A DNA stretch of 64,000 nucleotides from Actinomycetota bacterium (GTDB lineage Bacteria; Actinomycetota; Acidimicrobiia; Acidimicrobiales; JAJPHD01), in NCBI GenBank assembly GCA_021325455.1, contig JAJPHD010000010.1, positions 186,001 through 250,000 on the forward strand, given 5' to 3'. The notes under the pieces were generated by a model. It was not told the origin of the DNA. It did not search any database and saw nothing but the letters and a program-made list of their open reading frames with translations. Each line of letters starts with the position of its first letter. Within the stretch, counting starts at the first letter, position 1. Made by a program: the position numbers and the translations under genes. Below are positions 1-64,000 of this stretch, piece after piece.

Positions 1-36
1 GCAGCACCGCTGCCACCCCGAACGCCAGCCGGGCAT
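1..36 (-). CDS. Start of the next nar operon gene (probably narJ), partial
   Basis: Only 12 codons lie inside the window. An ATG at 36 on the minus strand follows an AGGAGG ribosome-binding site that overlaps the narH stop codon, so translation is probably coupled to narH. In narGHJI operons the gene after narH encodes the NarJ chaperone that inserts molybdenum cofactor into NarG. The 12 visible residues are too few to identify the product; narJ is inferred from gene order alone. Confidence 0.35.
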   Translation of the reverse strand, partial: MPGWRSGWQRCC

Positions 37-45
37 GGCACCTCC

Positions 46-1584
46 TCACCTCCGGCCCTCCAGCACGCGAAGGTGGGTACGACCGTCATCCCCCCGGGTG
101 GCCACGGGAAGGCCCCATCCCCCCATGCCTGGGCCTCCCTCTGACTCGAGGGAGCAGCCCGAGAGAGAGTGCTGGGCGAGGAGGCGCCCGGCATCCTCGG
201 CATGGGCGGGCGGCACCACGTAGCGATCCTCGTAGCGGGCTATGGCGATGAGGCGGAAGAGGTCCTCGACGTCGGCCGCCTCCATGCCGACCGTGCGCGG
301 ATCGGCCGACGGGGTGAGCCCCAGCTGGCGAGACCGCATGAAGGCCCGGACCAGGGCCAGCCGGCGCAGGGCCTGACGCACCGGCTCCACCTTGCCGGCC
401 GTGAACAGGTTGGCCAGGTACTCCACGGGTATGCGCAGGGCATCGATGGCCCCGAAGACGGCATCGGCATCCTCTCCCCCGCCGGGGCCTCCCACCATGT
501 CGGCCATGGGTGAGAGGGGGGGCACGTACCACACCATGGGCATGGTCCGGTACTCCGGATGGAGGGGGAGGGCGACGCGGTGCCGGGCGATCAGGGCGTA
601 GGCCGGCGAGCGGCGGGCGGCCTCCACCCAGTCATGGGGAATGCCGGCGGCAAGGGCCTCCGCCCTCACCGTCGGGTCCTCGGGGTCCAGGAAGACCGAG
701 AGCTGGGCCTCGTAGAGGTCCTGAGGATCCTTCGTGGCCGCTGCCGCCAGCACGGCGTCGGCGTCATAGAGGACGAGCCCCAGGTACCTCAGGCGCCCCA
801 CGCAGGTCTCCGAGCAGACCGTGGGGAGGCCGGCCTCTATGCGCGGGAAGCACAGCGTGCACTTCTCGGCCTTGCCTGTGCGGTGGTTGAAGTAGACCTT
901 CTTGTACGGGCAACCCGACACGCAGAACCGCCAGCCCCGGCACCGGTTCTGGTCCACCAGCACGATCCCGTCCTCCTCCCGCTTGTACATGGCTCCCGAC
1001 GGGCAGGAGGCCACGCACGAGGGGTTGAGGCAGTGCTCGCATATGCGGGGCAGGTAGAACATGAACACCTGCTCGAAGCTCAGCTTCACGGCCTCCCCCA
1101 GCTTGACCAGGTTGGGGTCCTGGCCGGCCCGCTCGGGGGCCCCGGCCAGGTCGTCCTCCCAGTTGGTCCCCCATCTCGGAACCATGGCCCGCCCGGTCAG
1201 GGTGGAGTGGGCCTGCACCGAAGGAGCGGCCGTACCCGCCGGGGCGGTAATCAGCCTGGCGTAATCGTAGGTGAAGGGGTCGTGGTAGTCCTCGATGGTG
1301 GGCAGGTCAGGGTTGTAGAAGATGGTGAGGAGGCGGCGCAGGCGTGATCCCCCCCGCAGGGTGAGCCGGCCGCGCCGGTCCAGCTTCCAGCCCCCCTTCC
1401 ACAGGTCCTGGTCCTCGTAACGGCGCGGGTAGCCGAGGCCGGGCTTGGTCTCCACGTTGTTGAAGTAGACGTACTCGGTCCCCGGGCGGTTCGTCCAGGT
1501 TTGCTTGCAGGTCACCGAGCAGGTGTGGCATCCGATGCACTTGTCCAGGTTCATGACCATGCACACCTGGGCCATGATCCGCAC
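46..1584 (-). CDS. narH: Respiratory nitrate reductase beta subunit NarH
   Basis: Electron-transfer subunit of the membrane-bound nitrate reductase, carrying electrons from NarI to NarG through four iron-sulfur clusters. The 512 residues match the usual NarH length. The first cysteine group is CIGCHTCSVTC (C16, C19, C22, C26). The later groups are CEHCLNPSC, CRGWRFCVSGCP and CTLCF with a following CSETC. The Trp in CRGW replaces a cysteine, as in other NarH proteins, which gives a 3Fe-4S centre. The start is a GTG that shares one base with the narG stop (TAGTG); the N-terminus MRIMAQV aligns with the E. coli protein start. Cytoplasmic face of the membrane. Confidence 0.96.
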   Translation of the reverse strand: MRIMAQVCMVMNLDKCIGCHTCSVTCKQTWTNRPGTEYVYFNNVETKPGLGYPRRYEDQDLWKGGWKLDRRGRLTLRGGSRLRRLLTIFYNPDLPTIEDYHDPFTYDYARLITAPAGTAAPSVQAHSTLTGRAMVPRWGTNWEDDLAGAPERAGQDPNLVKLGEAVKLSFEQVFMFYLPRICEHCLNPSCVASCPSGAMYKREEDGIVLVDQNRCRGWRFCVSGCPYKKVYFNHRTGKAEKCTLCFPRIEAGLPTVCSETCVGRLRYLGLVLYDADAVLAAAATKDPQDLYEAQLSVFLDPEDPTVRAEALAAGIPHDWVEAARRSPAYALIARHRVALPLHPEYRTMPMVWYVPPLSPMADMVGGPGGGEDADAVFGAIDALRIPVEYLANLFTAGKVEPVRQALRRLALVRAFMRSRQLGLTPSADPRTVGMEAADVEDLFRLIAIARYEDRYVVPPAHAEDAGRLLAQHSLSGCSLESEGGPGMGGWGLPVATRGDDGRTHLRVLEGRR

Positions 1585-4500
1585 TAGAACCTCACTTCCT
1601 GCGACCGCCTCCTGATGACGGCGAGCTCGTCCCGCTGGGACCCGGTGGGCCCGTAGTAGTTGAACCCGTAGGAGAGCTGGCCATAGCCGCCGATCATGTG
1701 GGTGGGCTTCATCACCAGCCGGGTCAGCGAGTTGTCGGTCCCTCCGTGCTGGCCCGAGCCCTCGGCCACCGGCATGTCCAGGTGACGGTCGACGGCGTGG
1801 TACATGAGCACGGTGCCGGGCGGCACTCGGTGGGTGACCGCCGCTCTGGCCACCGTGACCCCGTTGCGGTTATAGGCCTCGATCCAGTCGTTGTCCGAGA
1901 TGCCCACCCGGGACGCATCGGCGTCATTGACCCAGATGACGGGACCACCCCGGAACAGCGACAGCATGTGCAGGTTGTCCTGGTACTCCGAGTGGATGGA
2001 CCACTTCGAATGGGGGGTGAGATAGCGCGCCACGTACTGGGCCTCGCCGTAGTCAGCCCGCCTGGGATCCCCGAGCGTGGCCACCAGGTCCAGGGGAGGG
2101 CGGTAGGTGGGCAGGCCCTCGCCCACCTCGGCCATCCAATCGTGGTCCAGGAAGAAGTGCTGGCGCCCGGTGAGCGTGTGCCAGGGCTTCATTCGCTCCA
2201 CGTTGACCGTGAAGGGCGAATAGCGCCTGCGCTCGGACTCGCATCCGGACCACTCCGGGGAGGCGATGACCGAGCGAGGCTGGGTCACGGTGTCGGCGAA
2301 GGTGATCCGGTCGCCCGCCCGCTCGTGGGCCAGGTCGGCCAGCGGCACCCCGCAGCGGGCCTCCAGGTCCTGGAAACCCCCGACAGCCAGGCGTCCGTTG
2401 GTGGTGCCCGAGAGGGCGAGGATGGCCTCGCACAGCCGGTCGTCCCGGTCTATGCGGGGGCGCCCGTCCGCCACCCCACCCCGAACGGCACCATTGCGGG
2501 TACGCAGCCAGGCCACCTCTTCGCCCAGAGGAAAGCGCACTCCCTTGGTGGTGGCCCCCACCTTGTCTATGAGCGGGCCCACCGAGTGCCAACGGTCGCT
2601 CAGGTGAGGGTAGTCCCGCTCGACCACCACGAGGCGGGGCATGGTCCGCCCTGGCAGGGGGTCGCACTCCCCCACCCTCCAGTCCCTGGGCGTGCCTCCC
2701 GGCTGGGCTGCCTCGTCAGGGGTGTCGTGCAGGAGCGGGACGGCCACCACGTCCCGGCGGGTCCCCAAGTGCCCCTCGGCCAGCCGGGAGAACTCCCGGG
2801 CCAGATGAGAGAAGAGGTCGAAGTCCGAACGGGCCTCCCAGGGGGGGGCGATGGCCGGGTTGAAGGAGTGGACGAAGGGGTGCATGTCCGTGGAGGACAG
2901 GTCGTGCTTCTCGTACCAGGTGGCGGCGGGCAGCACCACGTCGGCGTAGATGCCCGTGGAGGTCATGCGGAAGTCCACTGACACCAGCAGGTCGAGCTTT
3001 CCCTGAGGAGCCTCTTCCCGCCACCTGACGTCGGCGGGGCGGGCCTCGGGTGGGCACTCCGGCGCCGCCACGGCGTTCTCGGCCCCCAGAAGGTGGCGCA
3101 GGAAGTACTCGTGCCCCTTCCCGGAGGAGCCGAGCAGGTTCGATCTCCACACGGTGAGCACGCGGGGGAAGTTCAGCGGATTGTCGGGGTCCGATGCCCC
3201 AAGGTGCAGCCTCCCCTGCTGGAGCTCCTCGACCACGTAGCTCTCCACGTCCATCCCCCTGGCCTCCGCCTCGTCGCACAGGTCCAATGGATTACGGTCG
3301 AAGGCGGGGTGAGAGGGGAGCCAGCCCTGGGCCGCGGCGTAGGCGTTGAGGTCCACCACCGCCTTGCCCCTGAAGAGGCCCGAGCCGAGAGGGCTGGACA
3401 GGAGATCGGCCCGTGACCCCTCGTAGCGCCACTGGTCGGTGGCCAGGTACCAGTAGGGCGTGGCGGGCATGTGCCTGGTGGGCCTCGTCCAGTCGTAGGC
3501 GAAGGCCATGGTGAACCAGCCGGTGAGAGGGCGGACCTTCTCCTGGCCCACGTAATGGGCCCAGCCACCGCCGTTCACGCCCTCACAGCCGCACATGAGC
3601 AGGAGGGCCAGGAAGGTCCGGTAGGTCTGGTCGGAGTGGAACCAGTGGTTGGTGCCCGCCCCCATGGCGATCATGGACCGCCCGCCCGAGACCTCGGCAT
3701 TACGGGCGAACTCCCGGGCCACGCGTATGCAGGCGGCAGCCGGGACCGACGTTAGGCGCTCCTGCCACGCCGGTGTGTAGGGGGCGGAGGCGTCCTCGTA
3801 CGAACCGGGCCAGTCCCCCGGCAGGCCGGGGCGGGAGACGCCGTACTGGGCCATGACCAGGTCGCCCACCGTGGTGACCAGCTGGCCGCCGATCTCCACG
3901 GCAGGCACCCCCCTGCGCATCACCCCGCCTCCCTCGCCCTGGCCCATGTCGAAGCGGGGGAGGTCGACGGCCACGGGCCTGGAAGCGGGGTGGTGCTGGA
4001 CGGTGAGGGCCGGGTCGATTCCCTCCAGCCTCAGGTTCCACCGGCCCCTGCCGGAATCCGACCACCGGAACCCCAGCGAGCCGTTGGGCACGGCCGGCCG
4101 GTGAGTGACCCGGTCGAGGCACACCGTCTTCCATTTCGCCTCTTCCGAACGGTCGCCGAGGTCGGAGGCCGTGAGGAAGTGGCCGGGAACGAAGGCGTCT
4201 CCCCGCTCCCTCAGGGTCACGAGGAAGGGCAGGTCGGTGTAGGTCCGGGCGTAATCGAGGAAACGGGGCACGGGACGGTCCCGGTAGAACTCGGACAGGA
4301 TCACGTGGCCCATGGCCATGGCCAGAGCCCCGTCGGTCCCCGGGGCGGCGGGGAGCCATTCGTCGGCGAACTTGGTGTGGTCCGAATAGTCAGGTGAGAC
4401 GACGACGACCTTCTGCCCTCGGTAGCGGGCCTCGACCATGAAATGGGCATCCGGGGTGCGAGTTATCGGGAGGTTGGTGCCCCACACGATCAGGTACGAG

Positions 4501-5273
4501 GCGTTCCACCAGTCGGCGGACTCGGGCACGTCCGTCTGGTCACCGAAGACCTGTGGCGAGGCCGGAGGGAGGTCGGCGTACCAGTCGTAGAAGGAGAGGA
4601 TGACCCCGCCCAAAAGCGAGTAGAACCTGGTGCCGGCGGCATAGGAGGCCATGGACATGGCCGGTATGACCGTGAAGCCGGCGGTGCGGTCCGGGCCGTA
4701 GGCAGCCACCGTGTGGACGTGGGCGGCCGCCACCAGCTCGAGCACCTCGGGCCACGAGGCACGCACGAACCCGCCCTGCCCCCGGGCCCTCTTGTAGGCC
4801 GTGGCCTTCTCGGGGCTCCCCGTCAGCTCGGCCCAGGCCTCCACGGGGTCGCCGAGGCGGCCCTTGGCCTCCCGCCAGGCCTCCAGCAAGACCCCCCTCA
4901 CGTAGGGATAGCGGACGCGGGAGGGCGAGTACTCGTACCAGGAGAAGGAGGCCCCCCGGGGGCAGCCTCGGGGCTCGTACTCCGGGCTGTCGGGCCCCAC
5001 CGAGGGGTAGTCCACCGCCTGGGTCTCCCAGGTCACGATGCCGTCCTTCACGTAGACCTGCCAGGAGCACGACCCCGTGCAGTTGACCCCGTGGGTGGAG
5101 CGGACGACCTTGTCGTGCCTCCACCTCTCCCGGTAGAAGTCCTCTGCCTGCCGCCCCCCCCGGCGGTGCACCTCGCGGGCGTCGCCCGAGGGCTCCCCGG
5201 GCTGGATGTACCGGGCCGCTCGCACCAGGGCCGCCTCGGCCAGGAGGTTCGCAGGACGCCGGTCAGTGACCAT
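1584..5273 (-). CDS. narG: Respiratory nitrate reductase alpha subunit NarG
   Basis: Molybdopterin catalytic subunit that reduces nitrate to nitrite during anaerobic respiration. At 1229 residues it is full length for the family. The N-terminal 4Fe-4S site is H61-x3-C65-x3-C69 (HGVNCTGSC) with C104 in RGCPRGAS, the His-plus-three-Cys pattern of NarG. The segment LPITRTPDAHF carries the region expected to supply the Asp ligand of molybdenum. It is first in a minus-strand operon with narH. There is no strong twin-arginine export signal, so the active site is expected in the cytoplasm. Confidence 0.97.
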   Translation of the reverse strand: MVTDRRPANLLAEAALVRAARYIQPGEPSGDAREVHRRGGRQAEDFYRERWRHDKVVRSTHGVNCTGSCSWQVYVKDGIVTWETQAVDYPSVGPDSPEYEPRGCPRGASFSWYEYSPSRVRYPYVRGVLLEAWREAKGRLGDPVEAWAELTGSPEKATAYKRARGQGGFVRASWPEVLELVAAAHVHTVAAYGPDRTAGFTVIPAMSMASYAAGTRFYSLLGGVILSFYDWYADLPPASPQVFGDQTDVPESADWWNASYLIVWGTNLPITRTPDAHFMVEARYRGQKVVVVSPDYSDHTKFADEWLPAAPGTDGALAMAMGHVILSEFYRDRPVPRFLDYARTYTDLPFLVTLRERGDAFVPGHFLTASDLGDRSEEAKWKTVCLDRVTHRPAVPNGSLGFRWSDSGRGRWNLRLEGIDPALTVQHHPASRPVAVDLPRFDMGQGEGGGVMRRGVPAVEIGGQLVTTVGDLVMAQYGVSRPGLPGDWPGSYEDASAPYTPAWQERLTSVPAAACIRVAREFARNAEVSGGRSMIAMGAGTNHWFHSDQTYRTFLALLLMCGCEGVNGGGWAHYVGQEKVRPLTGWFTMAFAYDWTRPTRHMPATPYWYLATDQWRYEGSRADLLSSPLGSGLFRGKAVVDLNAYAAAQGWLPSHPAFDRNPLDLCDEAEARGMDVESYVVEELQQGRLHLGASDPDNPLNFPRVLTVWRSNLLGSSGKGHEYFLRHLLGAENAVAAPECPPEARPADVRWREEAPQGKLDLLVSVDFRMTSTGIYADVVLPAATWYEKHDLSSTDMHPFVHSFNPAIAPPWEARSDFDLFSHLAREFSRLAEGHLGTRRDVVAVPLLHDTPDEAAQPGGTPRDWRVGECDPLPGRTMPRLVVVERDYPHLSDRWHSVGPLIDKVGATTKGVRFPLGEEVAWLRTRNGAVRGGVADGRPRIDRDDRLCEAILALSGTTNGRLAVGGFQDLEARCGVPLADLAHERAGDRITFADTVTQPRSVIASPEWSGCESERRRYSPFTVNVERMKPWHTLTGRQHFFLDHDWMAEVGEGLPTYRPPLDLVATLGDPRRADYGEAQYVARYLTPHSKWSIHSEYQDNLHMLSLFRGGPVIWVNDADASRVGISDNDWIEAYNRNGVTVARAAVTHRVPPGTVLMYHAVDRHLDMPVAEGSGQHGGTDNSLTRLVMKPTHMIGGYGQLSYGFNYYGPTGSQRDELAVIRRRSQEVRF

Positions 5274-5289
5274 GCCGCCTCACTCCTAT

Positions 5290-5297
5290 CACATGTG
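5290..5297. promoter_or_regulatory. Palindrome in the narG/transporter divergent promoter
   Basis: CACATGTG is a perfect 8-base palindrome in the 80-bp gap between the divergent narG and TDT-transporter genes, 17 bp from the narG start. It is one of few AT-containing stretches there. A regulator shared by the two genes could bind it, but an 8-base palindrome is short and no known binding consensus is matched. Confidence 0.2.
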
Positions 5298-5353
5298 CCG
5301 CCCGCCTCGATAGTCTCGGCCGGTGCCGCCACGGGAGCGATCGAGGAGATACG

Positions 5354-6505
5354 GTGAGCAGGCCGGCCAGGGACAAAGGGCACTCGGCCATCGACGCGGG
5401 TCCATCCGGGCCCTCGGCTGAGGCGGGGTCCCCCACCCTGGCCTCCGAGCCCCTCCCCCGGGGGCTCGTGGGCCGGTGGCTGGCCACCTTGGACCCCGGA
5501 TACTTCGCCTGGGTCATGGCCAGCGGCATCATCTCCGTGGGAGGGGCCCTGCTCGGGGTCCCGCTCCTCTCCGAGGTGGCCCTGGGGGTAACGATCGGCG
5601 CCTTCCTCCTGCTGGGCTGGGCCTACGGCATGAGGATGGCCCTCTTCCCGAGGCGGTTCCGCACAGGCCTGCGAGACCCCACCGTGGCCATGGCCTACTT
5701 CACCGTCGTGGCCGGGACCGGCGTGCTGGCCATCCGGCTCCAGATGGCCGGTCATGCCACAGTGGCGCTCGGCCTGGGCGTGGCCGCGTTCTGCGCCTGG
5801 CTGGTCCTCACCTACGGGCTGCCCTGGTCGATCGTGGCTGCCGCCCACCGTCCCGTCCTGGGCCAGTTCAACGGGACGTGGCTGGTCTGGGTGGTGGCCA
5901 CCCAGTCCCTCTCGATCGTGGCCGCCGGCCTGGCCCCGGCGGCACCGGGCGCCGCCCTTCGCCATGCCCTGCCGGCGGTTGCCACCACCCTCTGGGGCGT
6001 GGGCGTCGTCCTCTACCTGGTCCTCATCGTCATCATCTTCCTCCGCCTCATGGTGGTGGAGGTGACCCCGGCCGAGATGGGCCCGGCCTATTGGATCGCC
6101 ATGGGAGCCACCGCCATCAGCGCCCGGGCCGCCGCCGGCATCCTCGTGCTGCATGGTCCCCGGGTCGGCGTGATCGTGTCCGAGATGCACCCGTTCCTCG
6201 TGGGGCTCTCCGTCGTCCTGTGGGCCTTTGGAACCTGGTGGATCCCCCTGCTGGTCCTGCTGGGCATCTGGCGTTACCTGGTGCGCGGCTACCCCAAGGG
6301 GTACGAGCCTCGTCTGTGGAGCGTGGTCTTCCCCCTCGGCATGTACACGGTGGCCTCCTACACCCTGGGCCGAGCAGCGGGGCTGGACTTCATGGTGGCC
6401 GTGGCCCGGGTGTGGCTCTGGGTGGGAGTGGTGGCCTGGGTGGCCGTGCTGGGGCTCATGCTGGGCTCTCTGGGCCGCGCCGTGGCGCGCCGCCGGCGCT
6501 CGTAG
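5354..6505 (+). CDS. TDT/SLAC1-type anion transporter
   Basis: Integral membrane protein of 383 residues in the tellurite-resistance/dicarboxylate transporter (TehA, Mae1, SLAC1) superfamily. After a 40-residue hydrophilic N-terminus, the segment from DPGYFAWVMASGI onward shows about ten hydrophobic helices, and the family-typical first-helix motif is clear. The start is GTG with GAGGAG five bases upstream. It is divergent from narGH with an 80-bp gap. Relatives carry nitrate, chloride, malate or sulfite. Nitrate or nitrite movement is suggested here only by its position; no NarK-type transporter is seen in the window. Confidence 0.85.
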   Translation: MSRPARDKGHSAIDAGPSGPSAEAGSPTLASEPLPRGLVGRWLATLDPGYFAWVMASGIISVGGALLGVPLLSEVALGVTIGAFLLLGWAYGMRMALFPRRFRTGLRDPTVAMAYFTVVAGTGVLAIRLQMAGHATVALGLGVAAFCAWLVLTYGLPWSIVAAAHRPVLGQFNGTWLVWVVATQSLSIVAAGLAPAAPGAALRHALPAVATTLWGVGVVLYLVLIVIIFLRLMVVEVTPAEMGPAYWIAMGATAISARAAAGILVLHGPRVGVIVSEMHPFLVGLSVVLWAFGTWWIPLLVLLGIWRYLVRGYPKGYEPRLWSVVFPLGMYTVASYTLGRAAGLDFMVAVARVWLWVGVVAWVAVLGLMLGSLGRAVARRRRS

Positions 6506-6539
6506 GAAGGGTCAGTCCCGGCCGCCCCCCCACCCCCTA

Positions 6540-6995
6540 TCAGCGCGGGGGCGGCAGGGACGCCAGGGTGGTGGCAAGCAGCACTATCCAGATCGACAGG
6601 GCGAGGGTGATGATGGCGAGGATGCGCCCCGCCGACCGGGGGAGCCGGCGGGCCACCACCCCGTGGGCGGTGGCCAGGGCGAAGGTGACCCCGACCACGA
6701 TCACCTTGGTCCGCAGCACCTGGCCGTAGGTGGTGGTGCCGAGGTTCGCCCAACGGACGCCCTCGTGCCAGGCCAGCAGAACCCCGGTGACGACCAGGAC
6801 GGGGAACAACCCGAACGAGGTCACGGTGCCAAACCGCCTCCCCGCAGCCGCCGCCATCTCCCGTGTGAGCACCGGGCCGCCGTGGCGACGCAGCAGGGGC
6901 ACCACCACCACCGACAGCATGAGCTGGCCGCCGACCCAGAAGACCGCCGCCAGCACATGGAAGAAGCGGACGACCGCCCAGGCATTGATGGCCAC
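6540..6995 (-). CDS. CopD-like four-helix membrane protein
   Basis: A 151-residue protein made of four predicted transmembrane helices, starting with [15 protein letters not shown], which resembles the CopD/PcoD copper-resistance domain and related small bacterial membrane proteins. The His in the first helix and a later HG pair are in positions where this family keeps histidines. It stands alone, convergent with the TDT transporter (34-bp gap) and divergent from an SDR gene. A role in copper handling is possible, but there is no other copper gene nearby. Confidence 0.65.
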
Positions 6996-7075
6996 CGGGG
7001 AGCCAACTCTATTGTTCTCCCCGTGACCCAGCCGGCCAAGCCACTCCCACCGCCGACAGCCCGAGGCAAGCGACA

Positions 7076-7915
7076 GTGAGCCGGGAGCCGGCGACTCCCC
7101 CCTTTCGCCTGGAGGGCCGCCGCGCCCTCGTCACGGGGGCGGGGAGCCCCAGCGGGATAGGGTTCTCGTGCGCCCTGCTGCTGGGCCGGCTGGGGGCCCG
7201 GGTCACCATCACGGCCACGAGCGACCGGGTGCACGAGCGGGCCCAGGAGCTACGGCAGGCCGGCATAGAGGCGGCATCCGTGATCGGGGACCTCACACGC
7301 CCTGACGAGGCCGAGCGAGTGGTCGAGCAGGCCTCTTCGGAGGGGACGGTCACCGTGCTCGTGAACAATGCGGGCATGGTGTCGGTGTCCTGCCCGGCCA
7401 CCTCCGGGCGCGTGAGCGACCTGTCCGTGGAAGAGTGGCGCCGGGAGCTGGACCGGGAGGTCACGACGGCCTTCCTCGTGTCCAGGGCCGTTGTCCCCGG
7501 CATGGAGGCGGCCGGGTGGGGCCGGATAGTGAACGTGTCCTCCGTCACGGGCCCGGTGGCCGCCATCGCCGCCGACGTGGCCTACGCCGCCGGCAAGGCC
7601 GCCATGCTGGGGCTCACCCGAGCTCTGGCCGTCGACCTGGCCGGGAGGGGCATCACCGTCAATGCCGTAGGGCCGGGGTGGATAGGGACCGGCTCGTCCT
7701 CACCCCGAGAGATGGGCCTCGGCGACGGCACCCCCCTGGGCCGCCCCGGGAGGCCCGAGGAGGTGGCGGCGGCCGTGGCCTTCCTGGCCACCCCGGAGGC
7801 GAGCTATGTGACCGGCCAGTTGCTGGTGGTGGACGGCGGGAACACGGTGGCGGAGGAGCGCGTGGTGCTGGCCCCGGAGGCCGCCGGTCGGGGCCAGGAC
7901 CAGCACCATGGTTGA
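7076..7915 (+). CDS. SDR-family NAD(P)-dependent oxidoreductase
   Basis: Short-chain dehydrogenase/reductase of 279 residues. The cofactor motif [10 protein letters not shown] is at 20-29, NNAG at 97-100, the catalytic Ser is S155 or S156, and the catalytic pair is Y170-x3-K174. The C-terminal GQLLVVDGG signature is present. The closest general type is the 3-oxoacyl-ACP reductase/glucose dehydrogenase-like classical SDR; the substrate cannot be read. The start is GTG. Its last 8 bases overlap the start of the next gene, so the two are probably translated together, pointing to a shared pathway with the kinase/aminotransferase fusion. Confidence 0.88.
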
Positions 7916-10175
7916 CCCCCTCACCGAACCCGCCCCTTCCTTCCCGGCCGAGGCTGCCGGCCGGCTCCTCTCCGACCTCTACGGCGTGGAGGGCGATCTC
8001 ACCCGGCTGTACGGCGAGCGAGACCTCAACTTCAGGGTCGACTCCCCCGACGGGAAGGCCTACCTGCTCAAGATCTACAACCCGGCCGACTCGGCGGCGG
8101 TGGTCGACATGCGGAGCCAGGCCCTGGCTCACATCGGGAGGGTCGACCCGGGCCTACCGATCTGCAGGGTCATCCCCGCCCGCGACGGCTCTCTGGCCGC
8201 GTCCGCCCCAGCGCCCGACGGGCGCCACTCCCAGGTCCAGCTGCTCACCTTCCTCGAGGGACGCCACCCCTCTCGCCACGAGCTCACCGAGGAGGTGCTC
8301 TTCGAGTGGGGACGGTGCACGGCCCGGCTGGGGCGCGCCCTGCGGGGCTACTTCCACCCCGCCGCCGCCTACCCGATCCAATGGGACCTCCGTCGCGCTG
8401 AGGCGCTGGGCGAGCGCCTGCCCCTCGTCGAGGACCGGTCCCGCCCCCTCGTGGGCGAGGTCGTCGAGCGCTTCGTCAAGGGCGTTGCCCCGGTCCTCCC
8501 CCGGCTCCGGGCCCAGGTCGTCCACAACGACATGAACCGCGAGAACGTCCTGGTGGACGAGGGGAACAGGATCGTCGGGATCACCGACTTCGGCGACATG
8601 ACCCACACTGCCCTGGTCTGCGACCTGGCGGTGGCCATCGCCGACGTGGTCGACGGCCGCCCCGACTCCCTCCAGATGGCCGGGCCAATGGTTGCCGGTT
8701 ACGCGTCACTCACCCCCCTCGACCCCGAGGAGGCAGCCGTGCTGGGCGACCTGGTGGCGGCCCGGCTGGCCACCTCCATCGTGGTGGGCGCCTGGCGGCA
8801 GGCCCGGGGCGTGGGTAGGCCGGGAGCCCCGGAGGGAGCGGTCAGCTTCCTCCACATCCTGGCCCGGGAGGGCTGGGCCGAGGCCGCTCACCGCTTCGAG
8901 CAGGCGGCTCGGTCCCCCTCGGCCGCGGGCCGGCTTCCGTACCGGCCTCGCTCCCGGCCCGACCTGGCGGCGGCCCGTCCCAAGGTCCTCGGGCCCCTGG
9001 GGCTCTTCTACGACGAGCCCCTGCACCTGGTGCGCGGCCAGGGAGCCCATGTCTATGACTCCGAGGGTCGTCGCTACCTCGACGCCTACAACAACGTCCC
9101 GGTGGTCGGGCACTGTCATCCCGACGTGGTGGCCGCCATCGAGGCCCAAGGCCGCCTGCTCGTCACCAACACCCGCTACCTCCACGAGGCCAGTGTGGAG
9201 CTGGCCGAGGAGCTCCTCGCCACGGCGCCGGAGGGGCTGGACCGTGTCCTTCTGGTCAACTCCGGGAGCGAGGCCAATGACCTGGCTTGGCGGATCGCAG
9301 CCTTCTCCACCGGCCGCCGGGGAGCACTGGTCACCCGCCACGCCTACCACGGGGTGACCCAGGCCACCACCGACCTCTCCCCGGAGGAGTGGCCCCCGGG
9401 GTACAGGCCTGACCATGTGAGGCTGGTGGCCCCTCCCCCCGCCGACGCCTCGAGCGCCTTGGCCTCCATAGGCGACCTCGAGGCCTCCGGCCATCCCCCG
9501 GCTGCCCTGTTCGTCGACCCCGCCCTCACCAGTGACGGCATCCTGGGGCCAGGGCCCTACTGGCTGCAGTCTGTTGCGCTGGCTGTGCGAGAGGCGGGGG
9601 GGCTGGTCGTGGCCGACGAGGTCCAAGCCGGCTACGGGAGGACCGGTGAGGGCATGTGGAGCATCTCTTCCTCCGGCGTGGAGCCCGACCTCATGACCCT
9701 GGGCAAGCCCATGGGCAACGGCTTCCCCGTGGCCGCCGTGCTGGGCCCCTCCCGGCTCGTGGACCCCTTCATCGAGGAGACCGGGTACTTCAGCACCTTC
9801 GGGGGCAACACCGTGGCCTGCGCCGCGGCTCTGGCCGTGCTTCGCGTCCTGCGTGCAGAGCACCTGGTGGAGCACGCCGCCGAGGTGGGGGCGCAGCTTC
9901 GCCGCCGGCTCGAGGAGGTCGCCTCCGGCCACCAGGCCGTGGGCGCCGTGCGCAGCTGGGGCCTGCTGTGCGGGCTCGAGCTGGTGGATCCCCATGGAGC
10001 CCATCCCCGCCAGTGGGCGGCTGCGGTGGCCAACCGCATGAGGCGGCTCGGGGTGCTGGTGGGCACCACGGGGCCGGAGGGCAACGTCTTGAAGATACGG
10101 CCGCCACTGGTGCTCGAGGCTGCCGACGCCGACCAGGTCGCTGACCGGCTCGACCTTGCCTTGCGCTCCCCCTGA
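7908..10175 (+). CDS. Fused APH-type kinase and class-III PLP phospho-lyase/aminotransferase
   Basis: A 755-residue two-domain protein. Residues about 20-320 form an aminoglycoside-phosphotransferase-like kinase with the catalytic loop H206-N-D208-M-N and the metal motif ITDFGD. Residues about 350-755 form a class-III aminotransferase fold with [15 protein letters not shown] and the PLP lysine K600 in LGKPMGNG. Human 5-hydroxylysine kinase and the ethanolamine-phosphate/phosphohydroxylysine phospho-lyases are the same two families as separate proteins, so the inferred chemistry is phosphorylation of an amino alcohol followed by elimination of phosphate. It lacks the M23 peptidase-like domain found between these two in some bacterial fusions. 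ATG start overlaps the SDR stop. Confidence 0.85.
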
Positions 10176-10250
10176 CCCGTTGCGAGCTGGCGGGGTCGAC
10201 CCCCCAGGAAATGGATGGCAGGGCGGTCCCGCAGCTGGCAGGGTGCGGGG

Positions 10251-10985
10251 GTGGCCCAGAACCATTTCGACGAGGCGGTAGCGGCCCGTTACGACCTGAC
10301 CGAGGCGGACATGTTCGCCCCGGCGGTCCTCGCCCCTGCGGTCGACTTCCTCACCAAGCAGGCTGGCGGGGGGCCGGTCCTCGAGCTGGGGATCGGCACC
10401 GGGCGCGTCGCCCTACCGCTCAGCCAGCGGGGGATCCAGGTCCACGGCATCGACCTCTCCCCGGCCATGGTCGACCGCCTGCGGGCCAAGCCGGGCTCCG
10501 ACGCCATCGAGGTCACTCTCGGCGACATCTCCACCACCCGAGTGGGCCGGGCCTTCCGCCTCGCCTATCTGGTCTTCAACACGATCATGAACCTCACCAG
10601 CCAGGACGAGCAGGTGGCCTGCTTCAGGAACGTCGCCGACCACCTCGAGCCAGGAGGGCGCTTCGTCATCGAGGTGGGCGTGCCCCAGCTCCAGCGCCTC
10701 CCACCGGGAGAGACCGTACGGGCCTTCGAGGTGACGGCGAGCCACTTGGGCTTCGACGAGTACGACGTCTCTCGCCAGAGGCTGGTCTCCCACCATTACC
10801 TCCTTCACGATCAAGGGGCCGACCTCAGGTCGTTCCCCTTCCGCTACGTCTGGCCCGCCGAGCTGGACCTCATGGCCCGCCTGGCCGGCATGAGCCTGCG
10901 GGAGCGCTGGGGCGGGTGGCGGCGGGAGCCGTTCACCTCGGACAGCACCGGTCACGTCTCCGTATGGGAGGTGCCGGCTGCCTGA
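10251..10985 (+). CDS. Class I SAM-dependent methyltransferase
   Basis: A small-molecule methyltransferase of about 244 residues. The SAM-binding motif I is VLELGIGTGRVALPL, followed by an acidic GIDLSPAMV motif and LEPGGRFVIEVG. I chose the GTG at 10251 (VAQNHFDEAVAARY) because this family begins close to NHFDE; an in-frame ATG at 10215 would add 12 unlike residues. The substrate is unknown. It lies 75 bases after the kinase/aminotransferase fusion on the same strand and may be co-transcribed. Confidence 0.8.
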   Translation: MAQNHFDEAVAARYDLTEADMFAPAVLAPAVDFLTKQAGGGPVLELGIGTGRVALPLSQRGIQVHGIDLSPAMVDRLRAKPGSDAIEVTLGDISTTRVGRAFRLAYLVFNTIMNLTSQDEQVACFRNVADHLEPGGRFVIEVGVPQLQRLPPGETVRAFEVTASHLGFDEYDVSRQRLVSHHYLLHDQGADLRSFPFRYVWPAELDLMARLAGMSLRERWGGWRREPFTSDSTGHVSVWEVPAA

Positions 10986-11015
10986 CCTCTCCCACGATGC
11001 CGGGACCCGCCTCTG

Positions 11016-11219
11016 CTAGGAGGCCGGCAGGGGAGGCCCGGTGAGCGAGTCCCGCTCGAAGGAGGCAATCACCTCCTTGGAGGTGGTGGGGGCAAGCGGA
11101 TCGGCTCCGGGTGGCATGTAGCGGTATAGCGAGATGACCCGGCCATCGTCGTCGAAATCGTCCGCTTCGACGTCGATGACGCTGCCGTCGTCCGCGAACT
11201 CCAGCCTGAACCTACCCAT
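11016..11219 (-). CDS. Small hypothetical protein, 67 aa
   Basis: The last 67 codons of a longer open frame look like a real acidic protein (MGRFRLEFADDGSVIDVEAD, then DFDDDGRVISLYRY). The upstream part of the frame is Arg/Pro-rich and antisense to the GC tandem repeats, so I start it at the ATG at 11219. No clear ribosome-binding site was found. Convergent with the methyltransferase. No family recognised. Confidence 0.45.
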   Translation of the reverse strand: MGRFRLEFADDGSVIDVEADDFDDDGRVISLYRYMPPGADPLAPTTSKEVIASFERDSLTGPPLPAS

Positions 11220-11347
11220 CCGGGGAACCACGATAGAGGAGAGGACCCCGGCGGCGAACCACGGAACACGCTGAGGTTGACCAAAGAGCGCCCGGATATT
11301 GCCGCTCGCCGCGGCCCGGCGGCGGTAGCGGTCGCTCTCGGGCGGGG

Positions 11348-11430
11348 GGGGCTGGCGTCCGGGGCCGCTCCCGGGCGGGGCTGGCGTCCGGGGCCGCTCC
11401 CGGGCGGGGCTGGTGTCCGGGGTCGCGCCC
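11348..11430. repeat. 29-bp tandem repeat, about 2.8 copies
   Basis: Three consecutive copies of a very GC-rich unit containing CTGGCGTCCGGGGCCGCTCC begin near 11348, 11377 and 11406. The first two are nearly identical and the third is degraded. They lie just upstream of the GlsB-like gene, within its probable leader or promoter region, and could vary in copy number by slippage. Confidence 0.75.
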
Positions 11431-11463
11431 GCCCGGGGCCCACGGATCGGGCACAATCTGGGG

Positions 11464-11736
11464 ATGGGACTCTTCATCCTCTCTCTGGTGCTCGGTGGCC
11501 TGATAATCGGCGGCCTTGGCCGCCTCCTCGTCCCCGGACCGAACCCCATCGGGATCTTCCGGACCCTCCTCGCCGGGTGGGGCGGCTCCTTCCTGGGCGG
11601 ACTCGTGTGCAGGCTGGCCCTCGGCATGCGTTACCGCTACTCCCTTGTCGTAGGGCTCATCCTGGCGGTCATCTTTGCCGCCCTCATAGTGTGGGCCTTC
11701 GAGGGGAGCACCCTGAGGCGACGGTTGGGCCCTTGA
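11464..11736 (+). CDS. GlsB/YeaQ/YmgE-type small membrane protein
   Basis: A 90-residue protein with three hydrophobic segments and glycine-rich turns (LIIGGLGRLL, GWGGSFLGGL), matching the transglycosylase-associated/GlsB family of stress-linked membrane proteins. I chose the ATG at 11464 because the longer frame from 11413 starts inside the tandem repeats with an unlike basic segment. Function in the family is poorly known despite the name. Confidence 0.75.
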   Translation: MGLFILSLVLGGLIIGGLGRLLVPGPNPIGIFRTLLAGWGGSFLGGLVCRLALGMRYRYSLVVGLILAVIFAALIVWAFEGSTLRRRLGP

Positions 11737-11904
11737 GCGGCCGGCGGCAGTCGGTGCCGGCGCGCTGTCGGCCCTACCGCACGAGCCCGGCCCACGTGGC
11801 GAGCGTCGCAACCTGAAGAGCCCTCAGCCGACCAGATGTAATCGTCACCGCCCACCCCGCCGGCGCGTCCCACCGGGCACGATCGGGATAGGAGAGATTG
11901 GTCT

Positions 11905-13059
11905 ATGTCCCTCGTAGGCCGGCTGGACCGGTTCCAGCGCCGGCACTGGTGGGTCGGCTTCCCACTCGCCGTGCTCTACAAGTGCCTGGACGACCGGGCC
12001 ACGTACCTGGCCGCCACGGTCACCTATTACGTCCTGGTGTCTCTGTTCCCCCTGTCCCTGTTGTTCCTGAGCGGCGCCGGGTTCTTCCTGGACGGGCACC
12101 CATCCATTCGGGCCCAGCTCATCTCGACGGCCGTCAGGGACCTGCCGGGGATCGGCTCGCACCTGCGGGCCAGCCTGAAGGGATTCTCGGGCAGCGGGGT
12201 GGCCCTCGGCGTGGGGGCAGCCGGGACCCTGTACGGCGGGTTGGGGGCCACCACCTCCGCCCAATGCGCCTTCAACCAGATCTACGGCATCATGCGCCAG
12301 GAGCAGCCCAACCCGATCGTCACCCGCCTGCGAGGCCTGGGCCTGCTGGTGCTGCTGGGCGCCTTCATCCTGGCATCCACGGGCCTGGCAGTGGTCGCTG
12401 CCACCGCCAACAGCCTCTCTCTCCGCTACGGCGCCGGCTTGCACATGGCCGTCTACATCGTGACCTTCCTCGTCGACGTGGGCCTCTTCAGCGGCGGCTT
12501 CCGGCTGCTCATAGCCTGCGAGCTGCACCTGCGCAACGTCCTCCTCGGGGGGGTCATCGCCGCCGTGGTGTGGGAGCTGCTGCAGACGCTCGGTGCCCGC
12601 TACATCGCTCGCCTCGTCGGCCACGAGACCGCCATCTACGGAGCCTTCGGGGCCGTCCTGGCCGCCATAGCCTGGATCTACCTGGAGGCCCTGGCCCTGA
12701 TGGTCGCCGCCGAGGCCAACGTGGTCCAACAGCACCGTCTGTGGCCCCGCGCCCTGATGGGGCAGTTCGTCGACGGTGTCGACTTCACCGAGGGCGACCG
12801 GGCCTGCTACCGGATGTACGTGGAGGCGTGGCGCTTCAAGCGCTCCCAGACCGTGCAGGTGGACGGCCCCCCTTCCACCCGGCGGGAGGTGAACGGCTCG
12901 GTCAAGCCTGGCCAGAGGCCACCGGTCGACCGGCGCCGTCTCCTCCGGCGGCCCGGCCGGGGGGGCCTGACGGCGGCGGTCGGGGAAGGGGACCGCGGCC
13001 CCCTCCGGGGGGACCCCCCTCCTCCCGGCCATGGTGGCCGGGGGGACCCGGCCGGCTGA
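11905..13059 (+). CDS. YihY/BrkB-family membrane protein
   Basis: A 384-residue integral membrane protein. The segment LAATVTYYVLVSLFPLSLLF near residue 35 and the later GAFGAVLAAIAWIYLEALAL are typical of the YihY/virulence-factor BrkB family, with about six transmembrane helices. The last 60 residues are Arg/Pro-rich and probably cytoplasmic and disordered. An SD-like AGGAGAG lies about 10 bases before the ATG. The family's role is not settled; older annotation as RNase BN is wrong. Confidence 0.85.
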   Translation: MSLVGRLDRFQRRHWWVGFPLAVLYKCLDDRATYLAATVTYYVLVSLFPLSLLFLSGAGFFLDGHPSIRAQLISTAVRDLPGIGSHLRASLKGFSGSGVALGVGAAGTLYGGLGATTSAQCAFNQIYGIMRQEQPNPIVTRLRGLGLLVLLGAFILASTGLAVVAATANSLSLRYGAGLHMAVYIVTFLVDVGLFSGGFRLLIACELHLRNVLLGGVIAAVVWELLQTLGARYIARLVGHETAIYGAFGAVLAAIAWIYLEALALMVAAEANVVQQHRLWPRALMGQFVDGVDFTEGDRACYRMYVEAWRFKRSQTVQVDGPPSTRREVNGSVKPGQRPPVDRRRLLRRPGRGGLTAAVGEGDRGPLRGDPPPPGHGGRGDPAG

Positions 13060-13213
13060 CCTCGTAAGCCGCCTCCCCACAGGGCCTGCTTCCGTGCGGC
13101 GCCGACCGGAGGCCGTGCCCGGTCAGCCGCCGAGGCGGGCGGAGCGGCCGTCCTGGGGCCGGAACAGCCGGGGCCCGGAGGGCGGGGGATGACTTACACA
13201 CTCTGCCGAGCTA

Positions 13214-13226
13214 AACTTTGACGTAA
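13214..13226 (+). promoter_or_regulatory. Candidate operator in the crtE promoter, AACTT-N3-C-N-TAA
   Basis: The 225-bp non-coding stretch before crtE holds one AT-rich island around 13190-13230. Within it AACTTTGACGTAA matches, in 9 spaced positions, AACTTCCGCATAA found on the minus strand just before the opposing carotenoid operon (22326 down to 22314). Both copies point toward the operon they precede. They may bind the MerR/DICT regulator encoded at 22343; this is inference. Confidence 0.4.
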
Positions 13227-13284
13227 TGCGAACCGCCCGCCCCTCCCGGCCTGCTCCCCTCCTCCTGCCTGCCCGGTGGGGATC

Positions 13285-14382
13285 ATGAGGGCGGCAAGCA
13301 GCGGGATCGGCCGCTTCTTGGCCCTGGTCGACGACCGCCTGGAATCGGTGCTGGCCGAGGAGGAGGCCCGTCTCGACAACCCCCACATGGCAACCCTGCT
13401 AGGGCCTCTGCGCCGGCTGGTGCTGTCCGAGGGCAAGCGGATCCGGCCCATGTTCTGCTACTGGGGCTGGCGGGGAGCCGGGGGGGTCGAGGACCTGGCC
13501 GTGGGCCATGACCTGGTCGGGGCGGCTGCCGCCCTGGAGCTGGTCCACACCTGTGCCATCGTGCACGACGACCTGATGGACCGCTCCGAGCGCCGGCGGG
13601 GGCGGCCCAGCCTGCACCGGGAGCTGGCCGTCTGGCACCGGGGCCGGCGGCTGCGAGGTGATGCCGATGACTTCGGGACCTCGGGCGCCCTCCTGGCCGG
13701 CCACCTGTGCCTGGTCTGGGCCGACCGCCTGCTGGAGCGAACGGCCGCCGGGACGTCCGGGGGGGTCCGCTCGCTGTCACAGGAGTTGCGAGCGGAGGTG
13801 AGCGCAGGCCAGTACCTCGACCTGCTGGCCGGAGCGGGGGCCGTGGGCGGCTCCCTTTCCTCCTGCCTGCACCTGGCCCGGCTGAAGACAGCCGGCTACA
13901 CGGTGGAGAAGCCCCTGCACATGGGAGGCCTGGTCGGCGGAGCCGGCCCAGAGGTCCTCGAGTCCTACACCGCCTACGGGGTGCCGCTCGGAGTCGCCTT
14001 CCAACTGGCCGACGACCTGGCCGACGCCATGGACGAACCGGGCACGGACGGGGGTGAGGACCTGCGGGCCGGGAAGGCCACGGCCCTGTTGGCCCTGGCC
14101 CGCCAGGGGGCCGACCCCGCCGAGCTCGGCCTGCTCGACACCTGGGTGGGCTCCCCTGCCATGGGGGAGACCGAGATGGCCGCCGTGAGGGAGGTGCTGG
14201 CCACCACCGGAGCGCTCGACGCCGTGCAAGGGCTGATCGCCGACCAGGTCGCGCAGGCCCAGCGGGCCCTGGAAACCGCCCCTATCCCGCTGCCGGCCCG
14301 GGCGGCCCTGTCCGACCTGGCGGCGGCCGTGGGCCACGGGGGCGACCGGCAGGGCCGGAGCCGGGTGGCGGTAGCGGGATGA
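13285..14382 (+). CDS. crtE: Geranylgeranyl diphosphate synthase CrtE
   Basis: Trans-isoprenyl diphosphate synthase of about 365 residues that condenses isopentenyl diphosphate units to GGPP, the carotenoid precursor. The first aspartate-rich motif is HDDLMD, about 95 residues in. The second is QLADDLADAMD. The substrate-binding GKRIRP is present. I chose the ATG at 13285; an in-frame GTG lies 9 bases upstream. It is first in a tight plus-strand operon crtE-crtYc-crtYd-crtZ; its stop overlaps the next start by 4 bases. Confidence 0.92.
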   Translation: MRAASSGIGRFLALVDDRLESVLAEEEARLDNPHMATLLGPLRRLVLSEGKRIRPMFCYWGWRGAGGVEDLAVGHDLVGAAAALELVHTCAIVHDDLMDRSERRRGRPSLHRELAVWHRGRRLRGDADDFGTSGALLAGHLCLVWADRLLERTAAGTSGGVRSLSQELRAEVSAGQYLDLLAGAGAVGGSLSSCLHLARLKTAGYTVEKPLHMGGLVGGAGPEVLESYTAYGVPLGVAFQLADDLADAMDEPGTDGGEDLRAGKATALLALARQGADPAELGLLDTWVGSPAMGETEMAAVREVLATTGALDAVQGLIADQVAQAQRALETAPIPLPARAALSDLAAAVGHGGDRQGRSRVAVAG

Positions 14383-14738
14383 GAGCAAGCGCCCCACGGC
14401 CTCGTCGGGCTGGTCGGTGGAGCTACCTGGGCCTGCTCGGTGGCTGCCTGGCCGTGACCCTTCCCCTGGAACTGGTCCTGGGAGCACGCGTGTGGCGCCG
14501 GCCGGGGCGCCTGGCGCTCACCCTGGGCCCCATCGTGTCCGGCTTCTCGTTGTGGGACGTGGTTGCCATCTCCGCCGGCCACTGGGCCTTCGACGAGCGG
14601 TCCACCAGCGGGAGGAAGCTGCCGGGAGGCTTGCCCATAGAGGAGCTTGCCTTCTTCGCCGTGATCCCCACCTGTGCCATCCTCACCTTCGAAGCGGTGT
14701 CCACCCTCCTCCGCCAGGGCCATCGGCACAGGCCATGA
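14379..14738 (+). CDS. crtYc: Lycopene cyclase subunit CrtYc
   Basis: A 119-residue membrane protein with three predicted helices. The segments WDVVAISAGHWAFDE and LPIEELAFFAVIPTCAILTF are typical of the CarR/CrtYc lycopene cyclase domain. In actinobacteria this pairs with CrtYd to cyclise the ends of lycopene into beta rings, giving beta-carotene. ATGA overlaps join it to crtE upstream and crtYd downstream. Confidence 0.9.
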   Translation: MRASAPRPRRAGRWSYLGLLGGCLAVTLPLELVLGARVWRRPGRLALTLGPIVSGFSLWDVVAISAGHWAFDERSTSGRKLPGGLPIEELAFFAVIPTCAILTFEAVSTLLRQGHRHRP

Positions 14739-15121
14739 CCGGGACGCCGAGGGGCCACAGGAGGGGACAGGGCCGCCCCGGCGGAGGGGCCCTGGGCGCC
14801 TACACGCTGTGTGCAGCCGGGGCGGTCGCCGGGGCCGTGGCAGCCGAGCGGGCCTGGCTGCGCACGGGCATCTTCCGGCGGGGCTCCTACTGGTTGTCCC
14901 TGGCCATCGTGGGCCTCTTCCAGGTGGCAGTCGACGGCTACCTGACCAAGCTGCCCGACCCCATTGTCATATACCACCCGAGGCACTGCAGCGGAGTGCG
15001 GTTCCCGATGGACATCCCGGTCGAGGACTGGGCCTATGGCTTCTCGCTGGTCACGCTGGCCATGGCCTTGTGGGAGAGGGCCGGGCAGCGAGGGGCCCCT
15101 GGCACGAGAGGAGCGAGATGA
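14735..15121 (+). CDS. crtYd: Lycopene cyclase subunit CrtYd
   Basis: A 128-residue partner of CrtYc with a similar three-helix layout. FPMDIPVEDWAYGFSLVTLA matches the PxED-type motif of the second half of the heterodimeric cyclase. The ATG at 14735 overlaps the crtYc stop and its own stop overlaps the crtZ start (ATGA). The two-gene form is characteristic of actinobacteria; in some fungi and archaea the halves are fused. Confidence 0.87.
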   Translation: MTGTPRGHRRGQGRPGGGALGAYTLCAAGAVAGAVAAERAWLRTGIFRRGSYWLSLAIVGLFQVAVDGYLTKLPDPIVIYHPRHCSGVRFPMDIPVEDWAYGFSLVTLAMALWERAGQRGAPGTRGAR

Positions 15122-15633
15122 GGCGCCAGACCACCACAGCCGTGACGGCCTTCGTGGCCATGGAGCCGGCTGCCTATGCGGCCCACCGCTTCGTGATGCA
15201 CAAGGTGGGCTGGGCGCTGCATCGCAGCCACCACGTCCGTAGCGCAAAGCTCCTGGAGGCCAACGACGCCTTCCCGACCACCTTCGCCGCCCTGGCGGTC
15301 ACCACCGCGGCCCTGGCCTCGCGCCACCGGAGCCTGCGGCGACTGAAGGCGGTGGTTGCCGGGGTCACCGCCTACGGGGCAGCGTACGGCTTCGTGCACG
15401 ATGGCTACATCCATGCCCGCTTCGGGCATCTTCCCCCGGTCAGGCCTCTCGAGTACCTGAAGCAGGCCCACCGCCTCCACCATCTGTTCGGCGGCGAGCC
15501 CTACGGCATGCTGTTCCCGGTGGTGCCGGCGGCGGTGCGCCAACGGGCCGCCCGCCTGGAGGGCGCGGGCCGGCTCGGGGCGTCCTTGGACAGGGGTCCG
15601 GCGGCCCGGGGCACCCCGTCCGAGGCGGCCTGA
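15118..15633 (+). CDS. crtZ: Beta-carotene hydroxylase CrtZ
   Basis: A 171-residue fatty-acid-hydroxylase-superfamily membrane protein that would hydroxylate beta-carotene to zeaxanthin using a di-iron centre. Histidine motifs are HRFVMH, HRSHH and HRLHHLF, plus HDGYIH, as in CrtZ. The last 133 bases overlap, antisense, the 3' end of the converging crtB gene; the conserved core ends before the tail that overlaps. Confidence 0.9.
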   Translation: MRRQTTTAVTAFVAMEPAAYAAHRFVMHKVGWALHRSHHVRSAKLLEANDAFPTTFAALAVTTAALASRHRSLRRLKAVVAGVTAYGAAYGFVHDGYIHARFGHLPPVRPLEYLKQAHRLHHLFGGEPYGMLFPVVPAAVRQRAARLEGAGRLGASLDRGPAARGTPSEAA

Positions 15634-16574
15634 GCCGGTCCCGCCCACCCCCCCAGAGCCAAGGAGGCAGCAACGGCAGCCTTGGTCAGGCCTCCCACCT
15701 GCGCCCGCCCCGAGAACACGTCGTAGCCCCGCGCCTCCACCCTGTCCAGGATCCGGGAGTAGAGCACCCTGGCCCCGCTCACGCAGCGGGCCGAGGCCGG
15801 GGGGAGCCCGGGAATGCCCCGGTCGGCGGAGCTGTAGTAGGACCTGGCCCGCTCGATCTCGAAGGAGAGCAGATCCACCCACTGCGGGGTCACCCGGCGC
15901 TGGGCCAGGGCGGGCTCGGCCCCGAAGCGGCGGATGTCCTCCTGGGGGAGGTACACGCGCTCCCGGTCGAGGTCCTCGCCCACGTCGCGGATGAAGTTGG
16001 TGAGCTGGAAGGCCACCCCGAGATGGCGGGCCGCCCCCGCCGCCTGGGCGGAGACGGGCTCCAGGATGGGAAGCACCATCTCGCCGATCACCGCCGCCGA
16101 CCCGTCCATGTAGACGCAGAGGTCGGCGAAGGTCTCGTAGCGGGAGACGCTGAGGTCCATGGCCATGGACGCAAGGAACCGCTGGAAGCAGGAGGCGTCC
16201 AGGGAGAAGGCCGCCGCGGTGTGCACGACCGCCTTGAGCACCGGGTCCTCGGAGCGCCCGGCCTCCAGGTCGGCGAAGAACCGGTCCCCGAAGGCAGCCA
16301 GGGCGGCTCTCCGCTCGCTGACCGGGGCTGGCCCCAGGTCATCGACGATGTCATCGGCATAGCGGCAGAACCCGTAGATGGCATGGACATGGTGGCGCTT
16401 GAGCCGCGGCAACAGCCTGGTGGCCAGGTAGTACGTCCGCCCGTGGGCCCGGGCCAACCGGCGGCAGCGCTCGTAGGACTCCTCCAGGGAGGTCCACCCC
16501 GCCCCGGCCGGGGGGGCACCGGGGCGGGGGCGCCAGTGGCGGCGCGGCCTCGGCCTCAGCGCCACCGGCCCCAC
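15501..16574 (-). CDS. crtB: Phytoene synthase CrtB
   Basis: Phytoene/squalene synthase family, 357 residues; joins two GGPP molecules to phytoene, the committed carotenoid step. Substrate-binding aspartate motifs are YADDIVDD and NFIRDVGEDLDR. The conserved core ends about 45 residues before the stop; the Ala/Arg/Pro-rich tail lies opposite crtZ. The GTG at 16574 overlaps the end of crtI by 19 bases; a second in-frame GTG at 16565 is also possible. Last gene of the minus-strand carotenoid operon. Confidence 0.93.
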   Translation of the reverse strand: MGPVALRPRPRRHWRPRPGAPPAGAGWTSLEESYERCRRLARAHGRTYYLATRLLPRLKRHHVHAIYGFCRYADDIVDDLGPAPVSERRAALAAFGDRFFADLEAGRSEDPVLKAVVHTAAAFSLDASCFQRFLASMAMDLSVSRYETFADLCVYMDGSAAVIGEMVLPILEPVSAQAAGAARHLGVAFQLTNFIRDVGEDLDRERVYLPQEDIRRFGAEPALAQRRVTPQWVDLLSFEIERARSYYSSADRGIPGLPPASARCVSGARVLYSRILDRVEARGYDVFSGRAQVGGLTKAAVAASLALGGWAGPAQAASDGVPRAAGPLSKDAPSRPAPSRRAARWRTAAGTTGNSMP

Positions 16575-18082
16575 CTCTTCCTCCAGCTTCCCTTGGCCCA
16601 GCGCTGGATCCTCTCGGCTGCCAGGCGCCCCGAGACCAGCACCATCGGAATGCCCACCCCGGGCCTGGTGCCCGAGCCCACCAGCACCAGCCCGGGGACC
16701 CGGGCGTCGACGTTGTCGGGACGGAACGGCCCGGATTGGAGGAACCGGTGCGACAGTGAGAAGGGTGTGCCCCGCTCCAGACCCTGGCGCTCCCAGTCGG
16801 TGGGGTCGGTGAAGTCCTCCACCTCCGGCTCACCCTCCAGGTGGTACCCCAACCGGCCCAGCCGGGCCACCAGATCGGTCCAGGCCACGTCCCGCTCCGT
16901 GCTCCAGTCGATCTCGCCGTCCAGGTTGGGTACGGGCTCCAGGGCGTAGAGGCAGTGCCGGCCTGGCGGGGCCAGGGCAGGGTCCGTGACCGTGGGCAGG
17001 GTCACGAGGGTGGACGGGTCGGCCATGCGGGTCCGGCCCGCCAGCAGGTCGGCAAAGGCCTGGTCCCATTCCTGGCCGAAATGAATGTTGTGGTGGGCGG
17101 CCCCGGCACCCACCTGCATGGGGCCGCCGGCCGTCCAGACCACGCACGACGGCGAGTACCGTCCCCGGCGGACCGCCCGGGGAGCCCGCAGCCCTCCGAG
17201 CAGATGGCGGTAGACAGCAGGCACGTCGGCGTTGGCCACCACGGCCTCGGCTGGCACCACCTCGCCGCCCATGAGCCGGACCCCGGCCACCGCACCGTCG
17301 GATCGCCGGCGGAGGACGGAGCCCACCTCGGCCCCGTACCGCAGGTCCGCTCCCGCACTGAGCGCGGCCCGGGCCAGCCCCCGGCTGACGGCGTGGATCC
17401 CCCCCTCCGGGAACCAGAGCCCCTCGACGGCATCCATGTAGGTGATCACCCCGTAAAGGGCCAGGGCCCGGAGGGGGGAAAGGCCCGCGTAGAGGGCCTG
17501 GAAGGAGAAGAGCCGGCGCAGCCGGGGATCGGCAAAGTGCTCCCCCACCACGGCGGACAGCCGGCGCATGCCCCCCAGGCGAACGAGAGCGAGCAAGGGC
17601 CCAAGAGGGCGGAGGAGGTCGAGGGGCGAGTCGTAGTTGCGGGCTATGAAGGGCTCCTGCTCGGCCCGGTACAGCCGGGTCAGCCAGTCGCAGAAGCGCC
17701 CGTAGGCAACGGCCTCACGGGGACCACAGGTGAAGGCGATCTCCTCGGACATGGCCTCCCGGCCATGGCGGACATAGATGGTACCGGCACCGGCCGGGTC
17801 ATCCCCTGAGGCGAAGCAGGCCCGGTACATGGGATCCAACCGCCGCAACCGAAGGTGGTCCTCCATCCGGGCCCCGGCAGCGGCAAAGACCTCGGAGAGG
17901 ATGCCGGCCATGGTGAGCACGACGGGGCCGGTGTCGATCCGGTAGCCGCCCTGGTCCAGCACCCCCGCCCGCCCACCGGGCACCGTCCCCCTCTCCAGCA
18001 CCGTGACCTCGTGGCCCGCCCCCGCCAGGTAGCAGGCCGCCGAAAGGCCACCCAGGCCGGCGCCCACGACCACCACCCTCAT
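16556..18082 (-). CDS. crtI: Phytoene desaturase CrtI
   Basis: FAD-dependent desaturase, 508 residues, that would convert phytoene to lycopene. The N-terminal dinucleotide-binding motif is VVVGAGLGGLSAACYLA with LERGTVPGGRAG after it; the C-terminal VLVGSGTRPGVGIPMVLVSG is the CrtI signature. The frame remains open far upstream, but that part is a shadow of the glycosyltransferase gene; the ATG at 18082 makes the usual 4-base overlap and the usual length. Confidence 0.95.
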   Translation of the reverse strand: MRVVVVGAGLGGLSAACYLAGAGHEVTVLERGTVPGGRAGVLDQGGYRIDTGPVVLTMAGILSEVFAAAGARMEDHLRLRRLDPMYRACFASGDDPAGAGTIYVRHGREAMSEEIAFTCGPREAVAYGRFCDWLTRLYRAEQEPFIARNYDSPLDLLRPLGPLLALVRLGGMRRLSAVVGEHFADPRLRRLFSFQALYAGLSPLRALALYGVITYMDAVEGLWFPEGGIHAVSRGLARAALSAGADLRYGAEVGSVLRRRSDGAVAGVRLMGGEVVPAEAVVANADVPAVYRHLLGGLRAPRAVRRGRYSPSCVVWTAGGPMQVGAGAAHHNIHFGQEWDQAFADLLAGRTRMADPSTLVTLPTVTDPALAPPGRHCLYALEPVPNLDGEIDWSTERDVAWTDLVARLGRLGYHLEGEPEVEDFTDPTDWERQGLERGTPFSLSHRFLQSGPFRPDNVDARVPGLVLVGSGTRPGVGIPMVLVSGRLAAERIQRWAKGSWRKRWGRWR

Positions 18083-19275
18083 ACCGGCCCCACCCCCAGA
18101 GGCGTCAGGCGGGACCCGGGCTCCCGAAGCCCCCGGCCCCTGGAGACGGCCCGGCCCTTCCAGCGGGTGCGACCCACGCCGAAGCCCAGGGCCACCGAAC
18201 GGGCGAAGGAGACCAGAAAGGCGAGCAGCGGGGCCGGGTAGCCCAGGCCGGTGCCCGCCCCGAAGGCTGCCACCCGGCCAAGGAGCCACTCCACCTGCAG
18301 GCCGTAGGCGCCGTAGCGAAGGAGCGGGGGGACGCCCCGCCGGAGCCGGCCACAGGCCAGGGCTTCCCTGGTCCGGGCCAGCCCCAGAGCGGACGACATC
18401 AACCCCGACAACCAGGCCACGACCAGGGCCAGGGTCAGCGGGCGGGTGGCCCGAGCCCCGGCGGAGAGGGTGCGGGCCCATCCCTCCACCAGCTGGGTGA
18501 CCCCTTCGGGGTACATGCGGATGCGGACCAGGGCCCTGCCGGGGATGACCCGCACCGGCAGGCCGTGGCTGGCGAACCGCCGGGCCAGGGCCATGTCCTC
18601 GGCCATCTCGGCCCGAACGGCGCCGTGCCCTCCGACTGCCTCGTAGTCCCGGCGGGAGGAGATCAGGCAGGGCCCGAAGGCGGCAGGAACCGCCGTCAAC
18701 CGGGGCAGGGGGGAGAAGACCCCCGTCCCCATCATGACCACGAGCTGACAGAGGGCCGAGAGCCGTTCGTGCGGGCGGTGGGCGACGTGCACGGGGGCGA
18801 CCGAGAGCAGGCCTCGGCCCCCCTGCTCCCGGTAACCGGCGGACAAGCGGGCCAGCCCGGCGGGGGCCAGCTCCACGTCGGCGTCGAGGAAGACCAGAAC
18901 GGGAGCAGAGGTGGAAGCGACGCCCACCTGGCAGGCCCAGGTCTTCCCGGTCCAGCCGGGGGGCACGGGGCCGGGGGCCACCACCGGCACCCCCCGACTG
19001 CGAGCCAGGGTGGCGGTGGCGTCCTCCGAGCCGTCGTCGACCACCACCACCTCGTGCGGGCGGAGGATCTGGGCCGAAAGAGAGTCGAGCAGGGTGGGCA
19101 GGGTGCCGGCTTCGTTGCGGGCCGGGATGACAACGGCGAGGGTCGGGGACCCGCCGCCCGCCGGGGCGGTCCCGCCTCCTCCCCCGGCGGGACGAGCCGA
19201 TCCTGAGAGCAGCCACGCTCCTGCGCCCCACCGGAGGAGCTCCAGGGCCGAGGAGGCCCCGCGTCCCGGGCTCAA
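18079..19275 (-). CDS. GT2 glycosyltransferase of the carotenoid operon (CrtQ-like)
   Basis: A 398-residue family-2 glycosyltransferase. The catalytic domain runs from about 45 to 275, with VVIPARNEA, VVVDDGSEDAT, FLDADVEL and EMAEDMALARR. Two or more hydrophobic helices follow, so it is membrane bound. Placed by 4-base overlaps between phrB and crtI, it probably glycosylates a hydroxylated carotenoid such as zeaxanthin; resemblance to staphylococcal CrtQ is in family and context, not proven substrate. Confidence 0.82.
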   Translation of the reverse strand: MSPGRGASSALELLRWGAGAWLLSGSARPAGGGGGTAPAGGGSPTLAVVIPARNEAGTLPTLLDSLSAQILRPHEVVVVDDGSEDATATLARSRGVPVVAPGPVPPGWTGKTWACQVGVASTSAPVLVFLDADVELAPAGLARLSAGYREQGGRGLLSVAPVHVAHRPHERLSALCQLVVMMGTGVFSPLPRLTAVPAAFGPCLISSRRDYEAVGGHGAVRAEMAEDMALARRFASHGLPVRVIPGRALVRIRMYPEGVTQLVEGWARTLSAGARATRPLTLALVVAWLSGLMSSALGLARTREALACGRLRRGVPPLLRYGAYGLQVEWLLGRVAAFGAGTGLGYPAPLLAFLVSFARSVALGFGVGRTRWKGRAVSRGRGLREPGSRLTPLGVGPV

Positions 19276-20627
19276 CCCCGCTCCCGGCGGAAGGCGGCCG
19301 CAGCCCGGTCATGGTCCAGTATCGGCGGGGGGTAGTTCAGGGCCCGGAGGCGGGAGGGCGGCAGCTTCCAGGGCTCGTGAGCGGCCCTGCCCTCCACATC
19401 GGCCAGCTCGGGGAGGTAGCGGCGCACATAGGCGCCGTCCGGGTCGAACCGGGCCGCCTGGCGCAGCGGGTTGAGGACCCGGTTGGGTCGCGTGTCGTTG
19501 CCGGTGCCCGCCACCCATTGCCAGTTGCCGGAGTTGCTGGCGATGTCCCCGTCCACCAGCCAGTCCAGGAAGTGCGCTGCCCCCACCCGCCAGTCGACAC
19601 GCAAGTCCTTGGTGAGGAACGAGGCCACGATGAGGCGGGCCCGGTTGTGCATCCATCCCTCTGCCCTCAGCTGGCGCATGCCGGCATCGACGATCGGGAA
19701 CCCGGTGCGCCCCTGCTTCCACGCCTCGACCGCCTCGGGGTCGCAGCGCCAGAGATCACCGCGTGAGCGGTAGTCGCGGGTGGCTAGGGCCGGGAAGGCC
19801 GCTGCCACCTGGTGGTGGAAGTCCCGCCAGCACAGCTGACGGATGAAGGGCTCCGCTCCCGGCCGGCCCGACGCCCATGCCGCCACCTCGAGAGGGGACA
19901 GGCAGCCGAAGTGGAGGTAAGGGCTGATCCTGGAGGTGGCATCGGCGGCCAGATCGTCGTGGCGGGCGTCGTAACCCTCGAGGTGCCGACGCACCCAGGA
20001 GGCCATCGCCTTCCGGCCGGCCTCCTCACCTCCTTCGGGCAGCCCCGGGGAGGGACTGCCCCTCACCAGGTGCGAGAGCTCCGGCAGGCGGCCGGCAGCC
20101 AGCCCGCCCGGGAGCCGGAGGGAGCGAGGGGTGGGGGCCAGGGGGCGCCGGGCGCTCCGGCACCACGCTCTCCAGTAGGGCGTGAAGACTCGGTAATGGT
20201 CGGAGCCAGCCGGCTCCAGGGCGTCGGGGGCCACGATGGTCATCCCCGGGAGAAGGGCACAATGCAGCCGGTGCTCCTTGGCGGCCTGGCGCAGCCTGGC
20301 CTGGCGACCCTGGGCATAGGAGCCGACGTCGGCGCTGGCCAGAACGGCGCCGGCCCCCACCTGGACTGCGACTCCCACGGCCTCGGCCACTGGATCGCCC
20401 CGGCGCAGGACCAGGTCCGCTCCCCGGTGGCGCAGCGCTTGGCGCAGGCAGGAGAGGGACTGGAGGAGGAAGCGGACCTTGTTTGGCGAAGAGAAACGGC
20501 TCCTCAAGATGGCGTCGTCGAACACGAACAACGGGACTACCTCTTCAGCCAGGCGCTGGGCTTCGGCCAGCGCCGGCTGGTCGTGCACCCGCAGGTCACG
20601 GTTGAGGAGGACCACCGCCGCCTTCAT
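19272..20627 (-). CDS. phrB: Deoxyribodipyrimidine photolyase
   Basis: Light-driven repair enzyme for UV-induced pyrimidine dimers, 451 residues. The N-terminal Rossmann antenna domain begins AVVLLNRDLRVHDQPAL. The FAD domain includes RQLCWRDFHHQV, GFPIVDAGMRQLRAEGWMHN and GDIASNSGNWQWVAGTGND, all photolyase landmarks. It sits inside the carotenoid operon with 4-base overlaps on both sides, so it is presumably induced with the pigments. Confidence 0.95.
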   Translation of the reverse strand: MKAAVVLLNRDLRVHDQPALAEAQRLAEEVVPLFVFDDAILRSRFSSPNKVRFLLQSLSCLRQALRHRGADLVLRRGDPVAEAVGVAVQVGAGAVLASADVGSYAQGRQARLRQAAKEHRLHCALLPGMTIVAPDALEPAGSDHYRVFTPYWRAWCRSARRPLAPTPRSLRLPGGLAAGRLPELSHLVRGSPSPGLPEGGEEAGRKAMASWVRRHLEGYDARHDDLAADATSRISPYLHFGCLSPLEVAAWASGRPGAEPFIRQLCWRDFHHQVAAAFPALATRDYRSRGDLWRCDPEAVEAWKQGRTGFPIVDAGMRQLRAEGWMHNRARLIVASFLTKDLRVDWRVGAAHFLDWLVDGDIASNSGNWQWVAGTGNDTRPNRVLNPLRQAARFDPDGAYVRRYLPELADVEGRAAHEPWKLPPSRLRALNYPPPILDHDRAAAAFRRERG

Positions 20628-21910
20628 GAGGCCCCCCAGTCGGCCAGGACCGCCTGAGCGGCCCGGCGGCCCGAGACCATGGCTCCCTGGATGGACGGGG
20701 TATCGCGGTGGTCTCCGCAGATGTAGAGGCCGGGCTCGATGCGCACCGGCTGGCGGAGGGGATGGGCGGGGGGAACGGCCGGCAGGGCAGCGGGGAGGCG
20801 ATAGGTGGCCAGGAGGTCCCAGCTGGCCGTGCCTGTCCCGTAAAGGGCGGCCAGCCGGGCCCGCACCGCTGGCTCCACGGCCTCGTCCGGAGCAGCCAGC
20901 ACCGAGGTCGACACGAGCGACCCCCCACCCGGCCCGTAGGAGGGGGCGACCTCGGTGAGGACGGCGGTGTTGGCGATGAGGCGCTCCTCGCCGTCGAGGA
21001 CGAGGACCGGCGGAGGAGCCGAGAGCTCCGGCGCCCGGTGATAAAAGGTGGTCACGCCGTGCATGGCCACGGCAGGCAGGGAGGGAACCAGCTCTGTTGC
21101 GGTGCCCGGGTCGGTGGCCACCACCACAGCCCTGGCGTGGAGGAACTCACCGCCGGCCAGCCTGACGCTGCCGGGGCCCACCGCCACGACGGGCTGGCCG
21201 AGGCGCAGCCCGGCTATCCCGGCGGCCAGTTGCTGGGGGATGGCCTGCATTCCCCGGGCGGGAACACAGATGCGGCCCCGGATGAAGGTGCGCCACACCA
21301 GGTGGAAGAAGCGAGCCGAGGTCTCGAGGTCGCCCTCCAGGAAGACTCCGGACAGGAAGGGCCGGAGGAACTGCGCCACCAGGGGCCCGGAGAGACCCCA
21401 ACCCCCCAGGGCGACGGCGGTGGACATGTCCGCAAGGGCCTTGAGCCGGCTGGCTGGCACCAGGGCGTCCCGGGCCGACAGGAGACCCAGCCCGGCCTTG
21501 GCCACGGCCGACCCCACAGGAGCCCTGAGGGTCGTCAGCATCCTGCCGGGCTTGCGGAGGGGATGGGCCAGGTAGTGGAGGCGGCCGCCGGCGTAGACGG
21601 CCACACCGGGGTAGAAGGCTTGGAGGTCAAGAGCCCCCGGGTCCAATACCCGGCCCGGCTCGGGGTAGGCCGTGTTGAAGACCTGGAACCCCCGGTCCAG
21701 CCGCCACCCGTCGACGCTGTCGGTCCGTACCCGCCCTCCGGCCTGGTCACTGGCCTCGACCACGACCACGTCGCAGCCGTGCCGGGACAGGTGGTGGGCG
21801 GCAGCCAGGCCGGCCAGGCCGGCCCCCACCACCACCACCTCGGTGTCAGCGCTGGCCCCCCTGCCCATGGCCCTAGCCGCGCCTGGCGAGGGCGGGGGGC
21901 GCGGGGGCAA
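20624..21910 (-). CDS. FAD-dependent amine-oxidase-like oxidoreductase
   Basis: Flavoprotein of about 414-428 residues with VVVVGAGLAGLAAAHHLSRHG, the GGRVRTD flavin motif and a C-terminal GLYICGDHRDTPSIQGAMVSG that resembles carotenoid desaturases, protoporphyrinogen oxidase and monoamine oxidases. The true start may be the ATG at 21868, which removes 14 Pro-rich residues. It overlaps phrB by 4 bases. A carotenoid-modifying step is likely from context; the exact reaction is not readable. Confidence 0.82.
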   Translation of the reverse strand: MPPRPPPSPGAARAMGRGASADTEVVVVGAGLAGLAAAHHLSRHGCDVVVVEASDQAGGRVRTDSVDGWRLDRGFQVFNTAYPEPGRVLDPGALDLQAFYPGVAVYAGGRLHYLAHPLRKPGRMLTTLRAPVGSAVAKAGLGLLSARDALVPASRLKALADMSTAVALGGWGLSGPLVAQFLRPFLSGVFLEGDLETSARFFHLVWRTFIRGRICVPARGMQAIPQQLAAGIAGLRLGQPVVAVGPGSVRLAGGEFLHARAVVVATDPGTATELVPSLPAVAMHGVTTFYHRAPELSAPPPVLVLDGEERLIANTAVLTEVAPSYGPGGGSLVSTSVLAAPDEAVEPAVRARLAALYGTGTASWDLLATYRLPAALPAVPPAHPLRQPVRIEPGLYICGDHRDTPSIQGAMVSGRRAAQAVLADWGAS

Positions 21911-22074
21911 CCGCTCCCCCGGCCCTCCCCCCCGGGGCCAGGCGCGTCCCCTGCGGCTCCCGGCCCCGCTGGCGGCCGGCCCAGTTGCCCCCGGCGAACT
22001 CGTGTCTGGTCACGCCACCGAGCCCTCGGGGCAGTGCCGATTGACCCGGCCGGCCACCGGGACCCGCCTGTAGG

Positions 22075-22293
22075 TCACCGGCGGCCCTCCTCGACCTTGA
22101 GGGCGTTGCCCAGAGCCATCCAGGTCGGAGCCCAGAGACCGACGAAGATGCCCCAGCGGTCGGCCTTCTCCCCCGGCGCGTCCTCTTTGTTGCGCGAGAT
22201 CGTCCAGGCAGCGATGCTGGCCCCGATGGAGGCCAGGCCCGCCAGGTAGGCAACGTCACTGGTGACCCCGAGGTCCCGAAGTAGCTTGATCAC
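22075..22293 (-). CDS. Small membrane protein heading the carotenoid/photolyase operon
   Basis: A 72-residue protein with two hydrophobic stretches (VAYLAGLASIGASIAAWTIS and WGIFVGLWAPTWMALGNAL) separated by a charged loop. It starts at GTG with GGGAGAA about six bases upstream. It is the first gene of the leftward operon, with 164 bases before the next gene. No family recognised. Its place suggests a pigment- or light-related role. Confidence 0.7.
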   Translation of the reverse strand: MIKLLRDLGVTSDVAYLAGLASIGASIAAWTISRNKEDAPGEKADRWGIFVGLWAPTWMALGNALKVEEGRR

Positions 22294-22342
22294 GTCTGTT
22301 CTCCCTGTGGTAGTTATGCGGAAGTTCTAATCTTACCTCGTC
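22294..22342. promoter_or_regulatory. Divergent promoter between the carotenoid operon and its MerR/DICT regulator
   Basis: This AT-rich 49-bp gap carries the minus-strand copy of AACTT-N3-C-N-TAA (22314-22326). For the plus-strand regulator gene, TAATCT at 22328-22333 could be a -10 box that would put the transcript start at or next to the ATG, with no ribosome-binding site visible, so a leaderless mRNA is likely. Both directions could be controlled from the same site. Confidence 0.45.
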
Positions 22343-23236
22343 ATGATGCAAAGCAAACGGGACCTGCCGGGAACCGAGGAACCGACCTTGTCCATCACCG
22401 CCCTGGCCGAGCGCACAGGCGTACCGGCCGCCACCCTCCGCAGCTGGGAGTCGCGCTACGGGGCGCCCCTCCCCACCCGCCTGCCCGGGGGGCACCGCCG
22501 CTACGGGGAGGGGGACGTGGCCATGGTCGAGGAGGTTCTCCGCCTCCGGGCTGGTGGGCTCAGCCTCCGCAAGGCCATCGAGCAGGCTCGCGCCGACGGG
22601 GTCCAGCCGGAGACCTCGGTCTTCGCCGCCCTGCGGCGCCGGTATCCCGAGCTGACCGCCCACGTCCTCAGCAAGGCCACGATGCTGGCCCTCAGCCGGG
22701 CCATCGAGGACGAGTGCTGCGCCCAGGCCGAGCGGCCGATGCTGTTCGCCGGCTTTCAGCACCCCCGCTTCTATCTGGCCTCCCGACAGCGCTGGTTGGA
22801 CCTGGCCCGCACGGCTGAGGCGGCCGTGGTGTTCGCCGACTTCCCCAGGCGCTCGCGCCGGGGCTCCTCACCGGTGCAGGTGCCCCTGCCCGGGGATGCG
22901 CCGATGCTGCGGGAATGGGTGATCGTCTGCGACGCTCCTGACCATCCCGCCTGCCTGGCCGGATGGGAGCACCCGGGTCAGGAGGGGGTCCCCGACCGAG
23001 ACCGGCGGTTCGAGGCGGTCTGGAGCGTCGACCCGCAGTGCGTCCGCCATGCCGCCCGGACCTGTGCCCAGATCCTGGCTGGCTCGGAACCCGGGGAGGC
23101 TCGGGCACTGGCCGACCACCTGGCCGGGTCCCCCCCGCCCGCTTCCCCAGACCTACGCCGGGCGGCAGGGCTCCTCAACCGGATGCTGGGCTATGTGGAG
23201 CGATCCCGCCGAGGGCCGGAGCCGGGACCGTCATGA
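22343..23236 (+). CDS. MerR-type regulator with DICT sensory domain
   Basis: A 297-residue regulator. Residues about 17-85 are a MerR helix-turn-helix (LSITALAERTGVPAATLRSW, then RLPGGHRRYGEGDV). Residues about 105-255 match the DICT domain, with MLALSRAIEDECCAQAERP, LFAGFQHPRFYLASRQRW and AVVFADF. DICT domains occur in actinobacterial and cyanobacterial regulators and have been linked to light response. It is divergent from the carotenoid/photolyase operon by 49 bp and so probably controls it. Confidence 0.85.
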   Translation: MMQSKRDLPGTEEPTLSITALAERTGVPAATLRSWESRYGAPLPTRLPGGHRRYGEGDVAMVEEVLRLRAGGLSLRKAIEQARADGVQPETSVFAALRRRYPELTAHVLSKATMLALSRAIEDECCAQAERPMLFAGFQHPRFYLASRQRWLDLARTAEAAVVFADFPRRSRRGSSPVQVPLPGDAPMLREWVIVCDAPDHPACLAGWEHPGQEGVPDRDRRFEAVWSVDPQCVRHAARTCAQILAGSEPGEARALADHLAGSPPPASPDLRRAAGLLNRMLGYVERSRRGPEPGPS

Positions 23237-23256
23237 TGGAACGGGGCAGGAGATAC

Positions 23257-23270
23257 GCCCGCCGGCGGGC
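23257..23270. terminator. GC palindrome between converging regulators
   Basis: GCCCGCCGGCGGGC is a perfect 14-base palindrome, 20 bases after the MerR/DICT stop and 18 bases before the end of the converging GntR gene. It could end transcription from both sides, but no T-tract follows, so the call is tentative. Confidence 0.3.
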
Positions 23271-23288
23271 GGGCCCGGCCTCGACGAG

Positions 23289-24122
23289 CTACGTGGCGTC
23301 CACAGACCTCGACAAGGCCGAGAAGCGCAGGATCACGGCATCGCCGGCACGGCCGGCCGGAGCCTTCCAGTCGGCCACCAGGCCGTACCGGTCCCCGCGG
23401 ACCAGACTGTGGCGCAACTCGAGGGGACGGTCCCCCACCCAGGTCAGGCGCTCGATGGCCAGCGCCGCCTGACCTCGGGCCAGCCCGAGGTCGCGCCGCT
23501 CCGCCGGGGAGGGCACGACGGGCCAGACCTGCTCCCGGCCGCTGTCCGGCCCCAGCCCACACCGCCTGGTCAGTTCGTCGTAGAGGGCGGTATGGGAGAA
23601 GTCCGCCTCGAGGATGGGGCGGGTCAGGTCGGCCGGCAGCCAGACCTGGTCAAGGGCCAAGGGACGGCCACCGGCGAGGCGTATGCGGTCGAGGTGGACC
23701 AGGGGGGCCTCGGCGGGCAGATGGAGACGGGTTGCCGCCGAGGGCTCAACTAGCTCCTCCAGGGCCCGGACCACGCTGGTCTGGATCACCCCCTGGGCCT
23801 CGACGGCGCGGAACAGGCTGTAGAGGCTCCCGAGGGGCTGCTCGAACTCGGCTCGGCGCACCTCGGTCCCCCGTCCTCGCAGGCGGTCAAGGCGACCCTC
23901 GGCCACCAAGCGGCGCACCGCCTCACGCACGGTCTGGCGGGACACGTCGTACTCGGCCATCAGCTGACCGTCGGTAGGGAACCTGGCCCCGAACTCACCC
24001 TCGGCCAGCCGGCGCCGGAGGTCGGCGTCGAGCTGAGCCCACAGCGGGAGCGGGCTGCGCCGGTCGAGGGGACGAGGTCCCCGGCCGACCAGGTGGAGGG
24101 GCCTCTTGCCTCGGGAAGTCAC
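23289..24122 (-). CDS. GntR-family (HutC/UTRA) transcriptional regulator
   Basis: A 277-residue regulator. A winged helix of the GntR type lies at about 25-95 (PLWAQLDADLRRRLAEGEF, FPTDGQLMAEYDVSRQTVRE). A UTRA ligand-binding domain follows (PLVHLDRIRLAGGRPLALD to AAGRAGDAVILRFSALSRS-like end). The effector is unknown. It is divergent from the sulfide:quinone oxidoreductase gene, which it may regulate, and convergent with the MerR/DICT gene. Confidence 0.88.
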   Translation of the reverse strand: MTSRGKRPLHLVGRGPRPLDRRSPLPLWAQLDADLRRRLAEGEFGARFPTDGQLMAEYDVSRQTVREAVRRLVAEGRLDRLRGRGTEVRRAEFEQPLGSLYSLFRAVEAQGVIQTSVVRALEELVEPSAATRLHLPAEAPLVHLDRIRLAGGRPLALDQVWLPADLTRPILEADFSHTALYDELTRRCGLGPDSGREQVWPVVPSPAERRDLGLARGQAALAIERLTWVGDRPLELRHSLVRGDRYGLVADWKAPAGRAGDAVILRFSALSRSVDAT

Positions 24123-24141
24123 CAGGGCCTAACGTAGGAAT

Positions 24142-24149
24142 GTACGTAC
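24142..24149. promoter_or_regulatory. Candidate GntR operator
   Basis: GTACGTAC, a perfect 8-base palindrome in an AT-rich patch (GGAATGTACGTACTAAATG), lies 20 bp upstream of the GntR start. HutC-type GntR sites often have the form GT-N-TA-N-AC, and this differs only in the centre. Probably an autoregulatory site. The rest of the 168-bp gap up to the oxidoreductase gene shows nothing else recognisable. Confidence 0.35.
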
Positions 24150-24290
24150 TAAATGTCAATGATGTTGGTCAGCCGGCGGCCAACGTCGTAGCAGTTGGGG
24201 CCACTCGTTCCGTCCCCGGGCCCGTGGGCGGTGACGACCGGCCCGGCCGCGGCCGAGAATCGGCGACTTTGAAACGCGAGGAGGGCAGCC

Positions 24291-25502
24291 ATGGCACGCC
24301 AAGAAGGATTGCGGCACCGGGTCGTGATCGTAGGCGGAGGCACCGCCGGCATCAGCGTGGCCGCCCGGCTGCGCCGGGCCGGGGAGGACGACGTGGCGGT
24401 GCTGGATCCGTCGGCCCAGCACTTCTACCAGCCGCTGTGGACTCTGGTGGGTGGAGGTCGCGCCCCACTCAAGGAGTCGGTGCGCCCGGAATCCTCGGTC
24501 ATGCCCCAGGGGGTGCGCTGGATCCAAGACGCGGCCCGCGAGATAGACCCGGACAGGCAAGTCGTCACCACGAACGCCGGAGTCGTGGTGGGCTACGAGT
24601 ACCTGGTCGTCTGCCCTGGGTTGCAGCTCGATTGGGGCAAGGTCCCTGGATTGGCCGACACCCTCGGGCGCAATGGCGTGTCGTCCAACTACACCTACGA
24701 GCTGGCTCCCCGGACCTGGGAGATGGTGAAGCCCCTGCGCAAGGGGACGGCCGTGTTCACCATGCCGTCGGGGCCCATCAAGTGCGCCGGGGCCCCCCAG
24801 AAGATCGCATACCTGGCCGCCGACTGGTGGCGCAAGCAGGGTTCACTGGCGGCCATCCACGTGGTCCTGGTGCTGCCAACCCCGGCCATGTTCGGGGTCC
24901 CCGAATTCTCCCGGGTGCTGGACCAGGTGGCCAAGCGCTACGGCATCGATGTTCGCCTTCAGCACGAGATGGTCGAGGTGAATGCCGATGACCACGAGGT
25001 GGTTATCGCTGACCGCCGGGAGGGTGCCGACAGCAAGGTCAGCCTCCACTACGACTTCCTCCACGCCGTCCCGCCCCAGAGCGCGCCCGACTGGATCAAG
25101 GACGGTCCGCTCGCCGATGGCACCCCGCTCGGGTACGTGGCGGTGAACAAGCACACGCACCAGCACGTCCGCTACCCCAACGTGTTCTCCCTGGGCGACG
25201 CCGGCAACACCCCGAATTCCAAGACGGGAGCCGCCATCCGCAAGCAGGCCCCGGTGGTGGTGGCCAACCTCCTGGCCACCATGGCGGGCAAGGAGCTTCC
25301 CGCCCGCTACGACGGGTACGCGTCGTGTCCGCTTACCACGGCCCGCAACAAGATGCTGCTGGCCGAGTTCGACTACACGATGAAGCCCCACCCAACCTTC
25401 CCCTTCATCGACACCCAGAAGGAGCGCTACGACATGTGGCTGCTCAAGCGCTACGGGCTGCCCGCCATGTACTGGAACCTCATGCTCAAGGGCTGGGCCT
25501 GA
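24291..25502 (+). CDS. sqr: Type II sulfide:quinone oxidoreductase
   Basis: Membrane-peripheral flavoprotein of 403 residues that oxidises sulfide and passes electrons to quinone. The FAD motif VVIVGGGTAGISVAARL is at 11-27. Cysteines C108, C165 (GPIKCAGAPQKIAYL) and C346 (GYASCPLTTARN) occur in the contexts found in the mitochondrial-like type II group, which uses the C165/C346 pair in catalysis. A strong GAGGAGGG ribosome site precedes the ATG. It is divergent from a GntR regulator and convergent with galK. Confidence 0.88.
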   Translation: MARQEGLRHRVVIVGGGTAGISVAARLRRAGEDDVAVLDPSAQHFYQPLWTLVGGGRAPLKESVRPESSVMPQGVRWIQDAAREIDPDRQVVTTNAGVVVGYEYLVVCPGLQLDWGKVPGLADTLGRNGVSSNYTYELAPRTWEMVKPLRKGTAVFTMPSGPIKCAGAPQKIAYLAADWWRKQGSLAAIHVVLVLPTPAMFGVPEFSRVLDQVAKRYGIDVRLQHEMVEVNADDHEVVIADRREGADSKVSLHYDFLHAVPPQSAPDWIKDGPLADGTPLGYVAVNKHTHQHVRYPNVFSLGDAGNTPNSKTGAAIRKQAPVVVANLLATMAGKELPARYDGYASCPLTTARNKMLLAEFDYTMKPHPTFPFIDTQKERYDMWLLKRYGLPAMYWNLMLKGWA

Positions 25503-25559
25503 GCCAGGGCGAGCTCCCGTCCCCCATTCCCGGCCCATGAGTCGTGGGGGGCCGTCGTC

Positions 25560-25582
25560 CTCAGCCTGGCTACGGGGCTGAG
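25560..25582. terminator. Hairpin between sqr and galK
   Basis: CTCAGCC and GGCTGAG pair over a 9-base loop in the 67-bp convergent gap, overlapping the galK stop codon. It may act as a shared terminator; there is no T-tract. Confidence 0.35.
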
Positions 25583-26589
25583 GTTGCCCCCCCCGCCGGG
25601 ACGAGGCGCCAGGCCGGGTGGCGCCGTTCGGGGAACCAGCGGTCCACCCCGCCCGATTCGGCCAAGGCGACCACGCAACCACCGAAGCCGGCACCGGTGA
25701 GGCGCGCCCCGGCCACTCCCGGCTGGGAACGCAACCAGGAGGCGAGCTCGTCCAGTACCGGGGTGGACACCCCGAAGTCGGAGCTCAGGCTGGCATGGCT
25801 GGCGTCCATGAGCTGCCCGAAGGCACCGGTGTCGCCTCGGCCCAGGGCCGCAGCCGCCTCCTCCACCCGGGCGTTCTCGGTGATCACATGACGGGCCCGC
25901 CGCCGGAGAAGCGGGTCGGCCAGGCCCGTCAGATCCTCCGGGGAGGCGAAACGAAGGGGCCCGATGACGGCCTCGGCGGCCCGGCACTCCGACCGCCTCT
26001 CGGCATAGGCGGACGAGGCCAACCGCCGGCGGACACCCGAGTCCAGCGCCACCACCTCGTAGCCCTCGGGGAAGGGAACCGGAGTGGTGGCAAGGGAGCT
26101 GCAGTCCATGAGCAGGGCGTGCCCCGCCCTGCCGGCGACCGAGGCCAGCTGGTCCATGATCCCGGAGGGAACACCGATGGCGGCATGCTCGGCTCGCTGG
26201 CAGGCCAGGGCCAGCTCGAGAGGGCTGCCCCGGAACCCGAGGGCGAGCGCCAGGGCCACCTCCAGGGCGGCGCTGGATGAGAGCCCGGCGCCAAGGGGCA
26301 CGGTGGAACGGACCCGGCCTCGTCCCCCGTGAGCCGGGCCCACCTGAGCCGCCACCGCAGCCACGAAGCGGACCCAGGAGGCGTCGGCAGAAGGGCGCAG
26401 GCCGTCGACAGGGAGCCGTACCCAGGCCTCGCGGGGATCCTGATCCGATTCGAGGCGAATGAGGGGCTCGGAGCTGGGCTCGTACTCGACCGTCGTGCCG
26501 AGCTGGATGGCCATGGGCAGGGTCAACCCCCCCGTGTAGTCGGTGTGCTCGCCGATCAGGTTCACCCGTCCCGGGGCCCACGTCCTCAT
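25570..26589 (-). CDS. galK: Galactokinase
   Basis: GHMP-family kinase of 339 residues that phosphorylates galactose at C1 in the Leloir pathway. The galactokinase signature GRVNLIGEHTDYTGG is at the N-terminus, the ATP-binding PLGAGLSSSAALE near residue 98, and the third GHMP motif LTGAGFGGCVVAL near the C-terminus. It is divergent from galT with only 44 bp between the start codons, so both probably share a promoter region. No galE or galM is in the window. Confidence 0.95.
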   Translation of the reverse strand: MRTWAPGRVNLIGEHTDYTGGLTLPMAIQLGTTVEYEPSSEPLIRLESDQDPREAWVRLPVDGLRPSADASWVRFVAAVAAQVGPAHGGRGRVRSTVPLGAGLSSSAALEVALALALGFRGSPLELALACQRAEHAAIGVPSGIMDQLASVAGRAGHALLMDCSSLATTPVPFPEGYEVVALDSGVRRRLASSAYAERRSECRAAEAVIGPLRFASPEDLTGLADPLLRRRARHVITENARVEEAAAALGRGDTGAFGQLMDASHASLSSDFGVSTPVLDELASWLRSQPGVAGARLTGAGFGGCVVALAESGGVDRWFPERRHPAWRLVPAGGATSAP

Positions 26590-26633
26590 CGGGGGGTGTG
26601 CCGGGCGCCCGGTCGACCTAACCTGAGCCGGCG

Positions 26634-27731
26634 GTGCCTGATCCTCCGCTCCTCGTGCGCCGCGGTCGGTTGGCCGACGGCAGGGAGATCATCTACTACG
26701 ACGAGCGAGTTGTCCCCACGCCCCCTCCGATTGACCGGCGACCACTGAGCTCCGACGCTCCCCGGCCTCAGGTCCGCTTCGACCCGCTGGCCGGTGAGTG
26801 GGTGGCTGTGGCGTCGTTCCGCCAGGAACGGACCCACCTCCCACCGGCGGGCGCCTGCCCCTTGTGCCCGTCTGCTCCTGGTCGGCTGACCGAGGTCCCG
26901 GCTGCCGACTACGACGTCGTGGTCTTCGAGAACCGCTTTCCCTCCTTTGCAGGGGCGGGGTACCCGCTCCCAGAGGAGGCCGAGCGCTGGGGCCGCCCCG
27001 AGCCGGCACCGGGCCGGTGCGAGGTGGTCTGCTTCAGCTCCGACCACCGTCAGTCCCTCGGGTGGCTCGGTCGCCGGCGGCTGCGCACGGTCGTCGACAT
27101 GTGGGCCCACCGGACGGAGGAGCTGAGCCGTCGACCCGAGGTGGAGCAGGTGCTGTGCTTCGAGAACCGGGGCGAGGAGATAGGCGTGACCCTGAGCCAC
27201 CCCCATGGTCAGATCTATGCCTACCCGTTCGTGGCCCCGAGGACCCGGGTCCAGATGGGCAGGGCGTCGCGCCACCACCAGCGGACCGGGACCTGCCTCT
27301 TCTGCGACCTGGTGCGCCACGAGACCGGCGATGGCACCCGGATCGTGGCCAGGGCCCCGGGCTGGGTGGCCTTTGTCCCCTTTGCCGCCCGCTGGCCCTA
27401 CGAGGTGCACGTGTACCCGACGCGCCACGTCGGTGACCTGTGCAGGCTGGACGCCGGGGAGCGGGATTCCCTGGCCGAACTGCTGAGCCGGGTGCTGCCC
27501 AGCCTGGACGGCCTCTTCGCCAGGCCCATGCCCTACGTGCTGGCCTGGCAGCAGTCGCCGGTGAGGGCAGCCCCGGAGGCTTTCCACCTCCATGCCGAGA
27601 TCTCCTCGCCCCGCCGATCGGCCGACCGTCTCAAGTACCTGGCCGGGAGCGAGACGGCCGGAGGCGTCTTCATCAACGACGTGCTCCCCGAGGAGGGGGC
27701 TGCCCGCCTGCGCACCGCCACCCCCCGGTAG
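26634..27731 (+). CDS. galT: Galactose-1-phosphate uridylyltransferase
   Basis: Transfers UMP between UDP-glucose and galactose-1-phosphate; 365 residues, the family length. The zinc-site cysteines CPLCP are at about 78, the active-site HPHGQ (nucleotidylated His) is in TLSHPHGQIYAYPF, and HLHAEI lies near the C-terminus. The start is GTG at 26634. It pairs with the divergent galK. Confidence 0.95.
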   Translation: MPDPPLLVRRGRLADGREIIYYDERVVPTPPPIDRRPLSSDAPRPQVRFDPLAGEWVAVASFRQERTHLPPAGACPLCPSAPGRLTEVPAADYDVVVFENRFPSFAGAGYPLPEEAERWGRPEPAPGRCEVVCFSSDHRQSLGWLGRRRLRTVVDMWAHRTEELSRRPEVEQVLCFENRGEEIGVTLSHPHGQIYAYPFVAPRTRVQMGRASRHHQRTGTCLFCDLVRHETGDGTRIVARAPGWVAFVPFAARWPYEVHVYPTRHVGDLCRLDAGERDSLAELLSRVLPSLDGLFARPMPYVLAWQQSPVRAAPEAFHLHAEISSPRRSADRLKYLAGSETAGGVFINDVLPEEGAARLRTATPR

Positions 27732-27850
27732 GCCTGTTCCGGCCGGGGGCGAGGGCGAGGACAGGTCCCGGGCGCCAGCCGGAAGACCCGGCCCTCGCCG
27801 CAAGGCCCCCCCGCCCGGCAGCCCGGGGCCCGCCGCCGGCGCTGGCCCCG

Positions 27851-29077
27851 TCACCGGGCTCCCGCGCCCTCGGCGCCCAGGGCCACGATCCGGTACGAGC
27901 GGGCGCTTCTCTCCATCGCCACCTGGACGGCGCCCGCCAACTCGGCCCAGGCCCCCAGGCGGGAGGGGACGACGGGAACGTCGGTAGGGCCGAAGGTGTG
28001 CCGGCGCAGGGACGATCTCAAGGGGCCGAGGAGGGAATCCCCCGCCTGGGCCAGGCTGCCCCCCAGCACCACCATCTCGGGATTGAGGATGTTGATGAGA
28101 TAGGAGGCGCCGCGCCCCAGATAGTCCCCTGCTTCGGCCAGGATGCGCAGGGCGACCATGTCTCCCTCGCTGGCCGCCGAAGCCACGGCGGGGGCATCCA
28201 GCTCCCCCTTCATCTGGGCCAGGAGCGTGGGCTGGCCACTGTCGACGGCCCGGGCCGCCGCCAGGGCGATGGCCCGGGCCGAGGCCACCGTCTCCAGACA
28301 GCCCAGGCGCCCGCACCCACACCGCTCGCCCCTGTCGACGACCACGCAGTGGCCGATCTCCCCGCTGAGGCCGGCGTGACCGTAGAAGATCTGGCCGTCT
28401 ATCACTATGCCGGCGCCGATCCCGCTGCCCGCATAGAGCCACACGAAGGAGTTCGCTCCCGTGGCTGCCCCGACCCGGGCCTCGGCCAGGGCGCCGGCAT
28501 GGATGGTGTTGAGGACCGCCACCGGGCAGCCCAGGGCGGCCTCGAGCTCCGGGCCGACAGGGAACTGGGACCAGCGCAGGTTGGGGGCCACCAGGCAGAT
28601 GCCGGTGGCCCGCTCCACGGGGCCGGCCACCGCCACCCCCACCGCCTGGACGCGAGAGGAGGGTACGCCGGCGTCCTGCAGGGCACGGTCCATGAGCCCG
28701 CACGCCAGGTGCAGCGAGTGCTGCGGCTCCCCTATCACCGAGGGGTGCCACCGGATGGAGCGGATGCGGCTCCGCCCGTCGGCCACGGCCACCGTCGTGC
28801 GCTGGACGCCGAAGTGACAACCGACCCAAGCCACGGCGGCATCGTTGAGATGGAGCAGGCGGGGAGGCCGCCCACCCACTGCGGCCGGGCCCCCCACGCC
28901 GATCTCTTCCACGGTGCCCTCTCGCAGCAGGTCGCGGACGATGGAGGAGATGGTGGGCTTGGTGAGCCCCGTGAAGCGGGCCAGGTCCGCCCGGGACAAG
29001 GGGGCGCCGGCTCGCAGGGCGTCCAGCACCAAGGAGCGGTTCACCTGGCGCATGGCCCGAGGCCCTCCCGTCGCCAC
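27851..29077 (-). CDS. ROK-family transcriptional repressor (NagC/XylR type)
   Basis: A 408-residue regulator: an N-terminal winged helix (about 10-70, LSRADLARFTGLTKPTISSI) and a ROK sugar-kinase-like domain. The ROK zinc motif appears as GHCVVVDRGERCGCGRLGC, and the GSGIGAGIVIDG loop is present. It is divergent by 56 bp from the sugar-acid operon and is the obvious candidate repressor; the inducer is likely a sugar or sugar acid. Confidence 0.9.
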   Translation of the reverse strand: MATGGPRAMRQVNRSLVLDALRAGAPLSRADLARFTGLTKPTISSIVRDLLREGTVEEIGVGGPAAVGGRPPRLLHLNDAAVAWVGCHFGVQRTTVAVADGRSRIRSIRWHPSVIGEPQHSLHLACGLMDRALQDAGVPSSRVQAVGVAVAGPVERATGICLVAPNLRWSQFPVGPELEAALGCPVAVLNTIHAGALAEARVGAATGANSFVWLYAGSGIGAGIVIDGQIFYGHAGLSGEIGHCVVVDRGERCGCGRLGCLETVASARAIALAAARAVDSGQPTLLAQMKGELDAPAVASAASEGDMVALRILAEAGDYLGRGASYLINILNPEMVVLGGSLAQAGDSLLGPLRSSLRRHTFGPTDVPVVPSRLGAWAELAGAVQVAMERSARSYRIVALGAEGAGAR

Positions 29078-29093
29078 GGGGGGTACGTTACCG

Positions 29094-29107
29094 TTCTTAC
29101 CTTAGAA
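29094..29107. promoter_or_regulatory. Candidate ROK operator
   Basis: TTCTTACCTTAGAA has 4-base inverted arms (TTCT/AGAA) in an AT-rich 56-bp gap between the divergent ROK gene and the altronate dehydratase gene. It is the best dyad there and could serve both promoters. Short arms make this tentative. Confidence 0.25.
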
Positions 29108-29133
29108 GGCTGCGGCCCGCTACTGTCGGGCCC

Positions 29134-30711
29134 ATGCCGGAGGGAAGTCCACGCCCGCTCATCCCCGGGCAGGAGCAGACCTCGGCCCCATCGGCCCTGC
29201 GGCTGTCAGCCGGCGACGACGTGGCCGTAGCCCTGCGCGACCTGGAGGCGGGGACAACCCTCGACGCCGACTGCGCCGGAGTGGTGGTGAGGGAGGCGGT
29301 GCCCAGGGGGCACAAGGTGGCGCTGAGGGCGCTGCGTGCCGGAGAGCCCGTCCGCAAGCTCGGGGAGGTCGTGGGGGTGGCCACCACGGCCATCGCCGAG
29401 GGACAGTGGGTGCACCAGCACAACCTGGAGGGGACGGTCCCCTCCCTCCCTCCCCTCGCCTCTCCGGCGTCCCCCCCTGCGGCCCCGGCCCGGGGACCCG
29501 GCCAGGCCACCTTCGACGGGATCGTCCGCCAGGACGGCCGGGTGGGCACGCGCAACTACCTGGCCGTGCTCACGACCGTGAACTGCTCAGCCACGGCGGC
29601 CCGGCTGATCTGCCGGCGGGTCACGGACTCTGGGCTGCTGGCCGGCCATCCGGGCGTGGACGGGGTGGTGGCCCTCACCCATGGGTCGGGATGCGGGACC
29701 GACACCGGAGGCGATGGGCTGAGCCTCCTGCGGCGGACTCTCTCCGGCTATGCCCGCCATCCCAACGTGGCGGGAGTGCTGGTGCTGGGCCTGGGCTGCG
29801 AGGTCAACCAGGCCCACGAGCTGGTGGAGACCTGGCCGCCGGACGAGACGGCCCCTGCCGAGGTCATGACCATCCAGGAGCAGGGAGGGACCAGGGCCAC
29901 GGTGGAGGAAGGATTGTCCCGCCTTGCCGCCATGCTGCCAGCCGCCGCCAGCGTGCGGCGCACCCCCGTGGAGGCTTCGCACCTCGTCCTGGGGCTCGAG
30001 TGCGGCGGGTCGGACGCCTTCTCGGCCATCACCGCCAACCCTTCCCTCGGTGCGGCGGCTGACCTGGTAGTGGCTCACGGCGGCACCGCCATCCTCGGTG
30101 AGACGCCCGAGATATGCGGGGCCGAGCACCTCCTTGCCCGCCGGGCGGTCACGCCGGCGGTGGCCGACGCCCTGCAGGAGAGGATCCACTGGTGGAGGTC
30201 CTACACATCCGCTCACGGAGCCTCGGTGGGGGACAACCCGTCCCCGGGCAACAAGGCGGGGGGCCTGACCACCATTGCCGAGAAGTCCCTCGGGGCCGTG
30301 GCCAAGGGGGGAACGAGCCCCCTCGTGGCCGTCTACCGCTATGGGGACAAGGTCGATCGGCCCGGACTGGTCTTCATGGACACGCCCGGATACGACCCCG
30401 TCTCGGTCACCGGCATGGTGGCCGGCGGTGCCAACGTGGTGTGCTTCACAACCGGACGCGGCTCGGTGTTCGGGTCCAAGCCGGTGCCCTGCCTGAAGCT
30501 GGCCAGCACCAGCGACCTCTACCGCCGCATGGAGGAGGACATGGACCTCGATTGCGGAGCCGTCCTGGAGGGCGGCGTCAGCCTGGCCGAGATGGGCCGG
30601 CGCATCTTCGAGGCGGTGTTGGCCACCGCATCCGGCCGGCGCACCAAGAGCGAGATGCTGGGCCTGGGTGACGAGGAGTTCGTCCCCTGGCAGGTCGGGG
30701 CGGTCCTGTGA
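29134..30711 (+). CDS. uxaA: Altronate dehydratase (UxaA family)
   Basis: A 525-residue UxaA-family dehydratase. It has an N-terminal SAF-like domain (about 25-110) and a C-terminal catalytic domain starting RQDGRVGTRNYLAVLTTVNC. Expected reaction: D-altronate to 2-keto-3-deoxygluconate. Conserved features include HGSGCG, GLGCEVNQ, LGLECGGSDAFS and GDNPSPGNKAGGLT. First gene of a plus-strand operon; its stop overlaps the next GTG start (GTGA). KDG kinase and aldolase genes are not in the window. Confidence 0.88.
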   Translation: MPEGSPRPLIPGQEQTSAPSALRLSAGDDVAVALRDLEAGTTLDADCAGVVVREAVPRGHKVALRALRAGEPVRKLGEVVGVATTAIAEGQWVHQHNLEGTVPSLPPLASPASPPAAPARGPGQATFDGIVRQDGRVGTRNYLAVLTTVNCSATAARLICRRVTDSGLLAGHPGVDGVVALTHGSGCGTDTGGDGLSLLRRTLSGYARHPNVAGVLVLGLGCEVNQAHELVETWPPDETAPAEVMTIQEQGGTRATVEEGLSRLAAMLPAAASVRRTPVEASHLVLGLECGGSDAFSAITANPSLGAAADLVVAHGGTAILGETPEICGAEHLLARRAVTPAVADALQERIHWWRSYTSAHGASVGDNPSPGNKAGGLTTIAEKSLGAVAKGGTSPLVAVYRYGDKVDRPGLVFMDTPGYDPVSVTGMVAGGANVVCFTTGRGSVFGSKPVPCLKLASTSDLYRRMEEDMDLDCGAVLEGGVSLAEMGRRIFEAVLATASGRRTKSEMLGLGDEEFVPWQVGAVL

Positions 30712-31478
30712 GCCAGGAAGCGGGTGACTCCTGGCAGCGGGTCGTGGTCCGGGGCCGGGACACCCAGCTCATCTCCCTGTCCCTGGCGACCCTCGGCCCC
30801 GGAGACCGGATCGGGGTGGGGACCGAGGAGGAGCGCCTGGTGGTGATCGAGGAGGGAGACGTCGAGGCCGTCACGGCCTCGGGGTCCCTGGGCAGGGCGG
30901 GTGGGCGTCACGGCGTGTTCGACGGGCCCGGCCACGGCGTCTACCTGCCACCCGGGCTGCCCGCCTCGCTGGAGGCGGGGCCGGCGGGGGCTCGGATGGT
31001 GCTGGCCAGCGCCCCCTGCGGGCAGGGAGCGGACCCCCGGGTGATAGGCCCCCGGGACCAGCGCATCGCTGAGGTGGGGAGGGGCAACTGGTCCCGCACC
31101 GTGCGGACCATCCTCGGCCCCGAGCACGAAGCGGGGCGGCTGCTGGCCGGTGAGACCATCAACCCTCCTGGCAACTGGTCCTCGTACCCACCCCACCGCC
31201 ACGACGAGGACCGCCCCCCCGAAGAGGTCAGCCTGGAGGAGGTGTACCTGTTCCGGGTGGACCGGCCGGAGGGCTTCGGGGTCCAGCTGCGCTACCGGGA
31301 GGGGGAGGAGGAGGCGTTCATCGTCCGGGACGGAGATACGGCCGCCATCACCAGGGGGTTCCACCCGGTCGTGGCCGCCCCTGGGTACCGGCTGGCCTAC
31401 CTGTGGGTCATGGCCGGCTCCGGACGCCACCTCCGGCCCTACCTGGACCCGGACCATGCCTGGGTCCAGGAGGGGTGA
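30708..31478 (+). CDS. IolB/KduI-like sugar-acid isomerase
   Basis: A 256-residue double-cupin protein of the 5-deoxy-glucuronate isomerase (IolB)/KduI group. The metal-site region is NWSSYPPHRHDEDRPPEEV followed by LEEVYLFRV, and the C-terminal GFHPVVAAPGYRLAYLWVMAG is typical of IolB. No other inositol gene is nearby. In this operon, between altronate dehydratase and a fructuronate-type reductase, it may perform the uronate isomerase step that UxaC usually does; that is inference. It overlaps both neighbours by 4 bases. Confidence 0.8.
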   Translation: MSQEAGDSWQRVVVRGRDTQLISLSLATLGPGDRIGVGTEEERLVVIEEGDVEAVTASGSLGRAGGRHGVFDGPGHGVYLPPGLPASLEAGPAGARMVLASAPCGQGADPRVIGPRDQRIAEVGRGNWSRTVRTILGPEHEAGRLLAGETINPPGNWSSYPPHRHDEDRPPEEVSLEEVYLFRVDRPEGFGVQLRYREGEEEAFIVRDGDTAAITRGFHPVVAAPGYRLAYLWVMAGSGRHLRPYLDPDHAWVQEG

Positions 31479-32968
31479 CCCCTACCCGGCTCTGCCTGGC
31501 CGAGCTGGAGAGCATCGCCCCTTCCCAGCGGCCCCGGCTCGACCCCCGCCAGCTGCAGGTCGGCATCCTCCACCTGGGCCTGGGGGCCTTCCACCGGGCC
31601 CACCAGGCCGTCTACACCGAGGACGCCGTGGCGGCAGCCGGAGGCTCTTGGGGCATATGCGGCGTCAGCGAGCGCAGCCCGCGGGTTGCGGACTGCCTCC
31701 GGGCCCAGGACGGCCTCTACAGCGTCATCACCAGGGCTGACGAGGGTTCCTCGATCCGGGTAATGGGGTCGGTACGCCAGGTCATGTTCGCCCAGGAGAA
31801 CCCCGACGCCCTGGTGGGCCTGATGGCTGATCCCAGCATCGCCGTGGTCACCTCCACGGTCACCGAGAAGGGATACCGACTGAACCCGGCCACGGGCCGT
31901 CTGCGAGGAGACGACCCCGAGGTGGGCGCGGACGGAGCGGGACGCCCGCCGCGCACCGTGCCGGGCCAGCTCGGCTGGGGGATCGTGGAGCGGTGGCGGC
32001 GGAGATCGGGCCCCCTCAGCCTGGTCTGTTGCGACAACCTGCGCCACAACGGTGGCACCTTGAGGCAGGTCGTCCTGGACTTCTGCTCGTTGCTGGCACC
32101 GGGCGAGAGGCGCGGCCTCGAGGGCTGGATCGAGGAGAACGTGAGCTTTCCCTCCACCATGGTGGACCGGATCGTCCCGGCCACGGGGTCCCAGGACCTG
32201 ATCGAGGCCCAGTCCCTGCTCGGGGTCGACGATCGGGGGGTGGTGGTGGCCGAGCCCTTCAGCCAGTGGGTGATAGAGGACTCCTTCCCGGCCGGCCGCC
32301 CAGCCTGGGAACGAGCCGGCGCCACCCTGACCGCTGACGTCGAGCCCTACGAGGTGGCCAAGCTGAGGGTGGTGAACGGCGCTCACAGCGCCCTCGCCTA
32401 CCTGGGCTCGCTCGCCGGGCTCCACCTCGTCTCGGAGGCGGTACGTGACGAGCGGCTGGCACGGTACCTGGAGCTCCTCTTGGACCAGGACGTCATCCCC
32501 ACGCTCTCGGTCCCCCCTGGCTGGGACTTGGACGCCTACGCCCGCTCGGTCGCGGCCCGCTTCGCCAACCGGGCCATCCATCACCGAACGGCCCAGGTCG
32601 CCGCGGACGGGAGCCAGAAGCTCCCCGTCCGGTTGCTCGGGACCATACGGGACCGGCTCCAGGCCGGGGCGGAGCCCAGATGGGCGGCCCTGGCCGTGGC
32701 CGCCTGGATGCGCTATGTGTCTGCCCGCCGCAGCGACCCCGGGGAGGAGCTGCCGGTGGATGACCCCCTGGCCGGTGCCCTGGAGGCACGCCTCGCCGGG
32801 GCGGTCACACCCGCCGAGATCGTGGACCGCCTGCTCGGGCTGAGGGCGATCTTCCCGCCCGAGCTGGCCGACTCAGAGGTGCTGCGCCACCTGCTGGTGG
32901 ACCACCTGGCCCATCTCGGGCGCTTCGGCACCTGGGCCACCGTGGAGGCGGAGACGGCGGGAGCGTGA
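31475..32968 (+). CDS. Mannitol dehydrogenase-family oxidoreductase (fructuronate/tagaturonate reductase type)
   Basis: A polyol-specific long-chain dehydrogenase of 497 residues. The N-terminal cofactor motif is ILHLGLGAFHRAHQA, and the family catalytic region is KLRVVNGAHSALAYLG with its Lys, Asn and His. Close families are mannitol dehydrogenase, UxuB (fructuronate reductase) and UxaB. With altronate dehydratase upstream, a tagaturonate or fructuronate reductase role fits best. The GTG at 31475 overlaps the previous stop. Confidence 0.85.
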   Translation: MTPTRLCLAELESIAPSQRPRLDPRQLQVGILHLGLGAFHRAHQAVYTEDAVAAAGGSWGICGVSERSPRVADCLRAQDGLYSVITRADEGSSIRVMGSVRQVMFAQENPDALVGLMADPSIAVVTSTVTEKGYRLNPATGRLRGDDPEVGADGAGRPPRTVPGQLGWGIVERWRRRSGPLSLVCCDNLRHNGGTLRQVVLDFCSLLAPGERRGLEGWIEENVSFPSTMVDRIVPATGSQDLIEAQSLLGVDDRGVVVAEPFSQWVIEDSFPAGRPAWERAGATLTADVEPYEVAKLRVVNGAHSALAYLGSLAGLHLVSEAVRDERLARYLELLLDQDVIPTLSVPPGWDLDAYARSVAARFANRAIHHRTAQVAADGSQKLPVRLLGTIRDRLQAGAEPRWAALAVAAWMRYVSARRSDPGEELPVDDPLAGALEARLAGAVTPAEIVDRLLGLRAIFPPELADSEVLRHLLVDHLAHLGRFGTWATVEAETAGA

Positions 32969-33007
32969 GGATCTGGCCACCTGACTGTCTGCCTCGCCCT
33001 CCGGGGG

Positions 33008-33143
33008 ATATGTTAGGGTTCTTCCCGAAGCGAGAGGAGGTGTGGCAGCGCACGGGGGGGAGGTGATGGGTCGGCTGCCCCGGCCCGAACAGTCAGTCTT
33101 CGCAAGCGGCGCCTGAGGGGGCGCGAGCAGGGAGGGTGAGCTC
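33008..33143 (+). promoter_or_regulatory. Probable promoter and leader of the sugar ABC operon
   Basis: The 175-bp gap before the substrate-binding protein gene holds GGATATGTTAGGGTT (around 33005-33020), a plausible -10 region, followed by about 120 bases of purine-rich leader with several GGAGG-like runs. No known riboswitch was recognised. It suggests that the transporter can be transcribed apart from the enzyme genes upstream. Confidence 0.3.
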
Positions 33144-34292
33144 ATGGCAGGTTCTGGAAGGGAGCAGCGCGAGATCGATCCCCGGCAACGGGAGGTCTCC
33201 AGACGGAGGTTCCTGCGCAATGCCGGGGCCCTGGCCGTCGGAGTCCCCGTGCTGGGCGCCGTCCTCGAAGCCTGCGGCGGCGGTACCTCCTCGGGCCAGG
33301 GCGGCAGCACCGTGGCTTCTGGCAGCTTCGGGGCCAACGGCAAGGACCCCTACCCGAGCCACCCCAACTACCACTTCGCCCTGGTCAACCACGTCACCAC
33401 CAACTCCTTCTTCACGCCCACCCGTTATGGGGCCCAGGATGCCTGCAACCTGCTGGGCTGCAGCTACAGCTGGACCGGGTCGCAGAACTCGATCGTCTCG
33501 GAGATGGTCAACGCCATGAACTCGGCCATCGCCAGCAAGGTGGACGGCATCGGGGTCCCCGTGATCGACCCCAAGGCCTTCACGGCGCCCACCGAGAAGG
33601 CACTGAGCCAGGGCATCCCGGTGGTTGCCTACAACGCTCCCCCACCCACGGGGAGCGACACTCCCACCATGGCCTACATCGGACAGGAGATCTTCCAGGC
33701 CGGGGTGGAGGCGGGCAAGCGGATCCTCCAGGTGGTGAAGCCCGGGGACCTGGTGGCGGGGATCATCGCCACCCCCGGGACGGGGAACATACAGCCCCGC
33801 ATCGACGGGGCGTGGAGCGTTCTCAAGCCGGCCGGCGTCCATGTCGTCGAGGTGGGCACCGGGGCGACCCAGGGTCCGGAGATACCCCACGTCGAGGCCT
33901 GGTACCAGGGCCACCAGGACGTGAAGTTCCTCTATGCGGTCGACTCGGGTGACGGGATAGCCGTGGCCACGACCATCGCCAAGTACAACCTGGCGGCCAA
34001 GGGCATCAAGGGCTCGGGCTGGGACGTCGGGACCCCGACCCTGCAGCAGGTAGCGAAGGGCACCTTGGACTTCACCATCGACCAGCAGGCCTACCTCCAG
34101 GGATTCCTGCCCATCTTGTACCTGTTCCTGTACCAGATCTCGGGTGGGCTACTGCGGCCGTCGGACACAGATACCGGTCTCCTCTTCGTCACCAAGGACA
34201 ACGTGGGGCCCTACGTGTCCAAGCAGGACCGCTACGAAGGGTCTTCCAGCACCGAGAAGATCCTCACGGCGCCCTCATCCATCAAGGTCTAG
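33144..34292 (+). CDS. Sugar ABC transporter substrate-binding lipoprotein
   Basis: A 382-residue periplasmic-binding protein of the ribose/fructose type. The N-terminus has a twin-arginine motif (SRRRFLRNAG, 19-28), a hydrophobic segment and a lipobox ending at C44 (AVLEACGGG), so it is probably exported folded and lipid-anchored. The mature part follows the LacI/ribose-binding fold (HFALVNHVTTNSFFTPTRYG; DGIGVPVIDPKAF; GIPVVAYNA). It is followed by permease and ATPase genes. Confidence 0.9.
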   Translation: MAGSGREQREIDPRQREVSRRRFLRNAGALAVGVPVLGAVLEACGGGTSSGQGGSTVASGSFGANGKDPYPSHPNYHFALVNHVTTNSFFTPTRYGAQDACNLLGCSYSWTGSQNSIVSEMVNAMNSAIASKVDGIGVPVIDPKAFTAPTEKALSQGIPVVAYNAPPPTGSDTPTMAYIGQEIFQAGVEAGKRILQVVKPGDLVAGIIATPGTGNIQPRIDGAWSVLKPAGVHVVEVGTGATQGPEIPHVEAWYQGHQDVKFLYAVDSGDGIAVATTIAKYNLAAKGIKGSGWDVGTPTLQQVAKGTLDFTIDQQAYLQGFLPILYLFLYQISGGLLRPSDTDTGLLFVTKDNVGPYVSKQDRYEGSSSTEKILTAPSSIKV

Positions 34293-34302
34293 GGGCACCC
34301 CG

Positions 34303-35418
34303 GTGGCCCGCACCCGGGAGAAGGAGCCGGCCCTCGGGGAACTGTCCCCGCCACCTCCAGGGTCGGGGCGGGGGGAGGACGCCTCCCTGGTCCGCCGCCT
34401 CTTGCAGGGCCAAGAGCTGGTGATCGCCCTCATAGGGGTGGGTCTGGCCCTCTACTTCGTGGTGGCCACCCCTGACTTCGCCACCGCCTCCAACGGGGCC
34501 ACCCTCTCCCAGTTCATCGCCCCCATCGTCTTCTTCGCCATCGCCGAGGTGTTCATCCTGATCCTGGGGGAGATCGACCTCTCCGTGGGCGAGGTCTACG
34601 TGCTGGCCCCCTTCCTGGTGACCTTCATGGCCAACGACGGGGTCGGGGTGATAGCGGGGATCTTCATCGCCCTGGCCATCTCGTGCCTGGTGGGAGTGGT
34701 CAACGGCGTCATTACGGTAAAGCTCCGGGTCCCCTCTTTCATCACCACCCTGGGCACGGTCTTCGCCTTGGAGGGGATCGTCCTCATCGCCGCCAACGGC
34801 ACCCAGCTAGACATGGCCGGCACCGGCCTCACGGCCCAGATCATGGGAGGGTGGACCTGGGCGGAGATCGCCTGGGCCCTCGCCGTGGTGGCGGTCTTCC
34901 ACGTCCTCCTGCGCAAGACGACCTTCGGCCTCCACACGGTGGCCACCGGGGGGAACGAGGTGGCCGCCGCCGAGGCCGGTATCAAGGTGGACAGCATCAA
35001 GATCTGGTGCTTCGTTCTCTGCTCCTTCCTGGGAGGCTTGATGGGGCTGCTGGACGGCTGGCACATCGCCAGCCTGGACCCCTCCACCCCGGGGTTGGAC
35101 TTCATGTTCTACGGTGTGGCGGCGGCGGTGATTGGAGGGACGGCGCTGACCGGCGGACGGGGCACCATGATCGGGGCCTGCATCGGCGCCATCGTCCTGG
35201 GCGTACTGGAGGACGGGTTCAACATCCTGGGCGTGAACGCCTTTGCCTACGATCTGGTCCTGGGCCTGGCCATCCTGGGAGCCATGGTGCTGAACGTCCA
35301 GCTGGAGCGGGTGCGGGCCGGGGGCAGCGGGAGGCGAGGCTCCCTGGCCCGAGTCGTGCTTAGGGCGGCCGCACGGGTCCCCGGCTCGAAGCCCCCGGTG
35401 GAAGAGGTGTCGGCATGA
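34303..35418 (+). CDS. Sugar ABC transporter permease (RbsC/FrcC type)
   Basis: A 371-residue inner-membrane permease with about ten hydrophobic helices. The family motif LGEIDLSVGEVYVLAPFLVT and the later GGTALTGGRGTMIGACIGAI are typical of the ribose/fructose/xylose permease family. I used the GTG at 34303, 10 bases after the binding-protein stop; the longer frame upstream is antisense-like filler. The stop overlaps the ATPase start (ATGA). Confidence 0.92.
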   Translation: MARTREKEPALGELSPPPPGSGRGEDASLVRRLLQGQELVIALIGVGLALYFVVATPDFATASNGATLSQFIAPIVFFAIAEVFILILGEIDLSVGEVYVLAPFLVTFMANDGVGVIAGIFIALAISCLVGVVNGVITVKLRVPSFITTLGTVFALEGIVLIAANGTQLDMAGTGLTAQIMGGWTWAEIAWALAVVAVFHVLLRKTTFGLHTVATGGNEVAAAEAGIKVDSIKIWCFVLCSFLGGLMGLLDGWHIASLDPSTPGLDFMFYGVAAAVIGGTALTGGRGTMIGACIGAIVLGVLEDGFNILGVNAFAYDLVLGLAILGAMVLNVQLERVRAGGSGRRGSLARVVLRAAARVPGSKPPVEEVSA

Positions 35419-36218
35419 GCCCGCTCAGCGACGGGAGCTCTGTCGACGAGGTGGTGCTGAGGGCCGAGGGCATAGCCAAGCGCTTCGGCGCCGTGGTGGC
35501 CCTGCGGGACGTGAACCTGCACCTGCGTCGAGGCGAGGTGCTCGGGGTGGTGGGGGACAACGGGGCCGGCAAGTCGACGCTCGTCAAGATCGTCACCGGC
35601 TATCACGCCCCGGACCGGGGCCGGCTCTTCCTGGACGGCAAGGAGGTTCGGTTCCGCTCCGTGCAGGATGCCCGCCGCCAGGGCATCGAGACCGTCTTCC
35701 AGGACCTGGCCCTGGTGAACGAGCTGAGCGTCTACCACAACCTGTTCCTGAACCGTGAGGCCACGCGGGGAGGCCGGCTCCGGTTCCTGGCCAACCGTCA
35801 GATGCGGGCCCAGGCCCGCCGGTACCTGGACGAGATCGAGGTCGACATCCCATCAGTGGACACGCCGGTGGAGAAGCTCTCGGGGGGGCAGCGTCAGGCC
35901 ATTGCCGTGGCGCGCGCCACCCGCCAGCCGGGGGTCAAGATCCTGCTCCTGGACGAGCCCCTGGCGGCCATGGGGGCCAAGGAGACCTCACTCATCATCC
36001 AGCTGGTCAAGGGCCTGGCCCGCCAGCGTGGCGTATCCATGCTCGTGATCGATCACAACTACACCCACCTGTTCGAGCTGTGTGACCGGGTGAACGTCAT
36101 CCAGCAGGGACGGGTGACCCTGGACAAGGCCATCGCCGAGACCTCCCTTTCGGAGCTGACCGACTTCATGGTCCAGTCGTACCGGAGCCAGGTGGGAAGG
36201 GGCCGGGCCGGGGGCTGA
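35415..36218 (+). CDS. Sugar ABC transporter ATP-binding protein
   Basis: A 267-residue ATPase with a single ABC cassette: Walker A GDNGAGKST (47-55), signature LSGGQRQ, Walker B ILLLDEP and the switch His in VIDHNY. Most ribose-type transporters use a double-cassette RbsA; the single cassette matches the FrcA (fructose) arrangement, as does the gene order binding protein, permease, ATPase. It is the last gene of the operon. Confidence 0.92.
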   Translation: MSPLSDGSSVDEVVLRAEGIAKRFGAVVALRDVNLHLRRGEVLGVVGDNGAGKSTLVKIVTGYHAPDRGRLFLDGKEVRFRSVQDARRQGIETVFQDLALVNELSVYHNLFLNREATRGGRLRFLANRQMRAQARRYLDEIEVDIPSVDTPVEKLSGGQRQAIAVARATRQPGVKILLLDEPLAAMGAKETSLIIQLVKGLARQRGVSMLVIDHNYTHLFELCDRVNVIQQGRVTLDKAIAETSLSELTDFMVQSYRSQVGRGRAGG

Positions 36219-36239
36219 CCCGGTTGGTAGGCCCATGGC

Positions 36240-36258
36240 GCCGGTTGAGGCAACCGGC
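36240..36258 (+). terminator. Hairpin terminator after the sugar ABC operon
   Basis: GCCGGTT and AACCGGC form a perfect 7-bp stem over a 5-base loop, 21 bases after the ATPase stop. There is no T-tract, which is common for high-GC genomes. Confidence 0.5.
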
Positions 36259-36374
36259 AACGACGCGGGGGGAGCGCTTGACCCGGTCAGAGGACCTCTG
36301 CGAGCTCGCTTTCGCCCAGGATGGCACCCAGGGCCAGCGCCTCCACCTCGGGGTCGAGATGCTCCTATCGGTTG

Positions 36375-37427
36375 TCAAGTGGTAGCGGGTTGGTTCTCGA
36401 GGATGCGGAACAGCCGGCGGGCGAGGTAGCGCTTGAGGCAGCGGCGGGCCTCTCGCTTGCTCTTGCCTTCAGCGAGTCGCCGGGCGATGTAGGCCTTGGT
36501 CTGTGGGTCGTATTGGGCTCGGATTCCGACGGCCTGATAGAGGGCCCGGTTGAGCTGACGGTCGCCGCCCCGGTTGAGCCGGTGACGGTTCTGGGTCTGG
36601 CCAGATGTCGCTTCGATTGGGGCCACGCCCGCGAGCCGGGCGAAGGCGGCCTCGTTCCGGCAACGTCCCGGGTGGGACCAGGAGACGATGATCTGGGCGG
36701 CGAGGATGACTCCGACGCCGACTTCGTCGAGCAGCTTTGGTCCGGTCATCTCGACCATCGGCTTCATGGCTTCTTCGAGGTCGGTCGCCTGGGTGCTGAG
36801 ATGATCTATGCGCTGGGCGAGCGCCCGCATTGCGGTCTTCGTGCCGAACAGCTCAGGGTCACGGCTGATGTCGGGCCGTAGCCGAGAGCAGCGCTCGACG
36901 AGCTTGGTGAGGGTCAGGTCCCGAAGCTCCTCTCGTAGCGTCAAGGGTGCGGTGAGGATCAGGGCCTTGAGCTCGTTGATGGCCGCAGTGCGGGCCAGCT
37001 GGGCGCCGCTGCGGGCGACGAGCATGGCGCGGAGGCCTTCCCTGGCACCCCGAGCTCGTGGCGTGGACCACCGCTTGCGGCCGAGCACCTCCCGGGCGGC
37101 TCGGACGGCGTCGAGACTGTCGGACTTGGAACCGTCCTTCGCGGAGCGGGTGGACGGCCGGTCGAACTCGATAGCCCACTCGGCTTCCGCAGTCAGGGCC
37201 ATGCACAGGCCGGCGCCGTAACTCCCGGCGCCTTCGATCGACCACGCCCGCCGCTCCGAGCTGCTGTACTCGTCAGCCCAGCGGATCGCCTTCGCGTAGC
37301 CGGCGGTGGTGGTGGGGAAATCGGCACAAGCCAGCTCTCCTTGGGTCTTGGCGTCGACGACGGCGATGGTGATGCGGTCTCGGTCGGGGTCGACACCGAT
37401 GACATGGTCGACAAGCTCGGCGAGCAT
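36375..37427 (-). CDS. IS110-family DEDD transposase/recombinase
   Basis: A 350-residue recombinase. The RuvC-like domain carries the DEDD set D13 (VIGVDPDRD), E65 (SIEGAGSYG), D103 and D106 (KSDSLDA). The C-terminal Tnp domain has the catalytic serine S275 in ATSGQTQNRHR, followed by LNRGGDRQLNRALY. Both halves are intact, so the enzyme may be active. An AGGAGG ribosome site precedes the ATG. Enzymes of this family are guided by a bridge RNA encoded in the element's non-coding end. Confidence 0.95.
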   Translation of the reverse strand: MLAELVDHVIGVDPDRDRITIAVVDAKTQGELACADFPTTTAGYAKAIRWADEYSSSERRAWSIEGAGSYGAGLCMALTAEAEWAIEFDRPSTRSAKDGSKSDSLDAVRAAREVLGRKRWSTPRARGAREGLRAMLVARSGAQLARTAAINELKALILTAPLTLREELRDLTLTKLVERCSRLRPDISRDPELFGTKTAMRALAQRIDHLSTQATDLEEAMKPMVEMTGPKLLDEVGVGVILAAQIIVSWSHPGRCRNEAAFARLAGVAPIEATSGQTQNRHRLNRGGDRQLNRALYQAVGIRAQYDPQTKAYIARRLAEGKSKREARRCLKRYLARRLFRILENQPATT

Positions 37428-37457
37428 CTGGTCCTCCTGGCTGGTTGGATGGGGAAT

Positions 37458-37658
37458 GGCGCCAGCCTGGAGAGAACCGCTGCGGCAGGACTGTGATGGG
37501 TCACCCGAAGGGACAGGCTCCTGATTAGGCCAGCTGCGGAGGGCAGGCTGGCGCCGGCACCCAACGGACGTATCTCGACAAAGACACCGCGAACGGGTCA
37601 GCCAATCTGTGGGTCACGAAGGGCACCGGCGTCATCCTGACCGGCAACCAGGACCGGC
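37458..37658 (-). ncRNA. Predicted bridge RNA of the IS110 element
   Basis: Read on the minus strand, three structures follow each other: a 5' stem-loop (37653-37635, TCCTG/CAGGA); a target-binding loop closed by GCCGGTGCCC (37630-37621) and GGGTGCCGGC (37562-37553); and a donor-binding loop closed by a perfect 12-bp stem GGCGCCAGCCTG/CAGGCTGGCGCC (37555-37544 with 37469-37458). Each loop holds a UUCG-capped hairpin with one bulged U: GACCCGTTCGCGGTGTC (37599-37583) and GTCCCTTCGGGTGAC (37514-37500). Segments beside the hairpins match the insertion site and the element end. This is the published bridge RNA plan; folding was done by eye. Confidence 0.7.
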
Positions 37659-37746
37659 CCAGTGATAGTCACAGCCCATCTGCCTCCAGCCGGCCGACCA
37701 GGTCATCCAGGAGGTCGTCATCGTGCGGGTCCGCCATGTCAACACG

Positions 37747-37815
37747 CTAGGACAGTGGAATCCCGAGGTCCTCCCGCATGAGTGCCATCGCCCGGGTAAT
37801 CAGCTTCAGGTCACG
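37747..37815 (-). pseudogene. Truncated reading-frame remnant at the 3' end of tRNA-Leu
   Basis: On the minus strand a frame directly after the tRNA reads RDLKLITRAMALMREDLGIP, then L, S and stop (TAG at 37749-37747). It has protein-like composition and no start of its own before the tRNA, so it looks like the tail of a gene cut off at the tRNA 3' end, as happens at integration or deletion scars. It could also be chance; an internal ATG would give only a very short peptide. Confidence 0.3.
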
Positions 37816-37899
37816 TGTCGGAGGGGGGACTTGAACCCCCACGCCCTTGCGGGCACCAGCCCCTCAAGCTGGCGCGTCTACCTATTCCGCCACTCCGAC
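37816..37899 (-). tRNA. tRNA-Leu (anticodon GAG)
   Basis: An 84-base type II tRNA on the minus strand. The acceptor stem pairs GTCGGAG with CTCCGAC, with A as discriminator. The anticodon stem CCAGC/GCTGG holds the loop TTGAGGG, giving anticodon GAG, which reads CUC/CUU leucine codons. A long variable arm (TGCCCGCAAGGGCG) and a T-arm with GGTTCAAGTCC are present, as expected for leucine. The 3' CCA is not encoded. Confidence 0.95.
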
Positions 37900-37941
37900 G
37901 TGGCCCGCCGGCCCGGCCGGCAGCGGGCTCAGCCTAGCGCC

Positions 37942-38172
37942 CTACTGGAGGCGCAGGGCCAGGGAGAGGGTGGTGAAGGTGAAGATCACCGCCAAGAGGA
38001 TCGTCATGCGGTCCAGGTTGCGCTCGACGACGGTCGAGCCGGCCGCCACGTTGCCCACGCTCCCCCCGAACATGTCGGAGAGGCCACCGCCCCGCCCGCT
38101 GTGGAGCAGGATGAGCAAGATCAAGCCCAGAGACACGATCACATGGATGACAACGAGGATGATGGTCAGCAC
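37942..38172 (-). CDS. secG: Preprotein translocase subunit SecG
   Basis: A 76-residue membrane protein with two helices (LTIILVVIHVIVSLGLILLI and MTILLAVIFTFTTLSLAL) around the loop HSGRGGGLSDMFGG, the SecG hallmark. It assists SecYE in protein export. I chose the GTG at 38172 because AGGAG lies eight bases upstream; the frame could start ten codons earlier. It ends the conserved gap-pgk-tpiA-secG series. Confidence 0.92.
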   Translation of the reverse strand: MLTIILVVIHVIVSLGLILLILLHSGRGGGLSDMFGGSVGNVAAGSTVVERNLDRMTILLAVIFTFTTLSLALRLQ

Positions 38173-38214
38173 TGGCGGAACTCCTGCGACACCGGCGAGC
38201 ACGACGCTACCAGT

Positions 38215-39036
38215 TCAGCGACCCAGCGCGGCCTTCACCACCAGCGCAAAGACATCGGGGTCCAGGCTGGCCCCGCCCACCAGGAGCCCGTCGACGTCCG
38301 CCTGGGCCATGAGGTCACCCGCGTTCCCCGAGGTCACCGACCCTCCGTACTGGATGCGGAGGGTCTCGCCGGCGCCGGCCCCGGCCATCTCCTTCACCAC
38401 CGAGCGGATGAGGGCGCAGGTCTCCTCGGCATCCTCGGGCGTGGCGTTCTGCCCGGTCCCTATGGCCCACACCGGCTCGTAGGCCACCACCAGCCCCCCT
38501 ATGGCCGCCTGACCCACGCCGGCGAGGTCGGCCCGCAGCTGGTCGGTCACCCGCTCCGAGGTCCGGCCCGCCTCCCGCTCCTCGAGCGTCTCCCCCACGC
38601 AGAGGATCGGCGTCATGTTGTGGCGCAGCACTGCTTGGAGGCGCCGGTTGATCTGCTCGTCGGTGTCCCCGAAGAGCTGCCTGCGCTCGGAGTGGCCCAC
38701 GATCACGTACCTCACGTTGAGCTTGGCCAGCATGGCCGCGCTCACCTCTCCGGTGTAGGCCCCCTCATCCTCCCAGTGGCAGTTCTGCGCCCCCAGGGCG
38801 ATAGGCGTCTCGTCGGATTCCAGGACGGTCTGCACGGAGCGCAGGGCCGTGAACGGAGGGTGCAGGGACACCTCGGCCTGCTCCAGGTCCCCGGGCGAGA
38901 GGCGATAGGCCAGCTTCTGCACCACCTGGATGGCCTCCAGGTGGGTGTGGTGCATCTTCCAGTTGCCGCTGAGCAGAGGCCTCCCCCGGCGGCCGCCGGC
39001 CGCCCTGGACGCCGCCCCCGCCCAACTAGGACGCAT
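38215..39036 (-). CDS. tpiA: Triosephosphate isomerase
   Basis: Interconverts dihydroxyacetone phosphate and glyceraldehyde-3-phosphate. 273 residues with the substrate motif SGNWKMH, the catalytic His in IVGHSERRQLFGD, the catalytic Glu in AYEPVWAIGTG and the C-terminal QYGGSV/GLLVGGASL. The ATG at 39036 is 13 bases after the pgk stop; about 20 residues precede the usual start of the barrel, so a later start is possible. Confidence 0.95.
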   Translation of the reverse strand: MRPSWAGAASRAAGGRRGRPLLSGNWKMHHTHLEAIQVVQKLAYRLSPGDLEQAEVSLHPPFTALRSVQTVLESDETPIALGAQNCHWEDEGAYTGEVSAAMLAKLNVRYVIVGHSERRQLFGDTDEQINRRLQAVLRHNMTPILCVGETLEEREAGRTSERVTDQLRADLAGVGQAAIGGLVVAYEPVWAIGTGQNATPEDAEETCALIRSVVKEMAGAGAGETLRIQYGGSVTSGNAGDLMAQADVDGLLVGGASLDPDVFALVVKAALGR

Positions 39037-39049
39037 GGGACCCGAACCT

Positions 39050-40204
39050 CTAGCCACGGCCGTGCTCCTCTTGCCGCTCCCACGACTGGCGCAGGGCCGC
39101 CAGACCGGGCAGGTCACCCTTCTCCAGGAGCTCCAAGGATGCCCCGCCACCAGTAGAGAGGTGGTCCACCGCCCCGTCCAGTCCTAGCGAAGCCAGGGCG
39201 GCAGCGCTGTCACCACCTCCCACGACGGTGAACCCGTGGCACTCGGCCACAGCCCGGGCCACCGCCGCCGTCCCGGTCGAGAAGCGCTTGTCCTCGAAGA
39301 CCCCCATGGGGCCGTTCCAGAAGACCGTTCCCGCCTCCACCAGCTCGTCGGCGAACTCGCCGGCTGTGGCCGGGCCGATGTCCATGCCCTTCCACCCCGC
39401 CGGGACGCTCCGTCCGACCACCTTCACCTCGCCCGACCCCGGCTCGAGGGCCACGATGTCGGTAGGGACCATGATCCGCCGTCCTGAGTCCAACAGCTTG
39501 CGGCAGTTGTCCACCTGAGCGGGCTCGACGAGGGAGTCGCCCACATCGTGGCCGAGGGCGGCCAGGAAGGTGAAGCACATGCCTCCCCCGACCATCACGC
39601 ATTCGGCCCTGGAGAGCAGTGCCCCCACCAGTCCCAGCTTCCCGGACACCTTGGCTCCCCCCAGGACAGCCACGAAGGGTCTCGTGGCCCCGTCCAGGAG
39701 CCCGGTCAGGACCTCGGCCTCCCGGGCCAGCAGCCGGCCCGCGGCGCTGGGCAGCCGCTCGGGCGGCCCGACCACCGAGGCGTGGGCCCGGTGGGCCGAC
39801 CCGAAGGCGTCGTTCACATAGAGCTCCTGGCCCTCGACCAGCCGGTCCACGAAGGAAGGGTCGTTGGCCTCCTCTCCGGGGTCGAAGCGCAGGTTCTCCA
39901 TCACCCGCACCGACCGAGCGGGCTCGTCCCCGATCTCACCCGCCAGCAGCTGACGAAGCCGCTCGGCCACGGGAGCCATGGACAGGCGGGGCACGGGCTT
40001 TCCCCCCGGCCGGCCGAGGTGGCTGCACACGGTCAGCCTGGCTCCGTGCTCGGCCAGCCACACGAGAGTGGGCAGGGAGGAACGGAGGCGGAAATCGTCC
40101 ATTTCGCCATTGGGACCGAGCGGCACGTTGAGATCGGCGCGCACGAGGACCGCTCGGCCGGAGGGGTCGGGCAGGTCCTCCAGGACTGGCAGGTGGCTGG
40201 CCAT
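39050..40204 (-). CDS. pgk: Phosphoglycerate kinase
   Basis: Glycolytic kinase of 384 residues making ATP from 1,3-bisphosphoglycerate. The signature VLVRADLNVPL is near residue 19, HLGRPGG near 63, VLGGAKVSGKLG in the middle, and the nucleotide-binding TVVGGGDSAAAL near the C-terminus. Its ATG immediately follows the gap stop codon (no spacing), so they are in one transcript. Confidence 0.96.
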   Translation of the reverse strand: MASHLPVLEDLPDPSGRAVLVRADLNVPLGPNGEMDDFRLRSSLPTLVWLAEHGARLTVCSHLGRPGGKPVPRLSMAPVAERLRQLLAGEIGDEPARSVRVMENLRFDPGEEANDPSFVDRLVEGQELYVNDAFGSAHRAHASVVGPPERLPSAAGRLLAREAEVLTGLLDGATRPFVAVLGGAKVSGKLGLVGALLSRAECVMVGGGMCFTFLAALGHDVGDSLVEPAQVDNCRKLLDSGRRIMVPTDIVALEPGSGEVKVVGRSVPAGWKGMDIGPATAGEFADELVEAGTVFWNGPMGVFEDKRFSTGTAAVARAVAECHGFTVVGGGDSAAALASLGLDGAVDHLSTGGGASLELLEKGDLPGLAALRQSWERQEEHGRG

Positions 40205-41224
40205 CTAGGCCCGGCCGACCAGGGCCACCAGGTCCACCAGGCGGTTCGAGTAGCCCCACTCGTTGTCGTACCAGCCGAAGACCTTCACCAGGGTGGCCCC
40301 CTCCCCCATCGGCATGGCCATGGTGAGCTGGGAGTCGAACACGCAGGAGGCAGGCGAGCCCACGATGTCGCTCGAGACCAGGGGCTCTTCGCTGTACTCG
40401 AGCACCCTGGCCAGCGGGCCCGAGGAGGCGGCCTGGGCAAAGGCGGCGTTCACGCCGGCCACGTCCACCTCCGTCCCCACCACCGCAGTGAAGTCGGTCA
40501 CCGACCCGCAGGCCACCGGGACCCGGAGGGCGACGCCGTCGAGACGGCCCTGCATGGCCTGGAGAACCAGGCCGGTGGCCCGTGCGGCACCGGTCGAGCT
40601 GGGCACGATGTTGATGGCCGCCGCCCGGGCCCGCCGGAGGTCGGAGTGCGTCAGGTCGAGCAGGTTCTGGTCGTTCGTGTAGGCGTGGGCCGTCGTCATC
40701 ATGCCCTGCCGCACCCCGAAGGCCTGGTCCAGCACCTGCACCATGGGCACGAAGCAGTTGGTGGTGCAGGAGGCGTTGGACACCACCTGGTGCCGGCTGG
40801 GGTCGAAGGTGTCGTCGTTCACCCCCACCACGAAGGTGGCATCCACGCCCTTCCCCGGCGCCGAGATGACCACCCGCCTGGCCCCCGCTTCCAGGTGGGC
40901 AGCAGCGGCCTCCCGGTCCCGGAAGCGCCCGGTGCTCTCCACCACCACCTCCACCCCCAGGTCGGCCCAGGGGAGCGCCTTGGGCTCCCTCTCGGACAGG
41001 ACCTTGATGGTGCGGCCCCCCACCAGGATGTCGCCCCCCTCCACCCGGACCTCGGCGGGCAGCCGACCTTGGGTGGAGTCGTAGGCCAGCAGGTGCGCAT
41101 TGACGTCGGGAGAGGTCAGGTCGTTGACCGCCACGACATCCAGGTCGGCGCCCCCTTCGATGGCTGCCCTGACGAAATTACGGCCTATCCGGCCGAACCC
41201 GTTGATGCCCACTCTCACGCTCAT
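40205..41224 (-). CDS. gap: Glyceraldehyde-3-phosphate dehydrogenase, type I
   Basis: NAD-dependent phosphorylating GAPDH of 339 residues. The N-terminal VRVGINGFGRIGRNFVRA binds NAD, and the catalytic cysteine is in SNASCTTNC. The C-terminal WYDNEWGYSNRLVDL is intact. A GGAGACGG ribosome site precedes the ATG. It lies 36 bases after yvcK, where whiA would be expected in many Gram-positive genomes. Confidence 0.96.
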   Translation of the reverse strand: MSVRVGINGFGRIGRNFVRAAIEGGADLDVVAVNDLTSPDVNAHLLAYDSTQGRLPAEVRVEGGDILVGGRTIKVLSEREPKALPWADLGVEVVVESTGRFRDREAAAAHLEAGARRVVISAPGKGVDATFVVGVNDDTFDPSRHQVVSNASCTTNCFVPMVQVLDQAFGVRQGMMTTAHAYTNDQNLLDLTHSDLRRARAAAINIVPSSTGAARATGLVLQAMQGRLDGVALRVPVACGSVTDFTAVVGTEVDVAGVNAAFAQAASSGPLARVLEYSEEPLVSSDIVGSPASCVFDSQLTMAMPMGEGATLVKVFGWYDNEWGYSNRLVDLVALVGRA

Positions 41225-41260
41225 CTACCGTCTCCTCGTCTCGTGCCTCGAGGCGGCCCT

Positions 41261-42139
41261 TCATCCGACCAGATCGAGAAGGGCCGACGCCAGTTTGGCC
41301 GGGTCGTGCCCCCGGCCCCCGGCCTTGGCCAGGGGCAGGTCTACCCAGGGCCGGCTCAGCCGACCCAGGGGCAGCCGGGTCGTGTCACACAGCACGACGT
41401 CGGGCTCCACGCCGTGGGCCACGAGGGCCTCGACGTGAGCGGCCACGTCGTAGCCCTCGGTCTCGGGTCGCTGGGTCAGCAGGTTGCACACGTACACCCG
41501 CCGTCCAGGGCTGGACCGGATGGCCTCCGCCAGCCCCGGCACGGCCACCACGGCCAGCACGCTCGTGTACAGAGAGCCAGGTCCTATCACCACCTGCTCG
41601 GCCCGGGCCAGCGCTGCCAGGGCCGGCTGGGGAGGGTCGGGGTCCGAGGGCACCAGCGAGACCCTCTTGATCCGGGGGGACCGCATGACCCTCACCTGGC
41701 CCTCTATCTCGCCCTGGCCGGTGGCGGCCTTGAGCACGACCGGGGTGGTGGTGGCGGGCAGGACCTGGCCGGAGGCGTGCACCAGCCTGCCCGCCTCGTC
41801 CAGGGCCCGGATGGGGTCCCCCGTGACCGCCGCCAGCCCCGCCAGGATGAGGTTCCCCAGGGCATGGCCCGCCAGCTCACCTGCCCGGAACCGGTGCTCG
41901 AAGACCCGGGCCCAGAGGGACCCCGGCTCGCCCAGAGCCACCAGGCACTTGCGCAGGTCGCCGGGGGGGAGGATGTCGAAGACCTCCCGGAGCCGCCCGC
42001 TCGAGCCCCCGTCGTCCGCCACGGACACCACGCCGGTGAGGTGGCCGGCGTAGCGCTGGGCCGCCCTCAGGGTGGCGGCCAGGCCGTGCCCGCCCCCCAG
42101 GGCCACCACACGCGGACCGGACGCCGGCGGGGCGGTCAA
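41261..42139 (-). CDS. yvcK: YvcK/GlmR gluconeogenesis factor
   Basis: A 292-residue protein of the CofD/YvcK family. It begins VVALGGGHGLAATLRA, continues VVSVADDGGSSGRLR and DLRKCLVAL, and includes GPGSLYTSVLAVV, all family marks. YvcK binds UDP-GlcNAc and helps direct carbon into cell-wall precursors in Bacillus and mycobacteria. It follows rapZ with a 4-base overlap, the standard pair. Confidence 0.92.
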   Translation of the reverse strand: MTAPPASGPRVVALGGGHGLAATLRAAQRYAGHLTGVVSVADDGGSSGRLREVFDILPPGDLRKCLVALGEPGSLWARVFEHRFRAGELAGHALGNLILAGLAAVTGDPIRALDEAGRLVHASGQVLPATTTPVVLKAATGQGEIEGQVRVMRSPRIKRVSLVPSDPDPPQPALAALARAEQVVIGPGSLYTSVLAVVAVPGLAEAIRSSPGRRVYVCNLLTQRPETEGYDVAAHVEALVAHGVEPDVVLCDTTRLPLGRLSRPWVDLPLAKAGGRGHDPAKLASALLDLVG

Positions 42140-42993
42140 CGGTCCAGGTCCCGGTGGTGCACAGTGGGCTTGAAGCCGTGTCCAGCGATGCGCCTGGCCA
42201 GCTCCTCCGCCAGCACGACAGATCGATGCCTGCCGCCGGTGCAGCCCATGGCCACCGTCAGGTAGGACTTGCCCTCCCTCACGTAGGCCGGTAGGAGCAG
42301 GGCGAACAGCTCGTCCAGGCGGTCGAGGAACTCCTTGGTCTCGGGCTGGCTCATGACGAACTCCCGCACCGGCAGGTCCACCCCTGTGTAGGGGCGAAGC
42401 TCCTCGACCCAGTGAGGGTTGGGCAGGAAGCGGCAGTCGAGCACCACGTCCACGTCGAGGGGGATGCCGTGCTTGAAGCCGAAGGAGACCACGGTCGTCT
42501 GCATCCCCTCCGCTTCGTCGGCCGCCCCGAACAGCTGCACCAAGCGGTTGCGCAGCTGGTGGACGTTCAGGTCGCTGGTGTCCACCACCACGTCGGCCTG
42601 GTCCTTGATGGGATCGAGGATCAGCCGCTCCTGGGCGATGGAGCCGACGACCCCCTCACCCGCCCCCAGCGGATGGCGACGCCGGGTCCCTTCGAACCGG
42701 CGGACCAGGACGTCGTCGGAGGCGTCGAGGAAGAGGACCCGCACCCGCGAGCCGATGCGCCGCAGGCTCTCCAGGGCGGTGCCCACTCCCTCCAGGTACT
42801 CGTGACCGCCCCTTCCCACCACCAGGGCCACCCGCTCGGTCTCCGAGCCCGGGCGGTCCACCAGGTCAGCGACCTTGGTTATGAGGGCGGGGGGCAGGTT
42901 GTCGATGACGAACCAGCCCAGGTCCTCGAACACGGCCGCAGCCGTTGACCGGCCCGCCCCCGACAACCCGGCAATGATGAGGTACTCGCTCAT
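42136..42993 (-). CDS. rapZ: RapZ-like nucleotide-binding protein
   Basis: A 285-residue P-loop protein of the RapZ/YvcJ family. Walker A is GLSGAGRST near the N-terminus; the C-terminal domain carries DCRFLPNPHW, VAMGCTGGRHRSV and related motifs. In E. coli RapZ controls GlmS via small RNAs; in Gram-positives the role is less clear but linked to cell wall and UDP-sugars. I chose the ATG at 42993; the 19 residues upstream are unlike the family. Confidence 0.93.
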   Translation of the reverse strand: MSEYLIIAGLSGAGRSTAAAVFEDLGWFVIDNLPPALITKVADLVDRPGSETERVALVVGRGGHEYLEGVGTALESLRRIGSRVRVLFLDASDDVLVRRFEGTRRRHPLGAGEGVVGSIAQERLILDPIKDQADVVVDTSDLNVHQLRNRLVQLFGAADEAEGMQTTVVSFGFKHGIPLDVDVVLDCRFLPNPHWVEELRPYTGVDLPVREFVMSQPETKEFLDRLDELFALLLPAYVREGKSYLTVAMGCTGGRHRSVVLAEELARRIAGHGFKPTVHHRDLDR

Positions 42994-43048
42994 CCCCGAT
43001 CCATTGTGGCATGCCGGCAGCGTTACACCGGCAGGGCACCGTGGGGAC

Positions 43049-44086
43049 ATGAAAGGTTATGAGAGTGCCCTGGCCTCGGTGGCGTCCGCCCAGCACGGGG
43101 TGGTAACCAAGGCCCAGGCCTCGCGGGCCGGCATGACGCCGGACCAGATGAGGTGGCGGCTGCGATCGGGCCGGTGGCAGGTCCTCCATCCCGGTGTCTA
43201 CCTCCTGGAGGGAGCCCCGGCATCGAGGGAGGCGGACATCATGGCAGCCTGCCTGGCCGGCGGTCCCGGGACCTTCGCCTCGCACCGGGCCGCTGCCTGG
43301 CTGTGGGGCCTCCTGCTGCCCGTGCGGGCGCTCAGCGAGGTGACCGTGCCAGCCGGCCGTTCGGTGCGCCTGGCCGGGGTGGTCGTCCATCGGGGCAAAC
43401 CACTGCAAGCCGCCGTGGTGCTGAGGGGGATCCCGGTCTCCACTCCGCTCGCTGCCGTTGTGGAGCTGGCAGCGGTGGAGGAGGACGCGGAGGTCATCCA
43501 CCGGGCCCTTGACGTGGGGACCCGGCGGCGGATCTTCACTGGCCAGGCCGTCTTCGACGAGCTCCTGGCCAAGCCCCGCCACGGCGTCCCTGGCCTCAGC
43601 CGCCTGCGGGCGGTCATGTCGGAGCGCGGCTATCCCGGGATCACCGCCAGCGCCCTGGAGCGCCGCTTCCTTCGCCTCCTGCGAGAGGCCGGCCTGCCGG
43701 CGCCGATCCGGGAGGCCCAGGTGGGCCCCTACCGGGTGGACTCGACCTGGGAGGGATCGGCCCTCACCGTGGAGCTCGACGGCCACGACACCCACGGCAC
43801 CCCCGAGGCCCTGCAGGCCGACCTGGCCCGGCAGAACGCCCTCATTGCCGCTGGCCGGGACCTGCGCCGCTACACCGCTCGGGACCTGGCCGTGAGGCCG
43901 GCTCAGGTGATGGAGGAGGTGGCCCGGGGGCTGGGGCTCAGTTGGCCGGCGCAGCCTGGGCGGCCTGCGCGGCCGCCTGGGCGGCCCTTGCGGCCTGGGC
44001 TGCCCTTGCGGCCAGGACCTGGGCAGCCTCCGGTAGGGCGGACGGGCGGGGCCGGGCGGGGCCGGGGACCGTCGTCGACACGATAA
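43049..44086 (+). CDS. AbiEi-like/DUF559 domain protein
   Basis: A 345-residue protein. Residues about 1-65 are a winged helix of the AbiEi antitoxin type (HGVVTKAQASRAGMTPDQMR, LHPGVYLLEG). Residues about 195-285 resemble the DUF559/VSR endonuclease fold with a possible PD-(D/E)xK core (YRVDSTWEGSALTVELDGHD). The last 50 residues are Pro/Gly/Arg-rich repeats. This two-part layout is common and numerous in actinobacteria, usually without an AbiEii toxin partner, and none is seen here. It is oriented against the flanking genes. Confidence 0.75.
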   Translation: MKGYESALASVASAQHGVVTKAQASRAGMTPDQMRWRLRSGRWQVLHPGVYLLEGAPASREADIMAACLAGGPGTFASHRAAAWLWGLLLPVRALSEVTVPAGRSVRLAGVVVHRGKPLQAAVVLRGIPVSTPLAAVVELAAVEEDAEVIHRALDVGTRRRIFTGQAVFDELLAKPRHGVPGLSRLRAVMSERGYPGITASALERRFLRLLREAGLPAPIREAQVGPYRVDSTWEGSALTVELDGHDTHGTPEALQADLARQNALIAAGRDLRRYTARDLAVRPAQVMEEVARGLGLSWPAQPGRPARPPGRPLRPGLPLRPGPGQPPVGRTGGAGRGRGPSSTR

Positions 44087-44095
44087 ACACACCGT

Positions 44096-44139
44096 ACTTT
44101 TCGCGTTTCGGCGCGATAATCACCCCGAAAGCGAAAAGT
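44096..44139. terminator. Long AT-containing inverted repeat between converging genes
   Basis: ACTTTTCGCGTTTCGG (44096-44111) pairs with CCGAAAGCGAAAAGT (44125-44139) over a 13-base loop, a 15-bp stem with one bulged G. It lies 10 bases after the AbiEi-like gene stop, in the gap before the converging methyltransferase. The stem is strikingly AT-rich for this genome. A bidirectional terminator is the simplest reading; a repeated extragenic palindrome is the alternative. The remaining 116 bases to the methyltransferase stop are C-rich imperfect repeats with CCAAGGTCCAGGCCC twice. Confidence 0.6.
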
Positions 44140-44255
44140 GCCCAGCGTTTCCCAAGGTCCAGGCCCGAGGGCCACACCCCCAAGGTCCAGGCCCCCCGAC
44201 GGCCCGACACCCACGGCCCAGGTCCCCCGTGGGCCACACCCCCACGCCCCGTCCC

Positions 44256-45152
44256 TCAACGAACCCTCTCAGCCACCATCATCAACAGCCGCGGGATGGT
44301 GGCAGCCTGGCCGTACTCGAAGGCCCGGGCAAGGAACCCCGCTGGCGGGGCCGGCTCCTCCATCCTCACCAGGACCAGGCCGCTGGCGGCCATGGCGTTG
44401 ACGTAGGCCGAGAGCGGCCTGTGCACGAAGGGGATGAACACCCCCTTCTCCACCTCCTCGACCGTCTCGTCCTCGACCAGGTAGGGGCCGACCCTCCAGT
44501 ACTGCTCCCCCAGGATCCGGTCATCTATCCATCCGCTGCCCGGCGTCTGCAGCAGGGGGTGGTTGAGCAGGAAGAGGAACCGGCCCCCGGGGCGGAGGAC
44601 CCGGGCCACCTCGGCTATGGCCCGGGGGGCATCGGTGATGTGCTCGAAGACCAGGCAGGCCACCACGGCGTTGAAGCTGCCGTCACGGGCGGGCAAGCGG
44701 GCCGCCTCCGCTTGGGCATAGGCGAGCCAGCCGGGAGGGCCGCCCCGCCGGACGGCCTCCGAGACCTGGGCCCGGGCCGGGTCGATGCCCACCACCCCCC
44801 GACCGGGGCCAGCCGCCAGCCGGGCCACCTGGCCCTCGCCCGTGCCCACATCCAGGACCCTGCCCCGGTCCGGCAGCCAGGCCGCCACGAGGGGAAGGAT
44901 CTGCTCCTCGTACTCGGGGTCGACTCCCTGGGTGAAGTGAGCCTGCCACCAGCCGGCGTGCTCCTCCCAGAGGTCCCCACGACGGCCCCTGCTGCCCACC
45001 CCACCAGGGCCCCTGCTGCCCACTCCACCAGGACCCCCGCTGTCCGCCCCGCCACCTCCCGCTACCCCCGCCTCGTCACTCGGCCGGGCCGGGCCGGCAG
45101 GCGGCACTCCCTCGCCACGCTGCCCGGTCCCCAGGCCGCCCACCCCGCTCAT
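44256..45152 (-). CDS. SAM-dependent methyltransferase (Methyltransferase_11 type)
   Basis: A 298-residue protein. After a Gly/Ser/Arg-rich N-terminus of about 55 residues, the catalytic domain has VLDVGTGEGQVARLAA, GIDPARAQV, FNAVVACLVFEHITDA and VLRPGGRFLFLLNHP. The N-terminus contains a GGVGSRGP-type repeat encoded by 24-bp DNA repeats (about 44986-45050), so its length may vary. It overlaps uvrC by 4 bases. Substrate unknown. Confidence 0.82.
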   Translation of the reverse strand: MSGVGGLGTGQRGEGVPPAGPARPSDEAGVAGGGGADSGGPGGVGSRGPGGVGSRGRRGDLWEEHAGWWQAHFTQGVDPEYEEQILPLVAAWLPDRGRVLDVGTGEGQVARLAAGPGRGVVGIDPARAQVSEAVRRGGPPGWLAYAQAEAARLPARDGSFNAVVACLVFEHITDAPRAIAEVARVLRPGGRFLFLLNHPLLQTPGSGWIDDRILGEQYWRVGPYLVEDETVEEVEKGVFIPFVHRPLSAYVNAMAASGLVLVRMEEPAPPAGFLARAFEYGQAATIPRLLMMVAERVR

Positions 45153-47038
45153 CCGGCCCTCTGCCCCGGAGGCTGGTGCAGGGCCTCGTACACAGCCTGA
45201 CCCACTGCGTCCGGAAGCCAGGGGAGCGCCAACAGCTCCCCCAGGGGAGCGGCCCGCACCGCCCTCACCCCCCCCAGCTCCTTCACCAAGCGGGCCCGGC
45301 GGGCGGGTCCGAGGCCCGGTATGCCATCGAGGGCGCTGCGCGTCATGCGCTTGCCACGGAGCTGGCGGTGGTAGCTCACGGCGAAGCGGTGAGCCTCATC
45401 CCTCACCCGCTGGAGGAGGTACAGAGCCTCGGACTGACGGGGTATGCGCACCGGCTCCGTGCGCCCCGGCAGGTAGACCTCCTCGAACTGCTTGGCCAGG
45501 GCCGCCACCGGGATCTCCTCCTCCAGGCCCAGCTCCTCCAGCACCCTCATCCCCACCCCCAGCTGGCCCTTCCCGCCGTCCAGCAGGAGCAGCTGGGGAG
45601 AATAGGCGAAGCGCCGGTGCCTGCGCCTGGCCACCTGCTCGTCGAAGGGCTCGTTGCGCTCGGCCACCAGGGCGGTGAGCCGGCGGGTCAGCACCTCCTC
45701 CATGGCCGCGTAGTCGTCGTTGCCGGCGACCGAGCGAACGCGGAACCGGCGGTAGTCCGAGGGCTTGGGCAGCCCGTCCTCCATGACCACCATGGAGCCG
45801 ACGTAGTCGGAGCCCTGGATGTGGCTCATGTCGTAGCACTCGATGCGCAGGGGGGCGTCGGGCAGGTCCAGGGCCTCCTGCAGGGCACGAAGGGCGCGGG
45901 CACGAGCGTTGTGGTCGGCCGACCGGCGCAGGCGATGCCGGGCGAACTCCTCGGCGGCGTTGGCGGACACGGTCTGTTGGAGCGAGCGCTTGCCGCCCCG
46001 CTGGGGCACGCGCACCGTGACCCGGGACCCCCGGCTGGACGACAACCACTCCTCCCACAGGCCCGGGTCCTCCGGGGAGGCGGGGACCAGGACCTCCTTG
46101 GGGATGTCCAGGACGGGTTCGGCATAGAGCTGCTCCAGCACATGGGCCACCAGCTGGCTACGGTCCAGGTCCTCGACCTTGTCCAGCACGAAGCCCTTGC
46201 GTCCCACCACCCTGCCGCGCCTCACGAAGAAGACCTGGACGGCGGCTTCCAGCTCGTCCTCGGCCAATCCGATCACGTCCAGGTCCTCTGGGCGCTCGGT
46301 GACCATCTGCTGGCGCTCTATGGCCTTGCGCACGGACGCCAGGCGGTCCCGCAGACGGGCGGCCCGCTCGAACTCCAGGTTCCCGGCGGCGGCCGCCATC
46401 GAGTCCTCCAGGCGGCGCACGATGGTGTTCGTGTCGCCGGCCAGGAAGTCCACGAGCTCGCCGACCAGCTGGTCATAGGTCTGACGGTCCACGGAGCCCA
46501 CGCACGGGCCGACGCACTTCTCTATGTGGAAGAGGAGGCACGGCCGCCCCATCCGCTGGTGGCGACGGAACTTGGCGTCCGAACAGGTCCGGATGGGGAA
46601 GGACCGCAGCAGCAGGTCCAGGGTCTCCCTGATGGCATAGGCGTGGGCATAGGGCCCGAAGTACCGCACCCCCTTGCGCCGCTGCCCCCGCATCACCATG
46701 GCCCTCGGCCACTCCTCGTCCAGGGTCACGGCCAGGAACGGGTAGCTCTTGTCGTCTCGCAGCCGGATGTTGAACCGGGGCCGGTGGGCCTTGATGAGGC
46801 TGTACTCGAGCATGACGGCCTCGACCTCGTTGCGGACCTGGATCCACTCCACGGACTCCGCGGTGGCCACCATCTGGGCGGTTCGGGCGGGCAGGTTGGC
46901 CGGGCTCTGGAAGTAGCTGGCCAGGCGCTGGCGCAAGGACTGGGCCTTGCCCACGTAGATGACCCGGCCCTCGGCATCCTTGAACTGGTAGGAGCCGGGC
47001 GCATCAGGGATCGTCCCGGCCGGAGGTCGCTGCAGCAC
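45149..47038 (-). CDS. uvrC: Excinuclease ABC subunit C
   Basis: Dual-incision endonuclease of nucleotide excision repair, 629 residues. The GIY-YIG domain at the N-terminus reads PGSYQFKDAEGRVIYVGKA; cysteines CEHI-like in HIEKCVGPCVG, a UVR motif near 205-240 and the second nuclease domain (RIECYDMSHIQGSDYVGSMV) follow; the C-terminus has helix-hairpin-helix motifs (IPGLGPARRARLVKELGG). The start is GTG; the true start may be a few residues later. uvrA and uvrB are also in this window. Confidence 0.95.
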   Translation of the reverse strand: MLQRPPAGTIPDAPGSYQFKDAEGRVIYVGKAQSLRQRLASYFQSPANLPARTAQMVATAESVEWIQVRNEVEAVMLEYSLIKAHRPRFNIRLRDDKSYPFLAVTLDEEWPRAMVMRGQRRKGVRYFGPYAHAYAIRETLDLLLRSFPIRTCSDAKFRRHQRMGRPCLLFHIEKCVGPCVGSVDRQTYDQLVGELVDFLAGDTNTIVRRLEDSMAAAAGNLEFERAARLRDRLASVRKAIERQQMVTERPEDLDVIGLAEDELEAAVQVFFVRRGRVVGRKGFVLDKVEDLDRSQLVAHVLEQLYAEPVLDIPKEVLVPASPEDPGLWEEWLSSSRGSRVTVRVPQRGGKRSLQQTVSANAAEEFARHRLRRSADHNARARALRALQEALDLPDAPLRIECYDMSHIQGSDYVGSMVVMEDGLPKPSDYRRFRVRSVAGNDDYAAMEEVLTRRLTALVAERNEPFDEQVARRRHRRFAYSPQLLLLDGGKGQLGVGMRVLEELGLEEEIPVAALAKQFEEVYLPGRTEPVRIPRQSEALYLLQRVRDEAHRFAVSYHRQLRGKRMTRSALDGIPGLGPARRARLVKELGGVRAVRAAPLGELLALPWLPDAVGQAVYEALHQPPGQRAG

Positions 47039-47086
47039 CCCTCCAGTCTGCCGGCTCCTGTCGCCGAGCCAAACCTCTTGCTGGCC

Positions 47087-47126
47087 ATGAGATTACCTCT
47101 CATCTTCAGGACGGCCTTGTTATACT
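47087..47126 (+). promoter_or_regulatory. Promoter and palindromic operator of the small MerR gene
   Basis: ATGAGATTACCTCTCAT (47087-47103) is a perfect 6-bp inverted repeat with a 5-base spacer, lying where the -35 element should be. TATACT at 47121-47126 is a good -10 box, 7 bases before the ATG, so the mRNA may start at or next to the start codon. The arrangement fits MerR-type autoregulation. Confidence 0.55.
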
Positions 47127-47133
47127 GAGGGAC

Positions 47134-47427
47134 ATGAACCAGGGCTGGAGGGAGGTCTTGGAGGATCCCAGCACCCCCCTCTACACCGTGGGGGTCGTGG
47201 CCGAGCTGCTGAACGTCGACGTGCAGGTGGTGCGGCGTTACGACCAGGAGGGGGTGGTGAGCCCGGACCGCACGGAAGGAGGGCAACGGCGCTACTCCCG
47301 GGAGGACATCGAGCGCCTGGCCCGCGCCATCTCCCTGGCGGACGAGGGCATCCCGGGGACGGGCATCCGGCGGATCATGGAGCTGGAGGACCGCCTGAGC
47401 CACATGGAGAGCTCGGCTGGCCCGTGA
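47134..47427 (+). CDS. Small MerR/HspR-like regulator
   Basis: A 97-residue DNA-binding protein, little more than one MerR winged helix (LYTVGVVAELLNVDVQVVRR, then GGQRRYSREDIERL) and a short helix for dimerisation. The VRRYDQEGVVSPDRTEGG segment resembles HspR, the heat-shock repressor of actinobacteria, but no dnaK operon is nearby. It precedes a glycosyltransferase gene by 84 bases and is divergent from uvrC. Confidence 0.82.
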   Translation: MNQGWREVLEDPSTPLYTVGVVAELLNVDVQVVRRYDQEGVVSPDRTEGGQRRYSREDIERLARAISLADEGIPGTGIRRIMELEDRLSHMESSAGP

Positions 47428-47442
47428 AGGGCACCGCATCCG

Positions 47443-47511
47443 GGAACACTTTCAAGGAACACTATGTTATACCTAATAGCTAAGTTCTTTGCCGCAAGGA
47501 GGTAGTCGTAG
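47443..47511 (+). promoter_or_regulatory. Promoter of the GT4 gene with repeated GGAACACT
   Basis: GGAACACT occurs twice in the same direction (47443-47450 and 47456-47463), 13 bases apart. A TTATACC -10-like box follows at 47467-47473 and a perfect AAGGAGGT ribosome site at 47496-47503, eight bases before the GTG. The AT-rich stretch contrasts with its surroundings. The repeats could be an activator or repressor site. Confidence 0.45.
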
Positions 47512-48609
47512 GTGAAGGTCGCCATCCTCGCTCCGCCGTGGTTGCCCGTCCCCCCGCCGGCCTACGGGGGCACGGAGGCCATGCTGGACGGGCTGGCCAG
47601 AGGGCTGGCGGAGGCGGGCCACGACGTGCTGCTCTACACCACGGGGGACAGCACCTGCCCTGTGCCCCGGTCATTCGTGTTCGAGCGGTCGGTTGGCGTG
47701 GGCACGGCCGGACCAGCGGCTGAGCTACGCCATGTCATCAGGGCCTATGAGGAGGTGGCCGCCGACTTCGACATCGTCCACGATCACACGCTGGTGGGCC
47801 CCATCTACGCCGAGCGCTTCCCCTGGCTCCCGGTGGTCACGACCAACCACGGTCCCTTCCAGGGCGACCTCGCCGACCTCTACCGGGCCATCGGCCACCG
47901 GGTGCCGGTCATAGCCATATCGCGCAGCCAGGCTGGATCGGCCAAGGACGTGCCCATAGCGGCCACCATCCACCACGGCGTGGACCCGGGCCGCTTCCCT
48001 CTAGGTGCGGGCAGGGGCGGTTACGCCCTGTTCCTCGGGCGTATGGCCCCGGAGAAGGGCGTAGCCACGGCGGCCAGGGTGGCGCGCAAGGCCGGGGTCC
48101 CCCTCCTGATCGCGGCCAAGATGCAGGAGCCGGCCGAGCTGGCCTACTTCGAGTCGGAGGTGCGGCCACTGCTCGGAGGCGGCGTCGAGTACGTGGGTGA
48201 GCTGGGCTGGGACGACAAGGTGCGCCTTCTGGCCGACGCCACCTGCCTGCTCAACCCCATCGCCTGGCCGGAGCCGTTCGGGATGGTGATGATCGAGGCC
48301 CTGGCCTGCGGCACTCCCGTGGTGGCCACTTCCTCAGGGGCCGCCCCTGAGATCGTGAGGGACGGGGTCACCGGGTTCATCCGTGACAGCGAGACGGCCT
48401 TGGCCGCCGTCCTGGACCAGGTGGGCCACCTCCCCCGCCAGGCCTGCCGGGACGACGTGGAGCGGCGCTTCTCGCTCCGGCGCATGGTGGCCGAGCACGT
48501 CCGGCTCTACGAGCAGGTGCTCGAGGCCCGGACCGAGGCTGCCGCGTCCCGGGGCAACCTGTGGGGAGTGCCCCTTCCCGGGGGCCGCCTCCCGGCCGGA
48601 TCCTCCTGA
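47512..48609 (+). CDS. GT4-family glycosyltransferase
   Basis: A 365-residue GT-B glycosyltransferase. The N-terminal domain begins with a Rossmann fold (VAILAPPWLPVPPPAYGGTE, the glycine-rich acceptor loop), and the C-terminal domain has LFLGRMAPEKGV and the nucleotide-sugar motif EPFGMVMIEALACGTPVVAT. Start GTG. It is followed 77 bases later by a debranching-enzyme-like gene, suggesting a joint role in a glucan or small glucoside. Confidence 0.9.
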   Translation: MKVAILAPPWLPVPPPAYGGTEAMLDGLARGLAEAGHDVLLYTTGDSTCPVPRSFVFERSVGVGTAGPAAELRHVIRAYEEVAADFDIVHDHTLVGPIYAERFPWLPVVTTNHGPFQGDLADLYRAIGHRVPVIAISRSQAGSAKDVPIAATIHHGVDPGRFPLGAGRGGYALFLGRMAPEKGVATAARVARKAGVPLLIAAKMQEPAELAYFESEVRPLLGGGVEYVGELGWDDKVRLLADATCLLNPIAWPEPFGMVMIEALACGTPVVATSSGAAPEIVRDGVTGFIRDSETALAAVLDQVGHLPRQACRDDVERRFSLRRMVAEHVRLYEQVLEARTEAAASRGNLWGVPLPGGRLPAGSS

Positions 48610-48686
48610 GCCGGGCCGGAGGCCTCCTCCCTTCCTGCCCGGCCTCCCGTCCCTGACCGGCGCGCCCTCTCAACGGTTGAGCCGGG

Positions 48687-50876
48687 ATGGCCGGGCCCGG
48701 CGCCCCGTCCCACATAGGCTGGCCCCCCATGGCAGAGGGTTGGGGCTACGCCGGCTCCCCTTCGCTGTCCGGGCTCACCGCCGGGACCATGACCCTGGTG
48801 GAGGGGACGTCCTTCTGCATCTCCTCCCCCACCGGCGACATCCACCGCGGCACCGCCCAGGGGCTCTTCTACCGGGACACCAGGTTCCTGTCCCGCTGGG
48901 AGCTGACCGTCAACGGCGGCATCCCCCAGCCCCTCTCCGTGGTCCCCCACGAGCCCTTCGCGGCCAGCTTCGTCTCCAGGGTCCGGCCCCACCACGGCCA
49001 GGCGGACAGCACCCTCCTGGTGGTGCGCCGGCGCTTCGTGGGCAGCGGGATGCGGGAGGACCTCGTGGTGAGGAACCTGGCCCGCGAGCCGGCCGCCTGC
49101 TCTGTCCTGATGTCGCTCGAGGCGGACTTCGCCCACCTCTTCGAGGTGAAGGAGGACCGGGTCTCCCCCAAGGGCGAGCCCGAGGTGGACGTGGCCGGCC
49201 GCACCCTCACCTACCGGCTGGCGTGGCTGGACTCGAGCCGGGCCCTGCAGCTCAGCGTGGCCGATGAGGTGCTGCTGCTCCCGGGCATGGCCCGCCTGCA
49301 GGTGGTGGTGCCCGCCCGCGGTGAGTGGAGCACGTGCTTCCAGGTTTCCCTGTCAATGGACGGGGAGCCGGTGCCGCCCCGCTACCGCTGCTCGGACCCC
49401 GTCGAACGGTCCAAGCCGGCCGCCCGCCTGCGGGCCTGGCGGCGCAAGACGCCCTCGGTCATCACGGGCCACGAGGGATTCAATGCCCTGGTGGCCCGGA
49501 GCGAGGAAGATCTCGGGGCCCTGCGTATCTTCGAGTCGGACCACACCAACCACGGGCCGGCGGGGGCCGTCATCGCCGCCGGGGCGCCCTGGTACATGAC
49601 CCTGTTCGGCCGGGACTCCCTCATCACATCCTGGATGACCCTCCCCGTGGACCCCTCGGTGGCCATTGGCACCCTCCTCACCCTGGCCCGCTTTCAGGGA
49701 CAGCGTGTCGACCAGCTCTCGGAGGAGGAACCGGGCCGCATCCTCCACGAGATGCGCTGGGGCGTGACCCGCCCCGAGGAGACCAGGGCCGGGGACCTCT
49801 ACTACGGCACAGCCGATGCCACCCCGCTCTTCGTCATGCTCCTCGGGGAGCTGCGCCGGTGGGGCCTGGCGGACAGCCTGGTCGACCGGCTTCTCCCCCA
49901 TGCCGACCGAGCCCTCGAGTGGATAGAGCGGTACGGGGACAGGGACGGGGACGGCTTCGTCGAGTACCAGCGGGCCACCGACCGGGGGCTGGTCAACCAG
50001 GGCTGGAAGGACTCCTGGGACGCCATCAACTTCGCCAGCGGCCGGTTGGCCGAGCCGCCCATAGCCCTGTGCGAGGTGCAGGGCTACGTCTATGCGGCCT
50101 ACATGGCCCGGGCCCACTTCGCGCGCGAGGCCAAGGACGAGGAGGCGGACCGTCACTACCGGGACAAGGCGGCCCGGCTCAAGTCCGCCTTCAACAAGCA
50201 CTTCTGGCTGGAGGACAAGGGCTACCCGGCCGTGGGGCTGGACGGGGACAAGCGCCCCATCGACTCCCTCACATCCAATATCGGCCACTGTCTGTGGACG
50301 GGCATCCTCGACCCGCCGCGGGCCCGCAAGGTGGCGGCCAGACTCATGTCCCCGGAGATGTTCACGGGTTGGGGCATACGTACCCTGGCCAGCTCCATGG
50401 GCTCCTACAACCCTGTCAGCTACCACAACGGCTCGGTCTGGCCGCACGATTCGGCCATCGTGGCTGCCGGGCTGATGCGCTACGGGTTCGTGGCCGAGGC
50501 CCAGCGCATCGCTTTGGGGCTCATCGAGGCCTCGGAGGCCTTCGAGGGGCGCCTGCCGGAGCTCTTCTGCGGGTTCGGCCGCTCGGAGTTCTCGCTGCCC
50601 GTGCGCTACCCGACCTCGGGCTCCCCCCAGGCCTGGGCCGCGGCCGCCCCCTTCTCCCTGCTGCGCACCCTCCTCCGCCTTGACCCCTGGATCCCCCGCC
50701 TCCAGGTGCACCTGGCCCCCGCCCTTCCCTCCGAGCTGGGTGATGTGAAGGTGGTGAACGTCCCCCTCGCCGGGACCAGGATCACCATCGAGGTGACCGA
50801 CGGCAAGACCACGGTCGGCGGCCTCCCCCCCGACATCCAGCTGCTGGCCGAGCCCCGCCCGCCTCTTCCCGGCTAG
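48687..50876 (+). CDS. Glycogen debranching-type glycosidase (amylo-alpha-1,6-glucosidase family)
   Basis: A 729-residue cytoplasmic protein. The N-terminal beta-rich domain (about 30-230; FCISSPTGDIHRGTAQGLFY, DTRFLSRWEL) is the debranching-enzyme N domain. The C-terminal alpha/alpha barrel includes PWYMTLFGRDSLITS, LVNQGWKDSWDAI and SVWPHDSAIVAAGL, typical of this GH15-like family. Activity on alpha-1,6 branches is inferred from the family. A start at 48729 (14 residues shorter) is equally possible as neither ATG has a clear ribosome site. Confidence 0.87.
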   Translation: MAGPGAPSHIGWPPMAEGWGYAGSPSLSGLTAGTMTLVEGTSFCISSPTGDIHRGTAQGLFYRDTRFLSRWELTVNGGIPQPLSVVPHEPFAASFVSRVRPHHGQADSTLLVVRRRFVGSGMREDLVVRNLAREPAACSVLMSLEADFAHLFEVKEDRVSPKGEPEVDVAGRTLTYRLAWLDSSRALQLSVADEVLLLPGMARLQVVVPARGEWSTCFQVSLSMDGEPVPPRYRCSDPVERSKPAARLRAWRRKTPSVITGHEGFNALVARSEEDLGALRIFESDHTNHGPAGAVIAAGAPWYMTLFGRDSLITSWMTLPVDPSVAIGTLLTLARFQGQRVDQLSEEEPGRILHEMRWGVTRPEETRAGDLYYGTADATPLFVMLLGELRRWGLADSLVDRLLPHADRALEWIERYGDRDGDGFVEYQRATDRGLVNQGWKDSWDAINFASGRLAEPPIALCEVQGYVYAAYMARAHFAREAKDEEADRHYRDKAARLKSAFNKHFWLEDKGYPAVGLDGDKRPIDSLTSNIGHCLWTGILDPPRARKVAARLMSPEMFTGWGIRTLASSMGSYNPVSYHNGSVWPHDSAIVAAGLMRYGFVAEAQRIALGLIEASEAFEGRLPELFCGFGRSEFSLPVRYPTSGSPQAWAAAAPFSLLRTLLRLDPWIPRLQVHLAPALPSELGDVKVVNVPLAGTRITIEVTDGKTTVGGLPPDIQLLAEPRPPLPG

Positions 50877-50916
50877 GGCCGGGCCACCTCATTAGCTACG
50901 GGATGGGTGCCAGGGG

Positions 50917-53793
50917 CTAGGCGGTCTCCAGTACCTTGGCAAGGAAGGATCCCGTGTAGCTGTCCGGGGACTTGGCCACGGTCTCGGGCGTGCCCTCGGC
51001 CACCACCGTCCCGCCTCCTTCCCCCCCCTCGGGGCCGAGGTCGATGATCCAGTCGGCCGTCTTGATCACGTCGAGGTTGTGCTCGATCACGAGCACCGTG
51101 TTGCCGGCGTCGGCCAACCGGGAGAGGACGCCGAGCAGCTTGCGGATGTCGTCGAAGTGGAGCCCGGTGGTCGGCTCGTCGAGGATGTACAAGGTCCTCC
51201 CGGTCGCTCGCTTGGACAGCTCGGAGGCCAGCTTCACCCGCTGAGCCTCCCCTCCCGAGAGGGTGGGAGCCGGCTGGCCCAGCCGTACATAGCCCAGGCC
51301 CACGTCCACCAGGGTGGTCAGGTGGCGGGCGATGACCGGCTGGTTGGCGAAGAACTCGGCCGCCTCCTCGCAGGGCATGTCGAGCACCTCAGCGATGTTC
51401 TTGCCCTTGAAGGTCACGTCCAGGGTGTCCCGGTTGTAGCGGCTCCCCTTGCACACCTCACAGGGGACATAGACGTCGGGTAAGAAGTGCATCTCGATCT
51501 TGATGGTGCCGTCGCCGGCGCAGGCCTCGCAGCGCCCGCCCCGCACGTTGAACGAGAACCTGCCGGGCAGGTACCCCCTCACCTTGGCTTCCTGGGTCTG
51601 GCTGAACAGCCTGCGGATGTGGTCGAAGACACCGGTGTAGGTGGCAGGGTTGGAGCGGGGAGTGCGCCCGATGGGCGACTGGTCGATGTCGATCACCTTG
51701 TCCAGCGCCTCGGCTCCCTCGATGCGGCGGTGACGGCCGGGGACGGCCTTGGACCGGTAGATGCGCTGCATCAGGGCCCGCAGCAGGATGTCGTTGACGA
51801 GGGTGGACTTACCCGAGCCTGAAACACCCGTCACGGCCACCAGGCAGCCGAGGGGGATCTCCACATCGATGGACTTGAGGTTGTGCTCCCGGGCCTCCCT
51901 GATGACGAGCCAGTCCTCACCCGGCTCCCGGCGCATCTGGGGCACGGGGATAGAGCGCTTCCCCACCAGGTACTGGCCGGTCAGGGATCCCGGGCAGGCG
52001 AGCAGGCCCTCCACCGGGCCCGAGTACACGACGGCCCCTCCGTGCTCGCCCGCCCCGGGGCCTATGTCCACCACGTGGTCGGCCACCCGGATGGTGTCCT
52101 CGTCGTGCTCCACCACGATCACGGTGTTGCCGAGGTCCCTAAGCCTGAGGAGGGTCTCGATGAGGCGGTGGTTGTCTCGCTGGTGGAGGCCGATGGAGGG
52201 CTCGTCCAGCACGTAGAGGACCCCGACCAGACCGCTGCCGATCTGGCTGGCGAGGCGGATGCGCTGGGCCTCCCCTCCCGCCAGCGAACCGGCCGAGCGG
52301 TTGAGGGTGAGGTAGTCGAGGCCCACGTCGATGAGGAACTGCATCCGGGCCCTGATCTCCCGCAGGACGCGGTCGGCGATCAGGTGGTCGCGCTCTGACA
52401 GGCGGAGGGAGGCGATGGCCGCCGCCGCCCTGCCGATGGACAGGTCGCACAGCTGGTGGATGTTGTGCCCCCCCACCGTGACGGCCAGAGCCTCGGGCTT
52501 GAGCCTGGCCCCGCCGCAGGACGGGCAGGGCACCTCCCTCATGTAGCCCTCGATCTGCTCCCGGTGGTGGTCGGAGTCGGCATCGCCGTGGCGGCGCTGG
52601 AGCCAGGGCACCACCCCCTCGTAGTGGGTGTGGTAGGAGCGCAGACGGCCGTAGCGGTTGCGGTACTGCACGTGGACCTGGCGGGTACCGGAGCCGTGCA
52701 GGATCACCTTCTGCTGGGACTTCTTGAGCTTGGCCCAGGGCGTGGCCGTGGAGAAGCCGTACTCGTAGGCCACGGCCTGGAGCAGGCGCGAGAAGTACTC
52801 GGTCCGCCCTCCGGCCCAGGGCGCCACCGCCCCCTGGTCGAGCGAGAGGTCCGGGTCGGGCACCACGAGGTCGGGGTCCACCTCGAAGCGGGTGCCGAGG
52901 CCGGCACAGGCCGGGCAGGCACCGTAGGGGGAGTTGAACGAGAAGGTCCGGGGGGCCAGCTCCTCGAAGGAGATACCGCAGTGGGTGCAGGCCAGGTGCT
53001 GGCTGAAGGTGAGGGTCTCCTCGTCCCCGCCGGCCGCCTGCCCCCTGTCCTGGTCCCGGGGGACCAGCTGGACCTCGGCCACCCCCTCGGCCAGGCGCAG
53101 GGCTGTCTCCAGGGAGTCGGTCAGGCGCCTCTGGATGCCTTCCCGGCGGACCAGTCGGTCGACCACGACCTCGATGGTGTGCTGCTCGTAGCGGGCCAGG
53201 CGGGGCCCCTCCCCTCCGGACCGGCGCTGGGCCAGGTCCACCAGCTCCCCGTCCACCCGGGCCCGGGCATAGCCCTGGGCGGCCAGCTCCTCCAGCAGGC
53301 CCTCGTACTCGCCCTTCCTCCCCCTCACCACCGGGGCCAGGACCTGGAACCGGGTGCCCTCGGGCAGCTCCATGATGCGGTCGACGATCTGGGTGGGGGT
53401 CTGGCGGGTCACCGGCCTGCCGCAGTTGGGACAGTGGGGCTGGCCCACCCGGGCGTAGAGGAGCCGGAGGTAGTCGTAGATCTCGGTGATCGTCCCGACC
53501 GTGGAGCGGGGGTTGCGGGAGGCCGACTTCTGGTCGATGGATATGGCCGGGGACAGACCCTCGATGAAGTCCACATCGGGCTTGTCCATCTGGCCCAGGA
53601 ACTGGCGGGCATAGGCCGAGAGGGATTCCACGTACCGGCGCTGTCCCTCGGCATAGATGGTGTCGAAGGCCAGCGACGACTTGCCCGACCCCGACAGCCC
53701 CGTGAAGACGATCAGGCGGTCACGGGGGAGCTCGAGGGAGAGGTTGCGCAGATTGTGCTCCCGGGCGCCCCGGATGACCAGCTGGTCCGACAC
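50917..53793 (-). CDS. uvrA: Excinuclease ABC subunit A
   Basis: Damage-sensing ATPase of nucleotide excision repair, 958 residues. Two ABC modules are present: Walker [10 protein letters not shown] near residue 32 and GVSGSGKST in the second half; two signature regions ([12 protein letters not shown] and [12 protein letters not shown]); and zinc-finger cysteines CPNCG-type, CTHCG/CPAC and CEACAGDG. The insertion and UvrB-binding parts are of normal length. It is separated from uvrB by the oxidative-stress genes. Confidence 0.97.
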
Positions 53794-53841
53794 CCGCTCG
53801 AGGATACCGCCGGGCGGCGGGCCGGCCGGGCTACGGTGCCC

Positions 53842-53906
53842 GGGTCACACGCCCGTGGGGCGCAGGCAGGCCCGGGGTCACACCCCGCGGGGCGCAGGCA
53901 GGCCCC
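53842..53906. repeat. Tandem duplication of about 33 bp at the 3' end of the ferredoxin-like gene
   Basis: Two adjacent copies of a GC-rich unit containing GGGGCGCAGGCAGGCCC, each starting GGGTCACAC, at 53842 and 53875. The second copy includes the last codons and the stop of the ferredoxin-like gene. A recent local duplication or slippage event would explain it. Confidence 0.7.
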
Positions 53907-54264
53907 GGGCCCGGCGGGCATCGCGCATGGCCCGGCTCTGGTGCGTGCGTACCCTCATGTCCGAACGGGGCTTGGCCGTGCAGATTAGGGCGAAGCCGGC
54001 TTCCCGGTCCTGGTCGAAGTAGCGCCGGGAGTCGGACTGGTCGAACTCCCCCGACAGCACCCGCACGGCGCACACCAGGTCCCAGCCCTGCTCACAGCGG
54101 CTGGGGAGCTGGAGCCCGGCCCGGCGGCCGGCGTCGAGCACATGCTCGTCCGCCCGGGCCGGCACGGTGTGACTGGACCCGTCGGGCAGCTCGAATGTCA
54201 CCTGGTAGGTGGCCGGCCCGCCCGAGGGGGTGGGCCGGCCAGGGTGCTCCTCTTCGGGGCTCAC
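53878..54264 (-). CDS. 2Fe-2S ferredoxin-like protein with altered cluster motif
   Basis: About 128 residues from the GTG at 54264. A plant-type ferredoxin fold is visible (YQVTFELPDGSSHTV, RADEHVLDAGRRAGLQLPSRC, then FALICTAKPRSDMRV). The cluster pattern should be C-x4-C-x2-C plus a distant C; here it is C57, D62, C65 and C95, so the second ligand is Asp (CEQGWDLVC). The C-terminal 20 residues are basic. It lies 19 bases after the Dps-like ferritin gene and may pass electrons to or from it. Confidence 0.75.
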   Translation of the reverse strand: MSPEEEHPGRPTPSGGPATYQVTFELPDGSSHTVPARADEHVLDAGRRAGLQLPSRCEQGWDLVCAVRVLSGEFDQSDSRRYFDQDREAGFALICTAKPRSDMRVRTHQSRAMRDARRARGLPAPRGV

Positions 54265-54283
54265 CCAACCAGCGAGGCGAGCC

Positions 54284-54946
54284 CTACAGCCCGCCGTGGG
54301 AGAAGGGCCGGTTGCGGGAGTAGGGCGCCTCGCCGGGGAAGCCTCTGCGGAAGTGCCCGGAGGGCCGGACCTTGCCGTCGCGCTCCATGGCCAGCAACTC
54401 GATGAACCAGGCCTCGTGCTCGATCTCCTCGTTGAGGATGCGGCTGGCCAGGTCATAGGTCCTCGGGTCCTTGCCCGCCGTGATCTGGCAGATCTCCAGC
54501 CAGGAGCGGATGGCGCAGCGCTCGGACTCGAGCAGGACGGTGAGGATGTCAGCGGCGGTCGGCTCCTCGGCCGGCGGGTGGGCGCCGTTGTCGGTGCCCG
54601 GCAGGTAGGCGGCCGGGCAGCCGGCCCGGTCGGCGAACTCGTGGAGGCTGTAGGGAAGCGAGCCGCCCAGCTCGTAGATGCGGGGCAGGATCAGCTCGTA
54701 GTGCTGGCGGTCCTCCAGGCGGGCGTCCTCGCAGATCTCCTTGTAGTCCTCGTGACCCGCCAGGTACATGCGCAGGATCGAGTAGTAGTAGTAGGTGCTG
54801 GCGAACTCGGCGGCGGCATTGTCGATGAGCTTCTCCACCAACTCCTCGACGTTGATGCCCTGCTGGCGCAGCACCTCGATCCCCACCTTGCGGTCCACGT
54901 CGCCGTAGGCGACGGTCCCGGTGGCATGGGGCTTGTCGTTGGCCAT
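54284..54946 (-). CDS. Dps-like ferritin (DPSL/thioferritin type)
   Basis: A 220-residue ferritin-like protein matching the archaeal/bacterial DPSL family that uses peroxide to store iron and protect DNA. Likely iron ligands are in NAAAEFAS (E47), RLEDRQHYE (E78, H82), LLESERC (E140) and NEEIEHEAW (E176, H177). The paired cysteines C144 and C153 next to the active site, and the C-terminal [14 protein letters not shown], are hallmarks of this subgroup. It is divergent from a Fur-family regulator by 90 bp. Confidence 0.87.
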
Positions 54947-55031
54947 GGCGCAGCCTCCTTGGGGTTGCTCTGCTCTCCTTTGCTTTCCCCCAGCTTAGGA
55001 ACATCAATCAGAGTCTGCAATCCATCCTTTG

Positions 55032-55045
55032 TTAGAATGAATCAA
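55032..55045. promoter_or_regulatory. Candidate Fur/PerR box over the fur-family start codon
   Basis: TTAGAATGAATCAA is an imperfect dyad resembling the AT-rich Fur/PerR box and covers the ATG of the regulator. It lies in the 90-bp divergent gap with the Dps-like gene, so one bound repressor could control both. Several mismatches to the standard TTATAATNATTATAA keep this tentative. Confidence 0.4.
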
Positions 55046-55531
55046 GTGAGCAACCGGAGCCCCCGGGTGACCCTCAGCCCCACCCCCGCTGATGCCGAGA
55101 GCAGCCCGGCGCAGGAGCGCCTGCGCCGGGCCGGCCTGCGCGTCACCGCCCTCCGTCTGGCGGTGCTCCAACTGCTCCAGTCCGGGGGGCAGCACCCCAC
55201 AGTGGAAGAGCTGGTGGCCAGGGTCCGGGACAGCCTGGGGACGGTCTCCGTACAGGCCTGCTACGGCGCCCTGCGGGACCTGGAGGCCCGGGGGCTGGTG
55301 CGCCGCATCGAGCCCATCGGCCACCCCGCCCGTTTCGAGGGCCGGGTGGGCGACAACCACCACCACCTGGTGTGCCGGCGCTGCGGAGCCATCACCGACG
55401 TCGACTGCGCCGTGGGCCACGCCCCCTGCCTCACCCCGGTGCGGGACGCCGGCTACCTGGTCGACGAGGCCGACGTCATCTACTGGGGCCTGTGCCCCTC
55501 CTGCCAGCAGGGGGGCCCAGGAGCCAGCTGA
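55037..55531 (+). CDS. Fur-family regulator (PerR/Zur-like)
   Basis: A 164-residue metalloregulator. The winged helix (about 25-95) includes LRVTALRLAVLQLLQSGGQHPTVEE, and the metal domain has GDNHHHLVCRRCGAITDVDC with a second CPSC near the C-terminus, giving the structural CxxC zinc sites. The start at ATG 55037 gives the usual length; the frame upstream is antisense to the ferritin gene. Next to Dps-like ferritin, a peroxide-sensing PerR-type role is likeliest. Confidence 0.88.
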   Translation: MNQVSNRSPRVTLSPTPADAESSPAQERLRRAGLRVTALRLAVLQLLQSGGQHPTVEELVARVRDSLGTVSVQACYGALRDLEARGLVRRIEPIGHPARFEGRVGDNHHHLVCRRCGAITDVDCAVGHAPCLTPVRDAGYLVDEADVIYWGLCPSCQQGGPGAS

Positions 55532-55576
55532 CGGTTGCCGGGACCCCGCCCCCGGGCCACCCGGGCGGCCGGCCCT

Positions 55577-57598
55577 CTACCCCACCGCCCGCAGCTCGGC
55601 CTTGAGGTCGGCGATCTCGTCCCGCAGCCTCGCCGCGTACTCGAAGCGCAGCTCCGCCGCCGCCTCGTGCATCTCCTCCTCCAGGGTCCGGATGAGCCGG
55701 CCCAGCTCGTCCTGAGGAAGCTCGGCCAGGTCGGAGCGGACCTTGTCCCTCGCCCGGGAGCGCCGGTCCCGCCCCGGGACGGGGGCCCGGGCCTCCCCCT
55801 CGGGGTGCAGGTGGGCCAGGATGTCGGTCACGGCCTTGCGGATGGTCTGGGGGTCGATCCCGTGCTCGGCGTTGTAGGCCTGCTGAACCGCCCGCCGGCG
55901 CTGGGTCTCGGATATGGCCCGCTGCATGGAATCGGTGACCGTGTCGGCGTACATGATCACCTGGCCGTCCACGTTGCGGGCCGCCCGGCCCATGGTCTGG
56001 ATCAGCGAGGTCTCGCTGCGGAGGAACCCCTCCTTGTCGGCGTCCAGGATCGCCACCAGGGAGACCTCGGGCAGGTCCAGGCCCTCACGCAGGAGGTTGA
56101 TGCCCACCAGCACGTCGAACTCGCCCAGCCGCAGGTCGCGCACGATCTGGATGCGCTCGATGGTGTCCACGTTGGAGTGGAGGTAGCGGACCCTAAGCCC
56201 CATCTCCAGCAAGTACTCGGTGAGGTCCTCGGCCATCTTCTTGGTGAGGGTGGTCACCAGCACCCGCTGGTTCCTCGCCGTCCGGTCCTTGATGGCGTCG
56301 ATCAGGTCGTCGATCTGGCCCTTGGTCGGCCTGACCAGCACCTCGGGGTCGACCAGCCCCGTGGGCCGCACGATCTGCTCCACCACCTGGGTGGACTGGC
56401 TGATCTCGTAGGGAGAGGGGGTGGCGGACATGAAGATGCACTGGTTGATCCGCTCGTAGAGCTCGTCGAAGCGAAGGGGCCGATTGTCGACGGCCGACGG
56501 GAGGCGGAACCCGTGCTCGACGAGCGTGTCCTTGCGGGAACGGTCCCCCTCGTACTGCCCATGGAGCTGGGGGACGGTCACGTGGCTCTCGTCGATCACG
56601 AGCAGGTAATCGTCGGGGAAGAAGTCCAGCAGGGTGAAGGGGGGCTCCCCCGGGGCCCGCCCGTCGATGTGGCGGCTGTAGTTCTCGATCCCGTTGCACA
56701 CCCCGACCTCGTTCAGCATCTCGAGGTCGTACTCGGTGCGCATGCGGAGCCGCTGGGCCTCCAGGAGCTTGCCCTGGGACTCGAGGAAGGCCAGCCTCTC
56801 CTGGAGCTCGGCCTCGATGCTGGCTATGGCCCGGCGCATCTGCTCGCTGCCCGCCATGTAGTGGGTGGCGGGGAAGACGATCAGGTCCTCCAGCTCCTCC
56901 AGGGACTCGCCGGTGAGCAGGTCCACCCGGGTGATCCGCTCCACCTCGTCCCCGAACAGCTCGATCCGCACACCGGTCTCCTCGTAGGCGGGGTGCACCT
57001 CGATGGTGTCCCCCCGGACCCTGAACCTGCCCCGCGTGAGGTTCACGTCGTTGCGCTCGTAGTTCGTGTCCACCAGCTGGGCCAGGATGGAGCGCTGGTC
57101 CCGCTGGTCGCCCCGGTGCAGGATCAGCATGGCCCGCGAGTACTCGTCAGGGGAGCCCATGCCGTATATGCAGGAGACCGACGCCACCACGATCACGTCC
57201 CTTCTCGTCAGCAGGGCGGCGGTGGCCGAGTGCCGCAGGCGGTCGATCTCGTCGTTGATGGAGGAGTCCTTCTCTATGTAAGTGTCGGACGAAGGTATGT
57301 AGGCCTCGGGCTGGTAGTAGTCGTAATAGGAGACGAAGTACTCGACCCGGTTGTCGGGGAAGAACTCCCGGAACTCGTTGGCCAGCTGGGTGGCCAGGGA
57401 CTTGTTGGGGGCGATGACGAGGGTGGGCCGCTGCACGGCCTCGATGGTCCAGGCGATGGTGGCCGACTTGCCGCTGCCCGTGATGCCGAGAAGGGTCTGG
57501 AAGCGGTCACCCCTCTTGACCCCCTCGGCCAGCTGGGCCACCGCCTTGGGCTGGTCACCGGCAGGGGCGAAATCCGAGACCACACGGAACGGCGGCAT
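55577..57598 (-). CDS. uvrB: Excinuclease ABC subunit B
   Basis: Helicase-like damage-verification subunit, 673 residues. N-terminal [12 protein letters not shown], Walker A GITGSGKS, the DNA-clamping beta-hairpin [20 protein letters not shown], the DESH box and the C-terminal UvrC-binding UVR motif ([18 protein letters not shown]) are present. Downstream of coaE and rpsA in the usual actinobacterial order. Confidence 0.97.
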
Positions 57599-57662
57599 CG
57601 CCGCCCAGGCTACCGGGCCCCCGTGACCCCGTCCCCGGGCCGGACGGCACCCCCATCCCCCA

Positions 57663-58286
57663 CTACTGGTCCTGCCCCCCGGCGAGCCCCGCCAGCCCCT
57701 GCACCCAGGTCCAGGCTCGGTCCACCTCGGCCTCGAGGTGGGCCCGGTCGCCGGAGTTGTCGATCACGAAGTCGGCCAAGGCCAGCCTCTCGTCCCGACT
57801 GGACTGGACCGCCATCCGGGCCCTGGCCTGCTCCACGGTCATCCCCCTGCTCTCCACCAGCCGGCGCAGGGCCACCTCGGGGGGGGCGTCCACGACGATC
57901 ACCCCGGCCAGCGGGTATGCCTCCCTCCGTCTCTCCGCCAGCAGAGGGATGTCCAGCACCACCACCCGGTCCGAGCCGGCCAGCTCCGCCAGGCGGCCCG
58001 CAATGGCCTCCCGCACATGAGGGTGCACCAGCCTGTTGAGGTCGCCGAGGGAGGCGGGGTCGGAGAAGACCACCTCGGCCAGGCGGGGCCGGTCGACCGA
58101 GCCGTCGGGGCCAAGGATGCCGGTGCCGAACCTGCTGACCACGCCCTCGTACGCCGGCCCCCCGGGCGCCACCGCCTCCCGGGCCAGCACGTCGGCGTCG
58201 ATCACCACCGCCCCCCGGGTCTCCAGCAGGGAAGAGACAGTGGACTTTCCCGACCCGATGCCGCCGGTCAGCCCGACCACCAGCAC
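57663..58286 (-). CDS. coaE: Dephospho-CoA kinase
   Basis: Last enzyme of coenzyme A synthesis, 207 residues. P-loop [12 protein letters not shown] at the N-terminus, [10 protein letters not shown] substrate motif, and the lid region [16 protein letters not shown]. It lacks the extra C-terminal domain found in mycobacterial CoaE. It lies 36 bases after rpsA on the same strand. Confidence 0.95.
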
Positions 58287-58322
58287 AGGGAGGCCCCCGC
58301 CGGCAAGAAGGAGCTGGCCGCC

Positions 58323-60002
58323 CTACTGGCCCGGGCCAGCTCCTTGGCCACCCTCGTCAGGGGGCTCGAGAGAGGAGCCGCCCGGCTCGCCGGCCTCCCC
58401 GGAAGAAGCCGACGGAGCGGCTGGCTCCCCGGTCCCCCCGACCCCCTCGCTCTCAGGGGCCTCCGCCTCCCCGGTCCCGGCAACTGAGGGCTCCTCACCG
58501 GGAAGCGTTGCTCCCTCAGGAGCCGTGCCTCCTTCCCCGCCGGGGGCCACCCCCTGGACCACCTCGGGAGGCAGCACCGAGGCCACCTCGGGTGGGATCT
58601 CCCCCCCGGCAGCGGCGTACTCGGCCCAGGCCCTCTGGGCATCGGTCTCAGGGGTGAAGTCGGCGGTGCTGTAGGTGAAGCCGCCGATGTAGTTGCCCTC
58701 TTCGTCGTAGGCGTGCTCCCCGAAGGCCTCCCGGTACTCGGCGGCCACCTCGCCCCCCTCGGCAGCCTGCTTGATGGACAGGCTGATGCGGCGGCGCTGG
58801 AGGTCGATGTCGATGATCTTCACCCACAGCTCCTCGCCCGGGGTCACCACCTGCTCGGGCAGGTCCACGTGGTGGATGGCCATCTCCGAGATGTGCACCA
58901 GGCCCTCGATGCCCTCGCCCACCTGCACGAAGGCGCCGAAGGGAACCAGCTTGGTCACCCGCCCGTACACCAGCTCGCCCACCCGGTGGGCGTTGGCGAA
59001 CTCCTGCCAGGGATCGGCCTGGGTCGCCTTGAGGGAGAGGGAGATGCGCTCCTTGTCCTGGTCCACGTCCAGGACCATGACTTCGATCTCGTCACCCACG
59101 GACACCACCGACGAGGGATGGTCGACGTGCTTCCAGGACAGCTCGGACACGTGCACCAGCCCGTCCATGCCTCCCAGGTCCACGAACACCCCGAAGTTGA
59201 CCACAGAGGACACCACGCCTCGGCGGCGCTCCCCGGGCTTCAGGTTGGCGAGGAACTCCTCCCTCTGCTCCCGCTGGGTCTCCTCCAGCCAGGCCCGCCG
59301 GGACAGCACGACGTTGTTGCGGTTCTTGTCAAGCTCGATGATCTTGGCCTCGAGCACCCGCCCCACATAGGGGGCCAGGTCCCGCACCCGGCGCAGCTCC
59401 ACCAGCGAGGCTGGCAGGAACCCCCGCAGGCCGATGTCGAGGATGAGCCCGCCCTTCACCACCTCGATGACGGGGCCCCGGACGAAACCGTCCTCGTTCT
59501 TGATGCGCTCGATGTTGCCCCATGCCCGCTCGTACTGGGCCCGCTTCTTGGAGAGGACCAGTCGCCCCTCCTTGTCCTCCTTCTGGAGAACGAGGGCCTC
59601 GATCTGGTCGCCCACCGACACCACCTCGGACGGGTCGACGTCGTGGCGGATCGACAGCTCCCGGGCCGGGATCACCCCTTCGGACTTGAACCCGATGTCC
59701 AAGAGGACCTCGTCCTTGTCCACCTTGACAACGGTCCCCTTGACGATGTCGCCGTCATCGAACTCGATGATGGTCCGCTCGATGGCATCCTTCAGGGGGA
59801 GGTCGCCCAGGTCGTCGGCCACCACCTGCCGCGGGTGGTACTGCCCCGCCTCGTCGAAGGTCCCCATGGGCTGGCCTGGCCCGCTCGGCTGCGGGGGTGC
59901 CACCGGCGGGGCTGCCGGGGCCTGGGATGGCACCGGGGGAGGAGCGGACCCGGGCTGCGAGCCGGAGGATGCAGCGACGGGCTCAGTGGTGAGGTCGGAC
60001 AT
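58323..60002 (-). CDS. rpsA: 30S ribosomal protein S1
   Basis: A 559-residue RNA-binding protein with four S1 domains (about 84-153, 170-236, 257-325, 342-411), as in other actinobacteria, against six in E. coli. Each begins with a G-x-I/V-V-x-G strand and includes the FGVFVDLGG or FGAFVQVG type core. The first 60 and last 120 residues are Pro/Ala/Gly/Glu-rich and probably disordered. The ATG at 60002 gives the family N-terminus; the longer frame is the leader. Confidence 0.95.
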   Translation of the reverse strand: MSDLTTEPVAASSGSQPGSAPPPVPSQAPAAPPVAPPQPSGPGQPMGTFDEAGQYHPRQVVADDLGDLPLKDAIERTIIEFDDGDIVKGTVVKVDKDEVLLDIGFKSEGVIPARELSIRHDVDPSEVVSVGDQIEALVLQKEDKEGRLVLSKKRAQYERAWGNIERIKNEDGFVRGPVIEVVKGGLILDIGLRGFLPASLVELRRVRDLAPYVGRVLEAKIIELDKNRNNVVLSRRAWLEETQREQREEFLANLKPGERRRGVVSSVVNFGVFVDLGGMDGLVHVSELSWKHVDHPSSVVSVGDEIEVMVLDVDQDKERISLSLKATQADPWQEFANAHRVGELVYGRVTKLVPFGAFVQVGEGIEGLVHISEMAIHHVDLPEQVVTPGEELWVKIIDIDLQRRRISLSIKQAAEGGEVAAEYREAFGEHAYDEEGNYIGGFTYSTADFTPETDAQRAWAEYAAAGGEIPPEVASVLPPEVVQGVAPGGEGGTAPEGATLPGEEPSVAGTGEAEAPESEGVGGTGEPAAPSASSGEAGEPGGSSLEPPDEGGQGAGPGQ

Positions 60003-60062
60003 GGATTCTTGGTAGCCTTCTTTCCGGACATGGCCCCGCCCGGACTCCTTGGAGCGGGGAAG

Positions 60063-60083
60063 CGCTGGCAGGGGGTGCCAGCG
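60063..60083 (-). other. Hairpin in the rpsA leader
   Basis: CGCTGGCA and TGCCAGCG form a perfect 8-bp stem over five G/C bases, 61-81 bases upstream of rpsA in the 173-bp polA-rpsA gap. It may terminate polA transcripts or form part of an autoregulatory S1 leader; the sequence alone cannot decide. Confidence 0.45.
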
Positions 60084-60175
60084 ATTGACGAGCCTACCAC
60101 CCCGCCCTTGTCCTCCCGCAGGCGGAGGCGGCACCCTTGGCCTGGCGACGGGCAGCCGGGAAGGGGCCGGGTCCC

Positions 60176-62944
60176 CTAGGCCTTGGCGTCGGCCCAGCTG
60201 GCCCCCCAGGACAGGTTCACCTCCAAGGGGACCCGCAGGCTGGCCGCCCCGTGCATAGCTTCGAGGGTCAGGGCCGCCGCCTTGTCCTGCTCGTCGGGGG
60301 GCACCTCGAGTATCACCTCGTCGTGCACCTGGAGGATGAGCCGGCTGTCCAGGCCGCCGAGCGAGGCGTCCAGGCGCACCAGGGCCACCTTGAAGATGTC
60401 CGCCGCCAGGCCCTGTATCCCCGCGTTCATGGCCTGGCGCTCGCCCGCCTGGCGGATGCGGTAGTTGCTCGACGCCAGCTCCGGGATGTGCCGACGCCGG
60501 CCGAAGAGGGTCTCGGTGTACCCACGGTCCCTGGCTTCGGCCACCGTGCGGGTCATGTAGGCCCGCACGTTGGGGAAAGCGTCGAAATAGGCGTTGAGGA
60601 TCTGCTCTGCTTCGGGAACGGAGATGGAGAGGCGCTGGGAGAGGCCGTAGGCCTCCATGCCGTAGGCGAGCCCGTAGGAGACCATCTTGGCCTTGGCCCT
60701 CTGCGCCGGGGTGACCTGGCCCGGGTCCACACCGAACACCCTGGCCGCCGTGGCGGTGTGGATGTCGCTGCCCGCCTCGAAGGCCTCTATGAGCCCCGGG
60801 TCCTCGGCCAGGTGGGCGATGACGCGCAGCTCTATTTGGTTGTAGTCGGCGACGAGGAAGCTGTAGCCCTCGGCGGGCACGAAGGCCCTGCGGAACTGCC
60901 TGCCCTCCTCGCTGCGGATGGGGATGTTGTGCAGGTTGGGCTGGTCCGACGAGAGCCGGCCGGTCCGGGCCACCGTCTGGTTGAAGCTGGCATGGATGCG
61001 CCCGTCCCGGCCCACCTCGGCCAGCAGGCTCTCCCCGTAGGTGGAGCGCAGCTTCTCCACCTCGCGGTAGCGGAGGAGGGCGTCGATGATCGGGTGCTGG
61101 CCCCGAAGCCGCTCCAGTGAGGCGGCATCGGTGGAATAGCCCGTCTTGGTGCGCCGGTGCGGGGTCAGCTGCAGCTTGTCGTAGAGGATGTGGCGCAGCT
61201 GGGGGGTGGAGTTGACGAGGAAGGGCTCGCCGGCCAGCTCCTGGATACGGGCGTCGAGGCTCCTGGCCTCCTCGGATAGCCCGGCGATCAGCTTGCGCAG
61301 GTAGTCCACGTCCACCCGGACCCCGGTCACCTCCATGCGGGCCAGCACCCGGGTGAGCGGGCGCTCGATCTCGTCGTACAGGCGGAGCAGCCCCCGGGAC
61401 TCGAGGACCTGGCGCAGGGCCGGGGCCAGGCCCGTGAGCGCCACCGCCTTGCGGCCTGCGTCCTCGCCCCCGTCGGCTCCTGCCGCCTGCCCCTCGGCCA
61501 GGGTCAGCTGCCCGGTGCCATGAGCCCGGGCCTCCGCCCCGTCCGGCCCCGGGCCGCCACCCACGTCCAGGCCGGCGTAGCGGGCGGCCAGCTCCGGCAA
61601 CGGGTAGTCGGCCTCGGCCGGGTCCACCAGGTAGGCAGCCAGAGCCGTGTCGACCTCCAGCCCCTCCATGCCCACGCCCAGGGGAAGAAGGGCCCTCATG
61701 AGCTCCTTGGCCCGGTGGGCGCTGAACCCGGGGCCGTCCGGCCCCAGCAACCGGCCCAGGCCCTCCCGGACCTTGGCCTCCTCAAGAAGGCGCCCCTCCA
61801 GCCATACGGCCCGGCCCGCTCCTCGGACCTCTGGGCCGCCTGTGCCATCCGGACTGCCCCCGCTGCCCTCGGCCGGGACCGCCAGGGCCAGGCCCACCAG
61901 CCGGGAGCGACCGGCCTGTCCCTCCCACACGGGCTGGACGGCCACCGCCGGCCCGGCGGCCAGCCCTCCGAGGGCCTCCACCGCCGTTCCCGGCGTGGCT
62001 GGCCGCTCGAGCACCACCTCCACGGGGTGGCTGGCCGCCGGCCCGGAAAGCGCCTTCCCGTCACTGCCCAGGGCCTCCACCAGCCGGTCCCACAGCGAGC
62101 GGAACTCCAGGAAGGTGAAGAGCTGACGTACCTCCTCCGGGTCCCAGCCGCCCATGCGGAGCTGGTCGAGGTCCACATCGAGAGGCACGTCGCGAACCAG
62201 GGGGATGGCACTGGCATTGCGCCGGACCTGGTCCTCGTGGGAGGCCAGGCTGGCCCTCAGCTTGGGCGTGGCCTGGTCCAGGTGGGCGTACACCCCGTCC
62301 AGGTCGCCGTACTGCTGTATCAGCCGGGCGGCCGTCTTCTCACCCACGCCCGGTACCCCCGGGAGGTTGTCCGAGGGGTCCCCACGCAGGGCCGCGTACT
62401 CCGGGTACTGGGCGGGGCTCACCCCGGTGCGCTCCTTGATCCCGGCCTCGTCGTAGAGGACGTAGTCGCTCACCCCCCGCCGGTTGTATAGGACCTTCAC
62501 GAGGGGGTCCTCCACGAGCTGCCAGCAGTCACGGTCGCCCGTCACCACGATCACCTGGTCGCCCCGGTCCCGGGCCCGGGTGGCGAGGGTGGCGATGACG
62601 TCGTCGGCCTCGAAGCCCGGAGCCTCGACGACGGGGATGCGAAGCGCCTCCACCACCTGGCGCACCAGGCCCATCTGCTGGCGGAGGATGTCGGGGGCCG
62701 CCGCCCTACCCTCCTTGTACCCCTCCACGAGGCGGTGGCGGAAGGTGGCCTCGGGGCGGTCGAAGGCCACTGCTATCTGGTCGGGGCGGTGGTCCTTCAG
62801 CAGGTTCACCAGCATGGAGGTGAACCCGAACACGGCGTTGGTGACCTGCCCGGATGCGGTGGCCATGTCCGTGGGCAGGGCGAAGAAGGCCCGGTAAGCG
62901 AGGTTGTTGCCGTCCAGCAGGAGGAAGGTCCCCACCCGGACCAT
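60176..62944 (-). CDS. polA: DNA polymerase I
   Basis: Repair and Okazaki-fragment polymerase. Residues about 1-290 are the 5' nuclease (LLLDGNNLAYRAFFAL, APGFEADDVIATLA, DPSDNLPGVPGVGEKTA). The middle domain has the 3'-5' exonuclease fold but lacks its catalytic D-x-E motif (AVQPVWEG at that place), so proofreading is probably lost. The polymerase domain has SDQPNLHNIPIR, VADYNQIELRVIAHL and the C-terminal LQVHDEVILEVP. A Gly/Ala-rich insert lies near residue 470-510. An ATG at 62944 fits the family start; an in-frame GTG lies six codons upstream. Confidence 0.95.
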   Translation of the reverse strand: MVRVGTFLLLDGNNLAYRAFFALPTDMATASGQVTNAVFGFTSMLVNLLKDHRPDQIAVAFDRPEATFRHRLVEGYKEGRAAAPDILRQQMGLVRQVVEALRIPVVEAPGFEADDVIATLATRARDRGDQVIVVTGDRDCWQLVEDPLVKVLYNRRGVSDYVLYDEAGIKERTGVSPAQYPEYAALRGDPSDNLPGVPGVGEKTAARLIQQYGDLDGVYAHLDQATPKLRASLASHEDQVRRNASAIPLVRDVPLDVDLDQLRMGGWDPEEVRQLFTFLEFRSLWDRLVEALGSDGKALSGPAASHPVEVVLERPATPGTAVEALGGLAAGPAVAVQPVWEGQAGRSRLVGLALAVPAEGSGGSPDGTGGPEVRGAGRAVWLEGRLLEEAKVREGLGRLLGPDGPGFSAHRAKELMRALLPLGVGMEGLEVDTALAAYLVDPAEADYPLPELAARYAGLDVGGGPGPDGAEARAHGTGQLTLAEGQAAGADGGEDAGRKAVALTGLAPALRQVLESRGLLRLYDEIERPLTRVLARMEVTGVRVDVDYLRKLIAGLSEEARSLDARIQELAGEPFLVNSTPQLRHILYDKLQLTPHRRTKTGYSTDAASLERLRGQHPIIDALLRYREVEKLRSTYGESLLAEVGRDGRIHASFNQTVARTGRLSSDQPNLHNIPIRSEEGRQFRRAFVPAEGYSFLVADYNQIELRVIAHLAEDPGLIEAFEAGSDIHTATAARVFGVDPGQVTPAQRAKAKMVSYGLAYGMEAYGLSQRLSISVPEAEQILNAYFDAFPNVRAYMTRTVAEARDRGYTETLFGRRRHIPELASSNYRIRQAGERQAMNAGIQGLAADIFKVALVRLDASLGGLDSRLILQVHDEVILEVPPDEQDKAAALTLEAMHGAASLRVPLEVNLSWGASWADAKA

Positions 62945-62992
62945 GGTAGGAGACAGCGCCACCCGCAGGCCGAGGGCCGCCGGGAAACGGTG

Positions 62993-63589
62993 CTAGGGCC
63001 GAAGACCGTCCTCCAGCACCCTGCGGGCGATCTCCCGCATGGCCGTGCGCTCCCGCATCGCCGTGCGCTGGATGAACTGGAAGGCGTCCGCCTCCCTCAT
63101 GCCCAGCCCGTCCATGAGGAGGCCCTTGGCCCTGTCCACCAGGCGCCGGGTCTCCAAAGCGTCCACCATGCGCCGGTTCTCTCCCTCCAGGGCCTCGTTG
63201 GCGGCCGCCAGGGCCTCCATCTCGGCGTGGCGGGCCAGTGCCACCTCGATGGCCGGGACCAGGTCGGCAGCCTGGAACGGCTTCACCAGATAAGCGAGGG
63301 CGCCAGCGTCCCTCGCCTCCTCGACCAGGTTGCGCTGGCTGAATGCCGTGAGGATGAGGACCGCAGCCAGATGCTCAGCGGTGATCTGCCTGGCGGCGCT
63401 GAGCCCGTCGGTCCCGGGCATCTTGACGTCCAGGATGGCCAGGTCGGGGCGGAGCTCGCGCACGAGGGCGATGGCCTCGTCCCCCCGCCCCGTCTCCCCC
63501 ACTACCTCGTAGCCCTCCTCCTCCAGGATCTCCTTCAGGTCGAGGCGAACGATGGCTTCGTCCTCGGCGATCACCACGCGCACGGGCAC
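62993..63589 (-). CDS. pdtaR: ANTAR-domain response regulator (PdtaR type)
   Basis: A 198-residue regulator. A receiver domain (1-120) with acidic residues E9-D10, phospho-acceptor D54 (LAILDVKMPG) and the KPF lysine is followed by a linker helix and a C-terminal ANTAR RNA-binding domain (about 135-190; RLVDRAKGLLMDGLGMREAD, AFQFIQR). ANTAR proteins act on RNA antiterminator hairpins; PdtaR pairs with the PdtaS kinase in mycobacteria. No kinase gene is in view. Start GTG at 63589. It follows polA's upstream side, a common actinobacterial place. Confidence 0.9.
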   Translation of the reverse strand: MPVRVVIAEDEAIVRLDLKEILEEEGYEVVGETGRGDEAIALVRELRPDLAILDVKMPGTDGLSAARQITAEHLAAVLILTAFSQRNLVEEARDAGALAYLVKPFQAADLVPAIEVALARHAEMEALAAANEALEGENRRMVDALETRRLVDRAKGLLMDGLGMREADAFQFIQRTAMRERTAMREIARRVLEDGLRP

Positions 63590-63620
63590 GGCGCCGAAGC
63601 TAGCCGCTAGCGTGGCCGGG

Positions 63621-64000
63621 ATGCTGGTGGAGGGGCTGCCGCTGTGGGTGGCCGAGACCAACGCCTGGATCGTGGCTCCCCAAGGCCCCGGCGGGGAGTG
63701 CGTCCTCGTCGACGCCCCCCCGGAGCCCCGCCCCATCCTGGACCGCCTGGCCCACCACGGGCTTCGCCTGGCCGCCCTCATAGCCACTCACGGGCACGTG
63801 GACCACATCGGTGGGGTGGCCACCGTCGTGAGGGAGACCGGCCTGGTCCCGGTGCGCATACACGACCGCGACCGGCACATGCTCTCCGACCCGGTGGGGA
63901 CGAGCGGCGCCTTCGGCCGCCTGCTGGAGGAGGAGGGCCTGGACCTGCGGCCCCCGGAGCTGGTGGCGGGCCTCGACGACGGCCAGCAGGTGAGCGGGGC
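63621..64000 (+). CDS. Metallo-beta-lactamase-fold hydrolase, partial (runs off the window)
   Basis: At least 126 residues, open to the window end. The segment LAALIATHGHVDHIGGVA carries the HxHxDH zinc motif, after an N-terminal VAETNAWIVAPQ strand and VLVDAPPEP. This is the glyoxalase II-like branch of the fold. Start at ATG 63621, or a GTG nine bases earlier. It is divergent from pdtaR with 31 bases between. Confidence 0.85.
   Translation, partial: MLVEGLPLWVAETNAWIVAPQGPGGECVLVDAPPEPRPILDRLAHHGLRLAALIATHGHVDHIGGVATVVRETGLVPVRIHDRDRHMLSDPVGTSGAFGRLLEEEGLDLRPPELVAGLDDGQQVSG

Follow-up and report, generated by a model that had tools for sequence, protein, structure and literature searches.

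Two elements frame what is presently known of RNA-guided insertion of the kind considered here. The IS621-type bridge RNA is defined as an RNA of about 177 nt that comes from the left end of the element and is bound by the recombinase. In IS621 itself a CT core occupies positions 8-9 of both DNAs, with T9 almost invariant and the top strand cut after T9 (Durrant et al. 2024, PMC11208160), while Hiraizumi et al. proposed an additional handshake pairing, for which covariation was reported at position 7 (PMC11208158). In ISEc21 the RNA lies upstream of the transposase gene, with the match to the bottom strand placed before that to the top strand; insertion without target duplication and natural redirection are both described for it (Siddiquee et al. 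2024, PMC11187229).

The window, i.e., the entire 64,000-nt stretch of an Acidimicrobiales genome analyzed here, carries an IS110-group element (Table 1) that is present in one copy in its genome, and whose ends were placed by means of the TGTGA left end and the AGGAGCATC right end conserved in its relatives. The transposase combines a DEDD (RuvC-like) domain with a Transposase_20 domain bearing the catalytic serine, as is characteristic of the IS110 family, the PF01548 match (5e-6) falling below the cut-off. Its residues D13, E65, D103, D106 and S275 align with D11, E60, D102, D105 and S241 of IS621 and are invariant across nine relatives; the protein matches the solved recombinases of IS621 (E 1.5e-7) and ISCro4 (E 9e-7). 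The 246-nt non-coding left end upstream of the gene assigns the element to the IS110 rather than the IS1111 group; the right end extends about 17 nt beyond the stop codon and is devoid of long subterminal inverted repeats, the termini displaying a short ATA/TAT pattern only. By similarity, the element is placed in the ISEc21-like branch of the group: the length of the protein lies in the range of that subgroup (345-385 aa), and the empty sites of the relatives are free of duplicated bases. A search of viral contigs with the profile and with the DNA pattern of the donor guide recovered no relatives, only seven chance matches.

Table 1. Coordinates of the element, its predicted RNA and its target in the window
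Feature	Coordinates	Strand	Remarks
IS110-group element, 1316 bp	36358-37673	minus	T (position 9, 37673) to C (position 8, 36358)
IS110 transposase/recombinase, 350 aa	36375-37427	minus	PF02371 3e-18; PF01548 5e-6
Left target CAGATGGGC, positions 0-8	37674-37682	minus	host DNA
Right target TCGAC, positions 9-13	36353-36357	minus	host DNA
-35-like box TTGACA near right end	36373-36378	minus	TTGAC in 23/25 relatives
-10-like box GACTAT at left end	37665-37670	minus	18 nt from -35 box in circular form
Predicted bridge RNA: 5' stem-loop, target-binding loop, donor-binding loop	37458-37660	minus	5' end inferred
Target-loop closing stem, 5' side	37621-37633	minus	helices 1-2
Target-loop closing stem, 3' side	37553-37562	minus	helices 1-2
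Left target guide CAGATTGGC, positions 0-8	37601-37609	minus	8/9 to left target CAGATGGGC
Target-loop hairpin, UUCG cap, bulged U	37583-37599	minus	helix 3; GACCCG-UUCG-CGG-U-GUC
Right target guide GTCGAG	37574-37579	minus	complement of CTCGAC (positions 8-13), 6/6
Target-loop handshake guide AT	37572-37573	minus	complement of donor positions 6-7 (AT)
Donor-loop closing stem, 5' side	37544-37555	minus	helix 4
Donor-loop closing stem, 3' side	37458-37469	minus	helix 4
Left donor guide AGGAGCCT	37515-37522	minus	ungapped 7/8 match to right end AGGAGCAT
Donor-loop hairpin, UUCG cap, bulged U	37500-37514	minus	helix 5; GUCCC-UUCG-GG-U-GAC
Right donor guide TCACAG	37491-37496	minus	complement of CTGTGA
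Donor-loop handshake guide TC	37489-37490	minus	window target positions 6-7 = GG

The element sits just downstream of a tRNA-Leu gene (37816-37899), where it breaks a frame of 44 codons that is open when 37737-37674 is rejoined to 36357-36287. This frame has no homologue in 118 genomes or in Pfam and therefore may not be a gene. A search among the relatives for an empty counterpart of the insertion in the window found none, the DNA matches being mainly to the neighbouring tRNA-Leu.

A preliminary description of this DNA had read the leader of the transposase gene as two loops of one plan, each with a UUCG hairpin and one bulged U. Both hairpins are indeed found, at 37599-37583 and 37514-37500, and the segments quoted as guides (CAGATTGGCT at 37609-37600, GTCGAG at 37579-37574, AGGAGCCT at 37522-37515 and TCACAG at 37496-37491) occur at those coordinates. 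The layout is likewise as it had proposed: a target loop precedes a donor loop, and in each a hairpin is flanked by a left and a right guide, in the order known from the IS621-type RNA (PMC11208160). The leaders of the relatives align well, and the two-loop fold, which comprises five helices with 35 pairs in all across 24 sequences, is borne out by compensatory changes among these 24 relatives. Paired cells make up 92.0% as against 78.1% in shuffled data, pairs with both sides changed number 25 as against 15.3, and stem covariation is 0.452 as against 0.201, with 0 of 500 shuffles as good on each count; the signal is lost when partners are slid by 1-3 columns. The inner hairpins are the most regular part—helix 3 is 99.1% paired, with both sides changed in four of its five pairs, helix 5 is 98.8% paired, and the bulged U is kept in both across the relatives. 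The same modules appear on folding the window sequence alone with the guides held unpaired, and the free fold of this leader is moderately better than its shuffles (z -1.8 and -2.2). In Rfam, searched at the gathering score and with E up to 5, there was no match to a bridge RNA family, only tRNA and one opposite-strand chance match. A further pairing returned by RNAalifold, between the right donor guide and TGTGA at the left end, was dismissed because the latter stretch is upstream of the expected RNA start and is the donor sequence itself.

The relationship between guides and targets was followed in relatives with 40-64% protein identity, drawn from genomes and plasmids, whose ends were set by the conserved termini, TGTGA on the left and AGGAGCnTC on the right, independently of the target guides. 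The set comprises 28 non-redundant relatives for the left guide, 24 of them with both ends; three others with an atypical or broken left or right end (L161, L168 and L179) were excluded. The covariation of guides and flanks anticipated by the preliminary description is plainly visible. Across the 28 elements with distinct left guides, 209 of the 252 letters of the left target guide agree with the left flank of the same element, whereas permutation of the flanks gives 96.2 +/- 8.8 (maximum 143); the right target guide, taken as its reverse complement, agrees with its own flank in 122 of 144 letters in the 24 elements with both ends, whereas permutation gives 59.6 +/- 6.0 (maximum 90). Each observed value was reached in 0 of 100,000 permutations, figures that are not exact probabilities because related elements are not independent. 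The guides sit at the same alignment columns in all these relatives, yet vary with the flanks of each element. Identity is 0.83-0.85 at register 0, all remaining registers between -15 and +15 giving 0.15-0.38, and the edge of the left guide is sharp, position 0 matching in 22 of 28 elements and position -1 in 4 of 28, which is the chance level. Even among close relatives the guides differ and track their own flanks, and identical copies of an element at different sites retain guide-like flanks. The guides fit poorly in L186 and L189, and the automatic register was off by one in L005, L012 and L163; the last of these also displays, at 404-443, a perfect tandem duplication of the first 20 bases of its left end (TGTGATGGTCACCCCGCGGC).

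In the window, GTCGAG complements core and right target (CTCGAC) at six of six positions, as had been claimed, and the rejoined site is the best fit in the genome to the 14-base guide target, with 1 mismatch as against at least 2 elsewhere. When the leader was shuffled 20,000 times with its dinucleotides preserved, a target-guide pair at the observed spacing arose 0 times, a donor-guide pair 27 times, and both pairs together 0 times.

These observations bear on two other ways of accounting for the leader. It lies directly upstream of the transposase, and its fold as a single sequence is modestly significant, as might be expected of a structured 5' untranslated region (regulatory or an attenuator) with guide matches arising by chance; given that guides follow their own flanks in 28 elements, in a single register and beyond any of 100,000 permutations, we consider this exceedingly improbable. 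Alternatively, the matches might stem from capture of flanking sequence, or from the co-descent of element and flank, rather than from guiding, and some related elements do lie at related sites (the Streptomyces group, L180-L185 and L191). Yet the two guides relate to their flanks differently, the right one as reverse complement and the left one as same-strand copy, the matches end at fixed positions, and close relatives with different guides lie in unrelated genes (an IS3 transposase, an Xis-like gene and others), leaving this explanation with hardly any credibility. The preferred reading is thus that of RNA segments that guide the element to its target.

The sites of some relatives deserve mention in their own right. 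On Streptomyces plasmids, L180, L181, L182, L183, L185 and L191 occupy one conserved site (..TAAC/GGGGG). In several of these records a gene for an IS110 transposase, in the opposite orientation, is found a few hundred bases further upstream. Since 83 Streptomyces plasmids carry the left part of this site, the target of these relatives may be the outer end of a second IS110 element. The closest relative found, L178 (64% identity; 1200-2560 of a Rhodococcus plasmid record), breaks an IS3 transposase at its AMESFF codons; ISEc21 is published as targeting another part of IS3 transposases. L012 breaks an Xis-like gene (IPFIK..GHLIRF), and its left end, near 2798, has one T more than the rule.

Turning to the donor loop, TCACAG at 37496-37491 complements CTGTGA, the core plus the element's own left end, just as had been described. 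The earlier reading of AGGAGCCT as the segment that reads the right end also stands; its alignment as AGGAGCATCT with a two-base gap does not, the ungapped AGGAGCnT fitting 24 relatives. The gapped register was rejected, as in the ungapped one position 2 of the left donor guide (G, A or C) agrees with the donor in 24 of 24 elements (9.1 expected), and position 7 is T on both sides in all 24. At position 6 (37516 in the window) the guide mismatches the donor in 23 of 24 elements, its neighbours matching. Other elements of the branch have A or G as their base 9, with a right donor guide altered accordingly (TCACTG, TCACCG). The dinucleotides next to the right guides behave comparably: the handshake guide of the target loop matches at 46 of 48 positions as against 31.6 expected (24 elements), and that of the donor loop at 40 of 56 as against 27.5 (28 elements). 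Of the four handshake pairs in the window, three are of the Watson-Crick type and one is G-U. Because the covariation of guides and stems, the donor guides and both handshake dinucleotides fit the IS621 model, minus-strand 37660-37458 is almost certainly the bridge RNA (seekRNA) of an IS110-group, ISEc21-like element. This reading draws on what the DNA itself records, namely the covariation of guide with flank, stems and handshake partners, together with the rule for the junctions and the empty sites seen in relatives.

The preliminary description had further supposed a CT core shared by target and element. The left target match on which this was built holds (8 of 9, positions 0-8), but the shared core in the window is partly a coincidence, because 22 of 24 non-redundant relatives have a base other than T at target position 9; T is found there in just 2, and the right target guide matches base 9 in 24 of 24. 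At the level of the family, target and donor thus do not share a CT dinucleotide in the way of IS621, even if the window itself has CT on both sides. The left junction carries the element's own T9; as TGTGA was used to place the left boundary, the independent evidence on the junctions is that from multi-copy elements and empty sites. Before insertion, bases 8-9 were C8 G9 in L182, C8 A9 in L190, T8 T9 in L178 and T8 G9 in L012. The uninterrupted site of L178 is a gene for an IS3 transposase that 14 plasmids carry, the aligned copies agreeing at 149 of 150 bases. In both L178 and L012, position 8 is target-derived (T) on the left and element-derived (C) on the right. In three copies of one element in one genome, donor base 9 is A and target base 9 is G; in three copies of another element, these are G and T, respectively.

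The simplest single rule would place the switch of the resolved junctions between positions 8 and 9, without duplication of target bases, and therefore leave one shared base and not a CT core. On this rule, position 8 alone (C, tolerated opposite a target T) would act as the shared base in this branch. We see an even chance that crossover in this IS110 branch needs one shared base rather than a CT dinucleotide. Similarly poised is the form that this might take: the right target guide would read base 9 of the target and the right donor guide base 9 of the donor, with the RNA switching partner between 8 and 9, one base upstream of the IS621 top-strand cut. A two-base CT core as in IS621, with the free position 9 of the relatives reflecting repair or mutation after insertion, is unlikely in view of the pre-insertion sites of L182 (C8 G9), L190 (C8 A9) and L012 (T8 G9), the match of target position 9 to the right guide in 24 of 24 elements, and the A or G at donor position 9 of other multi-copy elements with matching donor guides. 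On its side are the T9 found on both sides in the window and the fact that a staggered cut followed by one-way repair could mimic the pattern. Having T9 on both sides, the window fits the one-base and the CT-core readings alike, and sequence does not separate a moved cut from one-way resolution of a heteroduplex.

A course of events can be proposed in which transcription, protein binding, circle formation and the chemistry are taken over from the work on IS621 and ISEc21. Were the element excised as a circle, its right end (TTGACA) would come to abut its left end (TGT-GACTAT), thereby creating a promoter for the RNA. The function of this putative promoter (TTGACA/GACTAT) we infer from Durrant et al. 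(2024); it would exist in the circle only, and a promoter consensus scan of the inserted form returned nothing. The bridge RNA would then bind the recombinase, and in its first loop the left guide would pair with positions 0-8 of the target's bottom strand and the right guide with positions 8-13 of its top strand, whereas the second loop would pair with the element's own joined ends. The two dinucleotides beside the right guides would aid strand exchange by pairing with the strand that comes in from the other DNA. One might instead regard the window element as a dead relic with an intact-looking leader, in keeping with its single genomic copy and one guide mismatch; with the 350-aa frame, all catalytic residues and all four guides intact, this is quite improbable.

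The mechanism of the bridge RNA is itself already known, and the window element adds one member to those that use it. What it illustrates is that, in a high-GC Acidimicrobiales genome, raw sequence is enough to recognize a bridge RNA and to predict its landing site, and its branch lends independent natural support to the handshake model at positions 6 and 7. What may be new here is the one-base core. If real, it would make target choice freer than in IS621, and sites not accepted by IS621 could serve these elements as targets, a point of importance for programmable recombination; it also raises a direct biochemical question, namely, where the strands are cut.

Among named elements, the closest found is ISEc21: a transposase of the ISEc21 family, encoded on an Escherichia coli plasmid, shares 35.8% identity across 97% of the protein. 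The window element differs from ISEc21 in its guides and target and in its Acidimicrobiales host, and donor-loop or handshake guides do not figure in the consulted passages on ISEc21 (PMC11187229). ISCro4 (solved structure 9t56), compared by protein, has a related yet distant recombinase (E 9e-7), and IS621 is likewise distant by sequence (E 1.5e-7). It is nevertheless with IS621 (PMC11208160, PMC11208158) that the layout is shared: the order of the loops, the four guides, the handshake guides, the DEDD and serine active site, the ATA/TAT pattern flanking the donor ends (GATAGGAGCATC/TGTGACTATC) and the promoter across the joined ends, here a predicted one. The departures from IS621 are that in this branch position 6 also covaries with its handshake partner (cf. 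PMC11208158), that target position 9 is free, and that the junctions switch between positions 8 and 9.
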